Source: Spirulina subsalsa FACHB-351 (GTDB lineage: Bacteria > Cyanobacteriota > Cyanobacteriia > Cyanobacteriales > Spirulinaceae). Taken from it: a stretch of DNA of 64,000 bases. The notes under the pieces are model-generated. The model was not told the DNA's origin, searched no databases, and was given only the letters and a program-made list of their open reading frames with translations. A program made the position numbers and the translations under genes. The stretch spans positions 1-64,000 of the forward strand of contig NZ_JAIHOM010000009.1 of assembly GCF_026130165.1 (NCBI RefSeq), in the 5' to 3' direction. Positions 1 to 64,000 of this stretch are shown one piece after another (within the stretch, counting starts at the first letter, position 1; every line of letters begins with the position of its first letter).

Positions 1-127
1 AAATGCGGTCGGGCAGACCGTATCAACGCTCGTCGAGGGTAAAGATATCGGGGTTGGAGTTTATACTCCAGCTAGAGTCTCCCTGTGACACGAGAATCCC
101 CGACCGTTTACGGCGGGGAGTTGTCAA
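1..127 (+). mobile_element. 3' end of an IS200/IS605-type element (cut by window edge)
   Basis: This is the right end of a TnpB-carrying element that continues to the left of the window. After the tnpB stop at 88 comes GAGAATCCCCG, a hairpin (CCCCG-A-CCG, loop TTTA, CGG-CGGGG) and then GGGGAGTTGTCAA. The same order (GARAAKCCCC, stem, loop, stem, GGGGAG or similar, TCA or TCAA) occurs at the end of the full element at 18024. In this family the right end also forms the 3' part of the TnpB guide (omega) RNA. The end overlaps the stop codon of cupA, which converges on it. The assignment rests on pattern recognition, and the left end is not visible. Confidence 0.7.
2..88 (+). CDS. TnpB C-terminal fragment (partial, truncated by window edge)
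   Basis: An open frame enters from the left edge and ends with TGA at 86-88. The visible 28 residues include NAVGQTVSTLVEG, which resembles the tail after the zinc finger and RuvC-III motif in cyanobacterial TnpB (compare NAAxNI...AVGxTVS). The stop lies just before the right-end hairpin, the usual TnpB layout because the omega RNA overlaps the gene's 3' end. TnpB is an RNA-guided DNA endonuclease of IS200/IS605 elements. No catalytic residues are in view, so the call depends on the tail and its position. Confidence 0.6.
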   Translation, partial: NAVGQTVSTLVEGKDIGVGVYTPARVSL

Positions 128-1422
128 CGATAGTCTGGACGTTGGATATCCGCTAATCGGGCTTCTGGACGCAGAAAACGATCTAACTGACCCTCGAAGA
201 AGTCCCGATTTTTTTGTAAGTGTTCAGGATCAGGATCATCTAGGGGGTAGCAGGTGGCTTGACGTAGGGCTTGAATGACGGCGGAGGTGACGTTATACAT
301 GGAACGCTGGAAGGTAATCCCTAACTGGATTAATTGGTCATCTTCCCCCCGACAATGTTGTTTGTAATACTCCTGTAAGTAGGGGGGCAGGAAATGGGAC
401 ATATCCTGCATGAGTAGGGTGGGGGGAATGCCTGCACTGCCGACGGGGAACACATCGGCGTAGAGAATGCCATAGTGGAAGTCTTTTTGTTCTGAGGGAA
501 CTTGTTTGGCTTGGGCGTTATAGGATTTTGTGCCTCGGAAGGGTGCAGTACGGTAAAAGACGGCTTCTACATAGGGTAGGGCGGCTTCGTAGAGCCAAGT
601 AAAGCCTTGGGATTTGGGAATAATTTCGTAACATTCCCCTCGGATATAAACGTGATGGTAAATGGGACGACTGGCGACGGCAAAAATCCCGTTAACGAGG
701 AATTCCATGGCGGCGGGGACGCTGGTTAATTTGCCTTCGTCGTAGAGGTCGGACATTTCAAAGAAGACGGGGGCCATGACTTCCCAGAAGAGGCCGAGGT
801 TGGCATAGTAGGAGAGTTGGCGCACCTGTTCTAAAAACATGGTGGGGAAGAGTTTATAGAGTCCGAGCATAAGGGGATTGCCTTTAAAATAGGCTCGGAT
901 GGCGCGATCGCAATTGGCGATATAGTCCTCACTTTCGAGGTACTCATAAAAGCCCCCCCCCATGCCTTGATGCCACAGCATGGCGCGCATACAAGCTTCC
1001 GCAAACTCCATGTTAATCCGATCATGCCAGAGGTGATGGAACAACTTGGGCATTTTGCGGGTTTCGCCCCGCTCCATAAATTCCAACAGTTCAGGATGCG
1101 CCCCGGCTCCCCCCCGCCAAACTCTTAGTTCTGATTGTTCTCCGGCATAACTATTGGGACGATCTAGATAGGATTGGGGCAGAAAATATTTAAAGGCGGG
1201 TAGGGGATTGAGAAAGACTTGTTCGGCAATATAGAGTAAGTCCCGCCAGTAAAAATCCATGGGGACAGCATAGGCTTTATAGATACCGATAATTTGCATC
1301 AGGTTTTCTGGAGTGTCGGGCAGCATGGACCCCCCGGCTTCCAGACGGTGGATAATTTCAGCATAGGGATGCTGGGAGGGGGGAAGGGGGTTTTTGGTGG
1401 GTTGGGGAGGGGATTGAACCAT
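124..1422 (-). CDS. cupA: CO2 hydration protein CupA (ChpY), NDH-1MS complex
   Basis: A 432-residue protein encoded 32 bp downstream of ndhD3 in the order ndhF3-ndhD3-cupA. CupA caps the distal end of the NDH-1MS membrane arm on the thylakoid and is thought to hydrate CO2 to bicarbonate, driven by proton pumping. The motif HHLWHDRIN (residues 129-137) carries H130 and R135, which I recall as zinc-site residues in the Thermosynechococcus complex. Compared with the paralogue at 22143 it has an insertion of about 44 residues after FKYF (roughly 81-125); this length and the neighbours favour CupA over CupB. The TGA stop (124-126) lies inside the right end of a converging IS200/IS605 element, so the last residues may have been trimmed. 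cupS, often next to cupA, is not adjacent here. Confidence 0.9.
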   Translation of the reverse strand: MVQSPPQPTKNPLPPSQHPYAEIIHRLEAGGSMLPDTPENLMQIIGIYKAYAVPMDFYWRDLLYIAEQVFLNPLPAFKYFLPQSYLDRPNSYAGEQSELRVWRGGAGAHPELLEFMERGETRKMPKLFHHLWHDRINMEFAEACMRAMLWHQGMGGGFYEYLESEDYIANCDRAIRAYFKGNPLMLGLYKLFPTMFLEQVRQLSYYANLGLFWEVMAPVFFEMSDLYDEGKLTSVPAAMEFLVNGIFAVASRPIYHHVYIRGECYEIIPKSQGFTWLYEAALPYVEAVFYRTAPFRGTKSYNAQAKQVPSEQKDFHYGILYADVFPVGSAGIPPTLLMQDMSHFLPPYLQEYYKQHCRGEDDQLIQLGITFQRSMYNVTSAVIQALRQATCYPLDDPDPEHLQKNRDFFEGQLDRFLRPEARLADIQRPDYR

Positions 1423-1454
1423 AATATTTAGGTAAAAGAACGATCAAAAGAGGG

Positions 1455-2939
1455 TTATTGGGGCTGTTGGGCAATGAGTTCCGGGGTGGGGGGTAGGGTG
1501 GAGGCAATGGCCACAGCCGTGGGCTGCATCCAACGAATCAGGGCGTTCGGTTGTAGCCCAAAGTAGAAGATTGTGGCACACAACACTAAAGCCGGCCATC
1601 GTTCGGCCCAAGTCAGACGATCATAATAGGCGAGGTTGTTGTCTAGTTTGCCGAAACAGGTACGATTGAGCAGAATGACAAAATAAACGGCGGTTAACCC
1701 CGAGGAGAGGATACAAACGAGGGTAGGTAGGGGAAACACGGGAAAACTGCCCTGAAAGACGATAAATTCAGCCGCAAACCCCACTAATCCCGGAATTCCG
1801 GCGCTGGCCATCCCGGCTGTTACCAGTAAACCACTGACGAGAGGTAGCCCACGAATGGGGTTCATTAAACCGTTGAGTTTTGAGAGTTCCCGGGTGCCGA
1901 CTTTGGTTTCTACTATGCCGACGAGGTTAAAGAGGAGGGCGAGAATTAAGCCGTGGGCAATCATTTGGGCGATCGCACCTAAAATGCTCAATTCGGTCCC
2001 GGCGGCGGCAGAAACGAGGATATAGCCCATGTGACCAATGGAACTGTAGGCCACCATGCGCTTGATATCTTGTTGGGCGATCGCATTCAAAGACCCATAC
2101 ATCACACTAATGGCACCAATAACCGCTAATCCGGGGGCGACAATGGACCAAGTTTGGGGGAACATCTGGAGGCCAAAGCGAATTAAGCCGTAGGTGCCAA
2201 GTTTAGCCAGAATACCCCCCAAGAGAATGGCAATAGGAGGAGAAGCTTCCACATAGGCATCCGGGGACCAAGTATGGAGGGGAACCAAGGGGATTTTAAT
2301 ACCTAAACCCACTAACAGAAGGGTCAGGATAATCAATTGGGCTTGGAGGGAGAGGTTTTGACTCGCGAGACTGTCGTAATCAAAGTTGAGGCGACCACTG
2401 AGGACGACTACCCCCAAAAAAGCGGCCAAGATTAAAATTCCCGACAGTGCCGTATAGAGGAGGAATTTCATGGCTGCATAGCCCCGTTTTTCGCCCCCCC
2501 AGATGGCAATGAGTAAGTAAAGGGGAATTAACTCCAATTCAAAGCAGAGGACGAAGAGCAGCAGATTCTGGGCAAGGAAAGCCCCGGCCACCCCGGCATT
2601 CACCAAGAGAATGAGGGCGTAGTAGAGTTGAGAACGTCCAATCTCGGCGGTACTACTATAGACCACGACAGCCGTTAAAAAGGCATTTAAGACCAACAAG
2701 GGCAGAGACAGACCATCTACACCGAGGCTATAACTTAAACCAATGGCATCGGCCCAGGGGATATATTCGGAAAATTGCAGGCCGCTCCCGTTTAAATCAA
2801 ATTGACTCAAGAGCCAGAGCGTCCAGATAAAGGCTACCGTAGCCGTCCCGAGGGCAAACTGACGGGCGGCGGTACCCGATTTGACGAGGCTAATCAGTAA
2901 CGCTCCGATTAAGGGAATGAGAATCAGGGTTGTGAGCAT
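1455..2939 (-). CDS. ndhD3: NAD(P)H-quinone oxidoreductase subunit NdhD3
   Basis: A 494-residue, almost entirely hydrophobic protein of the complex I NuoM/NdhD antiporter family. It has about 14 membrane segments and the conserved stretches FELELIPLYLLIAIWGG and KIPLVPLHTWSPDAYVEA with the pump glutamate and lysine. Together with NdhF3 and CupA it forms the distal arm of the low-CO2-induced NDH-1MS complex. The D3 rather than D4 assignment comes from synteny with the longer CupA. It reads in the same direction as ndhF3 but is separated from it by 341 bp that are almost wholly tandem repeat. The ATG start at 2939 begins the usual hydrophobic first helix. Confidence 0.9.
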   Translation of the reverse strand: MLTTLILIPLIGALLISLVKSGTAARQFALGTATVAFIWTLWLLSQFDLNGSGLQFSEYIPWADAIGLSYSLGVDGLSLPLLVLNAFLTAVVVYSSTAEIGRSQLYYALILLVNAGVAGAFLAQNLLLFVLCFELELIPLYLLIAIWGGEKRGYAAMKFLLYTALSGILILAAFLGVVVLSGRLNFDYDSLASQNLSLQAQLIILTLLLVGLGIKIPLVPLHTWSPDAYVEASPPIAILLGGILAKLGTYGLIRFGLQMFPQTWSIVAPGLAVIGAISVMYGSLNAIAQQDIKRMVAYSSIGHMGYILVSAAAGTELSILGAIAQMIAHGLILALLFNLVGIVETKVGTRELSKLNGLMNPIRGLPLVSGLLVTAGMASAGIPGLVGFAAEFIVFQGSFPVFPLPTLVCILSSGLTAVYFVILLNRTCFGKLDNNLAYYDRLTWAERWPALVLCATIFYFGLQPNALIRWMQPTAVAIASTLPPTPELIAQQPQ

Positions 2940-2983
2940 GGTTGATTAACAAGATGTAATAGAGTTGAGCAGGATTGCTAAGG

Positions 2984-3193
2984 GAGTATCCCCCCTAGTT
3001 GCCAAGTTGGGGGATTTATCGCCCCTAGCCCCCCTTTGAGTGGATTTATCGCCCCTAGCCCCCCTTTGAGTGGATTTATCGCCCCTAGTTGCCAAGTTGG
3101 GGGATTTATCGCCCCTAGCCCCCCTTTGAGTGGATTTATCGCCCCTAGCCCCCCTTTGAGTGGATTTATCGCCCCTAGCCCCCCTTTGGAAGG
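2984..3193. repeat. 30-bp minisatellite, seven units, in the ndhF3-ndhD3 gap
   Basis: Seven 30-bp units run head to tail. The main unit (A) starts ATTTATCGCCCCTAGCCCCC and ends TTTGAGTGG. A variant (V) shares the first 15 bases and continues TTGCCAAGTTGGGGG. The order is V-A-A-V-A-A-A', so a 90-bp V-A-A block is itself duplicated. Units start at 2984, 3014, 3044, 3074, 3104, 3134 and 3164. Because 30 is divisible by 3 and the unit lacks stops in several frames, overlapping open frames appear on both strands; they are by-products. CCCCTAGCCCCCCTTT-type sequences are, as I recall, common dispersed repeats in cyanobacteria. Confidence 0.95.
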
Positions 3194-3275
3194 GGGGAAC
3201 AAGATGGGGGGAACAAGATGGGGGGAACAAGATGGGGGGAACAAGATGGGGGGAATAAGATGGGGGGAACAAGAT
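3192..3275. repeat. 14-bp minisatellite, six units
   Basis: Six direct copies of GGGGGGAACAAGAT follow the 30-bp array without a gap (starts 3192, 3206, 3220, 3234, 3248, 3262). The fifth copy reads AATAAGAT. The array ends 5 bp before the ndhF3 stop codon. On the transcribed strand it is a pyrimidine-rich C6 tract series inside the operon messenger. Confidence 0.95.
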
Positions 3276-3280
3276 GGGGA

Positions 3281-5125
3281 TTAGAGGCTAGAAAAATAGG
3301 GGAAGATGGTTAGGACAATGAAGACAGCGACACTGAGAATAATGGAGAAAGCGTAAAATTGCGATCGCCCACTGGTGTTATATTTGAGCGTTTCCCCACT
3401 AAACACCGTCGCCAAACCGACCAAATTCACCGCCCCATCAATGATGTAGCGGTCTAACCAATACACCGCTTTAGAAATCCGATCCACCACAAAAATGATC
3501 GTTCCCTTATACAGTTGGGGAGTATAGAAATCATAGGCAAAGAAATCTTGTAGGGCTTGGGAACTGAGTTTAACGGGTTTAGGCCAGTTAGGATTCAGAT
3601 AAACCATAGCCCCCAAGCCAATTCCCCCTAAACTCGACCCCGTAAGCAAAACCGCCAGAACCGGATTCACCGTCGCCCAATCGGGAAGCAGTTGCCATTG
3701 CACAAACAGTAAAGGCAAATGGAGGGTGACACCCGCGACCACAGTCATCGGCAGGACTAGCAACCAAAGCCCCTCCGGGGAACGACGGGTAAAATCCGTC
3801 ACAGCCCCAGCAAACATTCGCCCAAAGAGACGAGTTACACTAAAAGCTACGATGGCGTTAACCGCCAACACTACGACAAACAATGAGGGATGACTGTCCC
3901 AGAGTGCTTCAGCAATGGGGACTAAAGACCAAAAGCCAGCAAAGGGAGGGAGAGCAATCAGGGACACACCCCCCACCATCAGACAGAGGCCCGAAATGGG
4001 ACGACGGGACCATAGACCGCCATATTGGGTGAGGTCTTGGCTGATGTTGTTGAGAACAATTCCCCCGGTACTCATAATCAGGAGGGACATGGCCAGAGCA
4101 TAGGTGAGGAGTAAGACTAGCGCGGCCTGAGTTGCCCCAACACCGACGGCGATGAAAATAATCCCCAGATAGGCGCTGGTGAGATAGGACAAAACCCGTT
4201 TCACATCAATTTGAGCCACAGAAATCAGGCTGGTTCCCACCGCAGTAGCTGCCCCAATGGCGAAGACAACGCTAGACCCCAAGGGGGAAAGGGCGAGAAT
4301 GGGTTGCACTTTAATCAACACCCAAGCGCCTGTAGATACCACGACGGTATTCCGGAGAATGGTGGCGGGGTAGGGTCCCTCCATGGCTTCATCGAGCCAG
4401 AGGTGAAGGGGAAACTGGGCGCATTTGGCCACCGGACCGGCAATTAGAGCTAGGGCCAACAGGGTGGCTAGGGTGGGGTCAAGGTTTACCGTTTGCGCCC
4501 AGAGCGCTAGTTCCCTAAAGTTCCAGGTTCCCGAGAGGGGCAAGAGGGCAACCACGGCCATCAACAGAATCAGGTCGCCCACCCGTTTGGTGAGAAACGC
4601 ATCTCGGGCCCCAGTGACCACGAGGGATTGATTGTACCAAATCCCCACAATTAGATAGGTGCCGAGGGTGAGGATTTCTAGAATGACGTAGCTGAAGAAG
4701 AGGGAGCTACAGAGGACTAGCAGACACATTCCCGCTTCAAACAGTCCCAGGAGGGAGTAAAGACGGGCCCAGCCCCAATCCATTTCTAGGTAGGCGATCG
4801 CATAAATTTGAGCGACCAAGTTTAAACCCGTAATCAGAACACAAGCCCCTAGGGCGACGCTGGAAATTTCCAAGTCTAGGCTAATGGTTAATCCGGGAGC
4901 ATTGAGCCACTCGAAGGAAAGACCATAAGGCGGCTGTTTCCAGCTTTGCACTAAGGCAATCAGGCTATGGACAAACGCCATGAAGGTCATCAGGGCGTTA
5001 ATATATCCGGCCGGGCGGGGTCCGGTTCGGCGAATAAATCCCGGCGACCAAGGTAGGGCAAGACCCGCACCAATCAAGGCATAGCAGGGAATGAGCCAAA
5101 TGGTCTGGCTGAAAAAATCAGGCAT
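3281..5125 (-). CDS. ndhF3: NAD(P)H-quinone oxidoreductase subunit NdhF3
   Basis: A 614-residue polytopic protein of the NuoL/NdhF antiporter family and first gene of the ndhF3-ndhD3-cupA set. Conserved parts include DAFLTKRVGDLILLMAVVALL, the core GPVAKCAQFPLHLWLDEAMEGP with the pump lysine and histidine, and IDVKRVLSYLTSAYLG. The C-terminal YDFYTPQLYKGTI region and long amphipathic helix are typical of NdhF. It acts in the thylakoid membrane and couples electron transfer to proton movement that powers CupA. In other cyanobacteria the operon is repressed by the LysR-type regulator NdhR (CcmR) at high inorganic carbon; I did not find a convincing NdhR site here. Confidence 0.92.
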   Translation of the reverse strand: MPDFFSQTIWLIPCYALIGAGLALPWSPGFIRRTGPRPAGYINALMTFMAFVHSLIALVQSWKQPPYGLSFEWLNAPGLTISLDLEISSVALGACVLITGLNLVAQIYAIAYLEMDWGWARLYSLLGLFEAGMCLLVLCSSLFFSYVILEILTLGTYLIVGIWYNQSLVVTGARDAFLTKRVGDLILLMAVVALLPLSGTWNFRELALWAQTVNLDPTLATLLALALIAGPVAKCAQFPLHLWLDEAMEGPYPATILRNTVVVSTGAWVLIKVQPILALSPLGSSVVFAIGAATAVGTSLISVAQIDVKRVLSYLTSAYLGIIFIAVGVGATQAALVLLLTYALAMSLLIMSTGGIVLNNISQDLTQYGGLWSRRPISGLCLMVGGVSLIALPPFAGFWSLVPIAEALWDSHPSLFVVVLAVNAIVAFSVTRLFGRMFAGAVTDFTRRSPEGLWLLVLPMTVVAGVTLHLPLLFVQWQLLPDWATVNPVLAVLLTGSSLGGIGLGAMVYLNPNWPKPVKLSSQALQDFFAYDFYTPQLYKGTIIFVVDRISKAVYWLDRYIIDGAVNLVGLATVFSGETLKYNTSGRSQFYAFSIILSVAVFIVLTIFPYFSSL

Positions 5126-5466
5126 AGAAACACTACCTCACGATTTGGGGCTGGCAATCCCACCGCTTTGGGGGATCAATGGGGACAATTTTAGGAAATT
5201 TTAATGGTTTCATCATAGACAATCGTCTAGACTTTTGTCTCTTTCGATAGGGAGAAACCAATTATTTTTTATATAAGTAAAAATTATATAAATTCACTCA
5301 GGATTTTTGCCGAGTCATGGCTACAATGTGCTCAACTGTAAGTTCTAGACCCAATCTCCTTGAGTCAAGAACTCCGTCAGAGGGGTTGTGGTGAGGGACG
5401 GCGGCATATATCTTAAGATAGGGTTTGGGGAAGACTACTGCATTTTAATAATTCATCAGGTATTGT
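5126..5466 (-). promoter_or_regulatory. ndhF3 upstream region with candidate -10 element
   Basis: These 341 bp between ddl and ndhF3 hold no convincing gene. Read on the minus strand, an AT-rich block contains TATAAT (5283-5288). No good -35 hexamer lies 16-18 bp further upstream, which would fit a promoter dependent on a regulator. The short inverted repeat GACAATCGTC / AGTCTAGACGAT-like sequence near 5218-5232 could bind a protein, but no known operator was matched. Confidence 0.3.
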
Positions 5467-6519
5467 CTACTCAAGAGAACAAGCCAACTGAATCAATTGA
5501 TCCACCAACTCCGGAAAGGGGACACCCGTCGCCTCCCATAACTGAGGATACATACTGGTGGCCGTAAAACCCGGTAAGGTGTTCACCTCATTAATTAATA
5601 CCTCCCCCGTGGACTCCACATAGAAAAAGTCCACCCGAGCTAATCCAGCACAGTCTAGAGTCGTGAACGCTTGAATAGCCATCTCCTGAATTTGTTGGCT
5701 AACCGACTCTGGGAGAGCAGCAGGAATAGTTAAATCCGCTCGTCCGGCCGTGTATTTCGTTTCGTAGTCGTAGAAGTCGCTGTTAAAGCTAATTTCACCC
5801 ACAACAGAAGCTTGAGGCTGCTCTTTACCCAAAACCGCACATTCCACCTCCCGCGCTGTTACACCCGCCTCAATAATAATCCGGCGGTCGTAACTGGCGG
5901 CACTATCTAAGGCAGCTTCCAACTCGCTACGGGTGCGGACCTTGCTAATGCCAACGGAAGAGCCTAGATTCGCAGGTTTGACAAAACAGGGATAACCTAA
6001 TGTAGCCTCAATCTCATCGCAGAGTTTGGGAAATACACAGGGATTAGACCAGACTTGGGAACGAGTCACGCCCATATACTTCACTTGGGGCAGTCCCGCT
6101 TGACCGAAAACCCCCTTCATGGCCAACTTATCCATCCCCACGGCGGATCCGAGTACCCCACTCCCCACACAGGGGACTTGCATTAAGGTTAATAAACCTT
6201 GTATGGTGCCATCTTCACCGTTGGGACCGTGGAGGATGGGGAACCAGACCTCGATTTCCGCCGCTTCTGGGGGAAATTGCCAGAGTTGGGCGGGCTGAAT
6301 ATCGGTTTCCGGTAGCGGAACACCTTGGGCTAAGACCTCTTGGGAGACGGTGGGAGGATGCCAGACCCCATTTTTATCAATGTAAAACAGAGTCAGGCTG
6401 TATTTGCTTTGGTTTTCGGGGGCGGTAATCCCTCGGGCGATCGCCTGGGCCGAGGCAATGGACACCTCATGCTCTCCCGACCGTCCCCCAAATAAAAGAC
6501 CGACTTTTAACTGTGTCAT
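5467..6519 (-). CDS. ddl: D-alanine--D-alanine ligase
   Basis: A 350-residue ATP-grasp enzyme that joins two D-alanines with ATP for peptidoglycan precursor synthesis in the cytoplasm. The N-terminus carries the Ddl signature [48 protein letters not shown] and the metal-binding end [18 protein letters not shown] are all present, so the active site looks complete. Length is normal for the family. It reads toward ndhF3 with a 341-bp gap and follows mazG by 112 bp, so it is probably transcribed on its own or with mazG. Confidence 0.95.
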
Positions 6520-6631
6520 CTTGCCTTCTCCTCACCCAGTCACGCCATGTTAAACCGTATTCTACGCTCTCCTGTCTTCCTTGTGCAAAATCTAGCCACA
6601 TCCTAACGGGGGGAAGTTTTCTCCGGGGAGT

Positions 6632-7465
6632 TCAGTGACCTAGTTGCGCCTTCGCCTGTTGCCACATTTGGTCTAATTCTGCTCCAGAGTATTCAGTAAG
6701 AGAACCACTCACCAATTCTTCCATTTTTTCCAAACGCTGGATAAAACGGTGATTGGTGCCTTGGATGGCTTGGGACGGGTCGAGATCATACCACCGGGCT
6801 AAATTGACTAAGGTAAAGAGTAAATCCCCTAATTCCGCTTGTTGATGGGCTTTGTCCTCTGTGGCGAGGGCGGCTTGAAATTCCTCTAGTTCTTCGTGGA
6901 ATTTCGCCCAAACATCCTCAATACAGTCCCACTCTAACCCGGCGGCGGCGGCTTTTTGGGAGAGTTTGAGGGTGGCGAGGAGGGGGGGCAGTTTGCGGGG
7001 GTATTCGGCCACTTTTTGGCTGAGGGGTGGGGGATTGTCGGGAGATTGTCCTTTTTCGGCGGCTTTGATGGCTTCCCAGTTGCGGTGGATTTGCTCTAAA
7101 TTCTCTACGGGTAAGTCCCCAAAAACGTGGGGATGACGGCGGATGAGTTTCTCGCTGATGCCTTGGGCGACTTCGGCTAGGGTAAATTGGGCTTCATCTT
7201 GGGCGATTTGGGCTTGTAGAACGACTTGTAGGAGTAGGTCGCCCAGTTCTTCGACTATGGCTTTTTGATCGCCGCTTTGGATGGCCGCAACGACTTCGTA
7301 GGCTTCTTCAATAACGTAGGGGATGAGGCTTTCCGGGGTTTGTTGGAGATCCCAAGGACATCCACCTTCGGGCGATCGCAATTGTGCCACGACTTTAACT
7401 AAATCTTCGAGGGCGGTGAGGATGGCTTGGGTCAGTTGGGGATCGGGATGGTGAGAAACAGACAT
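6632..7465 (-). CDS. mazG: Nucleoside triphosphate pyrophosphohydrolase MazG
   Basis: A 277-residue protein with two tandem MazG all-alpha domains. The first contains GGCPWDLQQTPESL and the metal-binding helices EEAYEV...EELGDLLLQV (about residues 55-80). The second contains ELEEFQAAL...ELGDLLFTLVNLARW (about 190-230). MazG hydrolyses NTPs to NMP plus pyrophosphate, clearing non-canonical nucleotides and influencing ppGpp levels. Length and domain order match the bacterial two-domain type. The start is the first ATG, in the normal position before HHPDPQLTQAI. No toxin-antitoxin partner is nearby. Confidence 0.92.
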   Translation of the reverse strand: MSVSHHPDPQLTQAILTALEDLVKVVAQLRSPEGGCPWDLQQTPESLIPYVIEEAYEVVAAIQSGDQKAIVEELGDLLLQVVLQAQIAQDEAQFTLAEVAQGISEKLIRRHPHVFGDLPVENLEQIHRNWEAIKAAEKGQSPDNPPPLSQKVAEYPRKLPPLLATLKLSQKAAAAGLEWDCIEDVWAKFHEELEEFQAALATEDKAHQQAELGDLLFTLVNLARWYDLDPSQAIQGTNHRFIQRLEKMEELVSGSLTEYSGAELDQMWQQAKAQLGH

Positions 7466-7496
7466 AGCATCAAAGGAATCAGTTCACAACAATAGT

Positions 7497-8072
7497 TTAT
7501 TGGCGTTTGGTGAGGGTTTTACGACGAGTTTTACGCTTTTTGGGTTGGGGGAGGAGGGTTTTCCAGCCTTTTCGTTGAATACGTTTGTGGGTCGAACCGG
7601 TCCAGTCGGCGAGACTGTGACTCATCGCTCCTAATTCTAAACCGACAAAAAGAGCGATCGCCTCAGCTTGATAATGGGGGAAGTTTTGCCAACTGCTAAC
7701 TACCACACGCTGCCAGTTCCAGGCAAAACCCCAAATCAGTTGGGCGATCGCAATTCCCAATAAACTCACCCCCCACACAATCACCCCCAAATACACCACC
7801 CGTAGAATCGTGCCAATTAAAAACCCATGAGACAACTTAGAACGATGACTCAACGCCTTTTGATAGGGAATCCACAGCCAGCGCAGTTTACCCCAGCGCT
7901 TAAACTGCACTGAATAAATATCCAAATCCGGGCCAAACATCAACCCACTAAACAAAAACCCCCCCGTGATAATTAACGTCAACTCCCCACTCCGCGTCAC
8001 CGCAAACGCTCCCCCCGCAATCCAGGGAAGACTCCATAACGTCACTCGATCATGAATTCGACCAGAAGGCAT
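7497..8072 (-). CDS. DUF2227-type putative metal-binding membrane protein
   Basis: A 191-residue protein with three or four membrane segments. Histidine/aspartate motifs GRIHDRVT near the N-terminus, GPDLDIYSVQFKRWG and SHRSKLSHG fit the DUF2227 family, which is annotated as putative metal-binding and is related to the YdjM/membrane hydrolase group. The C-terminus is very basic (KKRKTRRKTLTKR). Function is unknown. It sits 31 bp upstream of mazG on the same strand and may be co-transcribed. The family call is from motif recognition only. Confidence 0.7.
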   Translation of the reverse strand: MPSGRIHDRVTLWSLPWIAGGAFAVTRSGELTLIITGGFLFSGLMFGPDLDIYSVQFKRWGKLRWLWIPYQKALSHRSKLSHGFLIGTILRVVYLGVIVWGVSLLGIAIAQLIWGFAWNWQRVVVSSWQNFPHYQAEAIALFVGLELGAMSHSLADWTGSTHKRIQRKGWKTLLPQPKKRKTRRKTLTKRQ

Positions 8073-8117
8073 TGCAATTTTAAAAAAGTGTGCTAATATA
8101 CATAAGGTTCAACAAAG

Positions 8118-8190
<73 letters not shown>

Positions 8191-8398
8191 TACCCTTTAA
8201 AACCTTACTGCATATAGGCCTTAAGAATTCACTCAATTCTTGGTTATCTCGATTTACTCAAAATTTACATTTTTGCCTTCCTGTACAAAACCTGTATAAA
8301 CCTATACAACATTGAAATGTCCACCTGTATAGGAATACACAGGTTTAGCCCGTAGTCCATGCTATATAATTGGGGCAATATAATTGGGAGGATAAAAG

Positions 8399-8472
8399 TG
8401 GACGCAACTGGGTTCGAACCAGTGACCCCTACGATGTCAACGTAGTACTCTAACCAACTGAGCTATGCGTCC
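8399..8472 (-). tRNA. tRNA-Val (anticodon GAC)
   Basis: A 74-nt cloverleaf read on the minus strand. Acceptor GGACGCA pairs with TGCGTCC plus A. The anticodon stem CTACG/CGTAG encloses loop TTGACAT, anticodon GAC. The T-arm is GGTTCGAACCC. It converges with tRNA-Val(TAC) 208 bp away, so both valine isoacceptors of this locus face each other. Confidence 0.95.
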
Positions 8473-8754
8473 TTCCGATTTACTAACATAACACACCCAC
8501 CCACTTTTGACAAGTAGAATTGGCCAGCAACATCATCTCATCTTTTTCTGCCAGCCCCTACCCCAAAGGAGTGACAGTAGTCAATCTAAGTCTTGCCCTG
8601 ATAATGTTTCTCTATTTCCGAGAGAGCAAACAACGAGCAGTGGAATTATTAAGTCTTGATCCGAATTTACCCAATTTCGGCAACAAGTGAGATTCTCTCC
8701 GAGTATTGATGGGTTAACCCAACAACTCGCCACAAAACAGTAGTCAACACCTAG
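8473..8754. other. Non-coding stretch between tRNA-Val(GAC) and the rbc terminator
   Basis: No convincing gene, RNA or repeat was recognised here. It would contain the promoter of the minus-strand tRNA-Val(GAC), but no clear hexamers were identified. Confidence 0.4.
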
Positions 8755-8791
8755 GAAAAAAGGGGGAAATCATTTAAGACTTCCCCCTTCT
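8755..8791 (-). terminator. Rho-independent terminator of the rbcLXS operon
   Basis: On the minus strand, 26-60 bp after the rbcS stop, AGGGGGAA pairs with TTCCCCCT around a loop of about 13 nt and is followed by a run of T residues (TTTTTT). Position and structure fit an intrinsic terminator ending the rbcL-rbcX-rbcS transcript. Confidence 0.8.
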
Positions 8792-8816
8792 TAAGTTCAA
8801 TAAGAACTAGAGAACC

Positions 8817-9152
8817 TTAGTAACGGCTCATACCGGGTTTGTACACAATGAAACTCATGGTTTGGCATTGTTTGATATTGTCAAACCCAATCACGCGCAC
8901 ATAGCTGTTAGGATACTCTTGACGGCACTCCCGCACTTCGTTCAGCACTTCTTGAGAAGAGTTAGCAGAGAACAGAGGCAGTTTCCACAGAGTCCAGTGG
9001 TGATCCGCAGGACTGGGATCTTCTTCAAATTCCACCGCCGGGATAAAGCCTTGTTCCAGCATATACTCGATCTGCTTGGCCACTTGCTGATCCGTCAAAG
9101 GAGGTAAGTAGGACAGAGTTTCGTAACGTTTCTCTTTAGGTAATGTCTTCAT
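8817..9152 (-). CDS. rbcS: Ribulose bisphosphate carboxylase small subunit
   Basis: A 111-residue Form IB small subunit. [22 protein letters not shown] at the N-terminus, WTLWKLPLF, and the C-terminal [23 protein letters not shown] are all typical. Eight copies cap the RbcL octamer to make L8S8 Rubisco, which is packed into carboxysomes by the RbcS-like domains of CcmM encoded at 12702. It is the last gene of rbcL-rbcX-rbcS, 29 bp after rbcX, and is followed by a strong terminator. Confidence 0.98.
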
Positions 9153-9181
9153 TCGTTTCTCTTCCTCGTGGATGGTAATAA

Positions 9182-9607
9182 TTAATCAGTAGAGCTAGGC
9201 TCATCTTGTCGCGGAGGACTACCCCCCTCTAACTCAGTCATGGACTCTAAAGAAGGGATCTCAGTCAGGGGTTGAGAACGAGTTAAGCGTTCTAAGACTT
9301 GGCGACGATACTCCGCATTAGACTGTTGAATGCCTATTTGTACCATCTCCGGTAAAAACTCTAGAACCGCTTCGGCAATCGTTTCTCGTACAGTGAGAAT
9401 CCTCAGCACCAGATCCTTATGCTCCAACATCAAGCCTTCTAGGTAGATTTCACCATCCTGCATTTTGCCCGCAGAATACTGACTTAACCAAATAGCTTGG
9501 GTGGGATTAGTTTCCGATAACTGATCAACAATCGTCCGTACTGCCTGATAAGTTAAATAACTTTGCAGAACTTTGGCTGTGTCTTTGGCAATTTGCTTTG
9601 GATTCAT
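9182..9607 (-). CDS. rbcX: Rubisco assembly chaperone RbcX
   Basis: A 141-residue alpha-helical chaperone lying between rbcL and rbcS, as in many beta-cyanobacteria. The N-terminal region [20 protein letters not shown] and [16 protein letters not shown] match RbcX. The homodimer binds the RbcL C-terminal tail ([12 protein letters not shown]-like here) and stabilises RbcL dimers until RbcS displaces it. The spacings of 96 bp to rbcL and 29 bp to rbcS fit one operon. The C-terminal tail after about residue 115 is acidic and low-complexity. Confidence 0.95.
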
Positions 9608-9703
9608 GCGGCATAAGCTGTCCCAACCCGACTGATTTTAGGGTCAAGCAAAAAGGAGAAAAGTAACTCTAGGTACTTTTTCCTTCTTACTTGTCCTTCC
9701 TTC

Positions 9704-11122
9704 TTACAGGGTGTCCATTGCCTCGAACTCGAATTTGATTTCTTTCCAGAGTTCACAAGCCGCTTTCAGTTCAGGACTCCAACGGCAAGCTTCACGGATG
9801 ACATCATTGCCTTCCCGTGCCAAGCTGCGACCTTCGTTCCGAGCTTGGACACAAGCTTCAAGAGCCACACGGTTAGCGGTTGCACCGGGTGCATTCCCCC
9901 AGGGGTGTCCCAGAGTACCACCACCGAACTGTAAGCAGGAATCATCGCCGAAGATTTCCACCAGGGCGGGCATATGCCATACGTGAATCCCACCGGAAGC
10001 CACAGGCATGGTTCCAGGCATGGAAGCCCAGTCTTGGGTGAAGAAAATACCGCGAGAACGATCTTCTTCTACATAGTCTTCGCGCATCAGGTCAACGAAG
10101 CCCATTGTAATGCCCCGTTCCCCTTCTAATTTACCCACAACGGTTCCCGAGTGCAGGTGGTCCCCACCGGACATCCGTAAGCACTTGGCTAGCACACGGA
10201 AGTGAATCCCGTGGTTGCGTTGACGGTCAATTACGGCGTGCATGGCACGGTGGATGTGCAGCAGAACGCCATTGTCCCGACACCAGCGCGCTAAGGTGGT
10301 GTTAGCGGTGAAACCCCCGGTTATGAAGTCGTGCATGATGATGGGGGTGCCGATTTCTTTAGCGAATTCTGCCCGTTTGAGCATTTCTTCGCAGGTGGCG
10401 GCGGTTACGTTCAGGTAGTGACCTTTGATTTCGTTGGTTTCAGCTTGGGCTTTTTCGATGGCTTCTTGGACGAAGAGGAAGCGATCGCGCCAACGCATGA
10501 AAGGTTGAGAGTTAATGTTTTCGTCGTCTTTGGTGAAGTCCAAACCACCACGTAAACACTCATATACAGCGCGTCCGTAGTTCTTCGCAGACAGACCCAG
10601 TTTGGGCTTAATGGTACAACCTAACAGAGGACGACCATATTTGTTGAGTTTGTCCCGTTCTACTACAATCCCGTGAGGAGGCCCTTGGAAGGTTTTCAGC
10701 AGGGCAACGGGAATCCGTAAGTCTTCTAAACGCAGCGCACGCAGGGCTTTGAAACCAAATACGTTCCCAACCAAGGAGGTCAGGATGTTGGTGACAGATC
10801 CTTCTTCAAACAGATCCAAGGGATAAGCCACGAAACAGAAGTATTGGTTGTCTTCACCGGGTACGGCTTCGACTTCATAACAACGACCTTTATAACGGTC
10901 TAAGTCGGTCAGGTTATCAGTCCAAACCGTGGTCCATGTCCCTGTAGAAGATTCTGCGGCTACCGCAGCACCTGCTTCTTCAGGAGGAACACCGGGTTGG
11001 GGTGTCATCCGAAAGCAGGCCAGAAGATCTGTATCCTTGGGTGTGTAATCCGGGGTGTAATAGGTCAGGCGGTAGTCTTGGACACCAGCCTTGAACCCAG
11101 GAGCAGATTTCGCTTGTACCAT
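9704..11122 (-). CDS. rbcL: Ribulose bisphosphate carboxylase large subunit (Form IB)
   Basis: A 472-residue Rubisco large subunit fixing CO2 onto ribulose-1,5-bisphosphate. The active site is intact: KPKLG (K172, K174), [10 protein letters not shown] with the carbamylated K198 and metal ligands D200 and E201, [12 protein letters not shown], and loop 6 [13 protein letters not shown]. The open frame extends 22 codons further upstream, but the start [14 protein letters not shown] at 11122 is preferred: it matches the family N-terminus and is preceded by the strong ribosome-binding site AAGGAGGAAT. First gene of rbcL-rbcX-rbcS, about 800 bp downstream of ccmN on the same strand. Confidence 0.98.
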
Positions 11123-11364
11123 ATTCCTCGATTCCTCCTTCAACTTTGAGGCGTATTCCTTACTCTTAGCTTTTGCATTTGAATGCAATTTATCTGTTAG
11201 GGAGAAGCGACCACTACGGAAAGTCTGTCTACATTACTCGGACTGCACGGGAAAAAAACCCAGACTCCTTTGCTGCCCAAGTTGTGGCAACAACTCGGGG
11301 AACTGGCAAATTTGGCTGTTTTACCCTAAGCCGGAAGAATGCCTCAGACTGATAGCCCACTTCT

Positions 11365-11394
11365 TCTTAACTGTGAAGTCAAACTTAATGTCAA
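11365..11394 (-). promoter_or_regulatory. Candidate rbcL promoter
   Basis: On the minus strand TTGACA (11389-11394) is followed after 18 bp by TTAAGA (11365-11370). This would give a 5' leader of about 230 nt before the rbcL ATG. The -35 is perfect, but the -10 matches TATAAT only partly and the spacing is one base long. The surrounding 11400-11800 is AT-rich with long T runs and holds no gene I can support. Confidence 0.35.
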
Positions 11395-11859
11395 CGATTT
11401 GCTTCTGATAGACTTCAGCTTACCATGAACTTTGTTTTTTTTTAATAAATATTTTGAACTTGTGACTTTTTTTAAATATTTCTTTCTTCTAAGTAAGATT
11501 AAATAAATTAATGATTGGTAAATGGCTGTAAAAAAACACAAAGTTCCAAGATCCTCATTCGGAGAACCTTGATAGATTATGCACTATTTAAAACTTTTGA
11601 GATGCCCAGAAAAAATAATTTTAGGGATCAAGACAATCGAACTTGTTTTCGACTAAAAAACTGAGTTAAAACTATTGCTTAAGTTTTTTCTTGCCTTTGC
11701 CACTAGGGCAATCTTGACACTCCTTTGTCTAATTCACGCTAAAACTTTTCCTTAAGTTTTTATTTTTTTACCTGAGTAAATACTCTCACAAACGGTAAAA
11801 AAGATGAACCTGATTTACGAATTGTTTCAGACCTAGCGATGAGCTAAAGAGTTAGCTGG

Positions 11860-11881
11860 ACAAACTCCAACCCGAGTTTGT
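11860..11881. terminator. Stem-loop between ccmN and rbcL
   Basis: ACAAACTC pairs perfectly with GAGTTTGT around the 6-nt loop CAACCC. It lies 43-64 bp beyond the ccmN stop, so it could end or protect the ccm transcript. The short T run (TTTTAT) follows it only on the plus strand, where no upstream gene is known. It could therefore instead terminate an unrecognised plus-strand transcript. Confidence 0.4.
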
Positions 11882-11923
11882 TTTATGGACTCCAACTCAG
11901 GGGACACTAGGGGAAGGTCTGAC

Positions 11924-12583
11924 TCATTTCTCATCACCATTGCGCTGATTTAAAGAGTGACCTTGGGGGAATAAGGTTAGTAATAATTGATTGACATAAA
12001 CCTTACCAAATACGGGAGTTCCGGGGGGTTTAACTGATTCCTCTGAATCCTGAAAGAATTCTTGGGCTTCTGGTTGAGGGGCTGTGGTTTCGAGTTCTCC
12101 CTCTGTCCATTGGGGTGGTTCCTCGGGTGGGGAGTCTTCTGACCATAAATCGTCGGTTAAAGAACTAGAATCGGCTGTGCTAGACTCTACCGGGCTGGAC
12201 TCCAAAGCCGGAGTTTCTGAAATAACCACTTGCCGAGAAGGATCTCCGATTAAAGATCCGGCGGGAATCACTTGTAGAGCAGGAACATCAGCGTTATAAA
12301 TAGTTGTTGCTCCCCCAATACAAGTATTAGCCCCGATTTTGCACTGTCCGACGATTAAAACCCCAGGCCCCAGACTGACCCCAGTTTCTAGTTCTATGGT
12401 GCCTTGATAGGCATTGAGAATGACACCCATACCAATACAAGCCCCGGCTGCAATGATAATCTGACTCTGGGGTGCAGCTTGTAGGATAACTCCGGGGGCG
12501 ATCGCAGCGCTGGGATGAATGGTTACATCACCGTTGATTCGCACAGTGGGCGTATCAACCAGTTGCAAAGGTTGCAAAGGCAT
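11924..12583 (-). CDS. ccmN: Carboxysome assembly protein CcmN
   Basis: A 219-residue adaptor that links the CcmM-Rubisco core to the shell. Residues about 10-125 form hexapeptide (left-handed beta-helix) repeats such as INGDVTIHPSAAIAPGVIL and IGANTCIGGATTIYNADV, which bind CcmM. An acidic, Ser/Pro/Glu-rich linker follows (about 130-185). The C-terminal VFGKVYVNQLLLTLFPQG is the amphipathic encapsulation peptide that recruits CcmK2. It lies 118 bp after ccmM, last in ccmK2-K1-L-M-N. ccmO, usually nearby or elsewhere in the genome, is not in this window. Confidence 0.95.
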   Translation of the reverse strand: MPLQPLQLVDTPTVRINGDVTIHPSAAIAPGVILQAAPQSQIIIAAGACIGMGVILNAYQGTIELETGVSLGPGVLIVGQCKIGANTCIGGATTIYNADVPALQVIPAGSLIGDPSRQVVISETPALESSPVESSTADSSSLTDDLWSEDSPPEEPPQWTEGELETTAPQPEAQEFFQDSEESVKPPGTPVFGKVYVNQLLLTLFPQGHSLNQRNGDEK

Positions 12584-12701
12584 GGTTCAAGGGGGCGGGA
12601 TAAACGAGATCAGAGAAAACTCACTCTTACCAAGAGTCAGGTTAGGGGGAGAGATCGGACTTGAATCTATTCCCCTCACCTAGGCTTTCAAGGAAAGCAC
12701 C

Positions 12702-14036
12702 TTACGGCCGTTGGATGACCTCTTCAACAACCCGACGTTTGGCTTGGGTATCAATCCCTAACAACCGAACATATTCCCCTTGGTGTTCAGCTAAACAGCC
12801 TTCCAAATGGGCTAATACTTCCGGTTCGTAGGACGAGTTAATGGGGGAGCAGGACTGCCAAGATTTCACCCGATAGCGGCGTTTATCCGCGTGTTCGGTG
12901 CCGACTTGATAGCCTTGGCGCAGGATCGAACGCACCAAGTCCACTACTTCGGGGTTTAATTTCCCTTGGACTTTGCCATTGCCGTTGCTGGTCGGGGCTG
13001 GTGCTTCTACGGCACTGCTAGCGGTGGCGGTGCGAGAGGTAGGGGCGGGGGCAGGAGCAGCCGCTTCGGGACGTTGGATGATGGTTTGTGTTACCCGACG
13101 TTTGGCGTTAGAATCGACTCCAATCAACCGGACATATTCCCCAGCGTGTTCGGCCAAGCGATTTTTCAGTTCGGCGAGAACTTGCGCTTCAGTGTTGCCG
13201 TTAATGCCATCACAGGTCAGCCAAGACTTGGAACGATAACGGCGTTTATCGGCGTGTTCGGCGCTGATGCTGTAGCCTTGACGGAGCAGGGAGCGCACTT
13301 GCTCGATAGTTTCGGGGCTTAAACCGCCAGCGCCGTTCCCGTTGCCATTACCATTGCCATTATAAGCAGGACTAGCTCCATTACTAGAGCTAGTAAAGTG
13401 GCTGGATGCTGTGCTGGGGGCGCTGTCGTCCGGGCGTTGGATGATCATTTCCAGAACGCGACGTTTGGCGCTTGAGTCAATACCAATCAGGCGCACATAT
13501 TCCCCTTGATGCTCTTCTAAGCAGGCGGCTAATTCTTGTAAAGCTCCGGCTTCATGGGTGGCTTGAATTTGGGGGCAGGTGAGCCAAGATTTGGAGCGAT
13601 AACGGCGCTTGTCGGCGTGTTCGGTGCCGATTCTATAGCCTTGACGCAGGAGGGCGCGGACTTGTTCGACTACTTCGGGACTCAGGCCGCCGGAACTGCT
13701 GCCACCACTGCCACTAGAGGCCTTAGCGCGGACAACTTTGCCGGGGCGGGTCCGTTGGGGGGTGGCGATGCCGTCGGGGCGTTGAATAATGGCTTCGAGG
13801 ACGCGGCGCTTGGCGTTGGTATCAATGCCAATTAAGCGCACGTACTCGCCGCTATATTCGGCTAGGATGTTTTCGATTTGTGCGAGAACTTGGTCTTCGC
13901 GGTGTCCTTCGACGGCTCCACAAGTGAGCCAAGATTTGGAACGGTAACGACGCTTGTCGGCGTGTTCTAGTCCGATGCCATAACCTTGTCTCAAGAGCGA
14001 TCGCACTTGATCAACTGTTTCTGTATTCAAACTCAT
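12702..14036 (-). other. Possible short CcmM isoform from an internal start
   Basis: An in-frame ATG ([15 protein letters not shown]) stands exactly before the first RbcS-like domain and is preceded by GGTAGGAAGT. In other beta-cyanobacteria a short CcmM consisting only of RbcS-like domains is made by internal initiation and is needed for Rubisco packing. Here it would be 444 residues with four domains. The spacing of the purine stretch to the ATG is short, so this is inferred from position and precedent. Confidence 0.5.
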
Positions 14037-14726
14037 ACTTCCTACCAATGTTTGATAATCAACTTGATAATCAACTTCTGCCGTTTGGCCATTTCCTAGA
14101 CTAAACTGGCTCGCCCCATCACCTTGGGGTACCTGACAACTGGCATCCTCGGCACTACAATACTCGGGGTGAAATACCTTTTCGATGCCCATTACATGAC
14201 GAGCAAATTTTTTGTCTTGCTCTTCCACATCCGGGAGACGATCGGCCTGTTGCTGATTAGTAATCACGGAGCCGGAGGGAACATATTTCCCCGGTGCAAT
14301 CTCGACATCTTGAATGAGGGTGTGCATCATCACGATACAACCGTGACCGATGCGAGCATTAAACACGGTGGACCGGAAGCCAATAAAGCAATCATTGCCC
14401 ACATAAGCTGGGCCATGAATCAACGCCATATGGGTCACATAGGTGTTGTTGCCAATCCAAGCGGAGTAAATTTGTCCGTCATCTCCAATGACTCGACCCC
14501 GTTCTAATCCATGAATCACAACCCCATCTTGAATCGTTGCGTTTTCCCCGATATAAAAGGGGAAACCTTCATCGGCTCGGATGGATGTGCCGGGCGAAAT
14601 TCGCGCATTCGCACTGACGCGCACATCTCCGATGATGTTGGCGAACGAGTGGATTTGAGCGGTTTTGTTGATTTGGGGTTCGGCTAAACCCGGAGTTGGA
14701 GGAGCCGCTTTCCTGCGGACTGCCAT
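12702..14726 (-). CDS. ccmM: Carboxysome scaffold protein CcmM with gamma-carbonic-anhydrase-like domain
   Basis: A 674-residue organiser of the beta-carboxysome. Residues about 10-195 form a gamma-carbonic-anhydrase-type beta-helix with the zinc-ligand histidines in VIHGLERG (H72) and VTHMALIHG (H99, H104). A cysteine pair near C190/C197 corresponds to the regulatory disulfide known in other CcmM. Four RbcS-like domains follow (about 231-318, 345-430, 465-550, 590-674), each with YRSKSWLTC (YRVKSWQSC in the last) and [10 protein letters not shown]-type blocks, joined by Gly/Ser/Ala/Pro linkers. They condense Rubisco. The start [12 protein letters not shown] at 14726 is chosen over an ATG 10 codons upstream because it matches the family and follows GGGAGGGATAG. 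Confidence 0.96.
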
Positions 14727-15009
14727 GACTCTATCCCTCCCAAAATTAAGGGCCATTTGTGCGGTTTGGATGGGGGGTCAGGATCAAGTTTTGAGGAATC
14801 GGTTTGAAACCTTGGGGTCTGACCTGACTTGCCCCTGACAAGAGTTACACTTTGGTCAGAGCCTTTCCCTCCTCAACTTGAGCTTTAGGTGCTACTCTGG
14901 CTGAGTAGATGGCTTATCCGACCCGTAGGATCTTGCGTTAAAATTTGGCAATTTATTAATAGAATGTTTGCCGTTGAGACTGTGCGCGAATTAGCAGCCT
15001 TTCCTATCC

Positions 15010-15318
15010 TTAGCGGTAACGGTATTCGTCTTTCTTGCTATACAGCAAACCGTTGCTTACGGATACGGTGTCGATAATGCCCACAATCATTGCATCGACG
15101 GGACGGACATCAGCGCCTTCTGGATGGGGTGCGATCGCCCGACGACTGACTAACACCCATTCATCTAAACCTGCTCCCACTTGATCACTTGCCACTTCGT
15201 AGCGAGGCAACAGTTCCCCCTCTCGATCAACAAACTGAACCAGTAAAAGCTTAACCCCCGTCATTGTCGGAAGTTTCTGCGTGCTGACTACCGTGCCACA
15301 AACCTTTGCAATCTGCAT
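15010..15318 (-). CDS. ccmL: Carboxysome vertex protein CcmL
   Basis: A 102-residue EutN/CcmL-type bacterial-microcompartment protein that forms pentamers closing the 12 vertices of the icosahedral shell. MQIAKVCGTVVSTQKLPTM, the central VASDQVGAGLDEWVLVSRRAIA and the end MIVGIIDTVSV are characteristic. It lies 14 bp after ccmK1. The 283 bp separating it from ccmM contain no gene and could hold a secondary promoter. Confidence 0.97.
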   Translation of the reverse strand: MQIAKVCGTVVSTQKLPTMTGVKLLLVQFVDREGELLPRYEVASDQVGAGLDEWVLVSRRAIAPHPEGADVRPVDAMIVGIIDTVSVSNGLLYSKKDEYRYR

Positions 15319-15332
15319 TATGATGGTCTTGC

Positions 15333-15668
15333 TTATCGTCTCAAAGCACTAGGGTTTACACTTTCTCGGAACTGTTCGACCGCCTCGGTGTAACGAATGG
15401 GCAGAACGTATTCTAAGTTCTCATGGGGACGTGCAATGATATGAGTCGAAAGCACTTGTCCACCGTTGACTCGTTTAACGTTTTCAATGCCCGCAGAGAC
15501 AGACGCTTGGACTTCAGAAACATCACCCCGCACAATTACGGTGACACGACCTGAACCAATTTTTTCATAACCCACTAACGTGACACGGGCGGCTTTCACC
15601 ATCGCGTCTGCCGCTTCTACGACGGCAGGAAAACCTAATGTTTCAACCATTCCAACAGCAATTGACAT
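15333..15668 (-). CDS. ccmK1: Carboxysome shell protein CcmK1
   Basis: A 111-residue single-BMC-domain hexamer of the carboxysome facet. [50 protein letters not shown] and [14 protein letters not shown] are diagnostic. It is nearly identical to the upstream CcmK2 up to about residue 100 and differs mainly in its longer tail ([11 protein letters not shown]). The K1 name is given because of its length and second position, as in Synechocystis. The 68-bp gap to ccmK2 and 14-bp gap to ccmL point to one transcript. The pair is a tandem duplication visible at DNA level. Confidence 0.93.
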
Positions 15669-15736
15669 GAGTTTATACTCCTATTTTAATAATCGAAAGG
15701 GATGTTCCTAAAGCCGCTTGCCTGATTCAGCACAGG

Positions 15737-16048
15737 CTAATAGGTTCGGAACTGTTCCACCTCTTCGGTGTAACGAATGGGTAGGACATATTCCAAGTTT
15801 TCATGGGGACGGGCAATAATGTGAGTCGAAAGAACTTCACCACCATTGACGCGACGAGCCGACTCGATTCCCGCAGAAACAGAAGCCTGCACTTCAGAAA
15901 CATCACCCCGCACAATAACTGTGACACGACCTGACCCGATTTTTTCATAACCCACTAACGTGACACGGGCAGCCTTCACCATTGCATCAGCAGCTTCCAC
16001 TACAGCCGGGAAACCTAACGTCTCAATCATTCCTACAGCAATTGGCAT
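15737..16048 (-). CDS. ccmK2: Carboxysome shell protein CcmK2
   Basis: A 103-residue BMC-domain shell protein, first gene of the ccm operon. It contains the same core as CcmK1 ([47 protein letters not shown]) with a short C-terminus. It forms the main hexameric facets and is the partner of the CcmN encapsulation peptide. The 103-residue length and first position favour CcmK2. The start is the first ATG. Confidence 0.94.
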
Positions 16049-16677
16049 ATCTTAAAACTCCTCTGGGGCAAGCAATCACAAAATAAAAAGGACAATCCAT
16101 GAATGAACTCAACTGAATTGATCTGCGCTTTAGCGAATGCCAGATCCAAAATTCTGGGTCATTTCACCCACATAACTAGCTTACATGAGCAGGGGACACA
16201 AACTGAATGAATTGGCTCACCCAGTTTTAGATTGACTCCGTTTTAGATTGACTCAGTTTGAGTATCATTCCTTGGGGTAATTCTTAATGAATTTACCTCC
16301 CACCCCCAGCCTGAACACTTAGTCATAACCAGTGTGCATCACTGATCGCAACCTTACCCAACATTCTGCTATCCAACACGGACTACTCCAATGTTGAGCC
16401 ATGATTTTTTCAACCAAGACTTTAAGCACGGGGGGGGGGAATTTTTAACCTAGAGACAAGCATAGGAAACCGTTGTACCTTTGACAATATAAATCTTTAT
16501 GATATTTTTAAATGACACCGTTAACAAAAATTAATAAGTCAAGAGAAACGCTCTGTCCAAAGGGGCGACCATTCTTTCCCGAGGGGTATTTTCCTTGGCT
16601 TGACTGTGTTTTATAATTTCTTCACCTCAAAGGCCGTCGGGTCAATTTTCCACCAGTCAAAGGCTAAAGCCCAGAAG
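16049..16677. promoter_or_regulatory. ccmK2 upstream region
   Basis: These 629 bp between ccmK2 and the IS200/IS605 element carry no supportable gene. Two features stand out. A 15-bp sequence GTTTTAGATTGACTC is repeated directly with a 16-bp period (16224-16238 and 16240-16254), about 180-200 bp upstream of the ccmK2 start. A run of ten G residues occurs at 16430-16439. Either could matter for ccm expression, but no known operator was matched and no promoter hexamers are convincing. Confidence 0.4.
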
Positions 16678-18024
16678 GTTTAACAAAATGTTGCTGAATT
16701 CCCCTTCCTCCCTTGCAGGGAGGGGATGAATAGCAACCAATAAACCAACTGAGCGATAGGGAATCATCGGATGAGCAGCTACAATGTGATCGGCAACAGC
16801 AAATAAAGATAATGTATAAGGCATACAAGTATCGCATCTACCCAACCGACGACCAAAAAGCGTCTCTCGCCAAGGCCTTTGGATGCTGTCGTTGGTATTG
16901 GAATTTTGCACTCAACCTATGCCAAGAAACCTATCTCAAGACAGGCAAAGGATTATCTCGTGGATATATCCAGGGTCTGTTACCAGGGTTAAAAAAGGAA
17001 TACCCTTGGCTAACGGATGCCTATTCCCAGTCCTTGCAAGTTGTTGCTCTTAATCTTTCCACTGCCTATAAAAACTTCTTTGAGAAGCGGGCGCAATTGC
17101 CCCGTTTCAAGTCAAAGCATGGTCGGCAGTCATTAAGTTATCCCGCCAACGTTAAGTTTGAGGGAGACTCTATCAAACTACCTGGGAAGATTGGGCTAGT
17201 CTACTGCCATCGTCATCGAGAATTTGAAGGGACAATCAAAACTGTGACTGTCTCCCAGAATTCTGATGGACAATACTATGCTTCGGTATTGGTGGATGAT
17301 GGGCAAGAAACTCCCAGTCAGTCTACCGAAGGTAAAGCGGTTGGCATTGACGTTGGATTGACTCATTTCGCCATTACCAGTGATGGGTCAAAGTATGATA
17401 ATCCCCGTCATTTCGCCAAACATCACCGTAACCTTAAACGCCAACAACAAAAACTATCCCGGAAGCAAAAGGGGAGTCAGAATAGAACTAAAGCCAAACA
17501 AAAAGTAGCTAAGGTTTATGGCAAGACGGCCCGTTGCCGTGAAGACTTTCTACACAAACTATCCCGCAAGATAGTCAACGAAAACCAAGTTATTGCTGTA
17601 GAGAATCTGAATGTAAAAGGGATGGTACGAAACCCCAAACTAGCCAAGGCGATTAGTGATGTAGGCTGGGGAATGTTCACCACAATGCTTAAATATAAAG
17701 CGGAGTGGGAAGGAAAAACCTATATTGAGGTTGACCGTTTCTTTGCCTCCTCTAAAACCTGTCACGTTTGCCTCAACCGAGTAGATAGTTTGTCGTTAGA
17801 TATTCGTCAATGGCAATGTCAACATTGTGGGACTTGCCATGATCGAGATGTCAACGCAGCCCAAAATATCAGAAATGAAGCCTTGCGGATCTTGTCGTTG
17901 GGAACCAGCGATACTGCCTGGGGAGGGAGTGTAAGACAACCTGGCAAAACATCGGTTTTGTTGGATGCAGTTCCCGTTGAATCAGGAAGCCCCATCCTCG
18001 CCAACGGCAGGGTGGGGTAGTTCA
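16678..18024 (+). mobile_element. TnpB-only IS200/IS605-type element, intact copy
   Basis: Element limits were inferred by comparison with the second copy at 57202-57963. Similarity starts near GTTTAA (16678) and stops exactly after GTAGTTCA (18024). A left-end hairpin CCTCCC-ttgca-GGGAGG lies at 16707-16723. The right end GAAGCCCCATCC...GGGTGGGGTAGTTCA overlaps the tnpB 3' end. No TnpA transposase gene is present, so movement would need TnpA supplied from elsewhere. It is inserted between ccmK2 and ndhF4, inside the CCM region. Length about 1.35 kb. Confidence 0.85.
16812..18020 (+). CDS. tnpB: RNA-guided endonuclease TnpB (intact)
   Basis: A 402-residue TnpB/IS891-family nuclease. The N-terminal domain starts YKAYKYRIYPTDDQ with WNFALNLCQETY (about 1-110). 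The RuvC motifs are intact: GIDVGLTHF (D180), AVENLNVKGM (E264) and CHDRDVNAAQNI (D344/D346). A zinc finger CX2C-X15-CX2C uses C317, C320, C336 and C339. TnpB uses an omega RNA from the element's right end to cut DNA next to a short TAM and helps maintain the transposon. The sequence beginning CACTCTTACG directly after the right end would be its default guide region. All catalytic residues are present, so it is probably functional. Confidence 0.92.
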   Translation: MYKAYKYRIYPTDDQKASLAKAFGCCRWYWNFALNLCQETYLKTGKGLSRGYIQGLLPGLKKEYPWLTDAYSQSLQVVALNLSTAYKNFFEKRAQLPRFKSKHGRQSLSYPANVKFEGDSIKLPGKIGLVYCHRHREFEGTIKTVTVSQNSDGQYYASVLVDDGQETPSQSTEGKAVGIDVGLTHFAITSDGSKYDNPRHFAKHHRNLKRQQQKLSRKQKGSQNRTKAKQKVAKVYGKTARCREDFLHKLSRKIVNENQVIAVENLNVKGMVRNPKLAKAISDVGWGMFTTMLKYKAEWEGKTYIEVDRFFASSKTCHVCLNRVDSLSLDIRQWQCQHCGTCHDRDVNAAQNIRNEALRILSLGTSDTAWGGSVRQPGKTSVLLDAVPVESGSPILANGRVG

Positions 18025-18352
18025 CACTCTTACGCCTCATCTAGGTCTGGTTATCTCTGCTCATTTGTCAATGAGTAATTGCTCACAAAAACGTGAAAAA
18101 ACCTCAATGTTAAAAAATATCTCAAATTCTAAGGGAACTCATGGAGTGGTAGGGAAGCCTTGAGGAGTGGGGAATAGTGAACATAAAAACGGTGGCCCTG
18201 TGGGTTTATATTTATAAAATTAGAGGCAGCTGCCGAGGGATTAGATTGAGCATAAGTCAAGGCTCTTTTTTTGTAAAAATTTGACGTAAATCTTTTGACA
18301 TTCTGTCAAGCAATTTTATGTTTTTTGATTTTTGTATTTGCCACTATATTTT
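18025..18352 (+). promoter_or_regulatory. ndhF4 upstream region with inverted repeat
   Basis: These 328 bp between the IS element and ndhF4 hold no gene. TTGAC-N5-GTCAA at 18295-18309 is a perfect short inverted repeat 44 bp upstream of the chosen ATG and could be an operator. A 10-bp palindrome GGCAGCTGCC lies at 18225-18234. No clear -35/-10 pair was found. The adjacent IS insertion may have displaced original upstream sequence. Confidence 0.3.
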
Positions 18353-20266
18353 ATGACAAATTTTTTGGTAGAAACGAGTTGGTTTATTCCAATTTATGGG
18401 TTGATCGGTGCAGTTTTAACCCTACCTTGGTCGATGGGGATTGTGCGCAGAACCGGACCGCGACCAGCGGCCTACTTTAACCTTTTGATGAGCCTTGCCG
18501 CTTTTCTGCATGGCTCTATTGCCTTTCAATCGATTTGGGGAAAACCAGCCCAGCAGTTAACTTTAAATTGGTTGCAGGTGGCGGATTTAAAGTTAACGTT
18601 AGCGGTAGAAATTTCTCCGGTGAGTTTAGGGGCGTTAGAGGTGGTGACGGTGATTAGTTTACTCACCCAAATCTATGCTCTGGGTTATATGGAAAAGGAC
18701 TGGTCTTTAGCCCGTTTTTATGGGTTGATGGGGTTCTTTGAAGCGGCGTTAGGGGGAATTACGATTAGTGATTCTTTACTCTTAAGCTACGGGCTATTGG
18801 AGGGTTTAACGCTCTCGACCTATTTATTGGTGGGTTTTTGGTATGCTCAACCGTTGGTAGTAACGGCCGCCCGGGATGCCTTCCTGACTAAACGGGTGGG
18901 GGATATTATGCTGTTAATGGGTGTGGTGGCTCTCTCCAGTTATGGGGAAGGGTTGGACTTTAGTGATTTAGAAAGTTGGGCGGAAACGGCCCCGGTTGCC
19001 CCATTAACGGCCACCTTATTGGGATTAGCCTTAATTGCCGGACCGACAGGGAAATGCGCCCAATTTCCTCTAAATTTGTGGTTAGATGAGGCGATGGAAG
19101 GACCGAATCCGGCAGGGATTATGCGGAACTCCATTGTGGTGAGTGCGGGGGCTTATGTGTTGGTGAAGTTGCAGCCCGTTTTTACCCTATCGCCCATTGC
19201 TTCGGATGCTTTGATTGTGATTGGGACGGTGACAGCAATTGGGGCTTCTTGGATGGCGATCGCACAAATTGACATCAAGCGCACCCTATCCCACTCCACC
19301 AGCGTCTATCTGGGTTTAGTCTTTATTGCCGTGGGACTAGGACAAGTAGATATTGCCTTTATCCTACTCTGTACTCATGCGATCGCCAAAGCCCTACTAT
19401 TCATGAGTATTGGTTCTATTATCCTCAACACCAGCAACCAAAACATCACCGAAATGGGCGGCCTCTGGGCGAAAATGCCCGCCACAACCAGCGCCTTTGT
19501 AGTCGGTTCCGCCGGATTAATTGGTTTACTCCCCTTGGGAATGTTCTGGACCCTCCAACGCTGGTTAAATGGCTCCTGGCACATCCCCTGGTGGTTAATG
19601 CTCATCCTGTTGTTCGTCAACCTCTTGAGTGCCATTAACCTCACCCGGGTATTCCGTTTAGTCTTCTTGGGGTCAACCCAACCCAAAACCCGACGCGCCC
19701 CCGAGGCCCCTTGGGCGATGGCCTTCCCCATGGTGACCTTAACGGTTCTCACCTTACTCGCCCCCATCGTCCCCATTCGTTGGCCCTTTTGGCTGAGTCT
19801 CGCGGCTCCCCTGAGTGAACCCGATAGTGCATGGTTGCCCTTTGCCATTCCCCTAATGATGGCCTCGGGTTTATTGGGTTGTGTGATTGGCTTCACCCTA
19901 CCCCTAAATCGGTCTTGGGCAAGGTCTAGCCGGGTCTATATCCGCTTTTTTCAAGACCTCTTTGCCTACGACTTCTACATTGCCAAAATCTACGATTTAA
20001 CCGTAGTCTGGGCGGTTTCCAGCCTCTCTCACCTCACCGCTTGGATAGATCGCTATATTGTCGATGGAGCCGTTAATTTAGTAGGATTCGCCACCTTCTT
20101 CAGTGGCAATACCTTGAAATACAACATTTCCGGTCAATCCCAATTCTATGTCCTGACCATTTTATTGGGGGTTGCGGTCTTACTCTGGCTAACCTTTAGT
20201 GGTCAATGGTCGTTCATCTTGAACTATTGGTCTTCGGTTCTCAGTCAAGTGTCTAATTTGGCCTAA
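18353..20266 (+). CDS. ndhF4: NAD(P)H-quinone oxidoreductase subunit NdhF4
   Basis: A 637-residue NuoL/NdhF antiporter-type subunit, clearly paralogous to NdhF3 (shared DAFLTKRVGDIMLLMGVVAL, GPTGKCAQFPLNLWLDEAME and the C-terminal YDFYIAKIYDLTV). The open frame allows a TTG start 7 codons earlier, but ATG at 18353 (MTNFLVETSWFIPIYG) aligns with the NdhF3 N-terminus. With NdhD4 and CupB it forms the constitutive, low-affinity CO2-uptake NDH-1MS' complex. The 4 rather than 3 assignment depends on linkage to the shorter CupB. The gene is 212 bp from ndhD4. Confidence 0.9.
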   Translation: MTNFLVETSWFIPIYGLIGAVLTLPWSMGIVRRTGPRPAAYFNLLMSLAAFLHGSIAFQSIWGKPAQQLTLNWLQVADLKLTLAVEISPVSLGALEVVTVISLLTQIYALGYMEKDWSLARFYGLMGFFEAALGGITISDSLLLSYGLLEGLTLSTYLLVGFWYAQPLVVTAARDAFLTKRVGDIMLLMGVVALSSYGEGLDFSDLESWAETAPVAPLTATLLGLALIAGPTGKCAQFPLNLWLDEAMEGPNPAGIMRNSIVVSAGAYVLVKLQPVFTLSPIASDALIVIGTVTAIGASWMAIAQIDIKRTLSHSTSVYLGLVFIAVGLGQVDIAFILLCTHAIAKALLFMSIGSIILNTSNQNITEMGGLWAKMPATTSAFVVGSAGLIGLLPLGMFWTLQRWLNGSWHIPWWLMLILLFVNLLSAINLTRVFRLVFLGSTQPKTRRAPEAPWAMAFPMVTLTVLTLLAPIVPIRWPFWLSLAAPLSEPDSAWLPFAIPLMMASGLLGCVIGFTLPLNRSWARSSRVYIRFFQDLFAYDFYIAKIYDLTVVWAVSSLSHLTAWIDRYIVDGAVNLVGFATFFSGNTLKYNISGQSQFYVLTILLGVAVLLWLTFSGQWSFILNYWSSVLSQVSNLA

Positions 20267-20274
20267 CTGGCGTG

Positions 20275-20460
20275 GGGAGTAGGGAATTGAGAATTGAGAA
20301 TTGATAATTGATATTAGAAACCGGGTTTTTACTAGGGTGTATCGAGAAAACTAGACAATGAACGCAACCCGGTTTCTGGCTAAAGTTAGTCAATGACATT
20401 ACACCCGACTCCTGACCCCCCCACTCCTCCGCTCCCCTGCTCCCGACTCCCTTTCGTTGT
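20275..20460. repeat. Dispersed repeat cluster between ndhF4 and ndhD4
   Basis: Two dispersed repeat types fill this intergenic gap. The first is an AT array based on GGGAATTGAGAATTGATAATTG (20279-20312). The second is a CT-rich block with CTCCGCTCCCCTGCTCCCGACTCCC (20420-20452), the complement of the GGGGAGCA tracts seen inside the short elements at 35, 46.8, 49.4 and 60.8 kb. Between them lies a 62-bp inverted repeat listed separately. No terminal GGGYTTGCTGAATAAC sequence was found here, so this may be a decayed copy. Confidence 0.7.
20316..20377. repeat. 62-bp inverted repeat with AGAAACCGGGTT ends, copy 1
   Basis: It starts AGAAACCGGGTTTTT and ends AACCCGGTTTCT, giving a 12-bp nearly perfect terminal inverted repeat around a 38-bp centre. 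An element of identical length lies at 30806-30867 with about three quarters of positions matching. As I recall, AGAAACCGGGTT repeats are common in cyanobacterial intergenic DNA. It could fold as an RNA hairpin within the ndhF4-ndhD4 messenger. Confidence 0.8.
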
Positions 20461-20478
20461 TGCTTCTCTGGAAAAACC

Positions 20479-22035
20479 ATGCTCAGTGCTTTTATTCTGC
20501 TTCCAGTCCTTGGTGCCATTCTGATTAGTCTGGTTCCCAATACCAACCCCAATCAAAACCGACCGCGAATAATTGCCCTCCTTTTTGGGGGGGTAATTTT
20601 ATTGTGGAATGTGATTCTGGGGTTTCAGTTTGACCCCAGTCAAACCGCCATGCAGTTTACAGAATATATCCCTTGGATTAGTTGGTTAGGGTTTAACTAC
20701 CATCTGGGGTTAGACGGTTTGTCCTTGCCCTTGCTGTTTTTAAATAGCTTTTTAACCCTTATAGCGATTTACAGCAGCAATGTGAATATTCAACGCCCCC
20801 GTTTTTACTACGCCCTGATTTTGTTATTAAGCACTGGGGTAGCGGGGGCATTTTTAGCCCAAGACCTGTTACTGTTTTTCCTGTTCTATGAACTGGAAAT
20901 TATCCCCCTTTACTTCCTGATTGCGATTTGGGGGGGCGGGCGACGGACTTATGCGGCCATGAAGTTCTTAATCTATACTGCCCTGTCGGGAATTTTAGTC
21001 CTAGCGGCCTTCTTGGGGTTAGTTTGGTTTAGTGGTGCCAGTACCTTTGACTATGAACCCTTACGGGAGCAAGTGATTCCCTTGGGGATTCAACTGTGGT
21101 TATTAGCGGCCTTGTTAGTGGGGTTATTGATCAAAATCCCCATTTTCCCCTTCCATACTTGGCTTCCCGATGCCCACGTTGAGGCCTCGACTCCCGTTTC
21201 TGTCCTTTTGGCGGGGGTGTTGTTGAAATTGGGAACTTACGGTTTATTGCGCTTTGGGGTGGGGTTATTCTTTGAGGCTTGGATTACCCTCGCCCCGTGG
21301 TTAGCTACCTTAGCGGCGATTAGTGCCTTGTATGGGGCCTTTGCTGCGATCGCACAACAAGATATGAAAAAAGTGGTCGCCTACTCCTCCATTGCTCACA
21401 TGGCCTACGTTCTCTTGGCGGCTAGTGCTTCTACCCCCCTCGCCTTAACGGCCGCCATGTTCCAGATGATCAGTCATGGTTTAATCTCTGCCCTCTTGTT
21501 CCTCTTAGTGGGCGTGGTGTATAAAAAAACCGGCACCCGGGATGTGAATGTGTTACGGGGGCTGTTGAATCCGGAGAAAGGCCTCCCGATTATTGGCAGT
21601 TTGATGATTTTAGGCGTAATGGCCAGTGCTGGAATTCCGGGCATGGTGGGCTTTATCGCCGAATTTTTGGTTTTTCGGGCAGCTTTCCCGATTTTTCCAC
21701 TACAAACCTTGGTTTGTTTAGTGGGAACAGGACTAACGGCCGTTTACTTCCTGTTAATGATTAACAAAGTCTTTTTCGGGCGTTTAACGGAGTCTTTAAG
21801 TCAACTGCCTCAAGTGGACTGGGGCGATCGCATTCCCGCGATCATTCTCGCCTTATTTATTGTTATTTTGGGATTACAACCCAGTTGGATGGTGCGCTGG
21901 AGTGAAACCGATGCCACAGCCCTAGTGGTCAGTCCCAGTTTACTCAGTCAGGTCGCCCAAGCCCCAGATCAAGCCTTGTCCCTTGGTGACGAGTTAAGCA
22001 TGAATGTTCTCCCGTCAAGGTCAGGGAATAATTAA
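20479..22035 (+). CDS. ndhD4: NAD(P)H-quinone oxidoreductase subunit NdhD4
   Basis: A 518-residue NuoM/NdhD-type proton-pumping subunit with about 14 membrane segments. It contains FYELEIIPLYFLIAIWGGG, KIPIFPFHTWLPDAHVEA and AQQDMKKVVAYSSIAHMAYV. It is paralogous to NdhD3 (1455-2939) with an extended C-terminal tail after about residue 485. It sits between ndhF4 and cupB on the plus strand and belongs to the constitutive CO2-uptake NDH-1 complex in the thylakoid. Confidence 0.9.
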   Translation: MLSAFILLPVLGAILISLVPNTNPNQNRPRIIALLFGGVILLWNVILGFQFDPSQTAMQFTEYIPWISWLGFNYHLGLDGLSLPLLFLNSFLTLIAIYSSNVNIQRPRFYYALILLLSTGVAGAFLAQDLLLFFLFYELEIIPLYFLIAIWGGGRRTYAAMKFLIYTALSGILVLAAFLGLVWFSGASTFDYEPLREQVIPLGIQLWLLAALLVGLLIKIPIFPFHTWLPDAHVEASTPVSVLLAGVLLKLGTYGLLRFGVGLFFEAWITLAPWLATLAAISALYGAFAAIAQQDMKKVVAYSSIAHMAYVLLAASASTPLALTAAMFQMISHGLISALLFLLVGVVYKKTGTRDVNVLRGLLNPEKGLPIIGSLMILGVMASAGIPGMVGFIAEFLVFRAAFPIFPLQTLVCLVGTGLTAVYFLLMINKVFFGRLTESLSQLPQVDWGDRIPAIILALFIVILGLQPSWMVRWSETDATALVVSPSLLSQVAQAPDQALSLGDELSMNVLPSRSGNN

Positions 22036-22095
22036 CAATTATCAATCATTAATCATTAATTATTAATTCACAATTATTAATTATCAATTCTCAAA
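22033..22095. repeat. AT-rich ATTAATTATTAATT array between ndhD4 and cupB
   Basis: A short tract built from CAATTATCAATCATTAATC-type steps and ending CAATTATTAATTATCAATTC. It is related to the AATTGATAATTG arrays elsewhere in the window. It starts at the ndhD4 stop codon (TAACAATTATC) and holds no gene. Confidence 0.6.
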
Positions 22096-22142
22096 GCTCC
22101 ATGCCTAGCCTCTCTTCTTGATTTGCCCCCCTAAACAACACT

Positions 22143-23276
22143 ATGGTAAACACTCCCACCAAATCCCTTGCACAACATCCCCTCATTGATTACATTGAAC
22201 GGTTAGAAAGGGGAGAAGCATTACTCCAAGATTCCCCCCAAAATGTGATGGAAGTCGTCGGCATCCTCAAAAGTTACGGCGTAGTCTTGGATGCTTACTC
22301 CCGTAACCTGATCTACACCTCACAACATCAGTTTCTCGTCCTCTTTCCCTTCTTCAAATACTTTAACGGGGATGTTTCTCCCTCCCGTCTGCTCAAACAT
22401 TGGTGGCACGACCGGATTAACTTTGAATATGCGGAATACTGCATGAAAGCCATGTTCTGGCACGGAGGAGGCCCACTGGATGAATACCTAGACACCCCGG
22501 AATTTAGACAACGGGCTAAAGAAGCCTTAAAAGCCCGTTGGCGGGGTAATCCCTTTATGTTAACCCTGAATAAAATTTTCCCAGAATTTCTGCCCGAACA
22601 GGTGCGCGTTATGGCTTACTACAGCGCCCTAGGGCAGTTTTGGCGCGTGATGAGTGATATTTTTATTGAATTGAGCGATCGCTATGATCAGGGCGAAATC
22701 CAACATATTCCCGACGTAGTGCAGCATATCCTCAACGGTTTAGTCGCCGATGCCAACCGACCCATCACCTACCAAGTCGAAATCCGCGGCCAAACCTACC
22801 CCATTATCCCCCCCGAAGTCGGATTAACCTTCCTCATGGATACCGCCGTCCCCTACGTTGAGGCCGTCTTCTTCCGAGGGACTCCCTTCCCGGGTACGAT
22901 TTCCTACAACGCCCAAGCCTACCAAATCCCCGGCGACCAAGCCAGTTTCACCTACGGCGCACTCTACGCCGATCCCTTACCTGTTGGGGGGTCTGGCATT
23001 CCCCCCACCCTCTTAATGCAGGATATGCGCCACTACCTCCCCGACTATCTGCACAAAATCTATCAAGCCACCCCACGCCAAGAAGATGATTTATTGGTGC
23101 AAATTTGCGCCACCTTTCAAAAGTCGATGTTTTGCGTCACCACCGCCGCCATTACTGGGTTAGCACCCCATCCCCTAAATACTACTGACCCAGCCGAAAA
23201 AGCCGCTAATCGGGAATATTTAGTCAATTGGATGAATCGGTTTATCACCTCTCGGGTGGAATCGATTAATCGTTGA
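22143..23276 (+). CDS. cupB: CO2 hydration protein CupB (ChpX), NDH-1MS' complex
   Basis: A 377-residue paralogue of CupA lacking its insertion of about 44 residues after FKYF. The conserved HWWHDRIN carries H86 and R91, equivalent to the putative zinc residues H130/R135 of the CupA at 124. Other shared blocks are MQDMRHYLPDYL, YNAQAYQIPGDQ and GSGIPPTLL. It associates with NdhF4/NdhD4 and supports constitutive CO2 uptake. Linkage of ndhF4-ndhD4-cupB in one direction supports the naming. The stop codon TGA lies in CGTTGAAAATTCCCC, at the limit of a solitary IS200/IS605-like right end, similar to cupA. Confidence 0.9.
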   Translation: MVNTPTKSLAQHPLIDYIERLERGEALLQDSPQNVMEVVGILKSYGVVLDAYSRNLIYTSQHQFLVLFPFFKYFNGDVSPSRLLKHWWHDRINFEYAEYCMKAMFWHGGGPLDEYLDTPEFRQRAKEALKARWRGNPFMLTLNKIFPEFLPEQVRVMAYYSALGQFWRVMSDIFIELSDRYDQGEIQHIPDVVQHILNGLVADANRPITYQVEIRGQTYPIIPPEVGLTFLMDTAVPYVEAVFFRGTPFPGTISYNAQAYQIPGDQASFTYGALYADPLPVGGSGIPPTLLMQDMRHYLPDYLHKIYQATPRQEDDLLVQICATFQKSMFCVTTAAITGLAPHPLNTTDPAEKAANREYLVNWMNRFITSRVESINR

Positions 23277-23345
23277 AAATTCCCCGCCCTAAAAGGACGG
23301 GGCTTTATACTCAGTTTCCTGGGTGAAGAATCCCCCGGATAAACC
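23273..23345 (-). mobile_element. Solitary IS200/IS605 right-end-like hairpin (or bidirectional terminator)
   Basis: Read on the minus strand: GGATTCTTCACC, GAGTATAAAGCCCCG, hairpin CCCCGtCC-TTTTA-GGgCGGGG, then AATTTTCAA. The order GCCCC-stem-TTTA-stem-GGGG-TCAA matches the right end at 1-127, which also shares GGAGTTTATACTCC-like sequence. No tnpB accompanies it. It also sits between the convergent cupB and thrS stops and could act as a terminator for both. Confidence 0.5.
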
Positions 23346-23356
23346 CAGTGAAGGGG

Positions 23357-25186
23357 TTAGAAATTTTCGTGTTGGGCGATCGCACCCTGAATTTTCTCTA
23401 ACACCTCTGCCACCTCCATAGAACCCAAATCCCCACTCGCCCGGGTGCGAAGACTCAAGGTTTGGCTCTCCACCTCCTTCGCCCCGACAATGGCCATCAC
23501 AGGCACTTTCTGCTTTTCTGCATTGCGGATCATCTTAGCCAGTCGTTCGCCGCTATAGTCCACCTCAGCCCGCAATCCGGCCCCTTTGAGTTGCCCACAA
23601 ACCTGATCCGCATAAGCCCGAAACTCATCACTCACCGACAGTAAACGCACCTGCACCGGAGCCAACCACAGGGGAAAATCCCCCGCATACTCTTCAATGA
23701 GAATCCCGATCAATCGTTCTAATGAACCAAAGGGCGCACGGTGAATCATGACGGGACGCTGGCGGGTGCCATCTTCGGCCACATACTCCAGATCAAAACG
23801 CTGAGGTAGATTATAATCCACCTGCACCGTCCCTAACTGCCATTCCCGTTCTAAAGCATCTTGGAAAATAAAATCCAGTTTAGGGCCATAAAACGCCGCC
23901 TCACCGGGTGCCTCAAAATGATCCATCCCCAAATGTTGCACCGCGTGACGGATAGCATTTTCAGCCTTATTCCAAATTTCATCAGAACCCATGTATTTAT
24001 CCGAAGCGGGATCGCGGAAACTCAAACGGGCTTGGAAGTTCTTCAACTGCAAACTTTTAAACACCGTGAGAATTAAATCCACCACATTGAGAAATTCTGA
24101 TTCAAGTTGATCTGGAGTCACAAACAAATGGGAGTCATCTTGGGTAAAACCGCGCACCCGAGTTAATCCCCCGAGTTCCCCAGATTGTTCATAACGGTAG
24201 ACGGTGCCGAATTCCGCAAAACGCAAGGGCAAATCCCGATAGGAACGCAACTGGCTTTTATAAATCTGCACATGGAACGGACAGTTCATGGGTTTTAGCA
24301 CAAACCCCTGTTCTGACTCGGCTGATTCTGCATCCTCGGCCATCATCGGGAACATATCCTCGCGGTAGTTTTGCCAATGTCCCGAGGTTTTGAATAAGTC
24401 TACTTTGGCAATGTGGGGCGTTACGACTTGTTGATAACCCCGTTTGACTTGTTCTTCCCGTAAGAAGTTTTCGAGGAGGGAACGGATGATCGTTCCTTTA
24501 GGAGTCCAGAGGGGCAAACCTGGACCCACGGGATCGGCGAAAATAAATAACCCCAATTCTTTTCCCAGTTTCCGGTGATCTCGTTTAAGGGCTTCTTCCT
24601 TGCGGCGCTTATATTCGGCCAGTTGTTCGGGGGTTTCCCAAGCGGTGGCATAAATACGCTGGAGTTGTTGGCGTTTCTCATCTCCGCGCCAATAGGCTCC
24701 GGCAATGGATTCTAGTGCGATCGCCTTGGGATTCAATTCCTCCGTCGTCTCCACATGGGGCCCCGCACAGAGATCCCACCATTCCTCCCCCAAATGATAG
24801 AGGGTGATCGGGTCTTGTTTAATAATCTCGTTGAGGATTTCTAGCTTGTAGGGTTCTTGAATCTCTTGGATACGACGTTCTGCCTCTTCCCGCGTCACTT
24901 CCTCCCGAATCACAGGCAGTTTTTTCCGGATAATTTTATCCATCTCTTTCTTGATGGTCTTTAAATCCTTTTCCGTAAAGGGTTCGGGATTGTCAAAATC
25001 ATAATAAAACCCGGTTTCTGTCCAAGGGCCAATCGTTACCTGTGCCTTGGGGAATAGTTTTTGGACAGCCATTGCCATGACATGGGAAGCAGTATGGCGA
25101 ATTCGTTTGAGTTTTTCCGATTCACTGGTGCGCGGCAAACGAATGGCTTCTGGATTTTCAGCACTCGGCATCGATTGTTTAACCAT
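23357..25186 (-). CDS. thrS: Threonyl-tRNA synthetase
   Basis: A class II aminoacyl-tRNA synthetase charging tRNA-Thr. It lacks the N-terminal TGS domain and begins almost directly with the editing domain: HTASHVMAMA (HxxxH) and WWDLCAGPHVE. The catalytic core contains MNCPFHVQIYKS, YRYEQSGELGGLTRVRGFTQDD and the zinc/ATP residues of MIHRAPFGSLERLIGILIEEYAG; a C-terminal anticodon-binding domain follows (about 505-605). The start at 25186 (MVKQSMPSAEN, 609 residues) is preferred over an ATG four codons upstream because GAAGAGGAGC directly precedes it. It converges on cupB. Confidence 0.95.
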   Translation of the reverse strand: MVKQSMPSAENPEAIRLPRTSESEKLKRIRHTASHVMAMAVQKLFPKAQVTIGPWTETGFYYDFDNPEPFTEKDLKTIKKEMDKIIRKKLPVIREEVTREEAERRIQEIQEPYKLEILNEIIKQDPITLYHLGEEWWDLCAGPHVETTEELNPKAIALESIAGAYWRGDEKRQQLQRIYATAWETPEQLAEYKRRKEEALKRDHRKLGKELGLFIFADPVGPGLPLWTPKGTIIRSLLENFLREEQVKRGYQQVVTPHIAKVDLFKTSGHWQNYREDMFPMMAEDAESAESEQGFVLKPMNCPFHVQIYKSQLRSYRDLPLRFAEFGTVYRYEQSGELGGLTRVRGFTQDDSHLFVTPDQLESEFLNVVDLILTVFKSLQLKNFQARLSFRDPASDKYMGSDEIWNKAENAIRHAVQHLGMDHFEAPGEAAFYGPKLDFIFQDALEREWQLGTVQVDYNLPQRFDLEYVAEDGTRQRPVMIHRAPFGSLERLIGILIEEYAGDFPLWLAPVQVRLLSVSDEFRAYADQVCGQLKGAGLRAEVDYSGERLAKMIRNAEKQKVPVMAIVGAKEVESQTLSLRTRASGDLGSMEVAEVLEKIQGAIAQHENF

Positions 25187-25349
25187 GCTCCTCTTCAATA
25201 GGACGAACTAATATCTGGACTATTTCTTATGATAACGGTTGGGTTGAACAGGTATTGATCCACCTTGACAAGTTCAGCTGGTGTGCATTGTGTCAAGTCG
25301 TAGAATGGGGACTGGTTTCCCCAGTCAGGCTAACGCCAACAATCTGGCC

Positions 25350-28300
25350 CTAGTCCGATGTACTCTCAACTGGGGATTGAGTAATGGGGATAGTAATACG
25401 GAATTCTGTTCCCGTTTCTGGAGTGGAAAAACATTCGAGTTGACCACGATGTTTTTCCGTCACGATTTGATAACTAATGGACAGTCCTAAGCCCGTACCT
25501 TTGCCAATCGTTTTGGTGGTAAAAAAGGGATCGAACAAGCGCGGCTGAATGTGTTCAGGAATGCCGGGGCCGTTGTCTTGAATACGGACTTGAATTTGTT
25601 CGCTGTTGAGTTGTTCGGTGGTAATGCGAATGGTGCTGGGATTTTCTTGGATTTCTTCGTAAGAGCGCGTTTGATCTCGTTCTTCTAAGGCATCAATGGC
25701 ATTGGCTAAGATATTCATGAAGACTTGATTGAGTTGCCCGGCATAGCATTCAATGGGCGGAAGGTTGCCGTAGTGTTTTTTAAGGGCGATCGCAGGACGT
25801 TCGGTTTTCCCCTTCAAACGGTTGTGCAGAATCATCAGGGTGCTATCAATCCCATCGTGAAGATTAACCGCTTTTCGCTCCGCTTCGTCCATGCGGGAGA
25901 AGTTGCGCAGGGATGCCACAATTCCCTTAATCCGATCTGCCCCTACTTTCATCGATTGTAGGAGTTTCGGTAAATCATCCAAGACAAATTCTAGGTCAAT
26001 TTCCTCGATAATCTCGGCAATTTCCGGCACGGGTTGGGGATACTGTTGCCCATACTGTTCAATGAGATCAATTAAGTCCCCAATATACTGATCCGCATGG
26101 CTTAGATTGCCATAGATAAAGTTCACCGGATTATTAATTTCATGGGCTACCCCGGCCACTAATTGCCCCAAACTCGACATTTTTTCCCGTTGAATTAGTT
26201 GAGTTTGGGTACGTTGGAGTTCGTGTAACGTATTTTCCAACTCCGTGGCATAGGTTCGTAATTGGGCTTCTGATTCTCGCAAAGAGGCCTCAGCCCGTTT
26301 TCGTTCCCGGATATCCGTTGCCATGCCCAGTAAGCCCACAATCTGCCCCTGCTGGTCTAAGATGGCGTTAGCTCTGAGAAACACGGGGCGGATTTTTCCT
26401 TTCAGGGAAACTTGCTCCACTTCATGGGTCCAGGATTGACGATTCATCACGGTGGAAAACATTCCTTGAATCACCGTGGGATCGGCAAATAGAGCGGAAA
26501 TCCCCCCTTTGCGGTTTAATTGCCGTACTGATTCACAGTCGTAGAGTTTGCCAAAGGCTTGGTTAAAGTAAATCAGTTGACCATGGGCGTTCGTAATCCC
26601 AATAGCATCGCTAGCACTATCTACCGCTTGTTTATAGCGTAGCAGTTCTGCCTCAGCTTGTTTGCGATCGCGAACATCTCGGCTAATAGTTGCCGTGGCA
26701 ATGATTTCCCCACTGTCAGGATCTTGAATGGTGAACATTTTGGAGTCCATCGGAACCCCCTCATCGCTCCCAAAATGATGAAACTCTACTTCCCCTTGCC
26801 AGTTCCCCTGCCGCATCAGTTGGGGCATAATTTGCTCTTCTAAGCGTTTTTGATCCTTAGCATGAATAAACTGGGCAATCTTGAAGGTTTTGGCTTCTTC
26901 TAAAGAAGGCAAACCCAAGATTTCTTGTCCTGCTTGATTGATAAAAACAGGATTACCTTCTAAGTCAGCAATCCCAATAAAATCGGAACTATTTTCCACC
27001 AAGGTCACCAGTTTCTGCATTTCCTCCCGGGCTTGTTTTTCGAGGGTAATATCCCGCACATTGGCTAAAATCACCACTTCCGACTGTAAAACAATTTTCC
27101 GTAGACGAACCTCTACATCAAAAGTGTGACCATCTAGAGGACGCTGGCCTTGCCATTCAAATTGTAAGTCTTCCCCAGCTATTGCCCGTTCCCACTTCTC
27201 ATCAATATGGCTAAAGTCGGCATCAGGGCTGGAATAATCTTGCAGCGTATATTGTTTAAACGTCTCCCGAGTCACCCCGTAGAGTTGCAACACCGGATCA
27301 TTCACATCAATAATTGTACCATCTGCCCTATGGAGGAAAATAGCATCATAGACCCCATTCAAAATCGTCCGCAAATCCTGTTCTGATGCCCGTAAAGCCG
27401 CTTCCGTTTCCTTATGCTCTGTTACATCAGTACAAGTCCCCACATAGCCTTGAATAGCGGTTTCTGACCCTTCTGCGCGCAGGGCTTGAGCTTGCATATA
27501 AACCCAACGGATCGAACCATCGGGACGGAGAAAACGAAACTCCGATTGGAACCAGTGACCCCCTCCTACCAGTCTTTCCCATTCTTGATGAACATGATCC
27601 CGATCTTCGGGGTGAATGGCCTTTAACCAACCGTCTTGTAACAGGTTGCTGTTAGAAAGTCCCGTCAGGATGGAGAGTTGGGGGTTAGCATAGACACATT
27701 GGCCCCACTGGTTGCCGTTAAATATCCCCACGGGAGAGGTTTCCGCGAGGGCCTGATAGCGTTGTTCACTACCTCGTAGGGCGGCCTCGGTTTCTTTGCG
27801 GTCCGTGACATCCCGTGCTAATCCATAAATGCGGTTTTGACCGGGGAGTAAGGTGGCAATCCAAGCTAACCAGCGATAACTCCCGTCGGGACAACGATAG
27901 CGATTCTCAAAGGTGATTTTTGTCTCTCCGTTGACCAGTCGCTGGGCAATTTCTCGGGTTGTGGCTTGGTCTTCAGGATGTATCCAATGTGAATAGGGTT
28001 GACTATACAATTCCTCCCTTGTCCAGCCTAAACTGATTTCCCAAGCAGGGTTTAAGTGGAGAAACTGACCCTCTAATCCGGTAATACAAATCATGCTGGG
28101 GGAAGCGTTAAACACCTCATACCAGTAAGTTTCCGATTGAATGCGTTCTGTAATCCACTCACTACATATCATCACCCCCCCAATCGCTCCCCCGCTTTCG
28201 GTCCAAGGGGAAATTTCCCATTTCACCCACTCGATGCGCTCAGGAGATAAGGCATAGGGTTCTCCTGCTTCTTTGAGGGTTTCTCCCCCTAATGCCCGTT

Positions 28301-28535
28301 GATGGGCTAATCGCCAATGGTCGGGGGTGTCGGGGAATACGTCATAATAATGCTGTCCGAGGATGATTTCTGTTTGTTGATAATCTTGATACCAGCGTTG
28401 GGTGGCCAAGATAAAACACAAGTCGCGGTCTAATAGTGCGATCGCCACAGGGGACTGTTCTAAAATCACCTTGAACCAAGCTAACTCGCTCGATACAGAC
28501 TGATGGGAGTTATGAGAAAGAGGAACATTCATCAC
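25350..28535 (-). CDS. Multi-PAS sensor histidine kinase (six PAS domains)
   Basis: A 1061-residue kinase with no membrane segment. Six PAS-type sensor domains follow each other (about 20-130, 140-255, 260-385, 390-510, 515-635, 640-760), most ending in DVTDRKxxE-like linkers. A short coiled coil leads into the H-box [25 protein letters not shown] (phosphorylated His), then N-box [15 protein letters not shown] and G-boxes [22 protein letters not shown] and [13 protein letters not shown]. No receiver domain is attached and no response regulator is adjacent. It lies 26 bp after a related kinase, with which it shares the N-terminal PAS ([10 protein letters not shown]...WVKWEISPW). The signal is unknown. 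Confidence 0.9.
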   Translation of the reverse strand: [1061 protein letters not shown]

Positions 28536-28561
28536 AGAAGCTCATAAGGCAATAAATTCAA

Positions 28562-30673
28562 CTAAGGCAAAATCGGCAAGGTAATCACAAACTTCGTGCC
28601 TTCACCCGGAGTAGATTGACAATGGAGACGACCTCGGTGTTTTTCCGTGATAATTTGATGGCTAATGGCTAGTCCTAACCCTGTCCCTTTTCCCACGGGC
28701 TTGGTCGTGAAAAACGGATCAAACAAGTGGTCTTGAACAGTGGGAGGAATCCCCGGCCCATTGTCTGCGATGCACACCTCTACCATTCTAGGGTCTGTTC
28801 CCAGATTGTCCATTCCTACTCCCCAAGACTCCCCAGAGAGGGATGTTGTAATTGTAATCGTTCGTAACGGACAGTTTAAACCATCTTCAGAATAACTTTG
28901 GGCTTGCTCTTCTAGGGCATCTATAGCGTTACTTAAAATATTCATAAAAACTTGATTTAACTGTCCTAGAAAGCATTTAATTTTAGGGATTTTTTGATAT
29001 TTTCTTATAATGCGTATTTCCGGAGAATTTGGCTGTGCTTTCAGACGATGTTCTAAAATTAGTAATGTACTCTCTAAGCCTTCATGAATATCCACCAGTT
29101 GGCTTTGGCGATTATCCATACGGGAAAACGTCCTCAAAGATGCCACGATTTCTTGAATGCGTTTTGTGCCAAAACTCATGGAATTAATCACTTTTTTCAA
29201 GTCATCGAGCAAAAAATCTAAGTCAATTTCAGCTAAATAATTTTCAATTTCAGGAATGGGATTAACCCCATGTTTTTGATATAAATCAACCAACCTCAAT
29301 AGGTCTTCAATATACTCCTGAGCATAGGTTAAATTGCCATAAATAAAGTTCACAGGATTATTGATTTCATGGGCAACTCCCGCTAAAAGCTGCCCCAAAC
29401 TAGACATTTTCTCCGTCTGAATTAACTGGGCTTGAGTTTGACGCAAATCTTGCAAGGCTTGCGCGAGATCCTCCGCTTGTTGTTGATACTGTGTCTCAAC
29501 CTGCTTCTGTTCCGTAATATCTACTAAAATTGTTCCCACTCCGAGGATTTCCTGCTCATAATTCAGGGGAAATACTGAAATCAGCCGCGTCCAAATCTCT
29601 GAAGGATTCTGATGACTCACCTGGTTGACTTCTCGGGCTAAAATCGCTTGTCCTGTCTTTACCACCTGTTGCAGTAAAGGGGTAAGCTGTTCTGATAGGG
29701 TGGGATTAATTTGTTCTAAGCGTTTTCCCTGATGATCCTGCACAGAAACCCCATTCATCTGGGCAAAGCGAGGATTGAGACGGACATAATATAACTGGGG
29801 ATCCTGAATCGCTAATCCCACGGGAGCGTGCTTGACAAAAGCATCTAATTGTGCTTGACGTAGGGCTAATTCTTGTTCTAATTCTTTCCGTTGGCGTAGG
29901 TCGGTAATCGCGCCAATAAAATATTGGGGTTGACCCTGACTATCTCGCACCACAGATTTCGTTAAATTGACCCAGATTTCACTGCCATCCGCCCGTAAAT
30001 AGCGTTTTTCTAAAACGTAAGTATGGCCTTGTTCAGCTAACAGTGCGGCCTGTTGCTCGGCATCTTTAGCCCAGTCCTCGGGGTGGGTAATATCTTGAAT
30101 GGTGAGTTGGGAGAGTTCTTGAGGGGAGTAACCTAAGATTTCACAAAAGCGTTGATTGACCCGTAAAAAACGCCCGTCTCGGTCAACATAATCTAACCCT
30201 ACTCCAGCCTGTTCAAAAACGGTATTCAGTTCCCGGTTGCGGTATTCTAAGGCGGCGGTATGTTTTTTGATAACTTGTTTTAAACGCTCTTGTTTCCGTT
30301 GATAGCGTCGTGCTTGTTGTTGTTGGGTGGTGACAATTTCACTGGTTAAGATCAACCCCAGAATTTCTCCCAATTGGAGCGGACCCGTCCCGTCCCTCTC
30401 GGCTCGCCACGGTTTAACTTGCCATTTCACCCACTCCTGATTCCCCCTCGGTAGAATAATCTCCTCAATCACTGGCTCTTGTGTGACTCCCGCTAATGCC
30501 ATTTGATGACTAATCCGCCAATGATCAGGAACTTGGGGGAAGAGGTCGTAGAATGATTGACCTTTAAAGTCTTTTCCTAGTAAGTTGTAGTCTTCCTGCC
30601 AAGGACGACTCGCTACGGTGTAACAATAATCACAATCTAGTAAAGCTATGGCAACAGGGAGTTGTTCTATCAC
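28562..30673 (-). CDS. PAS sensor histidine kinase (three PAS domains)
   Basis: A 703-residue soluble kinase. PAS domains lie at about 1-115, 140-265 and 275-395, followed by the H-box [25 protein letters not shown], N-box [15 protein letters not shown], and G-boxes [22 protein letters not shown] and [13 protein letters not shown]. The first PAS ([15 protein letters not shown]...[14 protein letters not shown]) is homologous to the first PAS of the downstream kinase, and the catalytic halves are close, so the two arose by tandem duplication with gain or loss of PAS units. The 26-bp spacing suggests co-transcription. No cognate regulator is nearby. Confidence 0.9.
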   Translation of the reverse strand: [703 protein letters not shown]

Positions 30674-31018
30674 GATCAGACATTAACCCTTGAGAGCGAG
30701 AAAACGTTCAGAAATGGGCTTTTCCCTATTATAATCCACCTGAACTTTGGGATCCCCTAGATTTTACTACTTTGGGGCGCTGTACCGGGAAAAAGACGGG
30801 ATCCCAGAAACCGGGTTTTTGGCAGGGTTTAGCGGAGAAACGAGAGAATCAACACAACTTGGTTTCTCCCCTAGATATCCGTAGGTTGGGTACAGCGGAG
30901 CGCAAAACCTAACAACTCACCACTGAACCCCCCAAAACTTAAAAATCCCCGAGGATTGCCGAACCCCCCTCAACAGACTGCTAAAATCTAAAATCTGCAA
31001 TCTAAACCCAGAAACCCT
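30674..31018. other. Divergent intergenic region between kinase and purL
   Basis: These 345 bp separate the minus-strand kinase pair from plus-strand purL and must contain both promoters, though no convincing hexamers were recognised. A 62-bp inverted repeat element at 30806-30867 occupies the centre. No gene is supported. Confidence 0.5.
30806..30867. repeat. 62-bp inverted repeat with AGAAACCGGGTT ends, copy 2
   Basis: It starts AGAAACCGGGTTTTT and ends AACTTGGTTTCT. It has the same length and layout as the copy at 20316-20377, with matching internal words AGGGT, GAGAAA and CAACNCAAC. The right arm has two substitutions relative to a perfect inverted repeat. Confidence 0.8.
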
Positions 31019-33337
31019 ATGTCTGCTCCCTTCTCCCCCCAAGAAATCGCCGCAGAAGGCCTTAAACCCCAAGAATATGAGGAAATAGTCCACCGCCTTG
31101 GTAGACACCCCAACAAAGCCGAATTAGGGATGTTTGGCGTAATGTGGAGTGAACACTGCTGCTATAAAAACTCCCGCCCCCTCCTTGGCCAATTCCCCAC
31201 CACCGGAGAACATATCCTCGTCGGCCCCGGTGAAAATGCTGGCATTGTAGACCTCGGCGATGGACTGCACCTGGCCTTTAAAATTGAGTCCCATAATCAC
31301 CCCTCGGCCATTGAACCTTTCCAAGGGGCAGCGACGGGGGTAGGGGGCATCCTACGGGATATTTTTACTATGGGCGCTCGTCCCATTGCCATTCTCAACT
31401 CCCTACGCTTTGGAACCCTCGACAATGCCCGCACGCGCCGCATTTTTAGCGGGGTAGTCGAAGGTATCAGCCACTATGGAAATTGTGTCGGCGTGCCAAC
31501 GGTGGGGGGTGAGGTCTATTTTGACCCCGCCTACACCGGAAACCCCTTAGTTAATGCGATGGCGCTGGGGATTATGGAAACCTCAGAAATCGTCAAGGCC
31601 GGAGCTGTCGGTGTGGGGAATCCCGTTCTCTATGTGGGGTCAACTACCGGGCGGGATGGTATGGGAGGCGCGAGTTTCGCCAGTTCCGAATTAACCGACC
31701 AGTCGATGGATGACCGCCCGGCTGTGCAGGTGGGAGATCCTTTTTTAGAAAAGTCTCTCATTGAAGCCTGTTTAGAGGCTTTTAAAACCGGGGCTGTGGC
31801 TTCGGCCCAAGATATGGGCGCGGCCGGGATTACTTGTTCCACCTCGGAAATGGCGGCGAAGGGGGGAGTGGGTATTGAGTTAGACCTGGATAAAATTCCG
31901 GTGCGGGAAACGGGGATGGTGCCTTATGAGTACCTGCTCTCGGAGTCTCAGGAACGGATGCTTTTTGTGGCGCACAAGGGACGGGAACAGGAGTTAATCG
32001 ACATTTTCCACCGTTGGGGCCTTCAGGCGGTGATGGCGGGGGAAGTGATTGAGGAACCCATTGTGCGGATTTTGTTTCAAGGAGAGGTGGCGGCGGAAAT
32101 TCCGGCGACGGCCTTGGCGGATAATACGCCGATTTATCATCGGGAATTGTTGGCCGAAGCACCGGATTATGCCCAAAAGGCTTGGCAGTGGACGAGGGCG
32201 GATTTGCCAGCCTGTGATGGGTTGGGGATTACGGTGGGGGGAGAAGCCCTGAGTTGGGGGGCGGTGTTGTTGCGTTTGTTGGATAGCCCTTCTTTGGCCT
32301 CGAAACGCTGGGTTTATCGTCAGTATGACCACCAGGTGCAAAATAATACGGTGTTGCTGCCGGGGGGGGCTGATGCGGCGGTGATTCGCATTCGACCCCA
32401 AGAACCGATTCCCAATGTGTCCGCTACGGCGTTTACGAAGGGGGTGGCGGCGACGACGGATTGTAATGCCCGTTATGTGTATTTGGACCCCTATGAGGGG
32501 GCTAAGGCGGCGGTGGCTGAGGCGGCGCGCAATTTAAGCTGTGTGGGGGCGCAACCGTTGGCGGTGACGGATAACTTGAATTTTGGCAGTCCTGAACATC
32601 CGGTGGGCTACTGGCAGTTGGCGAAGGCCTGTGAGGGGATTGCGGAGGCCTGTGGGGAGTTTGGGACTCCGGTGACGGGGGGGAATGTGTCGCTGTATAA
32701 CGAGACGTTGGATAGTGAGGGCAAACCCCAAGCGATTTATCCGACTCCGGTGATTGGCATGGTGGGGCTGGTGCCGGATGTGACGCGCCTCTGTGGTCAG
32801 GGTTGGCAAGAGGCGGGGGATTTGATTTATTTAATTGGCTCTCCTACTGTGACCTTGGGGGGGTCGGAGTATTTGGCGCTGGTTCATGGCACGGTGGCGG
32901 GTCTGCCCCCTCGGGTGGATTTTGAGGCGGAACGCCGGGTGCAGGAGGTCTGTCGGGAGGGGATTTATCAGGGGTGGTTACGGTCGGCTCATGATTGCGC
33001 GGAAGGGGGTCTAGGGGTGGCTGTGGCGGAATGTTGCCTGGCTGGGGAGTTGGGGGCGGAGATTAGTCTCGAAGGCTCGGGGGATTTACGCTGGGATGAG
33101 GTGCTGTTTGGGGAAGGGGGGGCGCGGATTGTGGTGTCGGTTTCGCCTGAGTTCCAAGCTCTTTGGGAGGACTATGCTCGCTCTTTGTTAGGGGAGGGGG
33201 TCTGGTTACTGGGGACGGTACGGGCAACGGCCAATTTACGGGTTTTTACGAGTAACCAAGAAACACTCCTTGACGTTAGCATGAAGGAGTTGGGCGATCG
33301 CTGGCATTGGGCCCTAGAACGTCGCTTAACGCTCTAG
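31019..33337 (+). CDS. purL: Phosphoribosylformylglycinamidine synthase subunit PurL
   Basis: A 772-residue small-type PurL that converts formylglycinamide ribonucleotide to the amidine with ATP and ammonia from PurQ, the fourth step of purine synthesis. [39 protein letters not shown], and the C-terminal [14 protein letters not shown] and [11 protein letters not shown] blocks are typical. Length fits the multisubunit PurL that works with PurQ and PurS; neither is in the window. purF follows downstream on the same strand. Confidence 0.96.
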
Positions 33338-33666
33338 CCGTCGTTTTCACCTCTTGGGAAACGAGAACGGAATCCTCGGAATCGGGTGGGTTTGCCCCGG
33401 TCTGTGGGTTCAAGGCCTTAACCCCCTAACTTTTAATTCCCCCCTCGGTAGACTCTGCCCTCTTGTTTAAATATTAAGAAAAATTTAAGCTAGCTTAAAG
33501 GATTGATCTTTTTTTCTTAAAACATTTGCGGGGATTTGGAAGTGCTGTCTTTTTCTCGCCCTATCTTGAATAGCATCCAGTGGCTCAGTCTTAGGGTTGA
33601 GTCCGCTTGTTGCTTTTAATTGACCTACCCTTAATCACTGCCGCACAGAGGAGCCTTAAATCACCA
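33338..33666 (+). promoter_or_regulatory. purL-purF intergenic region with perfect palindrome
   Basis: No gene is supported in these 329 bp. TTTAAGCTAGCTTAAA (33484-33499) is a perfect 16-bp palindrome followed ten bases later by seven T residues (33509-33515). It could be an operator for purF or a weak terminator for purL. The purF ribosome-binding site GAGGAG lies near 33648-33653. Confidence 0.35.
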
Positions 33667-35166
33667 ATGATGCCTAATGAATCCCGCTACGCTGATGAGT
33701 GCAATAGTCAACCGGAAGCACGCTCTCCTGAAAGACCCGATAAAATGGAAGAAGCCTGTGGGATCTTCGGTGTATATGCCCCGGAGGAAGATGTTGCCAA
33801 ATTAACTTACTTTGGTCTTTATGCCTTGCAACATCGAGGTCAGGAGTCGGCTGGTATCGCTACCTTTGCCGGAGAGGCTATCCACCACTATAAAAACATG
33901 GGGCTTGTTTCTCAGGTTTTTAATGAGGAGATTTTAAGTAAACTCCCCGGGGAAATAGCCGTCGGCCATACTCGGTATTCCACCACGGGATCGAGTTTAA
34001 AGGTGAATGCTCAACCTGCGGTAGTGGAAACTCGTTTAGGGAGTTTAGCTCTAGCACATAATGGGAATCTTGTCAATACTAAAGAGTTGCGAGAAGAACT
34101 GACGCGGCGCAATTGTAGTTTCCTGACCACGACGGATTCCGAAATGATTGCGATCGCCATTGGCAACGAAGTAGACCAAGGCAAAGACTGGTTAGAAGCC
34201 GCCCTCACGGCCTTTCAACTGTGTCAGGGGGCCTATAGTTTAGTGGTAGGAACCCCCGTGGGACTAATGGGGGTGCGAGATCCCCACGGGATTCGCCCCC
34301 TGGTGGTCGGTCTTTTACCCAGCACCAGCACCCGCCCCGCCCGTTACGTCCTCGCCTCCGAAACCTGCGGCTTAGATATTATTGGGGCGGAATACTTGCG
34401 TTCCGTGGAACCGGGGGAATTAGTGTGGATTACTGAGGAAGGGATGGCCTCTTTCCACTGGGCGGAAAAACCCCAGCCCAAAATGTGCGTTTTCGAGATG
34501 ATTTACTTCGCCCGTCCTGATAGCGTGGTGCATGACGAGAGCTTGTATAGTTACCGGATGCGCATTGGGGAACGTTTGGCCGAAGAATCCCACACTGATG
34601 CGGATATTGTGATTGCGGTGCCAGATTCCGGAGTTCCGGCCGCTATTGGTTACGCCAAAAAATCGGGCATTCCCTACGGTGAAGGATTAATCAAAAACCG
34701 TTATGTGGGGCGCACCTTTATCCAACCGACCCAAGCCATGCGGGAGTCGGGCATTCGCATGAAATTAAACCCCTTACGGGATGTTTTAGCGGGGAAACGG
34801 GTGATTTTAGTGGATGATTCCATTGTGCGGGGAACCACCAGTAAAAAAATTGTCAAAGCCTTGCGAGATGCGGGCGCAACGGAAGTTCACATGAAGATTT
34901 CCTCGCCGCCAGTGACCCATCCTTGTTTTTATGGGTTGGATACGGACACCCAAGATCAATTAATTGCGGCGACTAAAAGTATTGAAGAAATTGCCCAGCA
35001 AATTGGGGTAGATTCTCTGACTTACTTAAGTTGGCAAGGAATGTTAGAAACGACGGGAGAGGATATTAATCATTTCTGTTCTGCTTGTTTCACTGGAGAT
35101 TATCCGATTACCATTCCCGAGAATGTGAAACGGGCGAAGTTGATTTTAGAGCAAGCGAAAGTCTAA
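33667..35166 (+). CDS. purF: Amidophosphoribosyltransferase
   Basis: PurF (about 499 residues from this start) transfers glutamine amide nitrogen to PRPP, the committed step of purine synthesis. After a short propeptide comes EACGIFGVYAPEED, whose cysteine becomes the N-terminal nucleophile on processing. LQHRGQESAGIA, the PRPP loop VILVDDSIVRGTTSKKI and the iron-sulfur-type cysteines near the C-terminus (HPCFYGLD; FCSACFTGDYP) are present. An in-frame TTG 20 codons upstream is possible, but the ATG at 33667 is preferred because the upstream residues are unlike the family. The purF stop is immediately followed by a short TA-flanked repeat element. Confidence 0.95.
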   Translation: MMPNESRYADECNSQPEARSPERPDKMEEACGIFGVYAPEEDVAKLTYFGLYALQHRGQESAGIATFAGEAIHHYKNMGLVSQVFNEEILSKLPGEIAVGHTRYSTTGSSLKVNAQPAVVETRLGSLALAHNGNLVNTKELREELTRRNCSFLTTTDSEMIAIAIGNEVDQGKDWLEAALTAFQLCQGAYSLVVGTPVGLMGVRDPHGIRPLVVGLLPSTSTRPARYVLASETCGLDIIGAEYLRSVEPGELVWITEEGMASFHWAEKPQPKMCVFEMIYFARPDSVVHDESLYSYRMRIGERLAEESHTDADIVIAVPDSGVPAAIGYAKKSGIPYGEGLIKNRYVGRTFIQPTQAMRESGIRMKLNPLRDVLAGKRVILVDDSIVRGTTSKKIVKALRDAGATEVHMKISSPPVTHPCFYGLDTDTQDQLIAATKSIEEIAQQIGVDSLTYLSWQGMLETTGEDINHFCSACFTGDYPITIPENVKRAKLILEQAKV

Positions 35167-35167
35167 A

Positions 35168-35346
35168 TAGGGAGAGGGGGAGCAGGGGAGCAGGGGAGCA
35201 GGGGAGCAGTAATAGGGAATTGATAATTGACAATTGTTTCCGATTCCCGATTCCACTTCGACTAAGCTCAGTGACCACCGACTCCCGACTCCCGACTCCC
35301 GAATATCTCCGGATTCCCGATTGCCCGAGTTATTCACCAAGCCCTA
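35168..35346. mobile_element. MITE-like element with GGGCTTG...GAATAACT end, between purF and the caspase-like gene
   Basis: TA-GGG at the left (35168-35172) and AGTTATTCACCAAGCCC-TA at the right (to 35346) bracket 175 bp with no gene. The interior holds four GGGGAGCA-type units, AATTGATAATTGACAATT and three CGACTCC units. The right end matches the inverted terminus AGGGCTTGCTGAATAACT seen at 46839 and 49359; the left terminus is degenerate. The flanking TA pair suggests a TA target duplication, as for Tc1/IS630-type movement. The element edge provides the G of the TAG stop codon of the gene at 35344. Confidence 0.65.
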
Positions 35347-36618
35347 TCTAATCCTTCCTTTTTCCCAAGATTGGTTTTCACAGTTCAGGAGATGGTCAAT
35401 AAAAGCGATCGCCTCTTGATTAGGAGAAACGCGGATCTGTTGTTCCTTGGCGATATTGAAGATTTCCATTTGTAACCGTTCTAGTAACGTATTGTTTACC
35501 CGAGAAACACGCTGGGTAAACGGCAAACGGTTCAAATTCTCACGGTAAGACCGTTGTAAGTCAAACCCAAAACGATCCGCGATCGCCAAAATCACATACT
35601 CCTGCTCCGGTCGCGCCAAATCCACAAAAGCCTCTAAGGGTTGAGATAGCCACAGGGAACGCTCTTGGGGAGTGACTTGCTCTTGTAACCACACCTCCAA
35701 GGTCGAGACAGGCAAATCCGTTGTTTTAAGATCCACCTTGGCAAAAGCATGGGCTTCTTGGTAAGACACCCGACCATCCCGATCATAATCGGCCGATGCC
35801 ACCGCCTCCCCCAGGCGATTTTTGCCACTTAATCCCGCGAAGAAACTGGAACTATAATCCACATAGTCCGCCTCATTCACCTCGGGACTACACCCCACAG
35901 AAGGACGAGTGCGCACCGTGGCAAAAAAACCACAACGATTATGAGGTGCGATCGCCGCCGTAGAATCTCCCCCCTCATAAATCAAATCGGCAAAAGATCC
36001 CGCAAAACATTGCGCCATCATCGTCACCACAGGCTTTTCAGGCGGCAATTGATCCAACTGTTGCGCCAAATCTTGCACCGAAACCCTTGTATCTTCCCAG
36101 AGAATCAACTCATTGGGTAAACCGTGACCCGTAAAGTAAAAAAAGAGCGGCCGATTGGGTTTCTGTCGTCCTGCCTCCTGTAACCACCGTTTGAGATTCT
36201 CCGGAGTCGAAGCACCCCGCACCTCGGGAATTTCCGGCGATTTAAACAAACTCTGTCCCCGTCCATTGACAAAACGCACCGTTGCCTCGCGACTATTCCC
36301 ACTGGCAAAAAACACATCGGCTGCTTTGGGATTAAAGCCTAAATGGGAGAGAATACGCTGAAAATACAACACATTCTTTTCTAAAGCAATCTCAGTATTA
36401 TCCCGAGTGCCTCCCCCGGCCATTACTAAAAAATGAGTCGGTTGCGCTGACGAAGATTGACAAAATGAATCCAGTTTAGACCACAGAGGATCACTTTCCA
36501 GTAGAGGACTCCCCCCCAAAAGTAACCCCAACGCACTCCCCACCATTGACTGAATCACTGAAACCATACACCACTTACCAGATAAACTTACAAATAAGCT
36601 ACCCCTATAAGCTATCAT
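35344..36618 (-). CDS. Legumain/caspase-like (C13/C14 type) protein with EF-hand
   Basis: A 424-residue protein with a hydrophobic N-terminal segment (about 18-40, probable signal peptide; an alternative start is M18). A caspase-fold core carries both dyad residues: FFYFTGHGLPNE (H165) and MMAQCFAGSFADLIY (C204), spaced as in legumain-type peptidases, with LVMAGGG at the first strand. DYDRDGRVSYQE (277-288) is a canonical 12-residue EF-hand calcium loop (D277, D279, D281, E288). It probably acts outside the cytoplasmic membrane as a calcium-responsive cysteine peptidase; substrate unknown. Its stop codon is formed at the edge of the MITE-like element at 35168. Start choice is uncertain because neither ATG has a strong ribosome-binding site. 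Confidence 0.75.
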   Translation of the reverse strand: MIAYRGSLFVSLSGKWCMVSVIQSMVGSALGLLLGGSPLLESDPLWSKLDSFCQSSSAQPTHFLVMAGGGTRDNTEIALEKNVLYFQRILSHLGFNPKAADVFFASGNSREATVRFVNGRGQSLFKSPEIPEVRGASTPENLKRWLQEAGRQKPNRPLFFYFTGHGLPNELILWEDTRVSVQDLAQQLDQLPPEKPVVTMMAQCFAGSFADLIYEGGDSTAAIAPHNRCGFFATVRTRPSVGCSPEVNEADYVDYSSSFFAGLSGKNRLGEAVASADYDRDGRVSYQEAHAFAKVDLKTTDLPVSTLEVWLQEQVTPQERSLWLSQPLEAFVDLARPEQEYVILAIADRFGFDLQRSYRENLNRLPFTQRVSRVNNTLLERLQMEIFNIAKEQQIRVSPNQEAIAFIDHLLNCENQSWEKGRIR

Positions 36619-36737
36619 GCTTTCTGCTGTGGTTTTGAGCGAACCATGACGTTAACTTGTGGATAGTGTCTTTACGAATACAAGAAATACGCTTAATAAA
36701 ACTTGATTGAACCTGAGCAAATTTTTGGCAATGAATT

Positions 36738-37202
36738 ATGAATTACTGGCTTGTTAAATCTGAACCTCTAACCTATAGTATTGAACAGTTTAAAGATGAT
36801 AAAACCACCCTCTGGGATGGTGTGCGGAACTATCAAGCCCGCAACTTCCTACAAGCCATGACCTTGGGTGATCTGGCTTTCTTCTACCATTCTAATACTA
36901 AAGTTCCCGGGATTGTTGGCTTAGGGAAAGTTAGCCAAACTCAAGTCATTGATCCCACACAATTTAATCCCCAAAGCCCCTATTTTGACCCTAAATCCAG
37001 TCCCGACTCTCCCCGGTGGTTTACCGTTGAGTTAGTTTATGTAAAAACCTTTGCTCAGGTGATTTCTTTGGCTCAATTAAAAGAACAGTTCAAGGGAGAA
37101 GATTTTGCCTTGGTGAAAAAAGGAAATCGTTTATCGGTGATGCCTGTACCGGAAAAGATTGCTCAAAAAATTCTCACTCAAAAAATTTTCAGTGGGGTGT
37201 GA
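36738..37202 (+). CDS. EVE domain-containing protein
   Basis: A 154-residue single-domain protein matching the EVE (PUA-like, thymocyte nuclear protein 1) family: YWLVKSEPLTYSIEQ at the start, LWDGVRNYQARNFLQAM, DLAFFYHSN and PGIVGLGKVS. EVE domains bind modified bases in DNA or RNA, and in bacteria many are linked to restriction or modification systems, but no such genes are next to this one. It is a monocistronic plus-strand gene converging on a kinase gene 15 bp away. Function in this organism is unknown. Confidence 0.92.
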   Translation: MNYWLVKSEPLTYSIEQFKDDKTTLWDGVRNYQARNFLQAMTLGDLAFFYHSNTKVPGIVGLGKVSQTQVIDPTQFNPQSPYFDPKSSPDSPRWFTVELVYVKTFAQVISLAQLKEQFKGEDFALVKKGNRLSVMPVPEKIAQKILTQKIFSGV

Positions 37203-37217
37203 TGATGAAATTCTTCT

Positions 37218-38561
37218 TTAATAGCGGATGGGAATTTCAATAAAAAAGGTTGTCCCTTGACCAATTTGGGATTCACAGGTTAGGGTTCCCTTATGATTTT
37301 GGGTAATTATTTCTTGACTCATGGATAAGCCTAAACCTGTTCCTTGCTCCGAGGATTTGGTGGTAAAAAAGGGCTGAAAGATTTGGGGTAAGATATCCTC
37401 GGGAATCCCATCTCCGGTATCACTAAAGGTAATTTTAATCTGGTTAGATTGGGTTTTTTCGGTGGTGATGGTGATGGTGGGTTTACGGTCGGTTTGACCT
37501 AAGCGGACGGTGGTTAAGGCATCAATGGCATTACTAAAGAGGTTCATCAAGACCTGATTCAGTTGTCCGGGGTAGCCTTGGGTGATGGGAATATCGCCGT
37601 AGTTTTTAACAACTTCAATTTCGAGTTCTGCTCCTTTGGCTTTTAGTTGGTTGTGCAGAATCACTTCTAAACTGTCTACAATGTCGTGGATATTCACATC
37701 TTTAATATCGGATTCATCAGCCCGAGCAAAGTTACTTAAGGAGAGCAGAATGGACTGCATTCGACTAGCTCCGGTTTGCATAGAATTGAGCAGTTTAGGC
37801 AGGTCTTCTAGGAGAAATTCGAGGTCATATTCTTCGATTAAATCTTCTACATCTGCGGCGGGTTCGGGGTAATTTTCTTGATAAGCGTTGACGATTTCAA
37901 CTAATTGTTCTAGGTATTCTTTGGCATAAACTAAATTACCGGAAATAAAGTTCACGGAGTTGTTAATTTCATGGGTAACTCCCCCGACTAAATGCCCTAA
38001 CATGGACATTTTTGCACTCTGCATGAGTTGGTTTTGGGTGCGTTTTAAGGTGTCGGTGTCGGAGGATGAAGTGGGGGTGGGGGCGGATTGACTCGTGGTG
38101 GGGGCGGAGTGGTTCCTGGAGAGGGCGATCGCACTTTGTTGGGTAATCAGCCTCAAATGTTCCTCCTCTATGCCTTCTCTGCCCTCGCTGTTGGCCAGTT
38201 CTACATATAAAACCCCTAGGGGGATGTTTTGGCGGTTCAAGGGCGCACAGTAGATGCTAGCCCCCTCTGAGGCAATGGTTACTTGTTGACTGGTCCAGAC
38301 TTGTTCAATTAGGGAGAGGGGCAGATCGGGACAGTCGGTGAGGGGTAGGGGGGCGGTATCATAACAGGTGATGGAGGGGGGGGTGGCGGCCCGGGCGATC
38401 GCCATCACTCGCAAACTTCCCGCCACATTCCAGACTAATCCGGCCTTTTGCCCTCCCCCTTCTGTCAACACAACTGTCATTACAGCCCGCAACAAGTCCC
38501 CCTGTTGGCTTGGAGAAAACAGGCTTTCGCTAATTTTTAAGGTCTGATCTAAGTTCAACAT
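37218..38561 (-). CDS. GAF-type sensor histidine kinase
   Basis: A 447-residue soluble kinase. Residues about 15-150 form a GAF-like sensor domain, followed by a Ser/Thr/Pro linker. The H-box is MSMLGHLVGGVTHEINNSVNFISGN, where Ser replaces the Pro found in the two kinases at 25350 and 28562. N-box NQVLMNLFSNAIDAL and G-boxes DTGDGIPEDILPQIFQPFFTTK and GTGLGLSMSQEII are intact. It starts 6 bp after the glyS stop, so it is translated from the glyS transcript, an unusual pairing. No response regulator is adjacent. Confidence 0.88.
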   Translation of the reverse strand: MLNLDQTLKISESLFSPSQQGDLLRAVMTVVLTEGGGQKAGLVWNVAGSLRVMAIARAATPPSITCYDTAPLPLTDCPDLPLSLIEQVWTSQQVTIASEGASIYCAPLNRQNIPLGVLYVELANSEGREGIEEEHLRLITQQSAIALSRNHSAPTTSQSAPTPTSSSDTDTLKRTQNQLMQSAKMSMLGHLVGGVTHEINNSVNFISGNLVYAKEYLEQLVEIVNAYQENYPEPAADVEDLIEEYDLEFLLEDLPKLLNSMQTGASRMQSILLSLSNFARADESDIKDVNIHDIVDSLEVILHNQLKAKGAELEIEVVKNYGDIPITQGYPGQLNQVLMNLFSNAIDALTTVRLGQTDRKPTITITTEKTQSNQIKITFSDTGDGIPEDILPQIFQPFFTTKSSEQGTGLGLSMSQEIITQNHKGTLTCESQIGQGTTFFIEIPIRY

Positions 38562-38567
38562 AGGAAA

Positions 38568-40712
38568 TTACTTGACAATTTCGCCAAAATCTGCTAGCAC
38601 GCGGGCATGATTACGCAGGAGTCCCAATAAGTTTAAACGATTGGCTTGCACGGCGGGGTTTTTATCCATGACCAAGACGCTATCTTCCCCATCAAAAAAG
38701 CGGCTGACGGTGGGGGCAAAGGCCGCTAAACTGTCTACGAGACGCTGATAATTGCGTTCAGCTTGGGCGGTTTGAGTTTGGGGGACTAACTGCACTAAAC
38801 CGTCATAAAAGGCCTGTTCTGAGGACTGTTCAAACAAGTCTGGACGCACGACAGAGGAGGGATCCAGTTGTTGGGTGTCTAAGCTCCCTTTGGCAGCTAA
38901 ACGGGCTGAACGGTTAATGGTTTCATAGATTTTAGCCAGTTCTTGGCTGTTGCGGATCTGTTGGAGGAATAAAGCGCGATCGCGTAGGTCTAAGATATCG
39001 CCTAATGCCCGTTCTGTGTATTCTCCATCGTTGTTTCCTAAGACGGCATTCACCAAATCATAGTCTACTTGATATTCTTCCTGTAACAAGGTGCGCAGCC
39101 GTTGCAGAAAGAACTCTTGTAAGTCCTTGAGGGGAGATTTTCGTTCAGGATTACCACTGACAAAAGCCTCAGAAAACTGTTCTATTAAATCCCCTAAATT
39201 GACGCTTAAATTACCAGCCCAAGCAATATTTAAAATGCCATTAGCCGCCCGTCTTAAGGCAAAGGGATCTGATGATCCAGTGGGAATCATTCCTAAACCA
39301 AAAATCGACACCAAAGTATCGAATCGATCGGCAATTCCCACCACTTGCCCAGTTAAGGTTTGGGGCAAGCTATCCCCCGCCCCTCGGGGTAGATAATGCT
39401 CAAAAATTGCCTCAGCTACTTCGGGATCTTCTCCCGATTTTAGGGCATATTTTTGTCCCATAATGCCTTGTAATTCGGGGAATTCATAGACCATCTGAGA
39501 GACTAAATCCACTTTACACAACAGCGCCGCTCGTTCCACTTTTTCCCACTGTTGGGAGCTTAACTGTAACTGTTTCGCCAGTTCTTCGGCTACCTCAATA
39601 ATGCGATCTACTTTATCCCGAATTGAGCCTAAATCTTCTTGGAAGGTCACGGTTTCTAAACTCGGAAGATAGGCTTCTAAGGGTTCGTCTGAATCGGAAT
39701 CATAGAAAAACTTGGCATCGGCTAAACGAGCGCGAATCACTCGCCCATTCCCGGTGGCGATGATCTCGGCTTTGGCTGGATCACCATTAGAAATTGTGAT
39801 AAAATAGGGCAGGAGCGGACTGTTTTCCTGCGCTTCTGCTTTGACGGGAAAATAACGTTGGTGCGTAACCATGACCATTTTAATCACTTCTGTGGGGAGT
39901 TCTAAAAATTCTGGGTCAAATTTTCCCACTACCCCATGAGGAGATTCCACTAAGTTAACAACTTCCGCTAAAAGTTCGTGGGGAATTTCCGCATAGCCTT
40001 GGACTGAAGCAGCTGCCTTTGTAACTTGTTCTTCAATTTGTCTTTGACGAGTTTTTGGATCTACTTCAATGCCAGCCTGTTGTAAACAGGATACATAGTT
40101 AGAAGCTTCAGAAATGACAATGGAATCTGGGTGTAATACCCGATGACCTCTAGAAAAACGGTCACTTTTTAGTTGTTCTGAACCATTGATAATTTCAAGG
40201 GGGAGAATGTCTTTATCCCATAGGGCAACTAACCAGCGAATGGGACGGGGAAAGCGTAAATCTCCATCTCCCCAACGCATAAAACGACGACCTTCTAAGC
40301 GATTAATCCACTGGGGAACTAATTCCCTCAAAATGTCTGTTGTGGGTTGTCCGGGGATGTTTTTCTGGAGAAAAACAAATTCCCCTTTATCTGTTGCGCG
40401 GAGTTCGAGGGCCTCAACGTCTACTTCTTGTTTCTTGGCAAAACCAACGGCCGCGGGGGTAGGTTTTCCATCTTTAAAGGCAATTTGTGCAGGGGGGCCT
40501 TTAATTTCTTCTTCACGGTTAGGTTGTTGGGAGGGGAGTCCAGTGATGAGAACCGCTAAACGACGGGGTGTCGCGTAAACTTCAACCCCTTGGGGGGTCA
40601 AATGGTGTTCTGTCAAGCTTTCGGGGATCAAACTCTGCCACTGGGCGATCGCACCATCCATAAAATCGGCGGGCAGTTCTTCTGTACCAACTTCTAATAA
40701 AAAATGTGGCAT
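38568..40712 (-). CDS. glyS: Glycyl-tRNA synthetase beta subunit
   Basis: A 714-residue beta subunit of the bacterial alpha2beta2 glycyl-tRNA synthetase. The N-terminus [15 protein letters not shown] and blocks [40 protein letters not shown] and the HD-like and DALR-like C-terminal region are diagnostic. It binds tRNA-Gly; the catalytic alpha subunit GlyQ is encoded elsewhere. The ATG start at 40712 gives the standard N-terminus. A histidine kinase gene follows after 6 bp on the same strand. Confidence 0.96.
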
Positions 40713-40837
40713 AACACAGGACTAAAATAACCATTTACTGGATTAGTGTATCTCATCTGTGGACTAGAAAACAGACCAGAATCTATGTTTTCTCCGGGTG
40801 TCCCTTTGTCAACCTTAATTTTTAGACTCTAACAGCG

Positions 40838-43615
40838 ATGAAAATTCAACGGTTTGATGCTGGATTAAAAAAGATGACCCTTCCGGCCGTTTTTGTGATT
40901 CCCTTTGTTTTACAAATTCTGGGAACTGTCAGTTTAGTGGGATATCTCTCATTTCGCAATGGACGAAACGCTGTAGAGTCCTTAGTTGAAGCTTTAATGG
41001 AAGAAATTGGCGATCGCATTGAACAGGAAGTTCACAGTTATTTAGATATCCCCGTGCAAATTGTTCGCAATCATCAGTCTTTAATAACCTCCGGTGTCCT
41101 CAATTTAGAGGATATAGATCAATGGTTGCCCTATTTGTTTGATCAGTATCAAACGAATCGCTTTAATGCTGTTACAGGAATTCAATTAGTGAACGTCAAT
41201 AATGGGGAATATAGGGGCGCAGGACAAGCTTATCTCAATGACGTGCTTCTAGAAGGGGTCGCCATTCATGGGGTTAGCACAAACTTTCGTTATCTGGGGT
41301 TTTTAACCCTAGAAGATGCCGAAAATTTAACCAATGCTAAAATTGATTTACCCAATTTTATCCTTGAGGAAAGATCTTGGTATAAAAAAGCCATCACCCA
41401 TCAAAATGAGGTTTGGGTAGACGTCTATCAGCGCTTTATTAATCGCAATCGTTTTTCTATCGCTTTATCTAGACCTTTATATGTACCGGGAGTTGATGCC
41501 CCTCAAGGGGTGAGTGCCGTCCAGTTAGACATTAGGAATTTACAAAAGTTTCTCGAATCCTTAAAAATTGGTCGCACAGGACAGGCTTTCATTTTAGATA
41601 AAGCGGGTCAAGTTGTAGCAACTTCTATTCAAGAGCCTACTATTTTTATCGAAAATGACAATATCCGACGGCTAAATGGAATAAAGAGTGAAAACCTCCT
41701 CACTCGTCAGGTTTCTAAGCATTTAGAAAACTCTAATTATGGAAATTTATTAACTTATCAATCAATTAATTTAATTGAATTAAATCACGAAAAATATTAT
41801 ATTAAGTCTCTCAATCTAACTGAACAATATGAATTAAGTTGGCAATTATTCGTCATCATTCCTCAAGATGATTTTATGGCAGAAATTAAAGCCAGTACAC
41901 GCCAAACAATATTTATTTCCCTGATTGCCCTAGGGGGAGCTATTTTAATTGGAAGTATGACCGCTCACTGGGTGACTCAGCCCATTTTGCGCTTAAACAA
42001 AGCCGCTCAAGAGTTAGCTAAAGGAAACTGGGAAAAACCTATTCTTACTAGGAGAAATGATGAGTTAGGGCAGCTTACTGTATCTTACAATATCATGGCA
42101 CAGCAGTTAAAACAAATGTTTTCAGAACTGCAAACAGTCAATATTCAATTAGAAAAGAAAGTCAAAGAAAGAACATCTGATTTAGCAGAAGCTAAAGATA
42201 AAGCCGAAGTAGCGAACCAAGCTAAAAGCACATTTTTAGCGAATATGAGCCATGAGTTAAGATCCCCCCTAAACGCCATTTTAGGGTTTTCTCAATTGAT
42301 GCTGAATGACAGTGATTTAGATGAGGAAACACAAGAAAATATAGAAACGATTTATCGAAGTGGTCAATATTTACTGACCTTAATTAATCAGGTTTTGGAT
42401 TTATCTAAAATTGAAGCTGGTAAGATGTTACTAGAGATTGAGACTTTTGATTTACACTATCTGCTCAAAGAGGTTGAAGGTTTATTTGAAATTACCGCCG
42501 AAAGTAAGGGCTTGTATTTTTACCTTGAACCCTCCGGTAATGTTCCCCAATATATCCAATCTGATCCCTTAAAATTGCGTCAGGTGCTAATTAATCTTTT
42601 AAGCAATGCTTTCAAATTTACCCAGGTAGGTGGTGTTTCGCTTTGTGTTAGATACGACAAAACAAAGCAAGACAATATAGAACAAGATAGACTGTTTTTT
42701 CGAGTAACAGATACTGGTCTAGGAATTTCTTCGGCAGAAATCAATGATTTATTTACTCCTTTTACCCAAACGACAACAGGAAAAAATGCCCAAGAAGGAA
42801 CAGGATTAGGACTATCCTTATGTCAAAAAATTGTGCAGTTAATGCAGGGAAAAATCACTGTTTGTAGTCAAGTGGGTGCAGGCACAACATTTGAGTTTAA
42901 TTTTCCGATTACTCTTGGGGTAGAAGTTGCCCATTTGCCTGATCTTCCTTGTCGTCGAGTAATAGGACTTGAACCCAATCAACCTACCTATCGTCTTTTA
43001 GCGGTTGATGATAAACCTGTTAATTGTCAACTATTAGTTAAACTGCTGAAACCCTTGGGTTTTGAGGTTAAAACAGCCCATAATGGAGAAGAGGCGATCG
43101 CAATCTGGGAAACCTGGAGTCCTCATTTAATCTGGATGGACATGAGAATGCCTGTTTTAGATGGCTATGCCGCAACGCAAAAGATTAAAAGTAGTCCCAA
43201 AGGAAATGCTACCATCATTATTGCCCTGACGGCTAGTGTTTTAGGTGAAGAAAGAAATATAATTGATGTCATTGGTTGTGATGATTTTGTGCGTAAACCC
43301 TTTCAAGAAAACCAGATCATACAGATGTTAGAAAAACACTTAGGGGTTTATTTTCTTTACGAAACCATCCTTGAAAAACCTGCCCAAGCCAAGAAAATAA
43401 AAGATTTAACCTCACTGGATTTTAAGGCAATGCCTCAAGATTGGCTTGTGCTTGTATATCGAGCTTCAGTAGACTTAGAAGAGGAAGAACTGGTAGAACT
43501 AATTGAGCAAATTCCTGCCACTCAGTCTGAATTGTCTCAGGGTTTAAGTGAATTAGTTTTACAATACCGCTTTGATAAAATTAGATTATTAGTTGAACCC
43601 CTAATCACTCTCTAA
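40838..43615 (+). CDS. Membrane hybrid histidine kinase (dCache-HAMP-kinase-receiver)
   Basis: A 925-residue transmembrane sensor. Membrane segment 1 (about 15-37) and segment 2 (about 355-378, FISLIALGGAILIGS) flank a periplasmic dCache-type domain (about 40-350). A HAMP linker (QPILRLNKAAQELAKGNW) and coiled coil follow, then HisKA with MSHELRSPLNAILGFS, N-box RQVLINLLSNAFKFT, and G-boxes DTGLGISSAEINDLF and GTGLGLSLC. The receiver domain (about 725-840) contains RLLAVDDKPVNCQ and the phospho-acceptor in IWMDMRMPVLDG. A C-terminal helical tail follows. The next gene, 16 bp downstream, encodes a receiver-diguanylate cyclase that is probably its output partner. Confidence 0.93.
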   Translation: MKIQRFDAGLKKMTLPAVFVIPFVLQILGTVSLVGYLSFRNGRNAVESLVEALMEEIGDRIEQEVHSYLDIPVQIVRNHQSLITSGVLNLEDIDQWLPYLFDQYQTNRFNAVTGIQLVNVNNGEYRGAGQAYLNDVLLEGVAIHGVSTNFRYLGFLTLEDAENLTNAKIDLPNFILEERSWYKKAITHQNEVWVDVYQRFINRNRFSIALSRPLYVPGVDAPQGVSAVQLDIRNLQKFLESLKIGRTGQAFILDKAGQVVATSIQEPTIFIENDNIRRLNGIKSENLLTRQVSKHLENSNYGNLLTYQSINLIELNHEKYYIKSLNLTEQYELSWQLFVIIPQDDFMAEIKASTRQTIFISLIALGGAILIGSMTAHWVTQPILRLNKAAQELAKGNWEKPILTRRNDELGQLTVSYNIMAQQLKQMFSELQTVNIQLEKKVKERTSDLAEAKDKAEVANQAKSTFLANMSHELRSPLNAILGFSQLMLNDSDLDEETQENIETIYRSGQYLLTLINQVLDLSKIEAGKMLLEIETFDLHYLLKEVEGLFEITAESKGLYFYLEPSGNVPQYIQSDPLKLRQVLINLLSNAFKFTQVGGVSLCVRYDKTKQDNIEQDRLFFRVTDTGLGISSAEINDLFTPFTQTTTGKNAQEGTGLGLSLCQKIVQLMQGKITVCSQVGAGTTFEFNFPITLGVEVAHLPDLPCRRVIGLEPNQPTYRLLAVDDKPVNCQLLVKLLKPLGFEVKTAHNGEEAIAIWETWSPHLIWMDMRMPVLDGYAATQKIKSSPKGNATIIIALTASVLGEERNIIDVIGCDDFVRKPFQENQIIQMLEKHLGVYFLYETILEKPAQAKKIKDLTSLDFKAMPQDWLVLVYRASVDLEEEELVELIEQIPATQSELSQGLSELVLQYRFDKIRLLVEPLITL

Positions 43616-43631
43616 AGTCCAGTTAACAACT

Positions 43632-45023
43632 ATGACTCAAAATAAGCAAAATATTCTGCTGGTAGACGACTTAAAAGAAAATTTACAAGTCTTAGATAAA
43701 ATTCTATCCAATCATGGCTACAAAGTTCGTAAAACATTAGATCCAGAAACCGCTTTATTAGCTTGTCAATCCAGTCAGCCAGACTTAGTTATATTGGATA
43801 TTAGAATGCCTAAGATGGATGGTTATACCGTTTGTCAAAGGCTGAAAAGTAATCTATTAACCTCTGATATTCCGGTTATCTTTATTAGTGCCTTAAATGA
43901 TGTGTTAGATAAAGTCAAAGCCTTTCAGGTAGGAGGAGCGGATTATGTCAGTAAACCTTTTCAGGAGGAAGAAGTGCTAGCACGGGTAAAGCACCAACTT
44001 TTATTAAAACAACAACGAAAAAATTTAGAGGCAGAGATTAAAAAGCGTCAGAAAAAGGAAGAAGAGTTACAACAAGAAATTTTTAGACATCAACAAACCA
44101 CCGAAATCCTTTATCAGTCTCGGGCTTTTATTAGTAGTATTTTAAACCATTCTTTAGATGGGATTGCGGCTTTAGAAGCCGTCAGAGATCCCAAAACGGG
44201 AAATATTGAAGATTTTCGTTGTTTACTGGTTAATCCAGTGATTGCCAATATTTTAGACCGCTCCAAGGATCAGTTAATCGGTAAAATCTTATTTAAGCGG
44301 ATTGTGAGTCGAATTGATCCTTATTTAATCTCTAAAGTGGTGGAAGTTGTAGAAACAGGTCATTCTTTTAAGGAGGATTTTTACTATAAAACGGAACATC
44401 AAGAAGCTTGGTATCATGTCATTGCGGTGAAATTAGGAGACGGCGTTTCTTTAACCATTCGGGATGTGACGGAGCGTAAGTTATTAGAATTACAGTTAAG
44501 TCACGCCAATAAAGAACTGAAAAATTTAGCCATTGTTGATGGTTTAACGCAACTAAAAAATCGTTTTTATTTTGACCAAAGGTTTGAGCAAGAGTGGCGG
44601 CGTTGTATGAGAGAATCTCAACATCTCGCGCTGATTATGTGTGATGTAGATTATTTTAAATCCTATAATGACACTTATGGGCATCCGATGGGAGATGAAT
44701 GTTTAAAACAGGTGGCGGATGTGATTCAAGGCATAATAAAGCGTCCTTCAGATTTGGCGGCCCGTTATGGGGGGGAGGAGTTTATTCTGTTGTTAGCCAA
44801 TACCAGTTTAGAGGGAGCGTTAAGGATTGCGGAGTCGGTGCGGCAAGGGGTGGAGGTGTTGCGGATTCCCCATGAGCGATCGCCTATTTCTCCCCATGTC
44901 ACCCTCAGTTGCGGCGTAGCCACCATGATTCCCACCTTAGATGCTTTATCGGGGACTTTATTATATATGGCAGATCAAGCCCTCTATGAGGCGAAAAATC
45001 GCGGTCGGAATCAAGTCGTTTAA
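43632..45023 (+). CDS. Response regulator diguanylate cyclase (REC-PAS-GGDEF)
   Basis: A 463-residue cytoplasmic output protein. REC domain about 8-122 with LVILDIRMPKMDG (phospho-acceptor Asp), a coiled coil (about 130-165), a PAS-like domain (about 170-290, ending TIRDVTERK), then GGDEF (about 300-460). The active-site signature is ARYGGEEF, and the inhibitory I-site RPSD stands five residues before it, so the enzyme is expected to make c-di-GMP with product inhibition. It lies 16 bp after the hybrid kinase gene, which implies phosphotransfer or at least co-expression. No EAL domain is present. Confidence 0.94.
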   Translation: MTQNKQNILLVDDLKENLQVLDKILSNHGYKVRKTLDPETALLACQSSQPDLVILDIRMPKMDGYTVCQRLKSNLLTSDIPVIFISALNDVLDKVKAFQVGGADYVSKPFQEEEVLARVKHQLLLKQQRKNLEAEIKKRQKKEEELQQEIFRHQQTTEILYQSRAFISSILNHSLDGIAALEAVRDPKTGNIEDFRCLLVNPVIANILDRSKDQLIGKILFKRIVSRIDPYLISKVVEVVETGHSFKEDFYYKTEHQEAWYHVIAVKLGDGVSLTIRDVTERKLLELQLSHANKELKNLAIVDGLTQLKNRFYFDQRFEQEWRRCMRESQHLALIMCDVDYFKSYNDTYGHPMGDECLKQVADVIQGIIKRPSDLAARYGGEEFILLLANTSLEGALRIAESVRQGVEVLRIPHERSPISPHVTLSCGVATMIPTLDALSGTLLYMADQALYEAKNRGRNQVV

Positions 45024-45121
45024 AGGGTTAGTTCAGGATATCTCTACTATAACAGTAGACCTAAGCCCCCAGACCGTTGAGAGAGAACAAAATAGGCTAT
45101 AAAGAAATGAGGAGAAAGGAA

Positions 45122-46447
45122 ATGAACCCGGGCATTCCGGGGAGAGTCCTTTCCCTTTTTTCTTTTTTTAAATGGTTTTCCTTCATGTTGCAACGCCCAT
45201 TTAGTCAGAATTTGGCTTGGAAAGCTTGGATTGCTCGTTGGCAAAATCTTGATTTGACCCTCATGGGTCTAATCATCGCCCTCACCGTTTTAGGAGGGTT
45301 AATGATTCGCTCCACCGAATTAAATGACGGCTTAACCGATTGGTGGCAGCATTGGATTATAGGCGGTTTAGGTTTAATCCTAGCCTTAATTGCAGCCCGG
45401 TGGCGTTATGAGTTTCTCCTTCAGTGGCATTGGGTCATCTACGTTTTAACCAATATTTCCCTCCTCTTAGTCATTTTCATTGGGGTAGAAGCCAATGGCG
45501 CCCAAAGTTGGGTCAATATCGGCACGTTTAACGTCCAACCTTCGGAATTTGCCAAAGTGGGTTTAATTATTACCCAGGCCGCCCTACTCCATCATCGTCC
45601 AGCCTCGACGATTACCGCCGTGTTTCGGTCTTTAGCCGTTACGGCCTTGCCTTGGGGGTTAATTCTCCTCCAACCCGACTTAGGAACATCCCTCGTATTT
45701 GGAGCGATTACTTTAGGAATGTTGTACTGGGCCAATGCAAACCCCGGTTGGTTAATTTTACTCATCTCCCCCCTCGTTGCGGCCATTGTATACAACGTCT
45801 ATCTCCCCAGTTGGTTTCTCTGGGTAGGATTAATGAGTCTAGTGGCTTGGTTTACCCTACCTTGGCGGATGATTGGGACATTTGTTGCTGTGTTGGTCAA
45901 TGTTGTGGCTGGGGGGGCTGGCGGTTTTTTGTGGGGACTGCTCAAACCCTATCAAAAAGACCGTCTCACCCTCTTTTTACACCCGGAAAAAGACCCATTA
46001 GGGGGGGGATACCACTTGATTCAATCCCGCATTGCCGTCGGGGCTGGAGAAGTGTGGGGAACAGGATTAAATGAGGGCAGCCAAACCCAGTTAAATTTCA
46101 TCCCCGAGCAACATACAGACTTTATTTTTTCCGCCATTGGGGAAGAATTGGGCTTTGTGGGAGCTATTTTGGTCTTGTTGGCCTTTTGGCTCATTTGCCT
46201 TCGCCTGCTGATTATTGCCCAAAACTCAACGGAGGATTTTGGTTCTCTTTTGGCGGTGGGAGTGTTATCGATGATTGCTTTTCAGGTCTTTGTGAATATC
46301 AGCATGACCGTTGGATTAGCCCCCATTACCGGGATTCCGTTACCTTGGTTAAGTTACGGTCGTTCTGCCCTCTTGACCAATTTTATCGCCTTGGGGTTAG
46401 TGGAATCGGTGGCGACCCATCGGCCCCGCCGCCATTTTCGGACTTAG
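45122..46447 (+). CDS. rodA: SEDS-family peptidoglycan polymerase RodA
   Basis: A protein of about 441 residues with roughly ten membrane segments. SEDS features include NGAQSWVNIGTFNVQPSEFAKVG, LQPDLGTSLVF, RLTLFLHPEKDPLGGGYHLIQS, LPEQHTDFIFSAIGEE-like FIPEQHTDFIFSAIGEELGF and GIPLPWLSYGRSALL. RodA polymerises lipid II glycan strands with a class B PBP during side-wall growth. The open frame extends 15 codons upstream, but ATG at 45122 directly follows GGAGAAAGGAA. An alternative ATG at 45185 has no ribosome-binding site. It follows the diguanylate cyclase by 98 bp. Confidence 0.9.
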   Translation: MNPGIPGRVLSLFSFFKWFSFMLQRPFSQNLAWKAWIARWQNLDLTLMGLIIALTVLGGLMIRSTELNDGLTDWWQHWIIGGLGLILALIAARWRYEFLLQWHWVIYVLTNISLLLVIFIGVEANGAQSWVNIGTFNVQPSEFAKVGLIITQAALLHHRPASTITAVFRSLAVTALPWGLILLQPDLGTSLVFGAITLGMLYWANANPGWLILLISPLVAAIVYNVYLPSWFLWVGLMSLVAWFTLPWRMIGTFVAVLVNVVAGGAGGFLWGLLKPYQKDRLTLFLHPEKDPLGGGYHLIQSRIAVGAGEVWGTGLNEGSQTQLNFIPEQHTDFIFSAIGEELGFVGAILVLLAFWLICLRLLIIAQNSTEDFGSLLAVGVLSMIAFQVFVNISMTVGLAPITGIPLPWLSYGRSALLTNFIALGLVESVATHRPRRHFRT

Positions 46448-46512
46448 CGGTTGATTCAACCTGTTCCACTCCTTTGTTAAGCTAAAAGCATAAACACTCA
46501 GCGTAAAAAAAG

Positions 46513-46698
46513 ATGATTTTGCCCGGAGCAACGGTTCGCGTGACGAATGTTGATGATACCTACTATCGTTTTGAGGGACTGGTTCAGCGTGTCAGTGATG
46601 GCAAGGCGGCTGTGTTATTTGAAGGGGGAAATTGGGACAAATTAGTAACGTTTCGCCTTTCGGAGTTAGAACCAGTGAACCTGAAAGCCGGAAAGTAA
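46513..46698 (+). CDS. ndhS: NAD(P)H dehydrogenase subunit NdhS
   Basis: A 61-residue SH3-like protein: [40 protein letters not shown] and [11 protein letters not shown]. NdhS is a peripheral oxygenic-photosynthesis-specific subunit at the stromal side of cyanobacterial NDH-1 and helps bind ferredoxin as electron donor. It serves all NDH-1 forms, including those with the NdhD3/F3 and NdhD4/F4 arms encoded at the other end of this window. The gene is monocistronic-looking, with a strong terminator 60 bp downstream. Confidence 0.88.
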
Positions 46699-46757
46699 TG
46701 GTAGGAGTTTTAGCTGCTCTGAACAGCTAAAGTCCTTGGTGTGAGGAAGGCTGAGGA

Positions 46758-46795
46758 AGAGGGACGGGCATTCAATACCCCTGTCCCTCTTTCTC
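46758..46795 (+). terminator. Rho-independent terminator after ndhS
   Basis: AGAGGGAC pairs with GTCCCTCT around a 17-nt loop and is followed by TTCTCGTGTTTTT. It lies 60 bp after the ndhS stop on the same strand. A smaller stem TAGCTG/CAGCTA lies just upstream near 46712. Confidence 0.7.
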
Positions 46796-46838
46796 GTGTT
46801 TTTCCCCATCCTTTTCACCCCTCACCGAGCCACATAGA

Positions 46839-47027
46839 TAGGGCTTGCTGAATAACTCTACTCGTGGGGCTAGGGAGCAGGGGAGCGGGGGAGCGGGGGA
46901 GCAGGGGAGCAGGGGAGCGGGGGAGCAGAGGAGAGAGGAGAGAGGGGGAGTCGGGAATAATTATCAATTATCAATTATCAATTATCAATTATCAATTATC
47001 AATTCCCAGGTTATTCAGCAGACCCCA
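46839..47027. mobile_element. MITE-like element downstream of ndhS, overlapping the pentapeptide gene end
   Basis: The left terminus TA-GGGCTTGCTGAATAAC and the right terminus GTTATTCAGCAGACCCC form a 17-bp inverted repeat with two mismatches. The interior has about nine GGGGAGCR units (46872-46945) and five ATTATCA/ATTGATA-type units. There is no coding capacity; the purine repeats give spurious open frames. The right terminus (minus strand GGGGTCTGCTGAATAA) encodes the last residues GSAE and the stop of the pentapeptide-repeat gene. Confidence 0.75.
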
Positions 47028-48015
47028 CATAATCACTCCCATCGGGCATAGTAGCCCCTTGCCATTCTACCCAAGTCAGCACCGCACTACTTAACTCCGC
47101 CCGCACTAGGTTAGCTTGGCGGAAATTTGCCCCGGTGAAGTCGGTGCGCGCACAATAGGCCTCAATAAGAGACGCTTCTTCTAAGTTGGCATTTTTTAAG
47201 GTTGCTCGGCTTAAATCCGCCCGATTTAAACGGGCTTTGGCTAGATTAGCTCGGGTTAAATTGGCTTTGCTCAAACGCGCATCGGGCAGCAAAGCCCCCT
47301 CTAAGGACACTTCAGCTAAATCCGCATCCATCAACCAAACTCGTTCTAATTTGGCTTGGGTTAAAATGGCTCCGGCTAATTTGGCTCCGGTTAAGTTGGC
47401 ATCGGTTAAATAGGCCCCAGTTAAATCGGCTCCGGTTAAATCGGCTCCGGTTAAGTTAGCATCCCGCAAATTGACCTCGCGTAAATTTGCCCCGCTTAGG
47501 TTGACTTTTGGGAGTTCAGCCCCTTTTAAATCAGACCCTTGTAAATCGACTTGACAGAGAATAGTCCCCACTAATTGAGCGGTATAAATGCGCTTTTCTT
47601 CTCGTAAATTAGCCCCGCGTAAACAAGCCCCTGTGAGATTTGCCCCGCTTAATTTTGCCCCGCGTAAATCTGCATTGATTAAGTTGGCATCAAGGAGGGT
47701 AGCTAGGGTTAAATCGGCGCTGCGTAGGTCCGCTTCTTGTAGTGTTGCACCATGTAAATCGGCAGAGTGGAGATTAGCCCCGGTTAAGGAGGCTTGATTG
47801 AGGTTTGCCCCGCTTAGTTTTGCCCCTTGTAAGTTGCTTTTATTCAGCTTGGCACGACTCAGATAAGCAAAGACTAAAATGGTGCCGTGTAAGTCTGCTT
47901 GACGGAGGTCAATCCCAATTAAATCGGCATTAAATAAGTTTGCACCACTGACAGATACTCCTGTAAATTGAGTTTGTCCAGCTTCATAACGAGCAATCAA
48001 CTCTTGAGCATTCAT
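47011..48015 (-). CDS. Pentapeptide-repeat protein
   Basis: A 334-residue protein made almost entirely of A(D/N)LxX pentapeptides from about residue 15 to 320, expected to fold as a right-handed quadrilateral beta-helix. After the short N-terminal helix MNAQELIARYEAG there is one interruption near residues 140-155 (REEKRIYTAQLVGT). Cyanobacteria encode many such proteins with mostly unknown roles; a few act as DNA mimics. The last four residues GSAE and the TAA stop derive from the terminus of the MITE-like element at 46839, so the original C-terminus was probably longer. It follows the gene at 48053 by 37 bp. Confidence 0.9.
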   Translation of the reverse strand: MNAQELIARYEAGQTQFTGVSVSGANLFNADLIGIDLRQADLHGTILVFAYLSRAKLNKSNLQGAKLSGANLNQASLTGANLHSADLHGATLQEADLRSADLTLATLLDANLINADLRGAKLSGANLTGACLRGANLREEKRIYTAQLVGTILCQVDLQGSDLKGAELPKVNLSGANLREVNLRDANLTGADLTGADLTGAYLTDANLTGAKLAGAILTQAKLERVWLMDADLAEVSLEGALLPDARLSKANLTRANLAKARLNRADLSRATLKNANLEEASLIEAYCARTDFTGANFRQANLVRAELSSAVLTWVEWQGATMPDGSDYVGSAE

Positions 48016-48052
48016 GGAATTAGTTTGAGGACGTAGATAGGTGTTGAACCGA

Positions 48053-49231
48053 TTAGGAATAATAGGGTTTTATGGCTTGTAAAATGGCTTCTGCAACTTG
48101 AGCATTTTCTTCGGGATAGTCAAGATGGCTCAGGGTTGTATAGAGTTGGTTGGCGAGTTCGGAATATTCAGAGTATTGATTATACAGTTCAAAGAGGAGG
48201 TAGTTGAGGGTTTGCGATCGCAAATTTGACCAGTCGGCACTACTCCCATCAAATGTGGGGTGTAAGACCGAGTAAACCAGAATTTTGGCGCGCAAGGGGT
48301 TCGCGTACTTCATTACCTCCAGACGGACTTTAAAGGGGTCGTAGGTAGCACTTTTAGGCGGGGGTGCAGGGGTTGGGATAGAATCTTGGATGGCAGAGGG
48401 TTCAATTAAACCTGTTTCCTCTAAGGGGGGTTCAGCCCAAAGGTCTAAGGCTAAACTATCATAGGATACTGAACCATGATTGAGGGGGCTGGTGACTTCT
48501 TCTATCTCATAAGCTGGGGGAGGTTTCACTGGGGAGGGTAAGGATTGAGGAGCAACACGCAAAACGGTCTTTTCTTCTTGAGTTGATTGGGGGTATAAAA
48601 GACCCATTTGAGAGAGTAAAACGTTGCTAATTTTGGCGTAGGTTGCCTTACGATTTAAACTTTTAACAATCACTTGCAAGGTTAAACTTAAATCGTCTAA
48701 ACTTTGATTTTGTTCTCGTAGGGTTAACAGTTCTTCGGTTAAGTTAAAACCCATCAAAACATGGGGATTATTTTCCCATTTATTGTAACAAGCACAATAA
48801 ATTAATTTACGAAGGCGCAAAACTTCGGGATGTTGATCCAGTTGAGCCGCTATTTTACTCAGGGATATTTGATAGGAATTAATCGGCGTAAATTCAGTAA
48901 CCTCTAAGGGGGGGAAAAACTCGGTTGATTCAGCAATGATTTCATAGAGTTTTTCAAGTTCAGCAATAATAAAGTTAGCAACTTTAGTATATTCGCCCTG
49001 GCGGTTCAAATGATTAACAATATGGAATAGGGATTCCGTACATTGATCGAGGGTTAGATTATTACTATAAAATTCTTGCAGTAAACGAGCTAAGTCAAGC
49101 TGTTCTAAAACCTTGCGATCGCCTTCCCAGCGTTGATGACAGGCACAAAACAGCAGTTTCCGAATCCGCAAAGCGTTTTTATGCTGATCCAGAGTGCTAG
49201 CAATTTCATCAATCAACAAGGAGATGGACAT
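48053..49231 (-). CDS. Uncharacterised protein with triplicated helical domain
   Basis: I do not recognise this 392-residue family. The protein has three related helical domains. Domain 1 (about 1-93) contains ALRIRKLLFCACHQRWEGD and LFHIVNHLNRQGEYTKVANFII. Domain 2 (about 118-210) contains VLRLRKLIYCACYNKWENN and LQVIVKSLNRKATYAKISNVLL. Domain 3 (about 300-392) is more diverged: PLRAKILVYSVLHPTFDGSS and ENAQVAEAIL. A Pro/Ser/Glu-rich linker separates domains 2 and 3. No signal peptide or membrane segment is seen. It precedes the pentapeptide-repeat gene by 37 bp, so the two are probably co-expressed. Confidence 0.75.
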   Translation of the reverse strand: MSISLLIDEIASTLDQHKNALRIRKLLFCACHQRWEGDRKVLEQLDLARLLQEFYSNNLTLDQCTESLFHIVNHLNRQGEYTKVANFIIAELEKLYEIIAESTEFFPPLEVTEFTPINSYQISLSKIAAQLDQHPEVLRLRKLIYCACYNKWENNPHVLMGFNLTEELLTLREQNQSLDDLSLTLQVIVKSLNRKATYAKISNVLLSQMGLLYPQSTQEEKTVLRVAPQSLPSPVKPPPAYEIEEVTSPLNHGSVSYDSLALDLWAEPPLEETGLIEPSAIQDSIPTPAPPPKSATYDPFKVRLEVMKYANPLRAKILVYSVLHPTFDGSSADWSNLRSQTLNYLLFELYNQYSEYSELANQLYTTLSHLDYPEENAQVAEAILQAIKPYYS

Positions 49232-49358
49232 CGGGTAGAGCGCTTGGAAATACAGAGGTTCTCTCTTGCTATGAATTAGAGGGTGAATTCTTCAGCACAA
49301 AACGTCACCTCTACAGAGATTGACCTCAGTATATCATCACCGAGGGAAGAGAGGGAGT

Positions 49359-49489
49359 TAGGGCTTGCTGAATAACTGGGGGAGCAGGGGAGCAGGGGGG
49401 CAGGGGAGACAGGAATAATTATCAATTATCAATTGTCAATTATCAATTCCCTTGTTGATTCTAGCGTTGGGCTTTTTCAGCAGACCCTA
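49359..49489. mobile_element. MITE-like element at the 3' end of lptF
   Basis: TA-GGGCTTGCTGAATAACT at the left (49359) and TTTTTCAGCAGACCC-TA at the right (to 49489) bracket 127 bp. It is flanked by TA on both sides. The interior carries three GGGGAGCA-like units and four ATTATCAATT units, then CTTGTTGATTCTAGCGTTGG, a segment shared in inverse orientation with the element at 63905. The TA and first base of the element form the TAG stop codon of lptF. Confidence 0.78.
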
Positions 49490-50662
49490 GCTAAATTGAT
49501 TCGCTGAACGGAAGAGGAGTAATCCCCCCACTACAATCCCAAACATATTGGCTAGCCAAGCGGCAAAAAAGGGCGAGAAAATGCCCACTAAACCCATCGC
49601 TCCGGTGACGAAAAAGAGCAGATAATAACTAAACACGACTACCACACTAATCCCGAAACTGGTGGCGCGACTGGTTTGTTGGGGTTGGTTGCCTAAAGCG
49701 GCCCCGAGCAGGGCGAATACAATACAAACGAAGGGAAAGGCGTATTTTTGTTGAATGCGGACTTTGAGTTTCCGGAGTTCTGCCTCATCCCCACTCACTT
49801 TGAGGATTTCTAAACGTTCTCGCGCTTGAGCAATATTCATTTCTTGGTTGCCTCTTGCCCGTTGCGCTAGGTCAAGGGGAGTGCGCGGCAGTTGTAGCAT
49901 TTGCCGATCAAAACGGAGAATATTACGGAAAGAACCGTCAGAGGAAATGAGATAAATTACCCCATCCACAAAGTCCCATTTGTTTTCTCGGAAGTTCCAA
50001 GAAGCCGATTCTGAGGTGACAATTTGACTTACCCCGTCTTGGGTTCGGTCTAATACGGTTAAACGTTTCATGTTTTTGCCGTCGAATTGTTCGGCATAAA
50101 ATAAACGGCTGAGAATGGGACGACTCCGGCCATTTTCGTCTTGAATTTGGGTATATTCGGGGTAAAAAATATTATTTTCTTGAAATTTCGGCTGTTCTTG
50201 GTTTAAGGCTCGTTCTAAGGTGAGGGCGGCTTGATAGTTGGCGGCCGGAACGACTAATTCATTAAAAAGGAAGGTTAATCCGGTCACTGCAACACTCATG
50301 ATGAGGGTGGGAACGACGAGGCGATAGGTGCTAATGCCAACACTGCGTAGGGCAATGAGTTCACTATCTCCCGACAGACGACTATAGGTCATCAGGGTGG
50401 TGAGCAGGAGGGAGACGGGGAGGGCGTAGGCGGCAAATTCGGGGACTTTGAGCAGTAAAACTTTAATGGCTACGTCTAGGAGTAGACCGTATTCGGTGAC
50501 TTGACGGACTAAATCAAAGACGGTTCCGACGGCTACCCCGAGGGAAGAAAATAGACCTACGCCAAAGAGGAAGGGCGGCAGGAGTTCCCCAATGAGATAA
50601 CGGTCTAATAGGGAAAGTCGGAAGAATCGGGAGATAAATAGATTAACGTGAGCGATGGCCAT
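49487..50662 (-). CDS. LptF/LptG-family lipopolysaccharide export permease
   Basis: A 391-residue permease of the YjgP/YjgQ family: LLDRYLIGELLPPFLFGVGLF at the N-terminus, membrane segments near 25-45, 60-80 and 105-125, a periplasmic beta-jellyroll (about 130-290), then three C-terminal segments (about 300-385) with QKYAFPFVCIVFALLGAALG. It pairs with LptB to extract lipopolysaccharide from the inner membrane. Cyanobacteria often have a single such permease. It sits downstream of lptA and lptB in the same direction. The TAG stop is at the edge of the MITE-like element at 49359, so the end may be altered. Confidence 0.9.
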   Translation of the reverse strand: MAIAHVNLFISRFFRLSLLDRYLIGELLPPFLFGVGLFSSLGVAVGTVFDLVRQVTEYGLLLDVAIKVLLLKVPEFAAYALPVSLLLTTLMTYSRLSGDSELIALRSVGISTYRLVVPTLIMSVAVTGLTFLFNELVVPAANYQAALTLERALNQEQPKFQENNIFYPEYTQIQDENGRSRPILSRLFYAEQFDGKNMKRLTVLDRTQDGVSQIVTSESASWNFRENKWDFVDGVIYLISSDGSFRNILRFDRQMLQLPRTPLDLAQRARGNQEMNIAQARERLEILKVSGDEAELRKLKVRIQQKYAFPFVCIVFALLGAALGNQPQQTSRATSFGISVVVVFSYYLLFFVTGAMGLVGIFSPFFAAWLANMFGIVVGGLLLFRSANQFS

Positions 50663-50714
50663 GAGTGGGAACTGTGAGAGCAGTAAAGAAAGAGGTTTAA
50701 TGGCTAGATTTCAG

Positions 50715-50763
50715 TGACATACTCCCACACTAATCTGACGGTATAGTGTGGGGCTTCTCGGTT
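50715..50763 (-). mobile_element. Solitary IS200/IS605 right-end-like hairpin between lptB and lptF
   Basis: Minus strand: CCGAGAAGCCCCACACTATA, loop ACCGTCAGATTA, then GTGTGGGAGTATGTCA. The stem CCCCACACTA/TAGTGTGGG is long and nearly perfect. GAGAAGCCCC and GGGAG-N-TGTCA match the right ends at 1-127 and 52295. There is no tnpB next to it. It lies in the leader of the lptF transcript and might alternatively act as a processing or attenuation hairpin. Confidence 0.55.
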
Positions 50764-50769
50764 TGATCG

Positions 50770-51498
50770 CTAAATTTGGAAGTTATCTCCTAGATAGTAT
50801 TGTCTAACTAAGGTGTTAGCATACAGTTCTTTGTCATTGCCCGAGGCGAGAATTTCCCCATCGTGGAGGATGTAGGCGCGGTCGGTGATTTCGAGGGTTT
50901 CTCGAACGTTGTGATCGGTGATTAGGATGCCCATATTGCGATCGCGCAGTTCGCCGACAATGGTCTGAATTTCCGTCACCGCAATGGGATCGACCCCCGC
51001 AAAAGGTTCATCTAATAACAAAAACTGGGGGCCGTCTTTCCCCGAAGCCAAAGCGCGGGCAATTTCTGTCCGTCTCCGTTCCCCCCCCGAAACAAAACGC
51101 CCCGGAGTCTTGGCGACTTTCTCCAGACGAAATTCACTCAGCAGTTGCCAGAGGCGTTGTTCCCGTTGGCGATGGGTCATGTTGTTTTGCTCCAACACCA
51201 GACGGATATTATCGCTTACGGTGAGATTGCGGAAGATGCTGGGTTGTTGGGTGAGGTAGCCTAACCCTAAGTGCGATCGCTGGTTAATCGTCAACTTCGT
51301 GACTTCATGACCATTGAGCCAAACACTGCCCAAGTTCGGTTTCACTAACCCCGTCGCAATATAAAAGGTTGTTGTTTTTCCCGCCCCATTGGGTCCCAAC
51401 AACCCCACAATTTCCCCTCGGGACACCTTAAGGCTCACCCGATTAACAATCGTGCGTTTCCCATAGGATTTTTGAATATCTTGCAAAACAATGGTCAT
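50770..51498 (-). CDS. lptB: LPS export ABC transporter ATPase LptB
   Basis: A 242-residue ABC ATPase. Walker A GLLGPNGAGKTTTFY, Q-loop YLTQQPSIFRNLTV, signature VSGGERRRTEIARALA, Walker B QFLLLDEPFAGVDP and H-loop ITDHNVRETLEI are all intact. LptB powers extraction of lipopolysaccharide by the LptF/G permease, encoded 107 bp downstream. The start MTIVLQDIQKSYG is the family-typical one, yet the bases directly upstream (CCCTATTCCTATG) belong to a GGGAATA repeat element and contain no ribosome-binding site. Confidence 0.95.
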   Translation of the reverse strand: MTIVLQDIQKSYGKRTIVNRVSLKVSRGEIVGLLGPNGAGKTTTFYIATGLVKPNLGSVWLNGHEVTKLTINQRSHLGLGYLTQQPSIFRNLTVSDNIRLVLEQNNMTHRQREQRLWQLLSEFRLEKVAKTPGRFVSGGERRRTEIARALASGKDGPQFLLLDEPFAGVDPIAVTEIQTIVGELRDRNMGILITDHNVRETLEITDRAYILHDGEILASGNDKELYANTLVRQYYLGDNFQI

Positions 51499-51681
51499 AG
51501 GAATAGGGAATAGGGAATAGGGAATAGGGAGTCGGGAATAATTAACAATTATTAATTATCCATTCCCTGTTCCCTTGTTCAGTCCAGAGTAGGCGCGTTA
51601 TATGCCTAAGGGTACGTTCCGCGTTAGCGTTCAAGTATTGTGTCGTAGGCATAGCTTCAGGAAGTGGGACAGCAGACCCTA
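51498..51681. mobile_element. MITE-like element between lptA and lptB
   Basis: It runs from TAGGAATAGGG (TA at 51498-51499, touching the lptB start codon) to GGGACAGCAGACCC-TA (to 51681). Inside are four GGGAATA units, GGAATAATTAACAATTATT, and a segment with TACGTTCCGCGTTAGCG. Only the right terminus matches AGGGTCTGCTG well; the left is degenerate. No gene is encoded. Confidence 0.6.
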
Positions 51682-51697
51682 ATCAATAATTATTAAT

Positions 51698-52222
51698 TTA
51701 CTGATTACTGATCACTGGGTCACTGTGAGCCTCTTTAAAGGCAGGTTTAGGATTAAAAGGAGTCGGGGGGGCTGCATTTGCCGTGGGGCGAGGTGCTTCG
51801 GGATCGGAGATAATATAAACCGATTCTACTTGACGATTGGCTTGGGGTGTAGCAATAAAACGCCCTTCTTCAATCAAATAGGTAATGGTTTCCCCGCGTA
51901 CTGTGTTCCCCTCTTGAACCACAAATACATTGCCCGTTAAAACAATCCGCCCCTCTTGGCTAAAATACTGCGCTTGGGCAGAAGTCGCTTTAATATCGCG
52001 GGCGGGATAAAAAATCTGGACATTGCCTCGCGCTGTTACTACCCCTGTAACTTGGTTGGCTTCTTGAATATCAGAAAGTACCGTAATCGCTCGGCCATCT
52101 TGGACTTGAGCGCGAGCATTAGGGGCGAGGAAGGCAGCCCCTAGCCCAGTAGCAAGACCCGAGAGTAGGAGCAAAAGGCCCCAACGACGGGAGAAATCGG
52201 CTAACCCAAATTGCTGAACCAT
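51698..52222 (-). CDS. lptA: LptA/OstA-like periplasmic LPS transport protein
   Basis: A 174-residue secreted protein. A signal peptide spans about 1-38 (WGLLLLLSGLATGLGAAF...ARA). The OstA/LptA beta-jellyroll follows: AITVLSDIQEANQVTGVVTA, GNVQIFYPARDIKATSAQAQYF, GRIVLTGNVFVVQEGNTVRG. LptA forms the bridge carrying lipopolysaccharide across the periplasm. The C-terminal tail (about 145-174) is Pro/Ala-rich. First gene of lptA-lptB-lptF in this direction, separated from lptB by about 200 bp, mostly repeat element. Confidence 0.85.
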   Translation of the reverse strand: MVQQFGLADFSRRWGLLLLLSGLATGLGAAFLAPNARAQVQDGRAITVLSDIQEANQVTGVVTARGNVQIFYPARDIKATSAQAQYFSQEGRIVLTGNVFVVQEGNTVRGETITYLIEEGRFIATPQANRQVESVYIISDPEAPRPTANAAPPTPFNPKPAFKEAHSDPVISNQ

Positions 52223-52294
52223 AAAACCTTGTGATTTGCGAACTGGTGAGTTGAGAGTGTCTTACCTGACGATAACAAGTGGGAGCAAGTTTCC

Positions 52295-52332
52295 TTGACA
52301 CTCCCCGGCCTAAAGGCATGGGGATTCTTCAC
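52295..52332 (-). mobile_element. Solitary IS200/IS605 right-end-like hairpin between the DUF309 gene and lptA
   Basis: Minus strand: GTGAAGAATCCCCATGCC, loop TTTA, GGCCGGGGAGTGTCAA. GAATCCCC and GGGGAGTGTCAA are the same words as in the right end at 1-127. No tnpB lies nearby; the segment is about 40 bp. It follows the DUF309 stop by 7 bp and could double as its transcript end. Confidence 0.6.
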
Positions 52333-52338
52333 TATTAA

Positions 52339-52719
52339 TCAAGGGGAAGGCTCTTGAACCGGATAAATTTTAGGGTAGGGCGTGGTTTTAACCCATTGGG
52401 GAATCACTTCGGGAGTCATTTGTTGCACTTGATACAATAAATCCAAACTGTCTTCTAACAGTTGACTCACATTCACACCTTCATAATTCGGTTGGTAGGA
52501 ACGCAATCTGCGTGTTCCCTCACCTAAGAGGGTGACGGTACCGCGCCAATTATGGTTACTGAGATGATAACAAGCGACGGCTATTTGTAGAATGCCTTGA
52601 TAGAAATTCCGCTCTCCTTCGGGTGCTTCCATCCAAATGGCTTCTAGGGTATCGTGGCGGGCGTAAAAGTCTTGTTGGTTAAATTGTTCAATACCTTGGT
52701 CAAGGGGAGACGATGACAT
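52339..52719 (-). CDS. DUF309 family protein
   Basis: A 126-residue all-helical protein with the DUF309 signature: FNQQDFYARHDTLEAIWMEAP (His and Glu of HDxxEAxW), FYQGILQIAVACYHLSNHN and a GNWRG-like turn (HNWRGTVTLLGEGTRRL). The family is widespread in cyanobacteria and firmicutes; function unknown, with a conserved H/E pair suggesting metal binding. It reads toward lptA with a solitary hairpin element in between. Confidence 0.88.
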   Translation of the reverse strand: MSSSPLDQGIEQFNQQDFYARHDTLEAIWMEAPEGERNFYQGILQIAVACYHLSNHNWRGTVTLLGEGTRRLRSYQPNYEGVNVSQLLEDSLDLLYQVQQMTPEVIPQWVKTTPYPKIYPVQEPSP

Positions 52720-52749
52720 GAGCTTGAGGGGAGTGCATTCTGTGGGACA

Positions 52750-52795
52750 AATTAATTCAGAATTGAGAATTAGTAATTGATAATTGATAATTCGT
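52750..52795. repeat. AATTGAGAATTAGTAATTGATAATTG array
   Basis: A 46-bp AT-rich tract (about five 7-bp AATTGAT-like steps) between ftrC and the DUF309 gene. It is the same repeat type as at 20279, 46960 and 60835, but here without recognisable element termini. Confidence 0.6.
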
Positions 52796-52829
52796 TGATT
52801 CTTTGAGGAATTGATAGCCCTTGGAATTC

Positions 52830-53198
52830 CTAGGAGGCTAAACTTTCGCGAACTTTGATAATTTCTTCCATGGCAATGTCTTGTTTATCTCCGGCGAATT
52901 CATTATCTGGTGTAATAAACAGCATACAGTGGCACTCTTTGCGTTCCCGCATGGGTACACAAGGACAGTTCCAGTAGGCGGCTTTCACTTCGGCTTCTTT
53001 GTCCTCATAATGGCGACAAGGACAGAGGGGTGCGCCTAGTTCTTGTTTATGTTTAGCTAATCCTTCAATGACTACGGCAGTGACAGAAGGTTCTGAACAA
53101 AAGTAAGTATCTGTTCTTTTCGCATAGGTTTCCGCAAAACTTTTCATCGCGTCTAATACTTTGTCGTCTTGCGTTTTGTCGGTATTGGCAGAGGTCAT
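52830..53198 (-). CDS. ftrC: Ferredoxin-thioredoxin reductase catalytic subunit
   Basis: A 122-residue iron-sulfur/disulfide protein. Cysteines occur as CPC (59-61), CPC (78-80) and CHC (89-91), the conserved FTR-beta pattern that binds a [4Fe-4S] cluster next to the redox disulfide; CRHYEDKEAEVKAAYWNCPC and MRERKECHCMLF are near-invariant. It passes electrons from ferredoxin to thioredoxin in the cytoplasm, linking light to redox control of enzymes. The variable subunit FtrV is not in the window. It is divergent from comF. Confidence 0.97.
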   Translation of the reverse strand: MTSANTDKTQDDKVLDAMKSFAETYAKRTDTYFCSEPSVTAVVIEGLAKHKQELGAPLCPCRHYEDKEAEVKAAYWNCPCVPMRERKECHCMLFITPDNEFAGDKQDIAMEEIIKVRESLAS

Positions 53199-53285
53199 AT
53201 ATCTTATACGCTAGTTCTTCAGGGATGATATGTTGAGCATTTTAACGCAAGGCGACCCTAGAATTGTATCTGTACTTTGGCTTAG

Positions 53286-53999
53286 ATGGGGGGAAAAGGG
53301 ATGAAGCGCTGGGGATGGGAGAGTTTTTTGTCGTTGTTTTTAAGCACGAATTGTCCATTGTGCGATCGCAAGGCGGATATCTGTCTTTGTTCAAGTTGCC
53401 GGCGTCAACTCCAACGTTGTCAACTCCCCGCTTCCCAAGCGGTGTGGGAAGATGAAATCAAGGGATTTGCTTGGGGAGCTTATCAAGGGGTGCTAAAACG
53501 GGCGATCGCGGTCCTAAAATATGATAATCAACCCCAACTGGCTGAACCCTTGGGACAGTGGATGGGAGTAGCTTGGCTCAAAACCTCTCCTTTTCCCCCT
53601 CCTCATCACTATGTAGTAGTTCCCATCCCCCTCCACACCCAACGTCAACAACAACGAGGATTCAATCAAGCCGAACTCTTAGCGCTTAGTTTTTGCCGAT
53701 TTACAGGTTTGCGGTTACAATCACAAGGTTTAAAGCGCGATCGCGAAACCCAAGCCATGTATAGCTTAAACCCCGAAGAACGGGCAGAAAACCTCAAAAA
53801 TGCCTTTTGTCTCGGCACACCCTTCCAGAAGCGTCTTCCTCGCTCTCCTGTCCTCCTTCTAGACGACATTTACACCACAGGTGCAACCATTCGTTCAGCC
53901 CGTCAAATTTTAACCCAAGCGGGAATTCCTGTAGCCGGAGTAGTTACTTTAGCTAAAACGTCCTTTAATCATGAATCAGCTACAAACTCGTATCACTAA
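53286..53999 (+). CDS. ComF family phosphoribosyltransferase-like protein
   Basis: A 237-residue protein. N-terminal zinc-ribbon cysteines CPLCDRKADICLCSSCRRQ (about 19-37) precede a type I phosphoribosyltransferase fold with VVVPIPLHTQRQQQRGFNQAELLA and the PRPP loop VLLLDDIYTTGATIRSA. ComF proteins are needed for natural transformation in several bacteria, including cyanobacteria, by an ATPase-like or helicase-partner role. The start may be the ATG at 53286 or the one at 53301, which follows GGGGGGAAAAGGG. The 3' end overlaps gtrA by 29 bp, implying coupled translation. Confidence 0.9.
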   Translation: MGGKGMKRWGWESFLSLFLSTNCPLCDRKADICLCSSCRRQLQRCQLPASQAVWEDEIKGFAWGAYQGVLKRAIAVLKYDNQPQLAEPLGQWMGVAWLKTSPFPPPHHYVVVPIPLHTQRQQQRGFNQAELLALSFCRFTGLRLQSQGLKRDRETQAMYSLNPEERAENLKNAFCLGTPFQKRLPRSPVLLLDDIYTTGATIRSARQILTQAGIPVAGVVTLAKTSFNHESATNSYH

Positions 54000-54390
54000 C
54001 TTTTATAACAATTCAGTTGTCCGGTGGTGGATTATTGGGCTATTTTTCACCGGAATTAATTTTCCCGTTTTATATGTCTTAGTAGAATTACTACGCATCC
54101 CCGAAATTTGGGCTACCCTACTCGCCGCAGAAATTTCTACCTTATTACGTTTCCCCCTCAATGATCGTTGGGTGTTTGGCTACCGTTACCCCACCTTAAA
54201 ACGCCTGTGGCAATATCATGTCAGTACCCTAAGCGGGTTTCTCATTTGGTGGGGAGGAACCGTGATTTTTATTGAATTTTTCGGCATTCATTACATGATT
54301 TCAGCCTTACTAGCTACCTGTATTTCTGTGGGGTGGAATATGGCGACCAATTTCCTCTGGGTTTGGAAGAAAAAATCATCAGAAGATTGA
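53971..54390 (+). CDS. GtrA-like membrane protein
   Basis: A 139-residue protein with four predicted membrane segments (about 18-40, 44-64, 84-106, 110-130) and the GtrA-family motif RFPLNDRWVFGYR followed by a TNFLWVW-type end. GtrA proteins are thought to flip or assist lipid-linked sugars across the membrane. It overlaps the 3' end of the comF-like gene. No glycosyltransferase gene is adjacent, so its pathway is unclear. Confidence 0.85.
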   Translation: MNQLQTRITNFYNNSVVRWWIIGLFFTGINFPVLYVLVELLRIPEIWATLLAAEISTLLRFPLNDRWVFGYRYPTLKRLWQYHVSTLSGFLIWWGGTVIFIEFFGIHYMISALLATCISVGWNMATNFLWVWKKKSSED

Positions 54391-54655
54391 CAATCCCACA
54401 GCTAAAGCACTTAGGATTCTTAGTTCTCCGACTTGTATACTGCTCCCTGTTCTCTGTTCTCTTTGCTTTCCCTTATGGATGACAAAACTCAAATAGAAAC
54501 GCTATAAGAGCTAAAGGGTGAGATTAAGGGGCAGTCAGGAGGGGGAAATGCAACCAGAACATGGCTCAGGATAACAAGAACGTTCAGCCTCACGGAAGAA
54601 CCTGCTAGACTGGATAGGAAAAAATGTTACCGAACCGTTACAAAGAGACTGAATC
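54391..54655. other. Non-coding region upstream of the GH13 gene
   Basis: 265 bp with no supportable gene or repeat. It should contain the promoter of the gene at 54656; no clear hexamers were identified. Confidence 0.4.
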
Positions 54656-57142
54656 GTGCTATTGCAAACAAAACCCTCGGTGCAACTGGTTGACACCGAA
54701 ACTCACAAACTGATTGACTGGGTGAACCAAGTAGAACAATCGGATCAGACGATTTTTGAGAAATCCCAGATGTTAGCCACGAAACTGGGCGCTCATTATC
54801 GCCCTGATGGCCTCGTGGAAATTGGCTTTTGGACTCCCTTGTTGATTGCGCAGGTGATGCGCAAAATGGAGATTTATCTAGAAGTTTTAACACCGATTGA
54901 TCCCATTGATCTGCGGGCAACAGAACAGATTGTGCATTTTCGGCGCGATCGCATTAACCTCATCCAACAAGGCGAATTTCACTGGGGCGTTGTAGAAGGG
55001 ATGAATCCCGGCAGTCGCGACCAAATTGGCTCATTCTACTGGTTACGCTACATCGACCAAAACGACCAATTACAAGCCATTCGCGACCCCTTAGCCTATT
55101 CCCTCCCCTACGGAGTCTTTGCACCAGCCGAACTCTATGATATGGCCAGTTTACAACGGGAACGGGGGGATCTCGACTATATCCGTCGCACTAGCGCCTC
55201 TGCTTTGCCAGATAATAACCAATTAGCCCTAGCCAAGGCAACACCCCGCATCCCTCGGGTACGCGCCCCCCATAATATCCTACAACTCCACATCGGCACA
55301 GCGTCGGCCGAGGGAACAATGGAAGGATTAACCCAGCTTTATCAAACCATCTCCGATAAGTTATCGGCTGGGATTCCCCTCACTCCAACCGAGGAAAACT
55401 ATATCGGTTATGATGCGGTGCAGTTTCTGCCCACGGAACCCACCATTGAATATCGGGATGAGTACAGTCCCGAAAGTGAGTTTTTCTCCTTCATGGGGGC
55501 GAAGGAGGATATCCTCACCATCGAGTTAACTAAACCCCACACCCAAGACTGGGGTTATGATGTACCGATTTTAGGCTCTAGCACAACCAATCCGGCACTT
55601 TTGGGCAGTTTACGACCCGATGAGGTGATTGATCTCATTTCCACCCTGCATAATTTCGCCACTGGTCCGATTCAGGTGATTTATGATTTGGTCTACGGTC
55701 ACGCAGACAACCAATCGGAATTATTACTCTCCCGTCAATTCCTGAAAGGACCGAATATGTACGGTCAGGATTTAAACCATCAATTCCCCATGGTGCGGTC
55801 AATTTTCTTGGAAATGCAGCGTCGGAAAATTAACACCGGGGCGGATGGAATCCGAGTCGATGGCGGACAAGATTTCCGCTTTTTTAATCCTCTCACCGGA
55901 CGGGTAGAATATGATGATGCTTACCTGTTGGCTATGAGTGATTTAGTCCAAGAAATTGAGGGCTGCCAACGGTTATTATTTACCATCTATGAGGACGGTC
56001 GTCCTTGGCCTCAAGAGGGGTGGGAAGAGATTTCAACGTATCGAGAATTGATTGAGCTTAAACCGGATTCTTATCAGTGGGGACCCTTGATTTTTGCCCA
56101 TAATACCCCTACATTAAAAGGGTTTTGGGAGCGTAAATGGCGCAGAGTTTGCGAGGTCATTTATCAAGGAGAAAATTGGATCACAGGCTGCGCCAATCAT
56201 GACACGGTACGGCGGGGGAATCAAGTCGATCCCGAGGCTGATATTAACTGGAATTTGGGGCATAATTTAGCCCAAGTGTTGCGCAATGCTTACGATAACC
56301 AGGCGGTGACGCTGTGGGTTTATGGCTTTAGTCCGGGCTTGCCCATGGACTTTATTAATGCCACAATGCACGCCCCTTGGATGTTTTTTAGGAATACTGA
56401 TGAACGGTATGGGGTGAAAGTAGTTTCGGAGGAAATTGGCTTTTTGGACTGGCAAATTACCCCAGAAATTTATCAAAAAAGAAACCATTTCACTCGCTTG
56501 AAACATTTAGGGTTTAAACGCCTAGATGATGTGCGGGATTTTGGCAAAGCCCTGCAAAGCATTATGGAACAGAAAGATTACAATATTTCTGAGGTGGTTA
56601 AAGCGGTGCGCCTATGTATGGAGGGTCAAGAGGAAGCTTGTGAAATCCCCAAAATTAAAACCCTCAATCGTTCAGGAATGTTGCGCTTTTTGGGTAAGTT
56701 AGATTTAGACCGTTTAAAGTCTTTTGCTCGCCTGTTTATGGAAGATTGTTATGAGATTTGTAACGTCTCTCATTATAGCCAAAATTTGAAGCCAGAACAG
56801 ACGCAATTTAATCTGAGTTTGCGCAATTTCCGCCATCAACATCCCTGGTTACGTCGCAATTTAGCGGGGATGGATCAGTTTAATAAACACAGTGAAGAAA
56901 ATGCCACGGTGTTTTACGGGGTGCGTAGTAATCCTGAACAAGTTGAGGATTCTGTCCTGATGGTTGCCCATATGGGTGGAGATCCGGTAACAGTGGAATT
57001 GGAGGAATGGTTACAAGTGGAAACCAGTCAGTGGGAAGTAGCGATCGCCTCCCCCGGTTTTCATCTGAAAAACCCGAAAAAGTTCAAACTCAAGGACTCC
57101 CAAGGGGTTTTATTGCGACCGTCCCTAAGCACTTCCGCTTAA
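54656..57142 (+). CDS. GH13-type glycosidase, probable glucosylglycerol hydrolase
   Basis: An 828-residue cytoplasmic glycosidase starting with GTG. All four alpha-amylase-family motifs are visible: DLVYGHADNQ (region I), GADGIRVDGGQDF (region II, nucleophile Asp), FTIYEDGRPWP (region III, acid Glu) and CANHDTVRRG (region IV, transition-state Asp). The N-terminal part (about 1-200) is typical of a cyanobacterial group to which the glucosylglycerol hydrolase of Synechocystis (gghA) belongs; that enzyme degrades the compatible solute glucosylglycerol after salt downshift. The specific substrate is inferred from memory of the family. The synthesis genes ggpS/ggpP are not in the window. Confidence 0.78.
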   Translation: MLLQTKPSVQLVDTETHKLIDWVNQVEQSDQTIFEKSQMLATKLGAHYRPDGLVEIGFWTPLLIAQVMRKMEIYLEVLTPIDPIDLRATEQIVHFRRDRINLIQQGEFHWGVVEGMNPGSRDQIGSFYWLRYIDQNDQLQAIRDPLAYSLPYGVFAPAELYDMASLQRERGDLDYIRRTSASALPDNNQLALAKATPRIPRVRAPHNILQLHIGTASAEGTMEGLTQLYQTISDKLSAGIPLTPTEENYIGYDAVQFLPTEPTIEYRDEYSPESEFFSFMGAKEDILTIELTKPHTQDWGYDVPILGSSTTNPALLGSLRPDEVIDLISTLHNFATGPIQVIYDLVYGHADNQSELLLSRQFLKGPNMYGQDLNHQFPMVRSIFLEMQRRKINTGADGIRVDGGQDFRFFNPLTGRVEYDDAYLLAMSDLVQEIEGCQRLLFTIYEDGRPWPQEGWEEISTYRELIELKPDSYQWGPLIFAHNTPTLKGFWERKWRRVCEVIYQGENWITGCANHDTVRRGNQVDPEADINWNLGHNLAQVLRNAYDNQAVTLWVYGFSPGLPMDFINATMHAPWMFFRNTDERYGVKVVSEEIGFLDWQITPEIYQKRNHFTRLKHLGFKRLDDVRDFGKALQSIMEQKDYNISEVVKAVRLCMEGQEEACEIPKIKTLNRSGMLRFLGKLDLDRLKSFARLFMEDCYEICNVSHYSQNLKPEQTQFNLSLRNFRHQHPWLRRNLAGMDQFNKHSEENATVFYGVRSNPEQVEDSVLMVAHMGGDPVTVELEEWLQVETSQWEVAIASPGFHLKNPKKFKLKDSQGVLLRPSLSTSA

Positions 57143-57201
57143 ACCTGTGAAATCTGGGATTGTTTGTTCCGCCAATAATCCCAATTCACAACCCGCTAGA
57201 T

Positions 57202-57963
57202 GTTTTAATAAAATGTTGCTTCCTCCCTTGCAGGGAGGAGATGAATAGCAACCAATAAACAAACTGAGCGATCGCGAATCCTCGGATGAGCAGGTACAAT
57301 GTGATCGGCAACAGCAAATCAAGATAATGTATAAGGCATACAAGTATCGCATCTACCCAACCGACGACCAAAAAGTGTCTCTCGCCAAGGCCTTTGGATG
57401 CTGTCGTTGGTATTGGAATTTTGCACTCAACCTATGCCAAGAAACCTATCTCAAGACAGGCAAGGGATTATCTCGTGGATATATCCAGAGTCTGTTGCCG
57501 GGGTTCAAAAAGGAATACCCTTGGCTAAGGGATGCCTATTCCCAGTCCTTGCAAGTTGTTGCTCTCAATCTTTCCACTGCCGACAAAAACTGCTTTGAGA
57601 AGCGGGCGCAATTGCCCCGTTTCACGTCAAAGCATGGTCGGCAGTCATTAAGTTATCCCGCCAACGTTAAGTTTGAGGGAGACTCTATCAAACTACCGGG
57701 GAAGATTGGGCTAGTCTACTGCCATCGTCATCGAGCATTGGAAGGGACAATCAAAACTGTCACTGTCTCCAAACATGCTGATGGACAATACTATGCGGCA
57801 CAAAATATCAGAAATGAAGCCTTGCGGATCTTGTCGTTGGGAACCAGCGATACTGCCTGGGGAGGGAGTGTAAGACAACCTGGCAAAACATCGGTTTTGT
57901 TAGATGCAGTTCCCGTTGAATCAGGAAGCCCCATCCTCGCCAACGGCAGGGTGGGGTAGTTCA
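57202..57963 (+). mobile_element. Internally deleted copy of the 16.7-kb IS200/IS605-type element
   Basis: Both ends match the intact copy at 16678-18024: left GTTTTAATAAAATGTTGCT and hairpin CCTCCC-ttgca-GGGAGG, right GAAGCCCCATCC...GGGTGGGGTAGTTCA ending at 57963. It lacks a 9-bp stretch (GAATTCCCC) before the left hairpin and 576 bp of coding sequence corresponding to 17282-17857. It is inserted between the GH13 gene and the glycosidase at 58004, ending 40 bp before that gene's start codon. Confidence 0.88.
57327..57959 (+). pseudogene. TnpB derivative with RuvC and zinc-finger core deleted in frame
   Basis: The open frame encodes 210 residues: the first 157 of TnpB (YKAYKYRIYPTDDQ through DGQYYA) joined in frame to the last 53 (AQNIRNEALRIL through ILANGRVG). 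The missing 192 residues include catalytic D180, E264, D344/D346 and all four zinc-finger cysteines of the intact copy, so it cannot cut DNA. The N-terminal domain, the start, and the 3' region that forms the omega RNA are preserved without stop codons or frameshifts. Differences outside the deletion are few. It is most simply a dead copy; a nuclease-free RNA-guided binding role is conceivable but unproven. Confidence 0.85.
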
Positions 57964-58003
57964 TTTTAGAGAAGATCGACAGATACACAGGAGTGAGTGA
58001 GCT

Positions 58004-60793
58004 TTGAGTCTTGGTTTTCGTGCAGAACACCCCGTTTCCTCCTCTGGAGTTGACCTCCAGACCCCCCAAACGGGTTCTCGAATCAGAAGCGTTCTCTTAA
58101 CGGCTGCGATCGCCGTCGGATTTTACGCCCTCCCCCTTGAAGCGTTAGCCCAAGGGCAACGTATTGCCGTAGTGAGAAGTCCAGAAAATGTCAGACAATG
58201 GCCTGGCATTACCCAACGTCTGCAACAGGTGGGCGTAGATTACTGTATATTAGACCTCTCAGAAGTCCAAGCCGGGCCAACTCTCCAACAGGTGGGGGTG
58301 TTAGTCTTACCCAATCTGGAAACTCTAACGGGATCTCAAGTCACCACCTTGGATAGTTGGGTGAGAAATGGGGGCAAAGTTATAGTCACAGGACCCACGG
58401 GAAGCTTATCCCAGCCGGAAGTGCGATCGCAACTGCGCACCCTCCTCGGCGCTTACTGGGGTTTCCCCCTCACCAGTCCTTCTACCCTCCAACTGAACCC
58501 CATCGCCCAAACCGCTTGGCGCAGTTCTGACCCCCTCTCCAGCACCCTCCGGGGCGGAGTTATTATCCCCGCCAGTCGAGAGAGTCAAACCGTCGCCGTT
58601 TGGCAAGCCGACGGCACCCCCCCCGCCGTCGTCACCACCCGAGAAATTACCTTTTTCGGTTGGCGCTGGGGCAGTGACGAAGTGGCCACCGTAGACCTCG
58701 ATAGCGCTTGGTTACAGGCCGCCCTCCAACGTTACGGCACCACCCCCGCCCCTAGCTCCTTCACCGCTCAATCCTGCACCGGAGGACGGGGAGCCGCCCA
58801 ACTGCCCCCCTCCCCAACCCAAACAACCCCCACAGCCGGACGACCCACCACAGAACGTCCCACCATTGCCCAAACCAGCACCAGCGCCCGTCCCCCGGCA
58901 ACAACCGCCGCCCCACCCCCAGTTCCCCTAGCTCCCCCGGTGCAAACCGCCCAGAACCTGCCAGAGGACGATGACGCGCCCTTTACCCCCCCACCCCGTC
59001 GATTTGACCCCAACCGACCCGGCACCCTTGCCCCAGCCGAAATTCGGGCAATGCAGGCTGATTTAGAACGATTAGTGGGACGGTATGAAAGCGCCCAACT
59101 AAGCGCCCAAGCTACCCAAGGGGACCTGAGCGGCACCCTCAGCCAAGCCATCGAACAATCCCTAAACGGTCGCGCCAATACTCAGTTCGCTTCCACCCAA
59201 CTGGCCGCCGCCCCCATGACTAACGCCCGTCAAGGCTTGACTAACTTCCAGAACTATGTGGCACAAGGGGACTATAACCAAGCCCGGGAACAGTGGCGAC
59301 TCACCCAAGGCTATATCTGGGATAATTACCCCATCTCAGGGGTGATTCAAACCCCCGAAACCCGGGCCATGTGGTTAGATCGGGGGAGTATTGTCCGCGC
59401 TGGGTCTGAGGCAGGTTTAGCCCGCATCTTTGACCGTCTCGCCAATGCGGGGATTAATACGGTATTCTTTGAAACCCTCAACGCCAGTTATCCCATTTAT
59501 CCCAGTAGCGTTGCCCCAGAACAAAACCCCCTCACTCAAGGCTGGGATCCCCTAGCCTCAGCCGTCAAGCTCGCCCATGAACGGGGGATGGAACTACACG
59601 CTTGGGTCTGGATTTTTGCGGCGGCCAACCAACGCCATAATATTCTGTTACGCCAACCCCCGGAATACCTCGGCCCCGTTCTCACTCGTAATCCCCAGTG
59701 GGCCAGTTTGGATAGACAGGGAAATGTTTTTAAACCCAATACCCGGAAAGCCTTTTTTGACCCCGCTAATCCAGAAGTTCGGGCTTACTTACTGTCTATT
59801 GTGGATGAAATAGCCACCAAATATGATGTAGATGGAATTCATTTAGACTATATTCGCTATCCCTTCCAAGATCCTCGGGTCAATCAAACTCATGGTTACG
59901 GGATTGCCGGACGGACGCGCTTCCGCCAATTAACAGGGGTGGATCCTGCCACCCTCACCCCCAGTCATCCTCTCTGGAATCAGTGGACTCAGTTCCGTAT
60001 CCAACAGGTGGATCAGTTTGTGGCGGAAACTTCGGAGTTGTTGAAACGCAAACACCCGGATCTGATTCTCTCGGGTGCGGTGTTCCCCCTCCCGACTCAG
60101 GAACGCCTATCGCGCTTACAACAAAACTGGGAGGGCTGGATTCAACAGGGGCAGATTGATTTATTAGTGCCGATGACCTATGCCCGGGACACGGACAGCT
60201 TTGAACAGTTGACCGAACCGTTGTTTAATCGGGGGATGACGGGGGCGACGCTGGTTTTACCGGGGATTCGGCTGTTGGGTTTACCAACGATGGTTACGGT
60301 GGATCAAATGCAGCACACGCGCAACTCTCCTACGGGAGGTTATGCCCTATTTGCGGCGCAGAATTTGAGTCTAAATTTGCAGCAGGTTTTGCGTCAAAGT
60401 CAAGGTCAACTCGGACGAGGCCGCCCTCCAGCGTTAATCCCCCATCGTTCGCCCTTTAAGGCGGCTCAAGGGCGTTATGATGCTCTACAACGGGAATGGC
60501 AGTTTTTGGTGAGTCAGAACCGTTTACCGATGGAAGAACGGCAGATGCGGGAGTGGGGACGACAATCGGCCGCCGTTGCGATCGCCTTAGAAGAATTAGC
60601 CGCCCGTCCTTCCGCCCCCAACTTAAATCGCGCTCGTTCGGAATTAACCACCTTCCAGCGTCAATTCGGCTCTTGGATGCAGCAATATGGCCAACAGTCC
60701 CCCTATCAAGTCCAAGCTTGGCAAAATCGGTTAGTGAGTATTGATGTTTTATTGCGCTATGGTGAACAAGTGGAATTAAGACGGGGACGGTAA
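58004..60793 (+). CDS. Secreted family-10-like glycoside hydrolase (GHL10/DUF187 type)
   Basis: A 929-residue exported protein with a TTG start preceded by ACAGGAGTGAG. A signal or anchor segment lies at about 30-50 (VLLTAAIAVGFYALPLEALAQ). An N-terminal flavodoxin-like or DUF4350-like domain (about 52-255) is followed by a Pro/Thr/Ala-rich linker (about 260-340) and a helical stretch. The GHL10 TIM barrel (about 455-790) includes GINTVFFETLN, ERGMELHAWVWIFAAN-like sequence, VDGIHLDYIRYP and LVPMTYARD. Such proteins probably cleave polysaccharide or peptidoglycan at the envelope; substrate unknown. The IS copy ends 40 bp upstream, so its promoter may lie in or beyond that element. Confidence 0.85.
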   Translation: MSLGFRAEHPVSSSGVDLQTPQTGSRIRSVLLTAAIAVGFYALPLEALAQGQRIAVVRSPENVRQWPGITQRLQQVGVDYCILDLSEVQAGPTLQQVGVLVLPNLETLTGSQVTTLDSWVRNGGKVIVTGPTGSLSQPEVRSQLRTLLGAYWGFPLTSPSTLQLNPIAQTAWRSSDPLSSTLRGGVIIPASRESQTVAVWQADGTPPAVVTTREITFFGWRWGSDEVATVDLDSAWLQAALQRYGTTPAPSSFTAQSCTGGRGAAQLPPSPTQTTPTAGRPTTERPTIAQTSTSARPPATTAAPPPVPLAPPVQTAQNLPEDDDAPFTPPPRRFDPNRPGTLAPAEIRAMQADLERLVGRYESAQLSAQATQGDLSGTLSQAIEQSLNGRANTQFASTQLAAAPMTNARQGLTNFQNYVAQGDYNQAREQWRLTQGYIWDNYPISGVIQTPETRAMWLDRGSIVRAGSEAGLARIFDRLANAGINTVFFETLNASYPIYPSSVAPEQNPLTQGWDPLASAVKLAHERGMELHAWVWIFAAANQRHNILLRQPPEYLGPVLTRNPQWASLDRQGNVFKPNTRKAFFDPANPEVRAYLLSIVDEIATKYDVDGIHLDYIRYPFQDPRVNQTHGYGIAGRTRFRQLTGVDPATLTPSHPLWNQWTQFRIQQVDQFVAETSELLKRKHPDLILSGAVFPLPTQERLSRLQQNWEGWIQQGQIDLLVPMTYARDTDSFEQLTEPLFNRGMTGATLVLPGIRLLGLPTMVTVDQMQHTRNSPTGGYALFAAQNLSLNLQQVLRQSQGQLGRGRPPALIPHRSPFKAAQGRYDALQREWQFLVSQNRLPMEERQMREWGRQSAAVAIALEELAARPSAPNLNRARSELTTFQRQFGSWMQQYGQQSPYQVQAWQNRLVSIDVLLRYGEQVELRRGR

Positions 60794-60806
60794 ACTGTTC
60801 CGTTCG

Positions 60807-60939
60807 TAAGGGAACAGGGAATAGGGAATAGGGAATTGATAATTGATAATTGACAATTGACAATTATTCCCGACTCCCCCTGCTCCCCCTCTCCCCTGCT
60901 CCCCTGCTCCCGACTCCCCAAGTTATTCGGCAAACCCTA
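60807..60939. mobile_element. MITE-like element after the family-10-like glycosidase
   Basis: It runs from TA-AGGGAACAGGGAATAGGG (60807) to AGTTATTCGGCAAACCC-TA (to 60939), 133 bp. It contains GGAATTGATAATTGATAATTG steps and a CT block of six CTGCTCCC/CCTCTCCC units. The right terminus matches AGGGTTTGCNGAATAACT in inverse orientation; the left is degenerate. There is no coding capacity. Confidence 0.65.
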
Positions 60940-61225
60940 AATGGGGGGCTAAAGCCCAACAACGAACCCCTTGTAGAGTACGTCAGAAACATTAATCCTG
61001 ACTCACCCTTTTTGACCCATCTCCAATCCCTCCTCCCCCCTTGTCCTACCGACGATTCGCGCAAGTCCCCCCCAGAGCGAACCGGATTTTTTGGTCAAGA
61101 AAAATAAAACGAGCGCGTGCAAAATCCGGAAGAAGGTCATACAATGAGCAAAAATTAGCTACTGGCTGAATTTAAATTCAGTCTGTATTATGTTTGTGGT
61201 TGTGTGGCGTAGCTGAGGAGTTGGC
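60940..61225. other. Non-coding region upstream of the class A PBP gene
   Basis: 286 bp with no supportable gene. It should carry the promoter of the PBP gene at 61226, whose ribosome-binding site is GAGGAG near 61215. No convincing hexamers were recognised. Confidence 0.4.
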
Positions 61226-63868
61226 GTGTCAAAGTTCATCCAAAAGCCGAAAGGTCAAGTCAATTCATTACAGAATGGCTCCAGTTCAATCGGGATGCCA
61301 CCCCTGTCGAGTCCATCGAAGACAGGGAAATCTAAAGTTGGCAAGTCTGTGGCTGGAAAAGCTCAGGAACAAAAATCGACCTCTACTGTTTCTGTGCCGT
61401 CTCCAGTGATGACCTCAACTCAAGGCCAAGACCTAGCTTCCCCCTCCTCGATTCCCTCGGGAAATGAAGCTTCTTCTAAGGGGATGAGGACACAACTCAC
61501 GACCTTAGCCCGTCGTCCTTGGCTGTGGGGCGCTGCGATCGCCGCATTAGGTCTGGGAGGAGCAACAGCCTACGGTTATCAAGTGTGGACAACCGTTGAA
61601 AGTTTATTGCCGGAATCGGTCGATCGGGTCTTGACCTATTCCCGAGAAGAAACCATTACCGTTAAAGCCTCAGATGGCACCGTATTACAGGAAATCGGAC
61701 CCGTTACCCACGAAAAACTGAAGATTTCCGAAATTCCCAACTTAGTGGTTCAAGCCTTTATAGCCAGCGAAGATCGACGGTTTTTAGAACATGATGGGGT
61801 AGACCCCCAAGGGATCTTACGGGCAAGTTTAGCCAACTTACGAGCCGGGCGAGTGGTGGAAGGGGGAAGTACCATCACCCAACAACTGAGCCGCATTGTC
61901 TTTTTAAGTCAAGATCGGGATATGACCCGCAAACTCAAAGAAATGCGCATCGCCCAGAAAGTTGAGGACGAGTTTAATAAAGAACAAATTTTAGAACGGT
62001 ATCTCAATCTGGTTTATTTGGGCTCCGGGGCCTACGGAGTCGCCGATGCCGCTTGGGTTTATTTTGGCAAAACGGTTAAAGAATTAACCCTCGAAGAAGT
62101 CGCCACCCTCGCTGGAATTACCCCCGCCCCCAGTCGCTATTCGCCCATTCAAAATCCTGAAGTAGCCACCCGCCAACGGAATCGAGTGTTAGAACGAATG
62201 CGGGATACGGGGTTTATTAGTGCAGGACAAGCGGCGATCGCCATTTCCTCCCCCTTGAATCTGAATCCCCAAGAACCGAAACGTTTATACCGCAAAGTTC
62301 CCTACTTCACCGACTACATTCAAGAAGAACTGAGAACCATCCTCACCCCCGAACAAATGGTCAAAGGGGGTTTAGTTGTAGAAACCACCATCAATATGGA
62401 ATGGCAACAGGCCGCCGAAGATGCTGTAGCTAAAGCCGTTGCCCGGTACGGAGACGCTCAACGCTTCTCCCAAGCCTCCCTAGTCGCCGTTGACCCTAAA
62501 ACCGGAGCGATTCGGGCAATGGTCGGCGGGAAAGACTATTTCAACAAAGACGAAAACGGGGAATTTAACCGAGTGACCCAAGCCAAACGTCAGCCGGGGT
62601 CAGCCTTTAAGCCCTTTGTCTATGCGGCGGCGATCGCCTCGGGAACCTCCCCCTACAAAACCATTCTCGACGCGCCCTACGTTGTCGATGGTTACGAACC
62701 CAAAAACTACAACGACACCTATCGCGACTATATCAACCTACAACAGGCCCTCGCCCAATCTGCCAACGTTCCCGCCGTTCGTCTGTTAGTGGATGTCGGT
62801 TGGAATCCCGTGATTCAAATTGCCCGCAACATGGGCATTCAGTCCGAACTCAAACCCACCTACTCCCTCGCCTTGGGAGCATCCGAAGTCACCCTCTTAG
62901 AACTGACCAGCGCCTACGGAGCCTTTGCCAACGAAGGGCAACACCATAAAGGACACGGCATCAGTCGCATCCTCAACCAAGAAGGCGAGGTCATCTATCA
63001 GGCTAAAGACGAAGCCGAAAAAGCCCTAGACCCCGATTCCGCCAACATCATGAACTGGATGTTACAGTCCGTCGTAACCCAAGGCACGGGCAGCCCCGCC
63101 CGTCTCGGGGACCGTCCAGTAGCCGGGAAAACCGGAACCTCCGACGAGTACCGCGATCTGTGGTTTGTGGGTTATATCCCCCAACTCACCGCCGGAGTGT
63201 GGCTCGGCAACGACAACAACGAACCCACCCGAGGTTCCAGTGGGACAGCCGCCCAAGTTTGGCAAGACTTCATGGCACGGGTCACAGAAACCGTCCCCCC
63301 CGAAGAATTCCCCGACCGACCTCAACAATTGAGTGGTCGCACCGCCTTCATCGAGGCCGAACCCCTCAAACCCAAACAGAGTTTCTATCGCCGGGTACCC
63401 GTGGCACAACAACAACAGCCCGCCCGTCAAGCCTCTACTCGTCGTCAGACCCAAACGACCACCCAAAGCAGTCCCCAGCGTCGGGCTGCGACCCCGGCTG
63501 CTGCGCCCAGTCGTCCCGCACCAGCCCAACAACCCGCCCGGCGACAAGCCGCCAGTCCGCCACCGCGTCCCGCGCAACCCGCCCGGCAACCCGCACCTCA
63601 ACGGACTCGGACTCAAACCACAGCCCCAGCCCCCCAACGTAGCACCGCCCCCGCTCGTCAGTCAGCCCCAGCACCCGCTCGTCAGTCGGCTCCCGCCCCG
63701 GCTCGTCAGGCCGCCCCAGCCCGTCCCGCTCCGGCCGCCCCAGCCCCGGCTCCAGCCCCAGCCCAACCTCAAACCCCACGGTTAAACAAACCGGCTCCGG
63801 CTGCTGCCCCCGCCCCCGCTCCGGCTGCTGCCCCCGCTCCTGAGTTGTATAAACCGCCCAAAGATTAA
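61226..63868 (+). CDS. Class A penicillin-binding protein (PBP1A-type transglycosylase/transpeptidase)
   Basis: An 880-residue bifunctional peptidoglycan synthase with a GTG start preceded by GAGGAG. The cytoplasmic N-terminus (about 1-97) is Ser/Lys-rich, and one membrane anchor spans about 99-119. GT51 domain: ASEDRRFLEHDGVD (catalytic E182) and GGSTITQQL. Transpeptidase domain: active-site S459 in QPGSAFKPF (SxxK), SAN at 512-514 and KTGTS at 635-639. The last 170 residues are an Ala/Pro/Gln/Arg low-complexity tail (PAPARQSAPAPARQ repeats), probably lying across the periplasm. Catalytic motifs are complete. Cyanobacteria have several class A PBPs, so no gene symbol is assigned. Confidence 0.93.
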   Translation: MSKFIQKPKGQVNSLQNGSSSIGMPPLSSPSKTGKSKVGKSVAGKAQEQKSTSTVSVPSPVMTSTQGQDLASPSSIPSGNEASSKGMRTQLTTLARRPWLWGAAIAALGLGGATAYGYQVWTTVESLLPESVDRVLTYSREETITVKASDGTVLQEIGPVTHEKLKISEIPNLVVQAFIASEDRRFLEHDGVDPQGILRASLANLRAGRVVEGGSTITQQLSRIVFLSQDRDMTRKLKEMRIAQKVEDEFNKEQILERYLNLVYLGSGAYGVADAAWVYFGKTVKELTLEEVATLAGITPAPSRYSPIQNPEVATRQRNRVLERMRDTGFISAGQAAIAISSPLNLNPQEPKRLYRKVPYFTDYIQEELRTILTPEQMVKGGLVVETTINMEWQQAAEDAVAKAVARYGDAQRFSQASLVAVDPKTGAIRAMVGGKDYFNKDENGEFNRVTQAKRQPGSAFKPFVYAAAIASGTSPYKTILDAPYVVDGYEPKNYNDTYRDYINLQQALAQSANVPAVRLLVDVGWNPVIQIARNMGIQSELKPTYSLALGASEVTLLELTSAYGAFANEGQHHKGHGISRILNQEGEVIYQAKDEAEKALDPDSANIMNWMLQSVVTQGTGSPARLGDRPVAGKTGTSDEYRDLWFVGYIPQLTAGVWLGNDNNEPTRGSSGTAAQVWQDFMARVTETVPPEEFPDRPQQLSGRTAFIEAEPLKPKQSFYRRVPVAQQQQPARQASTRRQTQTTTQSSPQRRAATPAAAPSRPAPAQQPARRQAASPPPRPAQPARQPAPQRTRTQTTAPAPQRSTAPARQSAPAPARQSAPAPARQAAPARPAPAAPAPAPAPAQPQTPRLNKPAPAAAPAPAPAAAPAPELYKPPKD

Positions 63869-63893
63869 TTCAGGGTTAAGACCGGAAAGCTCA

Positions 63894-63909
63894 CCCCACT
63901 TAAGTGGGG
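63894..63909 (+). terminator. Palindrome after the PBP gene
   Basis: CCCCACTTAAGTGGGG is a perfect 16-bp palindrome 26 bp after the PBP stop. It is followed by CTTGCTGAAAAAAAAC rather than a T run, so termination on the plus strand is doubtful. Its right half is also the start of the MITE-like terminus at 63905. Confidence 0.35.
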
Positions 63910-64000
63910 CTTGCTGAAAAAAAACAACGCTAGACTCAGCAAGGGAATAGGGAACAGGGAATAGGGAATTGATAATTGAGAATTGATAATTGCTCCCCTG
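63905..64000. mobile_element. MITE-like element, left part (cut by window edge)
   Basis: It begins GGGGCTTGCTGAAAAA, the terminus type seen at 46839 and 49359. ACAACGCTAGACTCAGCAAGGG then matches, in inverse orientation, the right part of the element at 49359. GGGAATAGGGAACAGGG and AATTGATAATTGAG steps follow up to the window edge. The other end is outside the window. Confidence 0.65.

Follow-up and report, generated by a model that had tools for sequence, protein, structure and literature searches.

A minus-strand ORF of 424 residues with an ATG start (Table 1), present as a single copy in the 5.26 Mb genome of the cyanobacterium Spirulina subsalsa FACHB-351, encodes a protein that we are modestly inclined to regard as an exported clan CD cysteine endopeptidase (in the periplasm, on a lipid anchor or secreted), with a Ca2+-binding EF loop and of a type between the legumain (C13) and caspase (C14) families. 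In the window, by which we mean the whole 64,000-nucleotide stretch of DNA analyzed, the gene lies between two plus-strand genes, one of purF type upstream and one with an EVE domain downstream. The motifs read in the first-pass annotation, namely TGHG with H165, AQCFAGSF with C204 and an EF loop with D277, D279, D281 and E288, were all confirmed in the ORF and are kept in the family. H165 and C204, both intact in the window protein, would constitute the catalytic dyad.

Table 1. Coordinates in the window of the gene and its predicted parts, and homologous loci paired with an M28 peptidase gene
Feature	Position	Strand	Remarks
Whole gene, clan CD cysteine peptidase homolog	35344..36618	-	424 aa; 63 related loci
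Residues 1-57, leader and linker with C53	36448..36618	-	Model confidence low; start at M1 or M18 uncertain
Residues 58-300, predicted caspase/haemoglobinase-fold core with EF loop	35719..36447	-	AlphaFold model, structure matches
TGHG, putative catalytic H165	36121..36132	-	Invariant, 52/52
MAQCFAGSF, putative catalytic C204	35992..36018	-	Invariant, 52/52; residue two before Cys is Ala
EF-hand loop DYDRDGRVSYQE, residues 277-288, then helix 286-295	35755..35790	-	Conservation, model, alignment with EACC1-caspase loop
Residues 297-414, family-specific helical insert	35377..35730	-	Model; without solved-structure match
Residues 415-424, short terminal strand after conserved C413-E414	35347..35376	-	Full-length model; position of legumain's last aligned part
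Loci with upstream M28 gene			L003, L010, L011, L012, L022, L023, L025, L028, L030, L044, L050, L053, L059

Predicted fold and relation to known peptidase families

An AlphaFold (AF2) model built on 36 homologs (pLDDT 86, pTM 0.83) is confident from residue 58 on, with a dip near 241-250. Legumain was the best Foldseek match of this model (E 4e-9), and VIA-align gave Z-scores of 20.5 for legumain over 227 residues, 19.1 for GPI transamidase, 18.9 for plant metacaspases (metacaspase-4) and 17.3 for caspase-8. H165 and C204 end the model strands 158-167 and 197-202, which gives the arrangement typical of clan CD, a caspase/haemoglobinase alpha/beta fold with His-Gly and Cys after adjacent strands; on the evidence of the model, then, the window protein is a member of this fold. 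The first-pass annotation had called for structure prediction of a caspase/legumain-like protein, and the core it expected is present in the model. The structural alignment extends to residue 422 of the model and residue 287 of legumain, and the only model strand after 228-232 is 417-419. Hence the EF loop and the helices that follow it, as judged from aligned ranges rather than residue by residue, appear to be insertions inside the fold ahead of its last strand, and the loop does not appear to be an added domain. Residues 297-414 were again confidently modeled when folded alone, and this C-terminal helical part found no convincing match among solved structures (best Z 3.5; Foldseek E above 1). 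The region from about 300 to 424, earlier called unrecognized, indeed lacks a structural match; it is nevertheless modeled not as a loose tail but as a helical insert ending in a short strand.

All Pfam and NCBIfam matches of the window protein are below threshold: 19.0 bits for C13 (PF01650; cut-off 22.8), 15.5 for C25, 11.3 for the EF-hand and 16.5 for EACC1-associated caspases (NF047832; cut-off 140), and there was no match to C14 (PF00656) at E 1. Elsewhere in the family one member reaches 27.2 bits with PF01650, over 65 residues only, and 21 of 36 members give weak PF00656 matches (best E 5.1e-5), while two other genes of the host genome pass the PF00656 cut-off. The predicted folds together with the weak Pfam scores are what suggest a relation to C13. 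Sequence searches of solved structures, with the single sequence or a profile, returned no significant match, and a literature search turned up no account of a legumain-like protein with an EF-hand, nor of C13 peptidases in cyanobacteria. Annotation will probably overlook the family, as the window protein lies under the cut-offs of both Pfam and NCBIfam. PADLOC produced a weak match to 'caspase' (E 0.015), from which no defense system was assigned.

Conservation, distribution and active site

A scan of genome contigs recovered 63 related loci, nearly all of them cyanobacterial, with two Archangium and two planctomycete contigs in addition. H165, C204, D277 and E288 are identical in all 52 intact homologs, which come from three phyla (cyanobacteria, Archangium, planctomycetes); position 279 is N or D, and position 281 has D in 50 sequences and N in the other 2. 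Strong conservation also marks an EKNxxYFQ helix, RCGFFAT, GCxPEVNEADYxDYSSSFF and an EAH immediately after the EF loop. The spread is patchy, with about a dozen full-length matches in 386 cyanobacterial genomes, members in 11 of the 59 nearest relatives (the one sampled congener among them) and in 11 of 145 genomes of the myxobacterial order, and no homolog in the plasmid collection searched. By these sequence searches the family is found mainly in cyanobacteria and myxobacteria and is not named by the models searched. Stops or frame breaks fall within the matched stretch of eight homologs (L004, L007, L013, L021, L039, L041, L045 and L064), which could be pseudogenes, assembly errors or cases in which the end of the match includes the stop codon. 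Nearly all aligned homologs carry an Asn-rich loop, N...NNxLxLW, just after the catalytic His; it is absent from the window protein, which is about nine residues shorter after TGHG (window 36091-36120).

Every aligned row has Ala, Ser or Val at the second position before the catalytic Cys, with Gln directly preceding the Cys, and the window protein accordingly reads AQC, neither the DxC of C14, mostly seen in the C14 genes sampled, nor a sequence with the C13 Glu two before the Cys. An Asp at this place in orthocaspases and metacaspases goes with basic P1 specificity, and the Glu of legumain is part of its Asn S1 pocket. With Ala, Ser or Val in place of the acidic S1 residue, there is no ground for presuming a preference for either Arg/Lys or Asn; E249, D251 and D254, which are acidic and conserved, might form part of a pocket.

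An EF loop shared with EACC1-type caspases

The EF loop is a 12-residue stretch that satisfies the EF-hand loop pattern, with ligands at positions 1, 3, 5 and 12, Gly at 6 and a hydrophobic residue at 8; a comparable pattern arose in 59 of 100,000 shuffles of the protein. Conservation decides that the loop claimed earlier is real: its first and last positions, D277 and E288, never vary in the family. A helix-loop-helix was not found: the loop is single and unpaired, and the helix ahead of it stops at residue 264, 12 residues short of the loop. The absence of a partner loop, together with an EF-hand (PF00036) score well short of the 25.4-bit cut-off, would fit a motif that does not bind calcium, or a protein that is a non-catalytic scaffold; few residues, however, are conserved as strictly as those at the metal-ligand positions and those of the dyad, and we hold this to be very improbable.

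Of the cyanobacterial EACC1-type caspase loci above cut-off, 19 allowed the catalytic Cys to be placed, and 16 of these carry a comparable loop, DxDxDG...E, usually 63-65 residues after that Cys. In a profile alignment of our family with the EACC1-type caspases (hhalign probability 96.9%, E 2e-10) H falls on H, C on C and loop on loop, and an EF-type loop was seen in 1 of 32 sampled ordinary C14 genes of relatives. The simplest reading of these alignments is that the loop was inherited within one branch of the bacterial relatives of caspases. The match identifies it as a shared element and not a unique switch; in this branch it would brace the following helix. Among the EACC1-type caspases L111-L127 the loop lies in the caspase fold and is nearly always present, a feature on which the literature consulted is silent. 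To our knowledge, the calcium sites of metacaspases are not EF-hands. We found no report of a calcium loop being tested in bacterial caspases, and EF-hand motifs have been described as an extra motif in a few archaeal orthocaspases (PMC6426788).

Probable export and a proposed place for calcium

Most homologs start with a hydrophobic leader, some of them with lipobox-like motifs such as LSSC, LSGC or IASC. Of the cysteines other than the catalytic one, C229, C243 and C413 are each present in 50-52 of the 52 sequences. Eighteen sequences lack an N-terminal Cys, and 11 of these have a Cys at position 156 that occurs nowhere else; this suggests that the N-terminal Cys and C156 are alternative partners for one disulfide, a pattern that could partly follow phylogeny. 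Such alternation indicates an oxidizing, extracytoplasmic location, and the family is, on these sequence features, probably exported. The earlier judgment that the protein is probably exported is therefore upheld for the family by leaders, lipoboxes and conserved cysteines. For the window protein itself, which has C53, C229, C243 and C413, the support is weaker, its leader being only weakly hydrophobic.

Ca2+ is normally high outside the cytoplasm and low inside it, and on this basis we propose that it serves as a cofactor acquired after export. In this mechanism the EF loop would lie between the helix after strand 5 and the next helix and bind one Ca2+, which would pin the following helix, and thereby the nearby acidic loop 243-254, into the active fold. 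AlphaFold models themselves hold no ions. The ion would act in folding or as a permissive cofactor, confining activity to the time after export, rather than as a signaling switch, and the likely job of the enzyme would be limited proteolysis of envelope or extracellular proteins.

The first-pass annotation had instead seen a calcium switch paralleling that of metacaspases in a protein linked to cell death or stress. In such a scheme Ca2+ influx would activate the protease, which would kill or remodel the cell as plant metacaspases do; the invariance of the EF loop fits it, and so do the Ca2+ activation of metacaspases (PMC5756287) and their structural closeness to the window protein. However, the family probably resides in a Ca2+-rich compartment, where the Ca2+ around an exported protein would as a rule be constantly high, the loop is common to other bacterial caspases, and orthocaspases are described as Ca2+-independent (PMC5756287). 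There are also no stress or death genes nearby, and the link to death or stress found no supporting evidence. The indications of export and the loop common to EACC1 caspases make a structural or permissive role for Ca2+ likelier than a cytosolic switch or a part in cell death, and we consider the death or stress protease distinctly unlikely.

Gene neighborhoods and myxobacterial relatives

That the gene stands alone between purF and the EVE-domain gene, as noted earlier, holds for the window but not for the family. In 13 other cyanobacterial loci (Table 1) the gene is immediately preceded, on its own strand and in most cases at a distance of no more than about 200 bases, by a gene for an M28 peptidase (119 bits in L025). 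Mapped onto the tree, the pairing needs about six changes, of which well-supported branches force at least three; it therefore extends beyond a single close clade. Among the neighbor clusters examined, the M28 peptidase gene was the only one to recur beside the gene in several lineages; an M28 query gave no match in the host's own genome at the limit used. A large cluster of neighboring minus-strand ORFs (17 loci) overlaps the gene itself and was discarded as its antisense reading. These neighborhoods bear on a further reading, in which the protein is a transpeptidase or sorting enzyme that cleaves a signal and attaches the product to a second molecule on the cell surface, in the manner of GPI transamidase and plant asparaginyl ligases. 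GPI transamidase and peptide asparaginyl ligases are indeed among the nearest folds, and an envelope location is probable. Yet fold likeness cannot separate a hydrolase from a ligase, and the clusters hold no conserved sorting-system partner near the gene; we consider this reading very unlikely.

In Archangium, locus L054 (3990-5927, plus strand) ends in an AHH nuclease domain (54.9 bits against a cut-off of 22.3), as does the myxobacterial locus L158 (1342-3000, plus strand; 40.5 bits), and L159 has a similar AHH-like tail. All three share the caspase core and EF loop ahead of the AHH part. A peptidase just upstream of a C-terminal toxin domain, as present in L054 and L158 and not in the window, is a known architecture of autoproteolytic release in which the peptidase is caspase-like (PMC3482391). 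This raises the possibility that the family first cut itself or a fused cargo after export, and that the stand-alone cyanobacterial members process themselves or release a partner. Against this, the cyanobacterial members have no extra C-terminal domain and usually end 6-12 residues past the conserved C-E motif, no evident same-strand immunity gene follows L054, and in both L158 and L159 the AHH motif has HR in place of the required HH. We regard this releasing-peptidase reading as unlikely.

Bringing these strands together, one may speculate, with considerable reserve, that this is a distinct clan CD family outside the C13, C14 and C25 models, whose in-fold Ca2+ loop, ancient and common to EACC1-type caspases, couples activation to export into a Ca2+-rich setting, with myxobacterial members releasing an exported nuclease and cyanobacterial ones processing surface proteins. 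Discussion of calcium control among caspase relatives usually centers on the metacaspases of eukaryotes. The strict retention of an in-fold calcium loop, both in a probably exported family and in EACC1-type caspases, means that the description of bacterial orthocaspases as Ca2+-independent needs testing. It is mainly the sharing of the loop with other bacterial caspases that gives the family its moderate interest.

Comparison with known systems

The caspase-like releasing peptidases of polymorphic toxins (PMC3482391) are of an exported clan CD type, as our family is predicted to be, and have their nearest parallel in the myxobacterial homologs with an AHH domain, unlike the window protein and the other cyanobacterial members, which are without a toxin domain. 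Cyanobacterial orthocaspases and metacaspases (C14, PF00656) share the caspase fold and the His-Cys dyad with the window protein, but differ from its family in their Asp-x-Cys signature and in the rarity of the EF loop. Legumain (C13) and GPI transamidase resemble the family in fold, in the places of His and Cys and in extracytoplasmic setting, which is predicted here. Identity to them is about 14%; legumain has Glu-Ala-Cys where the family has Ala-Gln-Cys and, as far as we know, no EF loop, and the helical insert before the last strand and the C-terminal domain of the window family are unlike theirs. The EACC1-associated caspases (NF047832, C14-like) differ in having Asp two before the catalytic Cys and, judged from the aligned stretch, in having no such helical insert. 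Nonetheless, these caspases, which are abundant in the same phylum as the window gene, carry the dyad and the in-fold DxDxDG loop in the same columns as the family described here.
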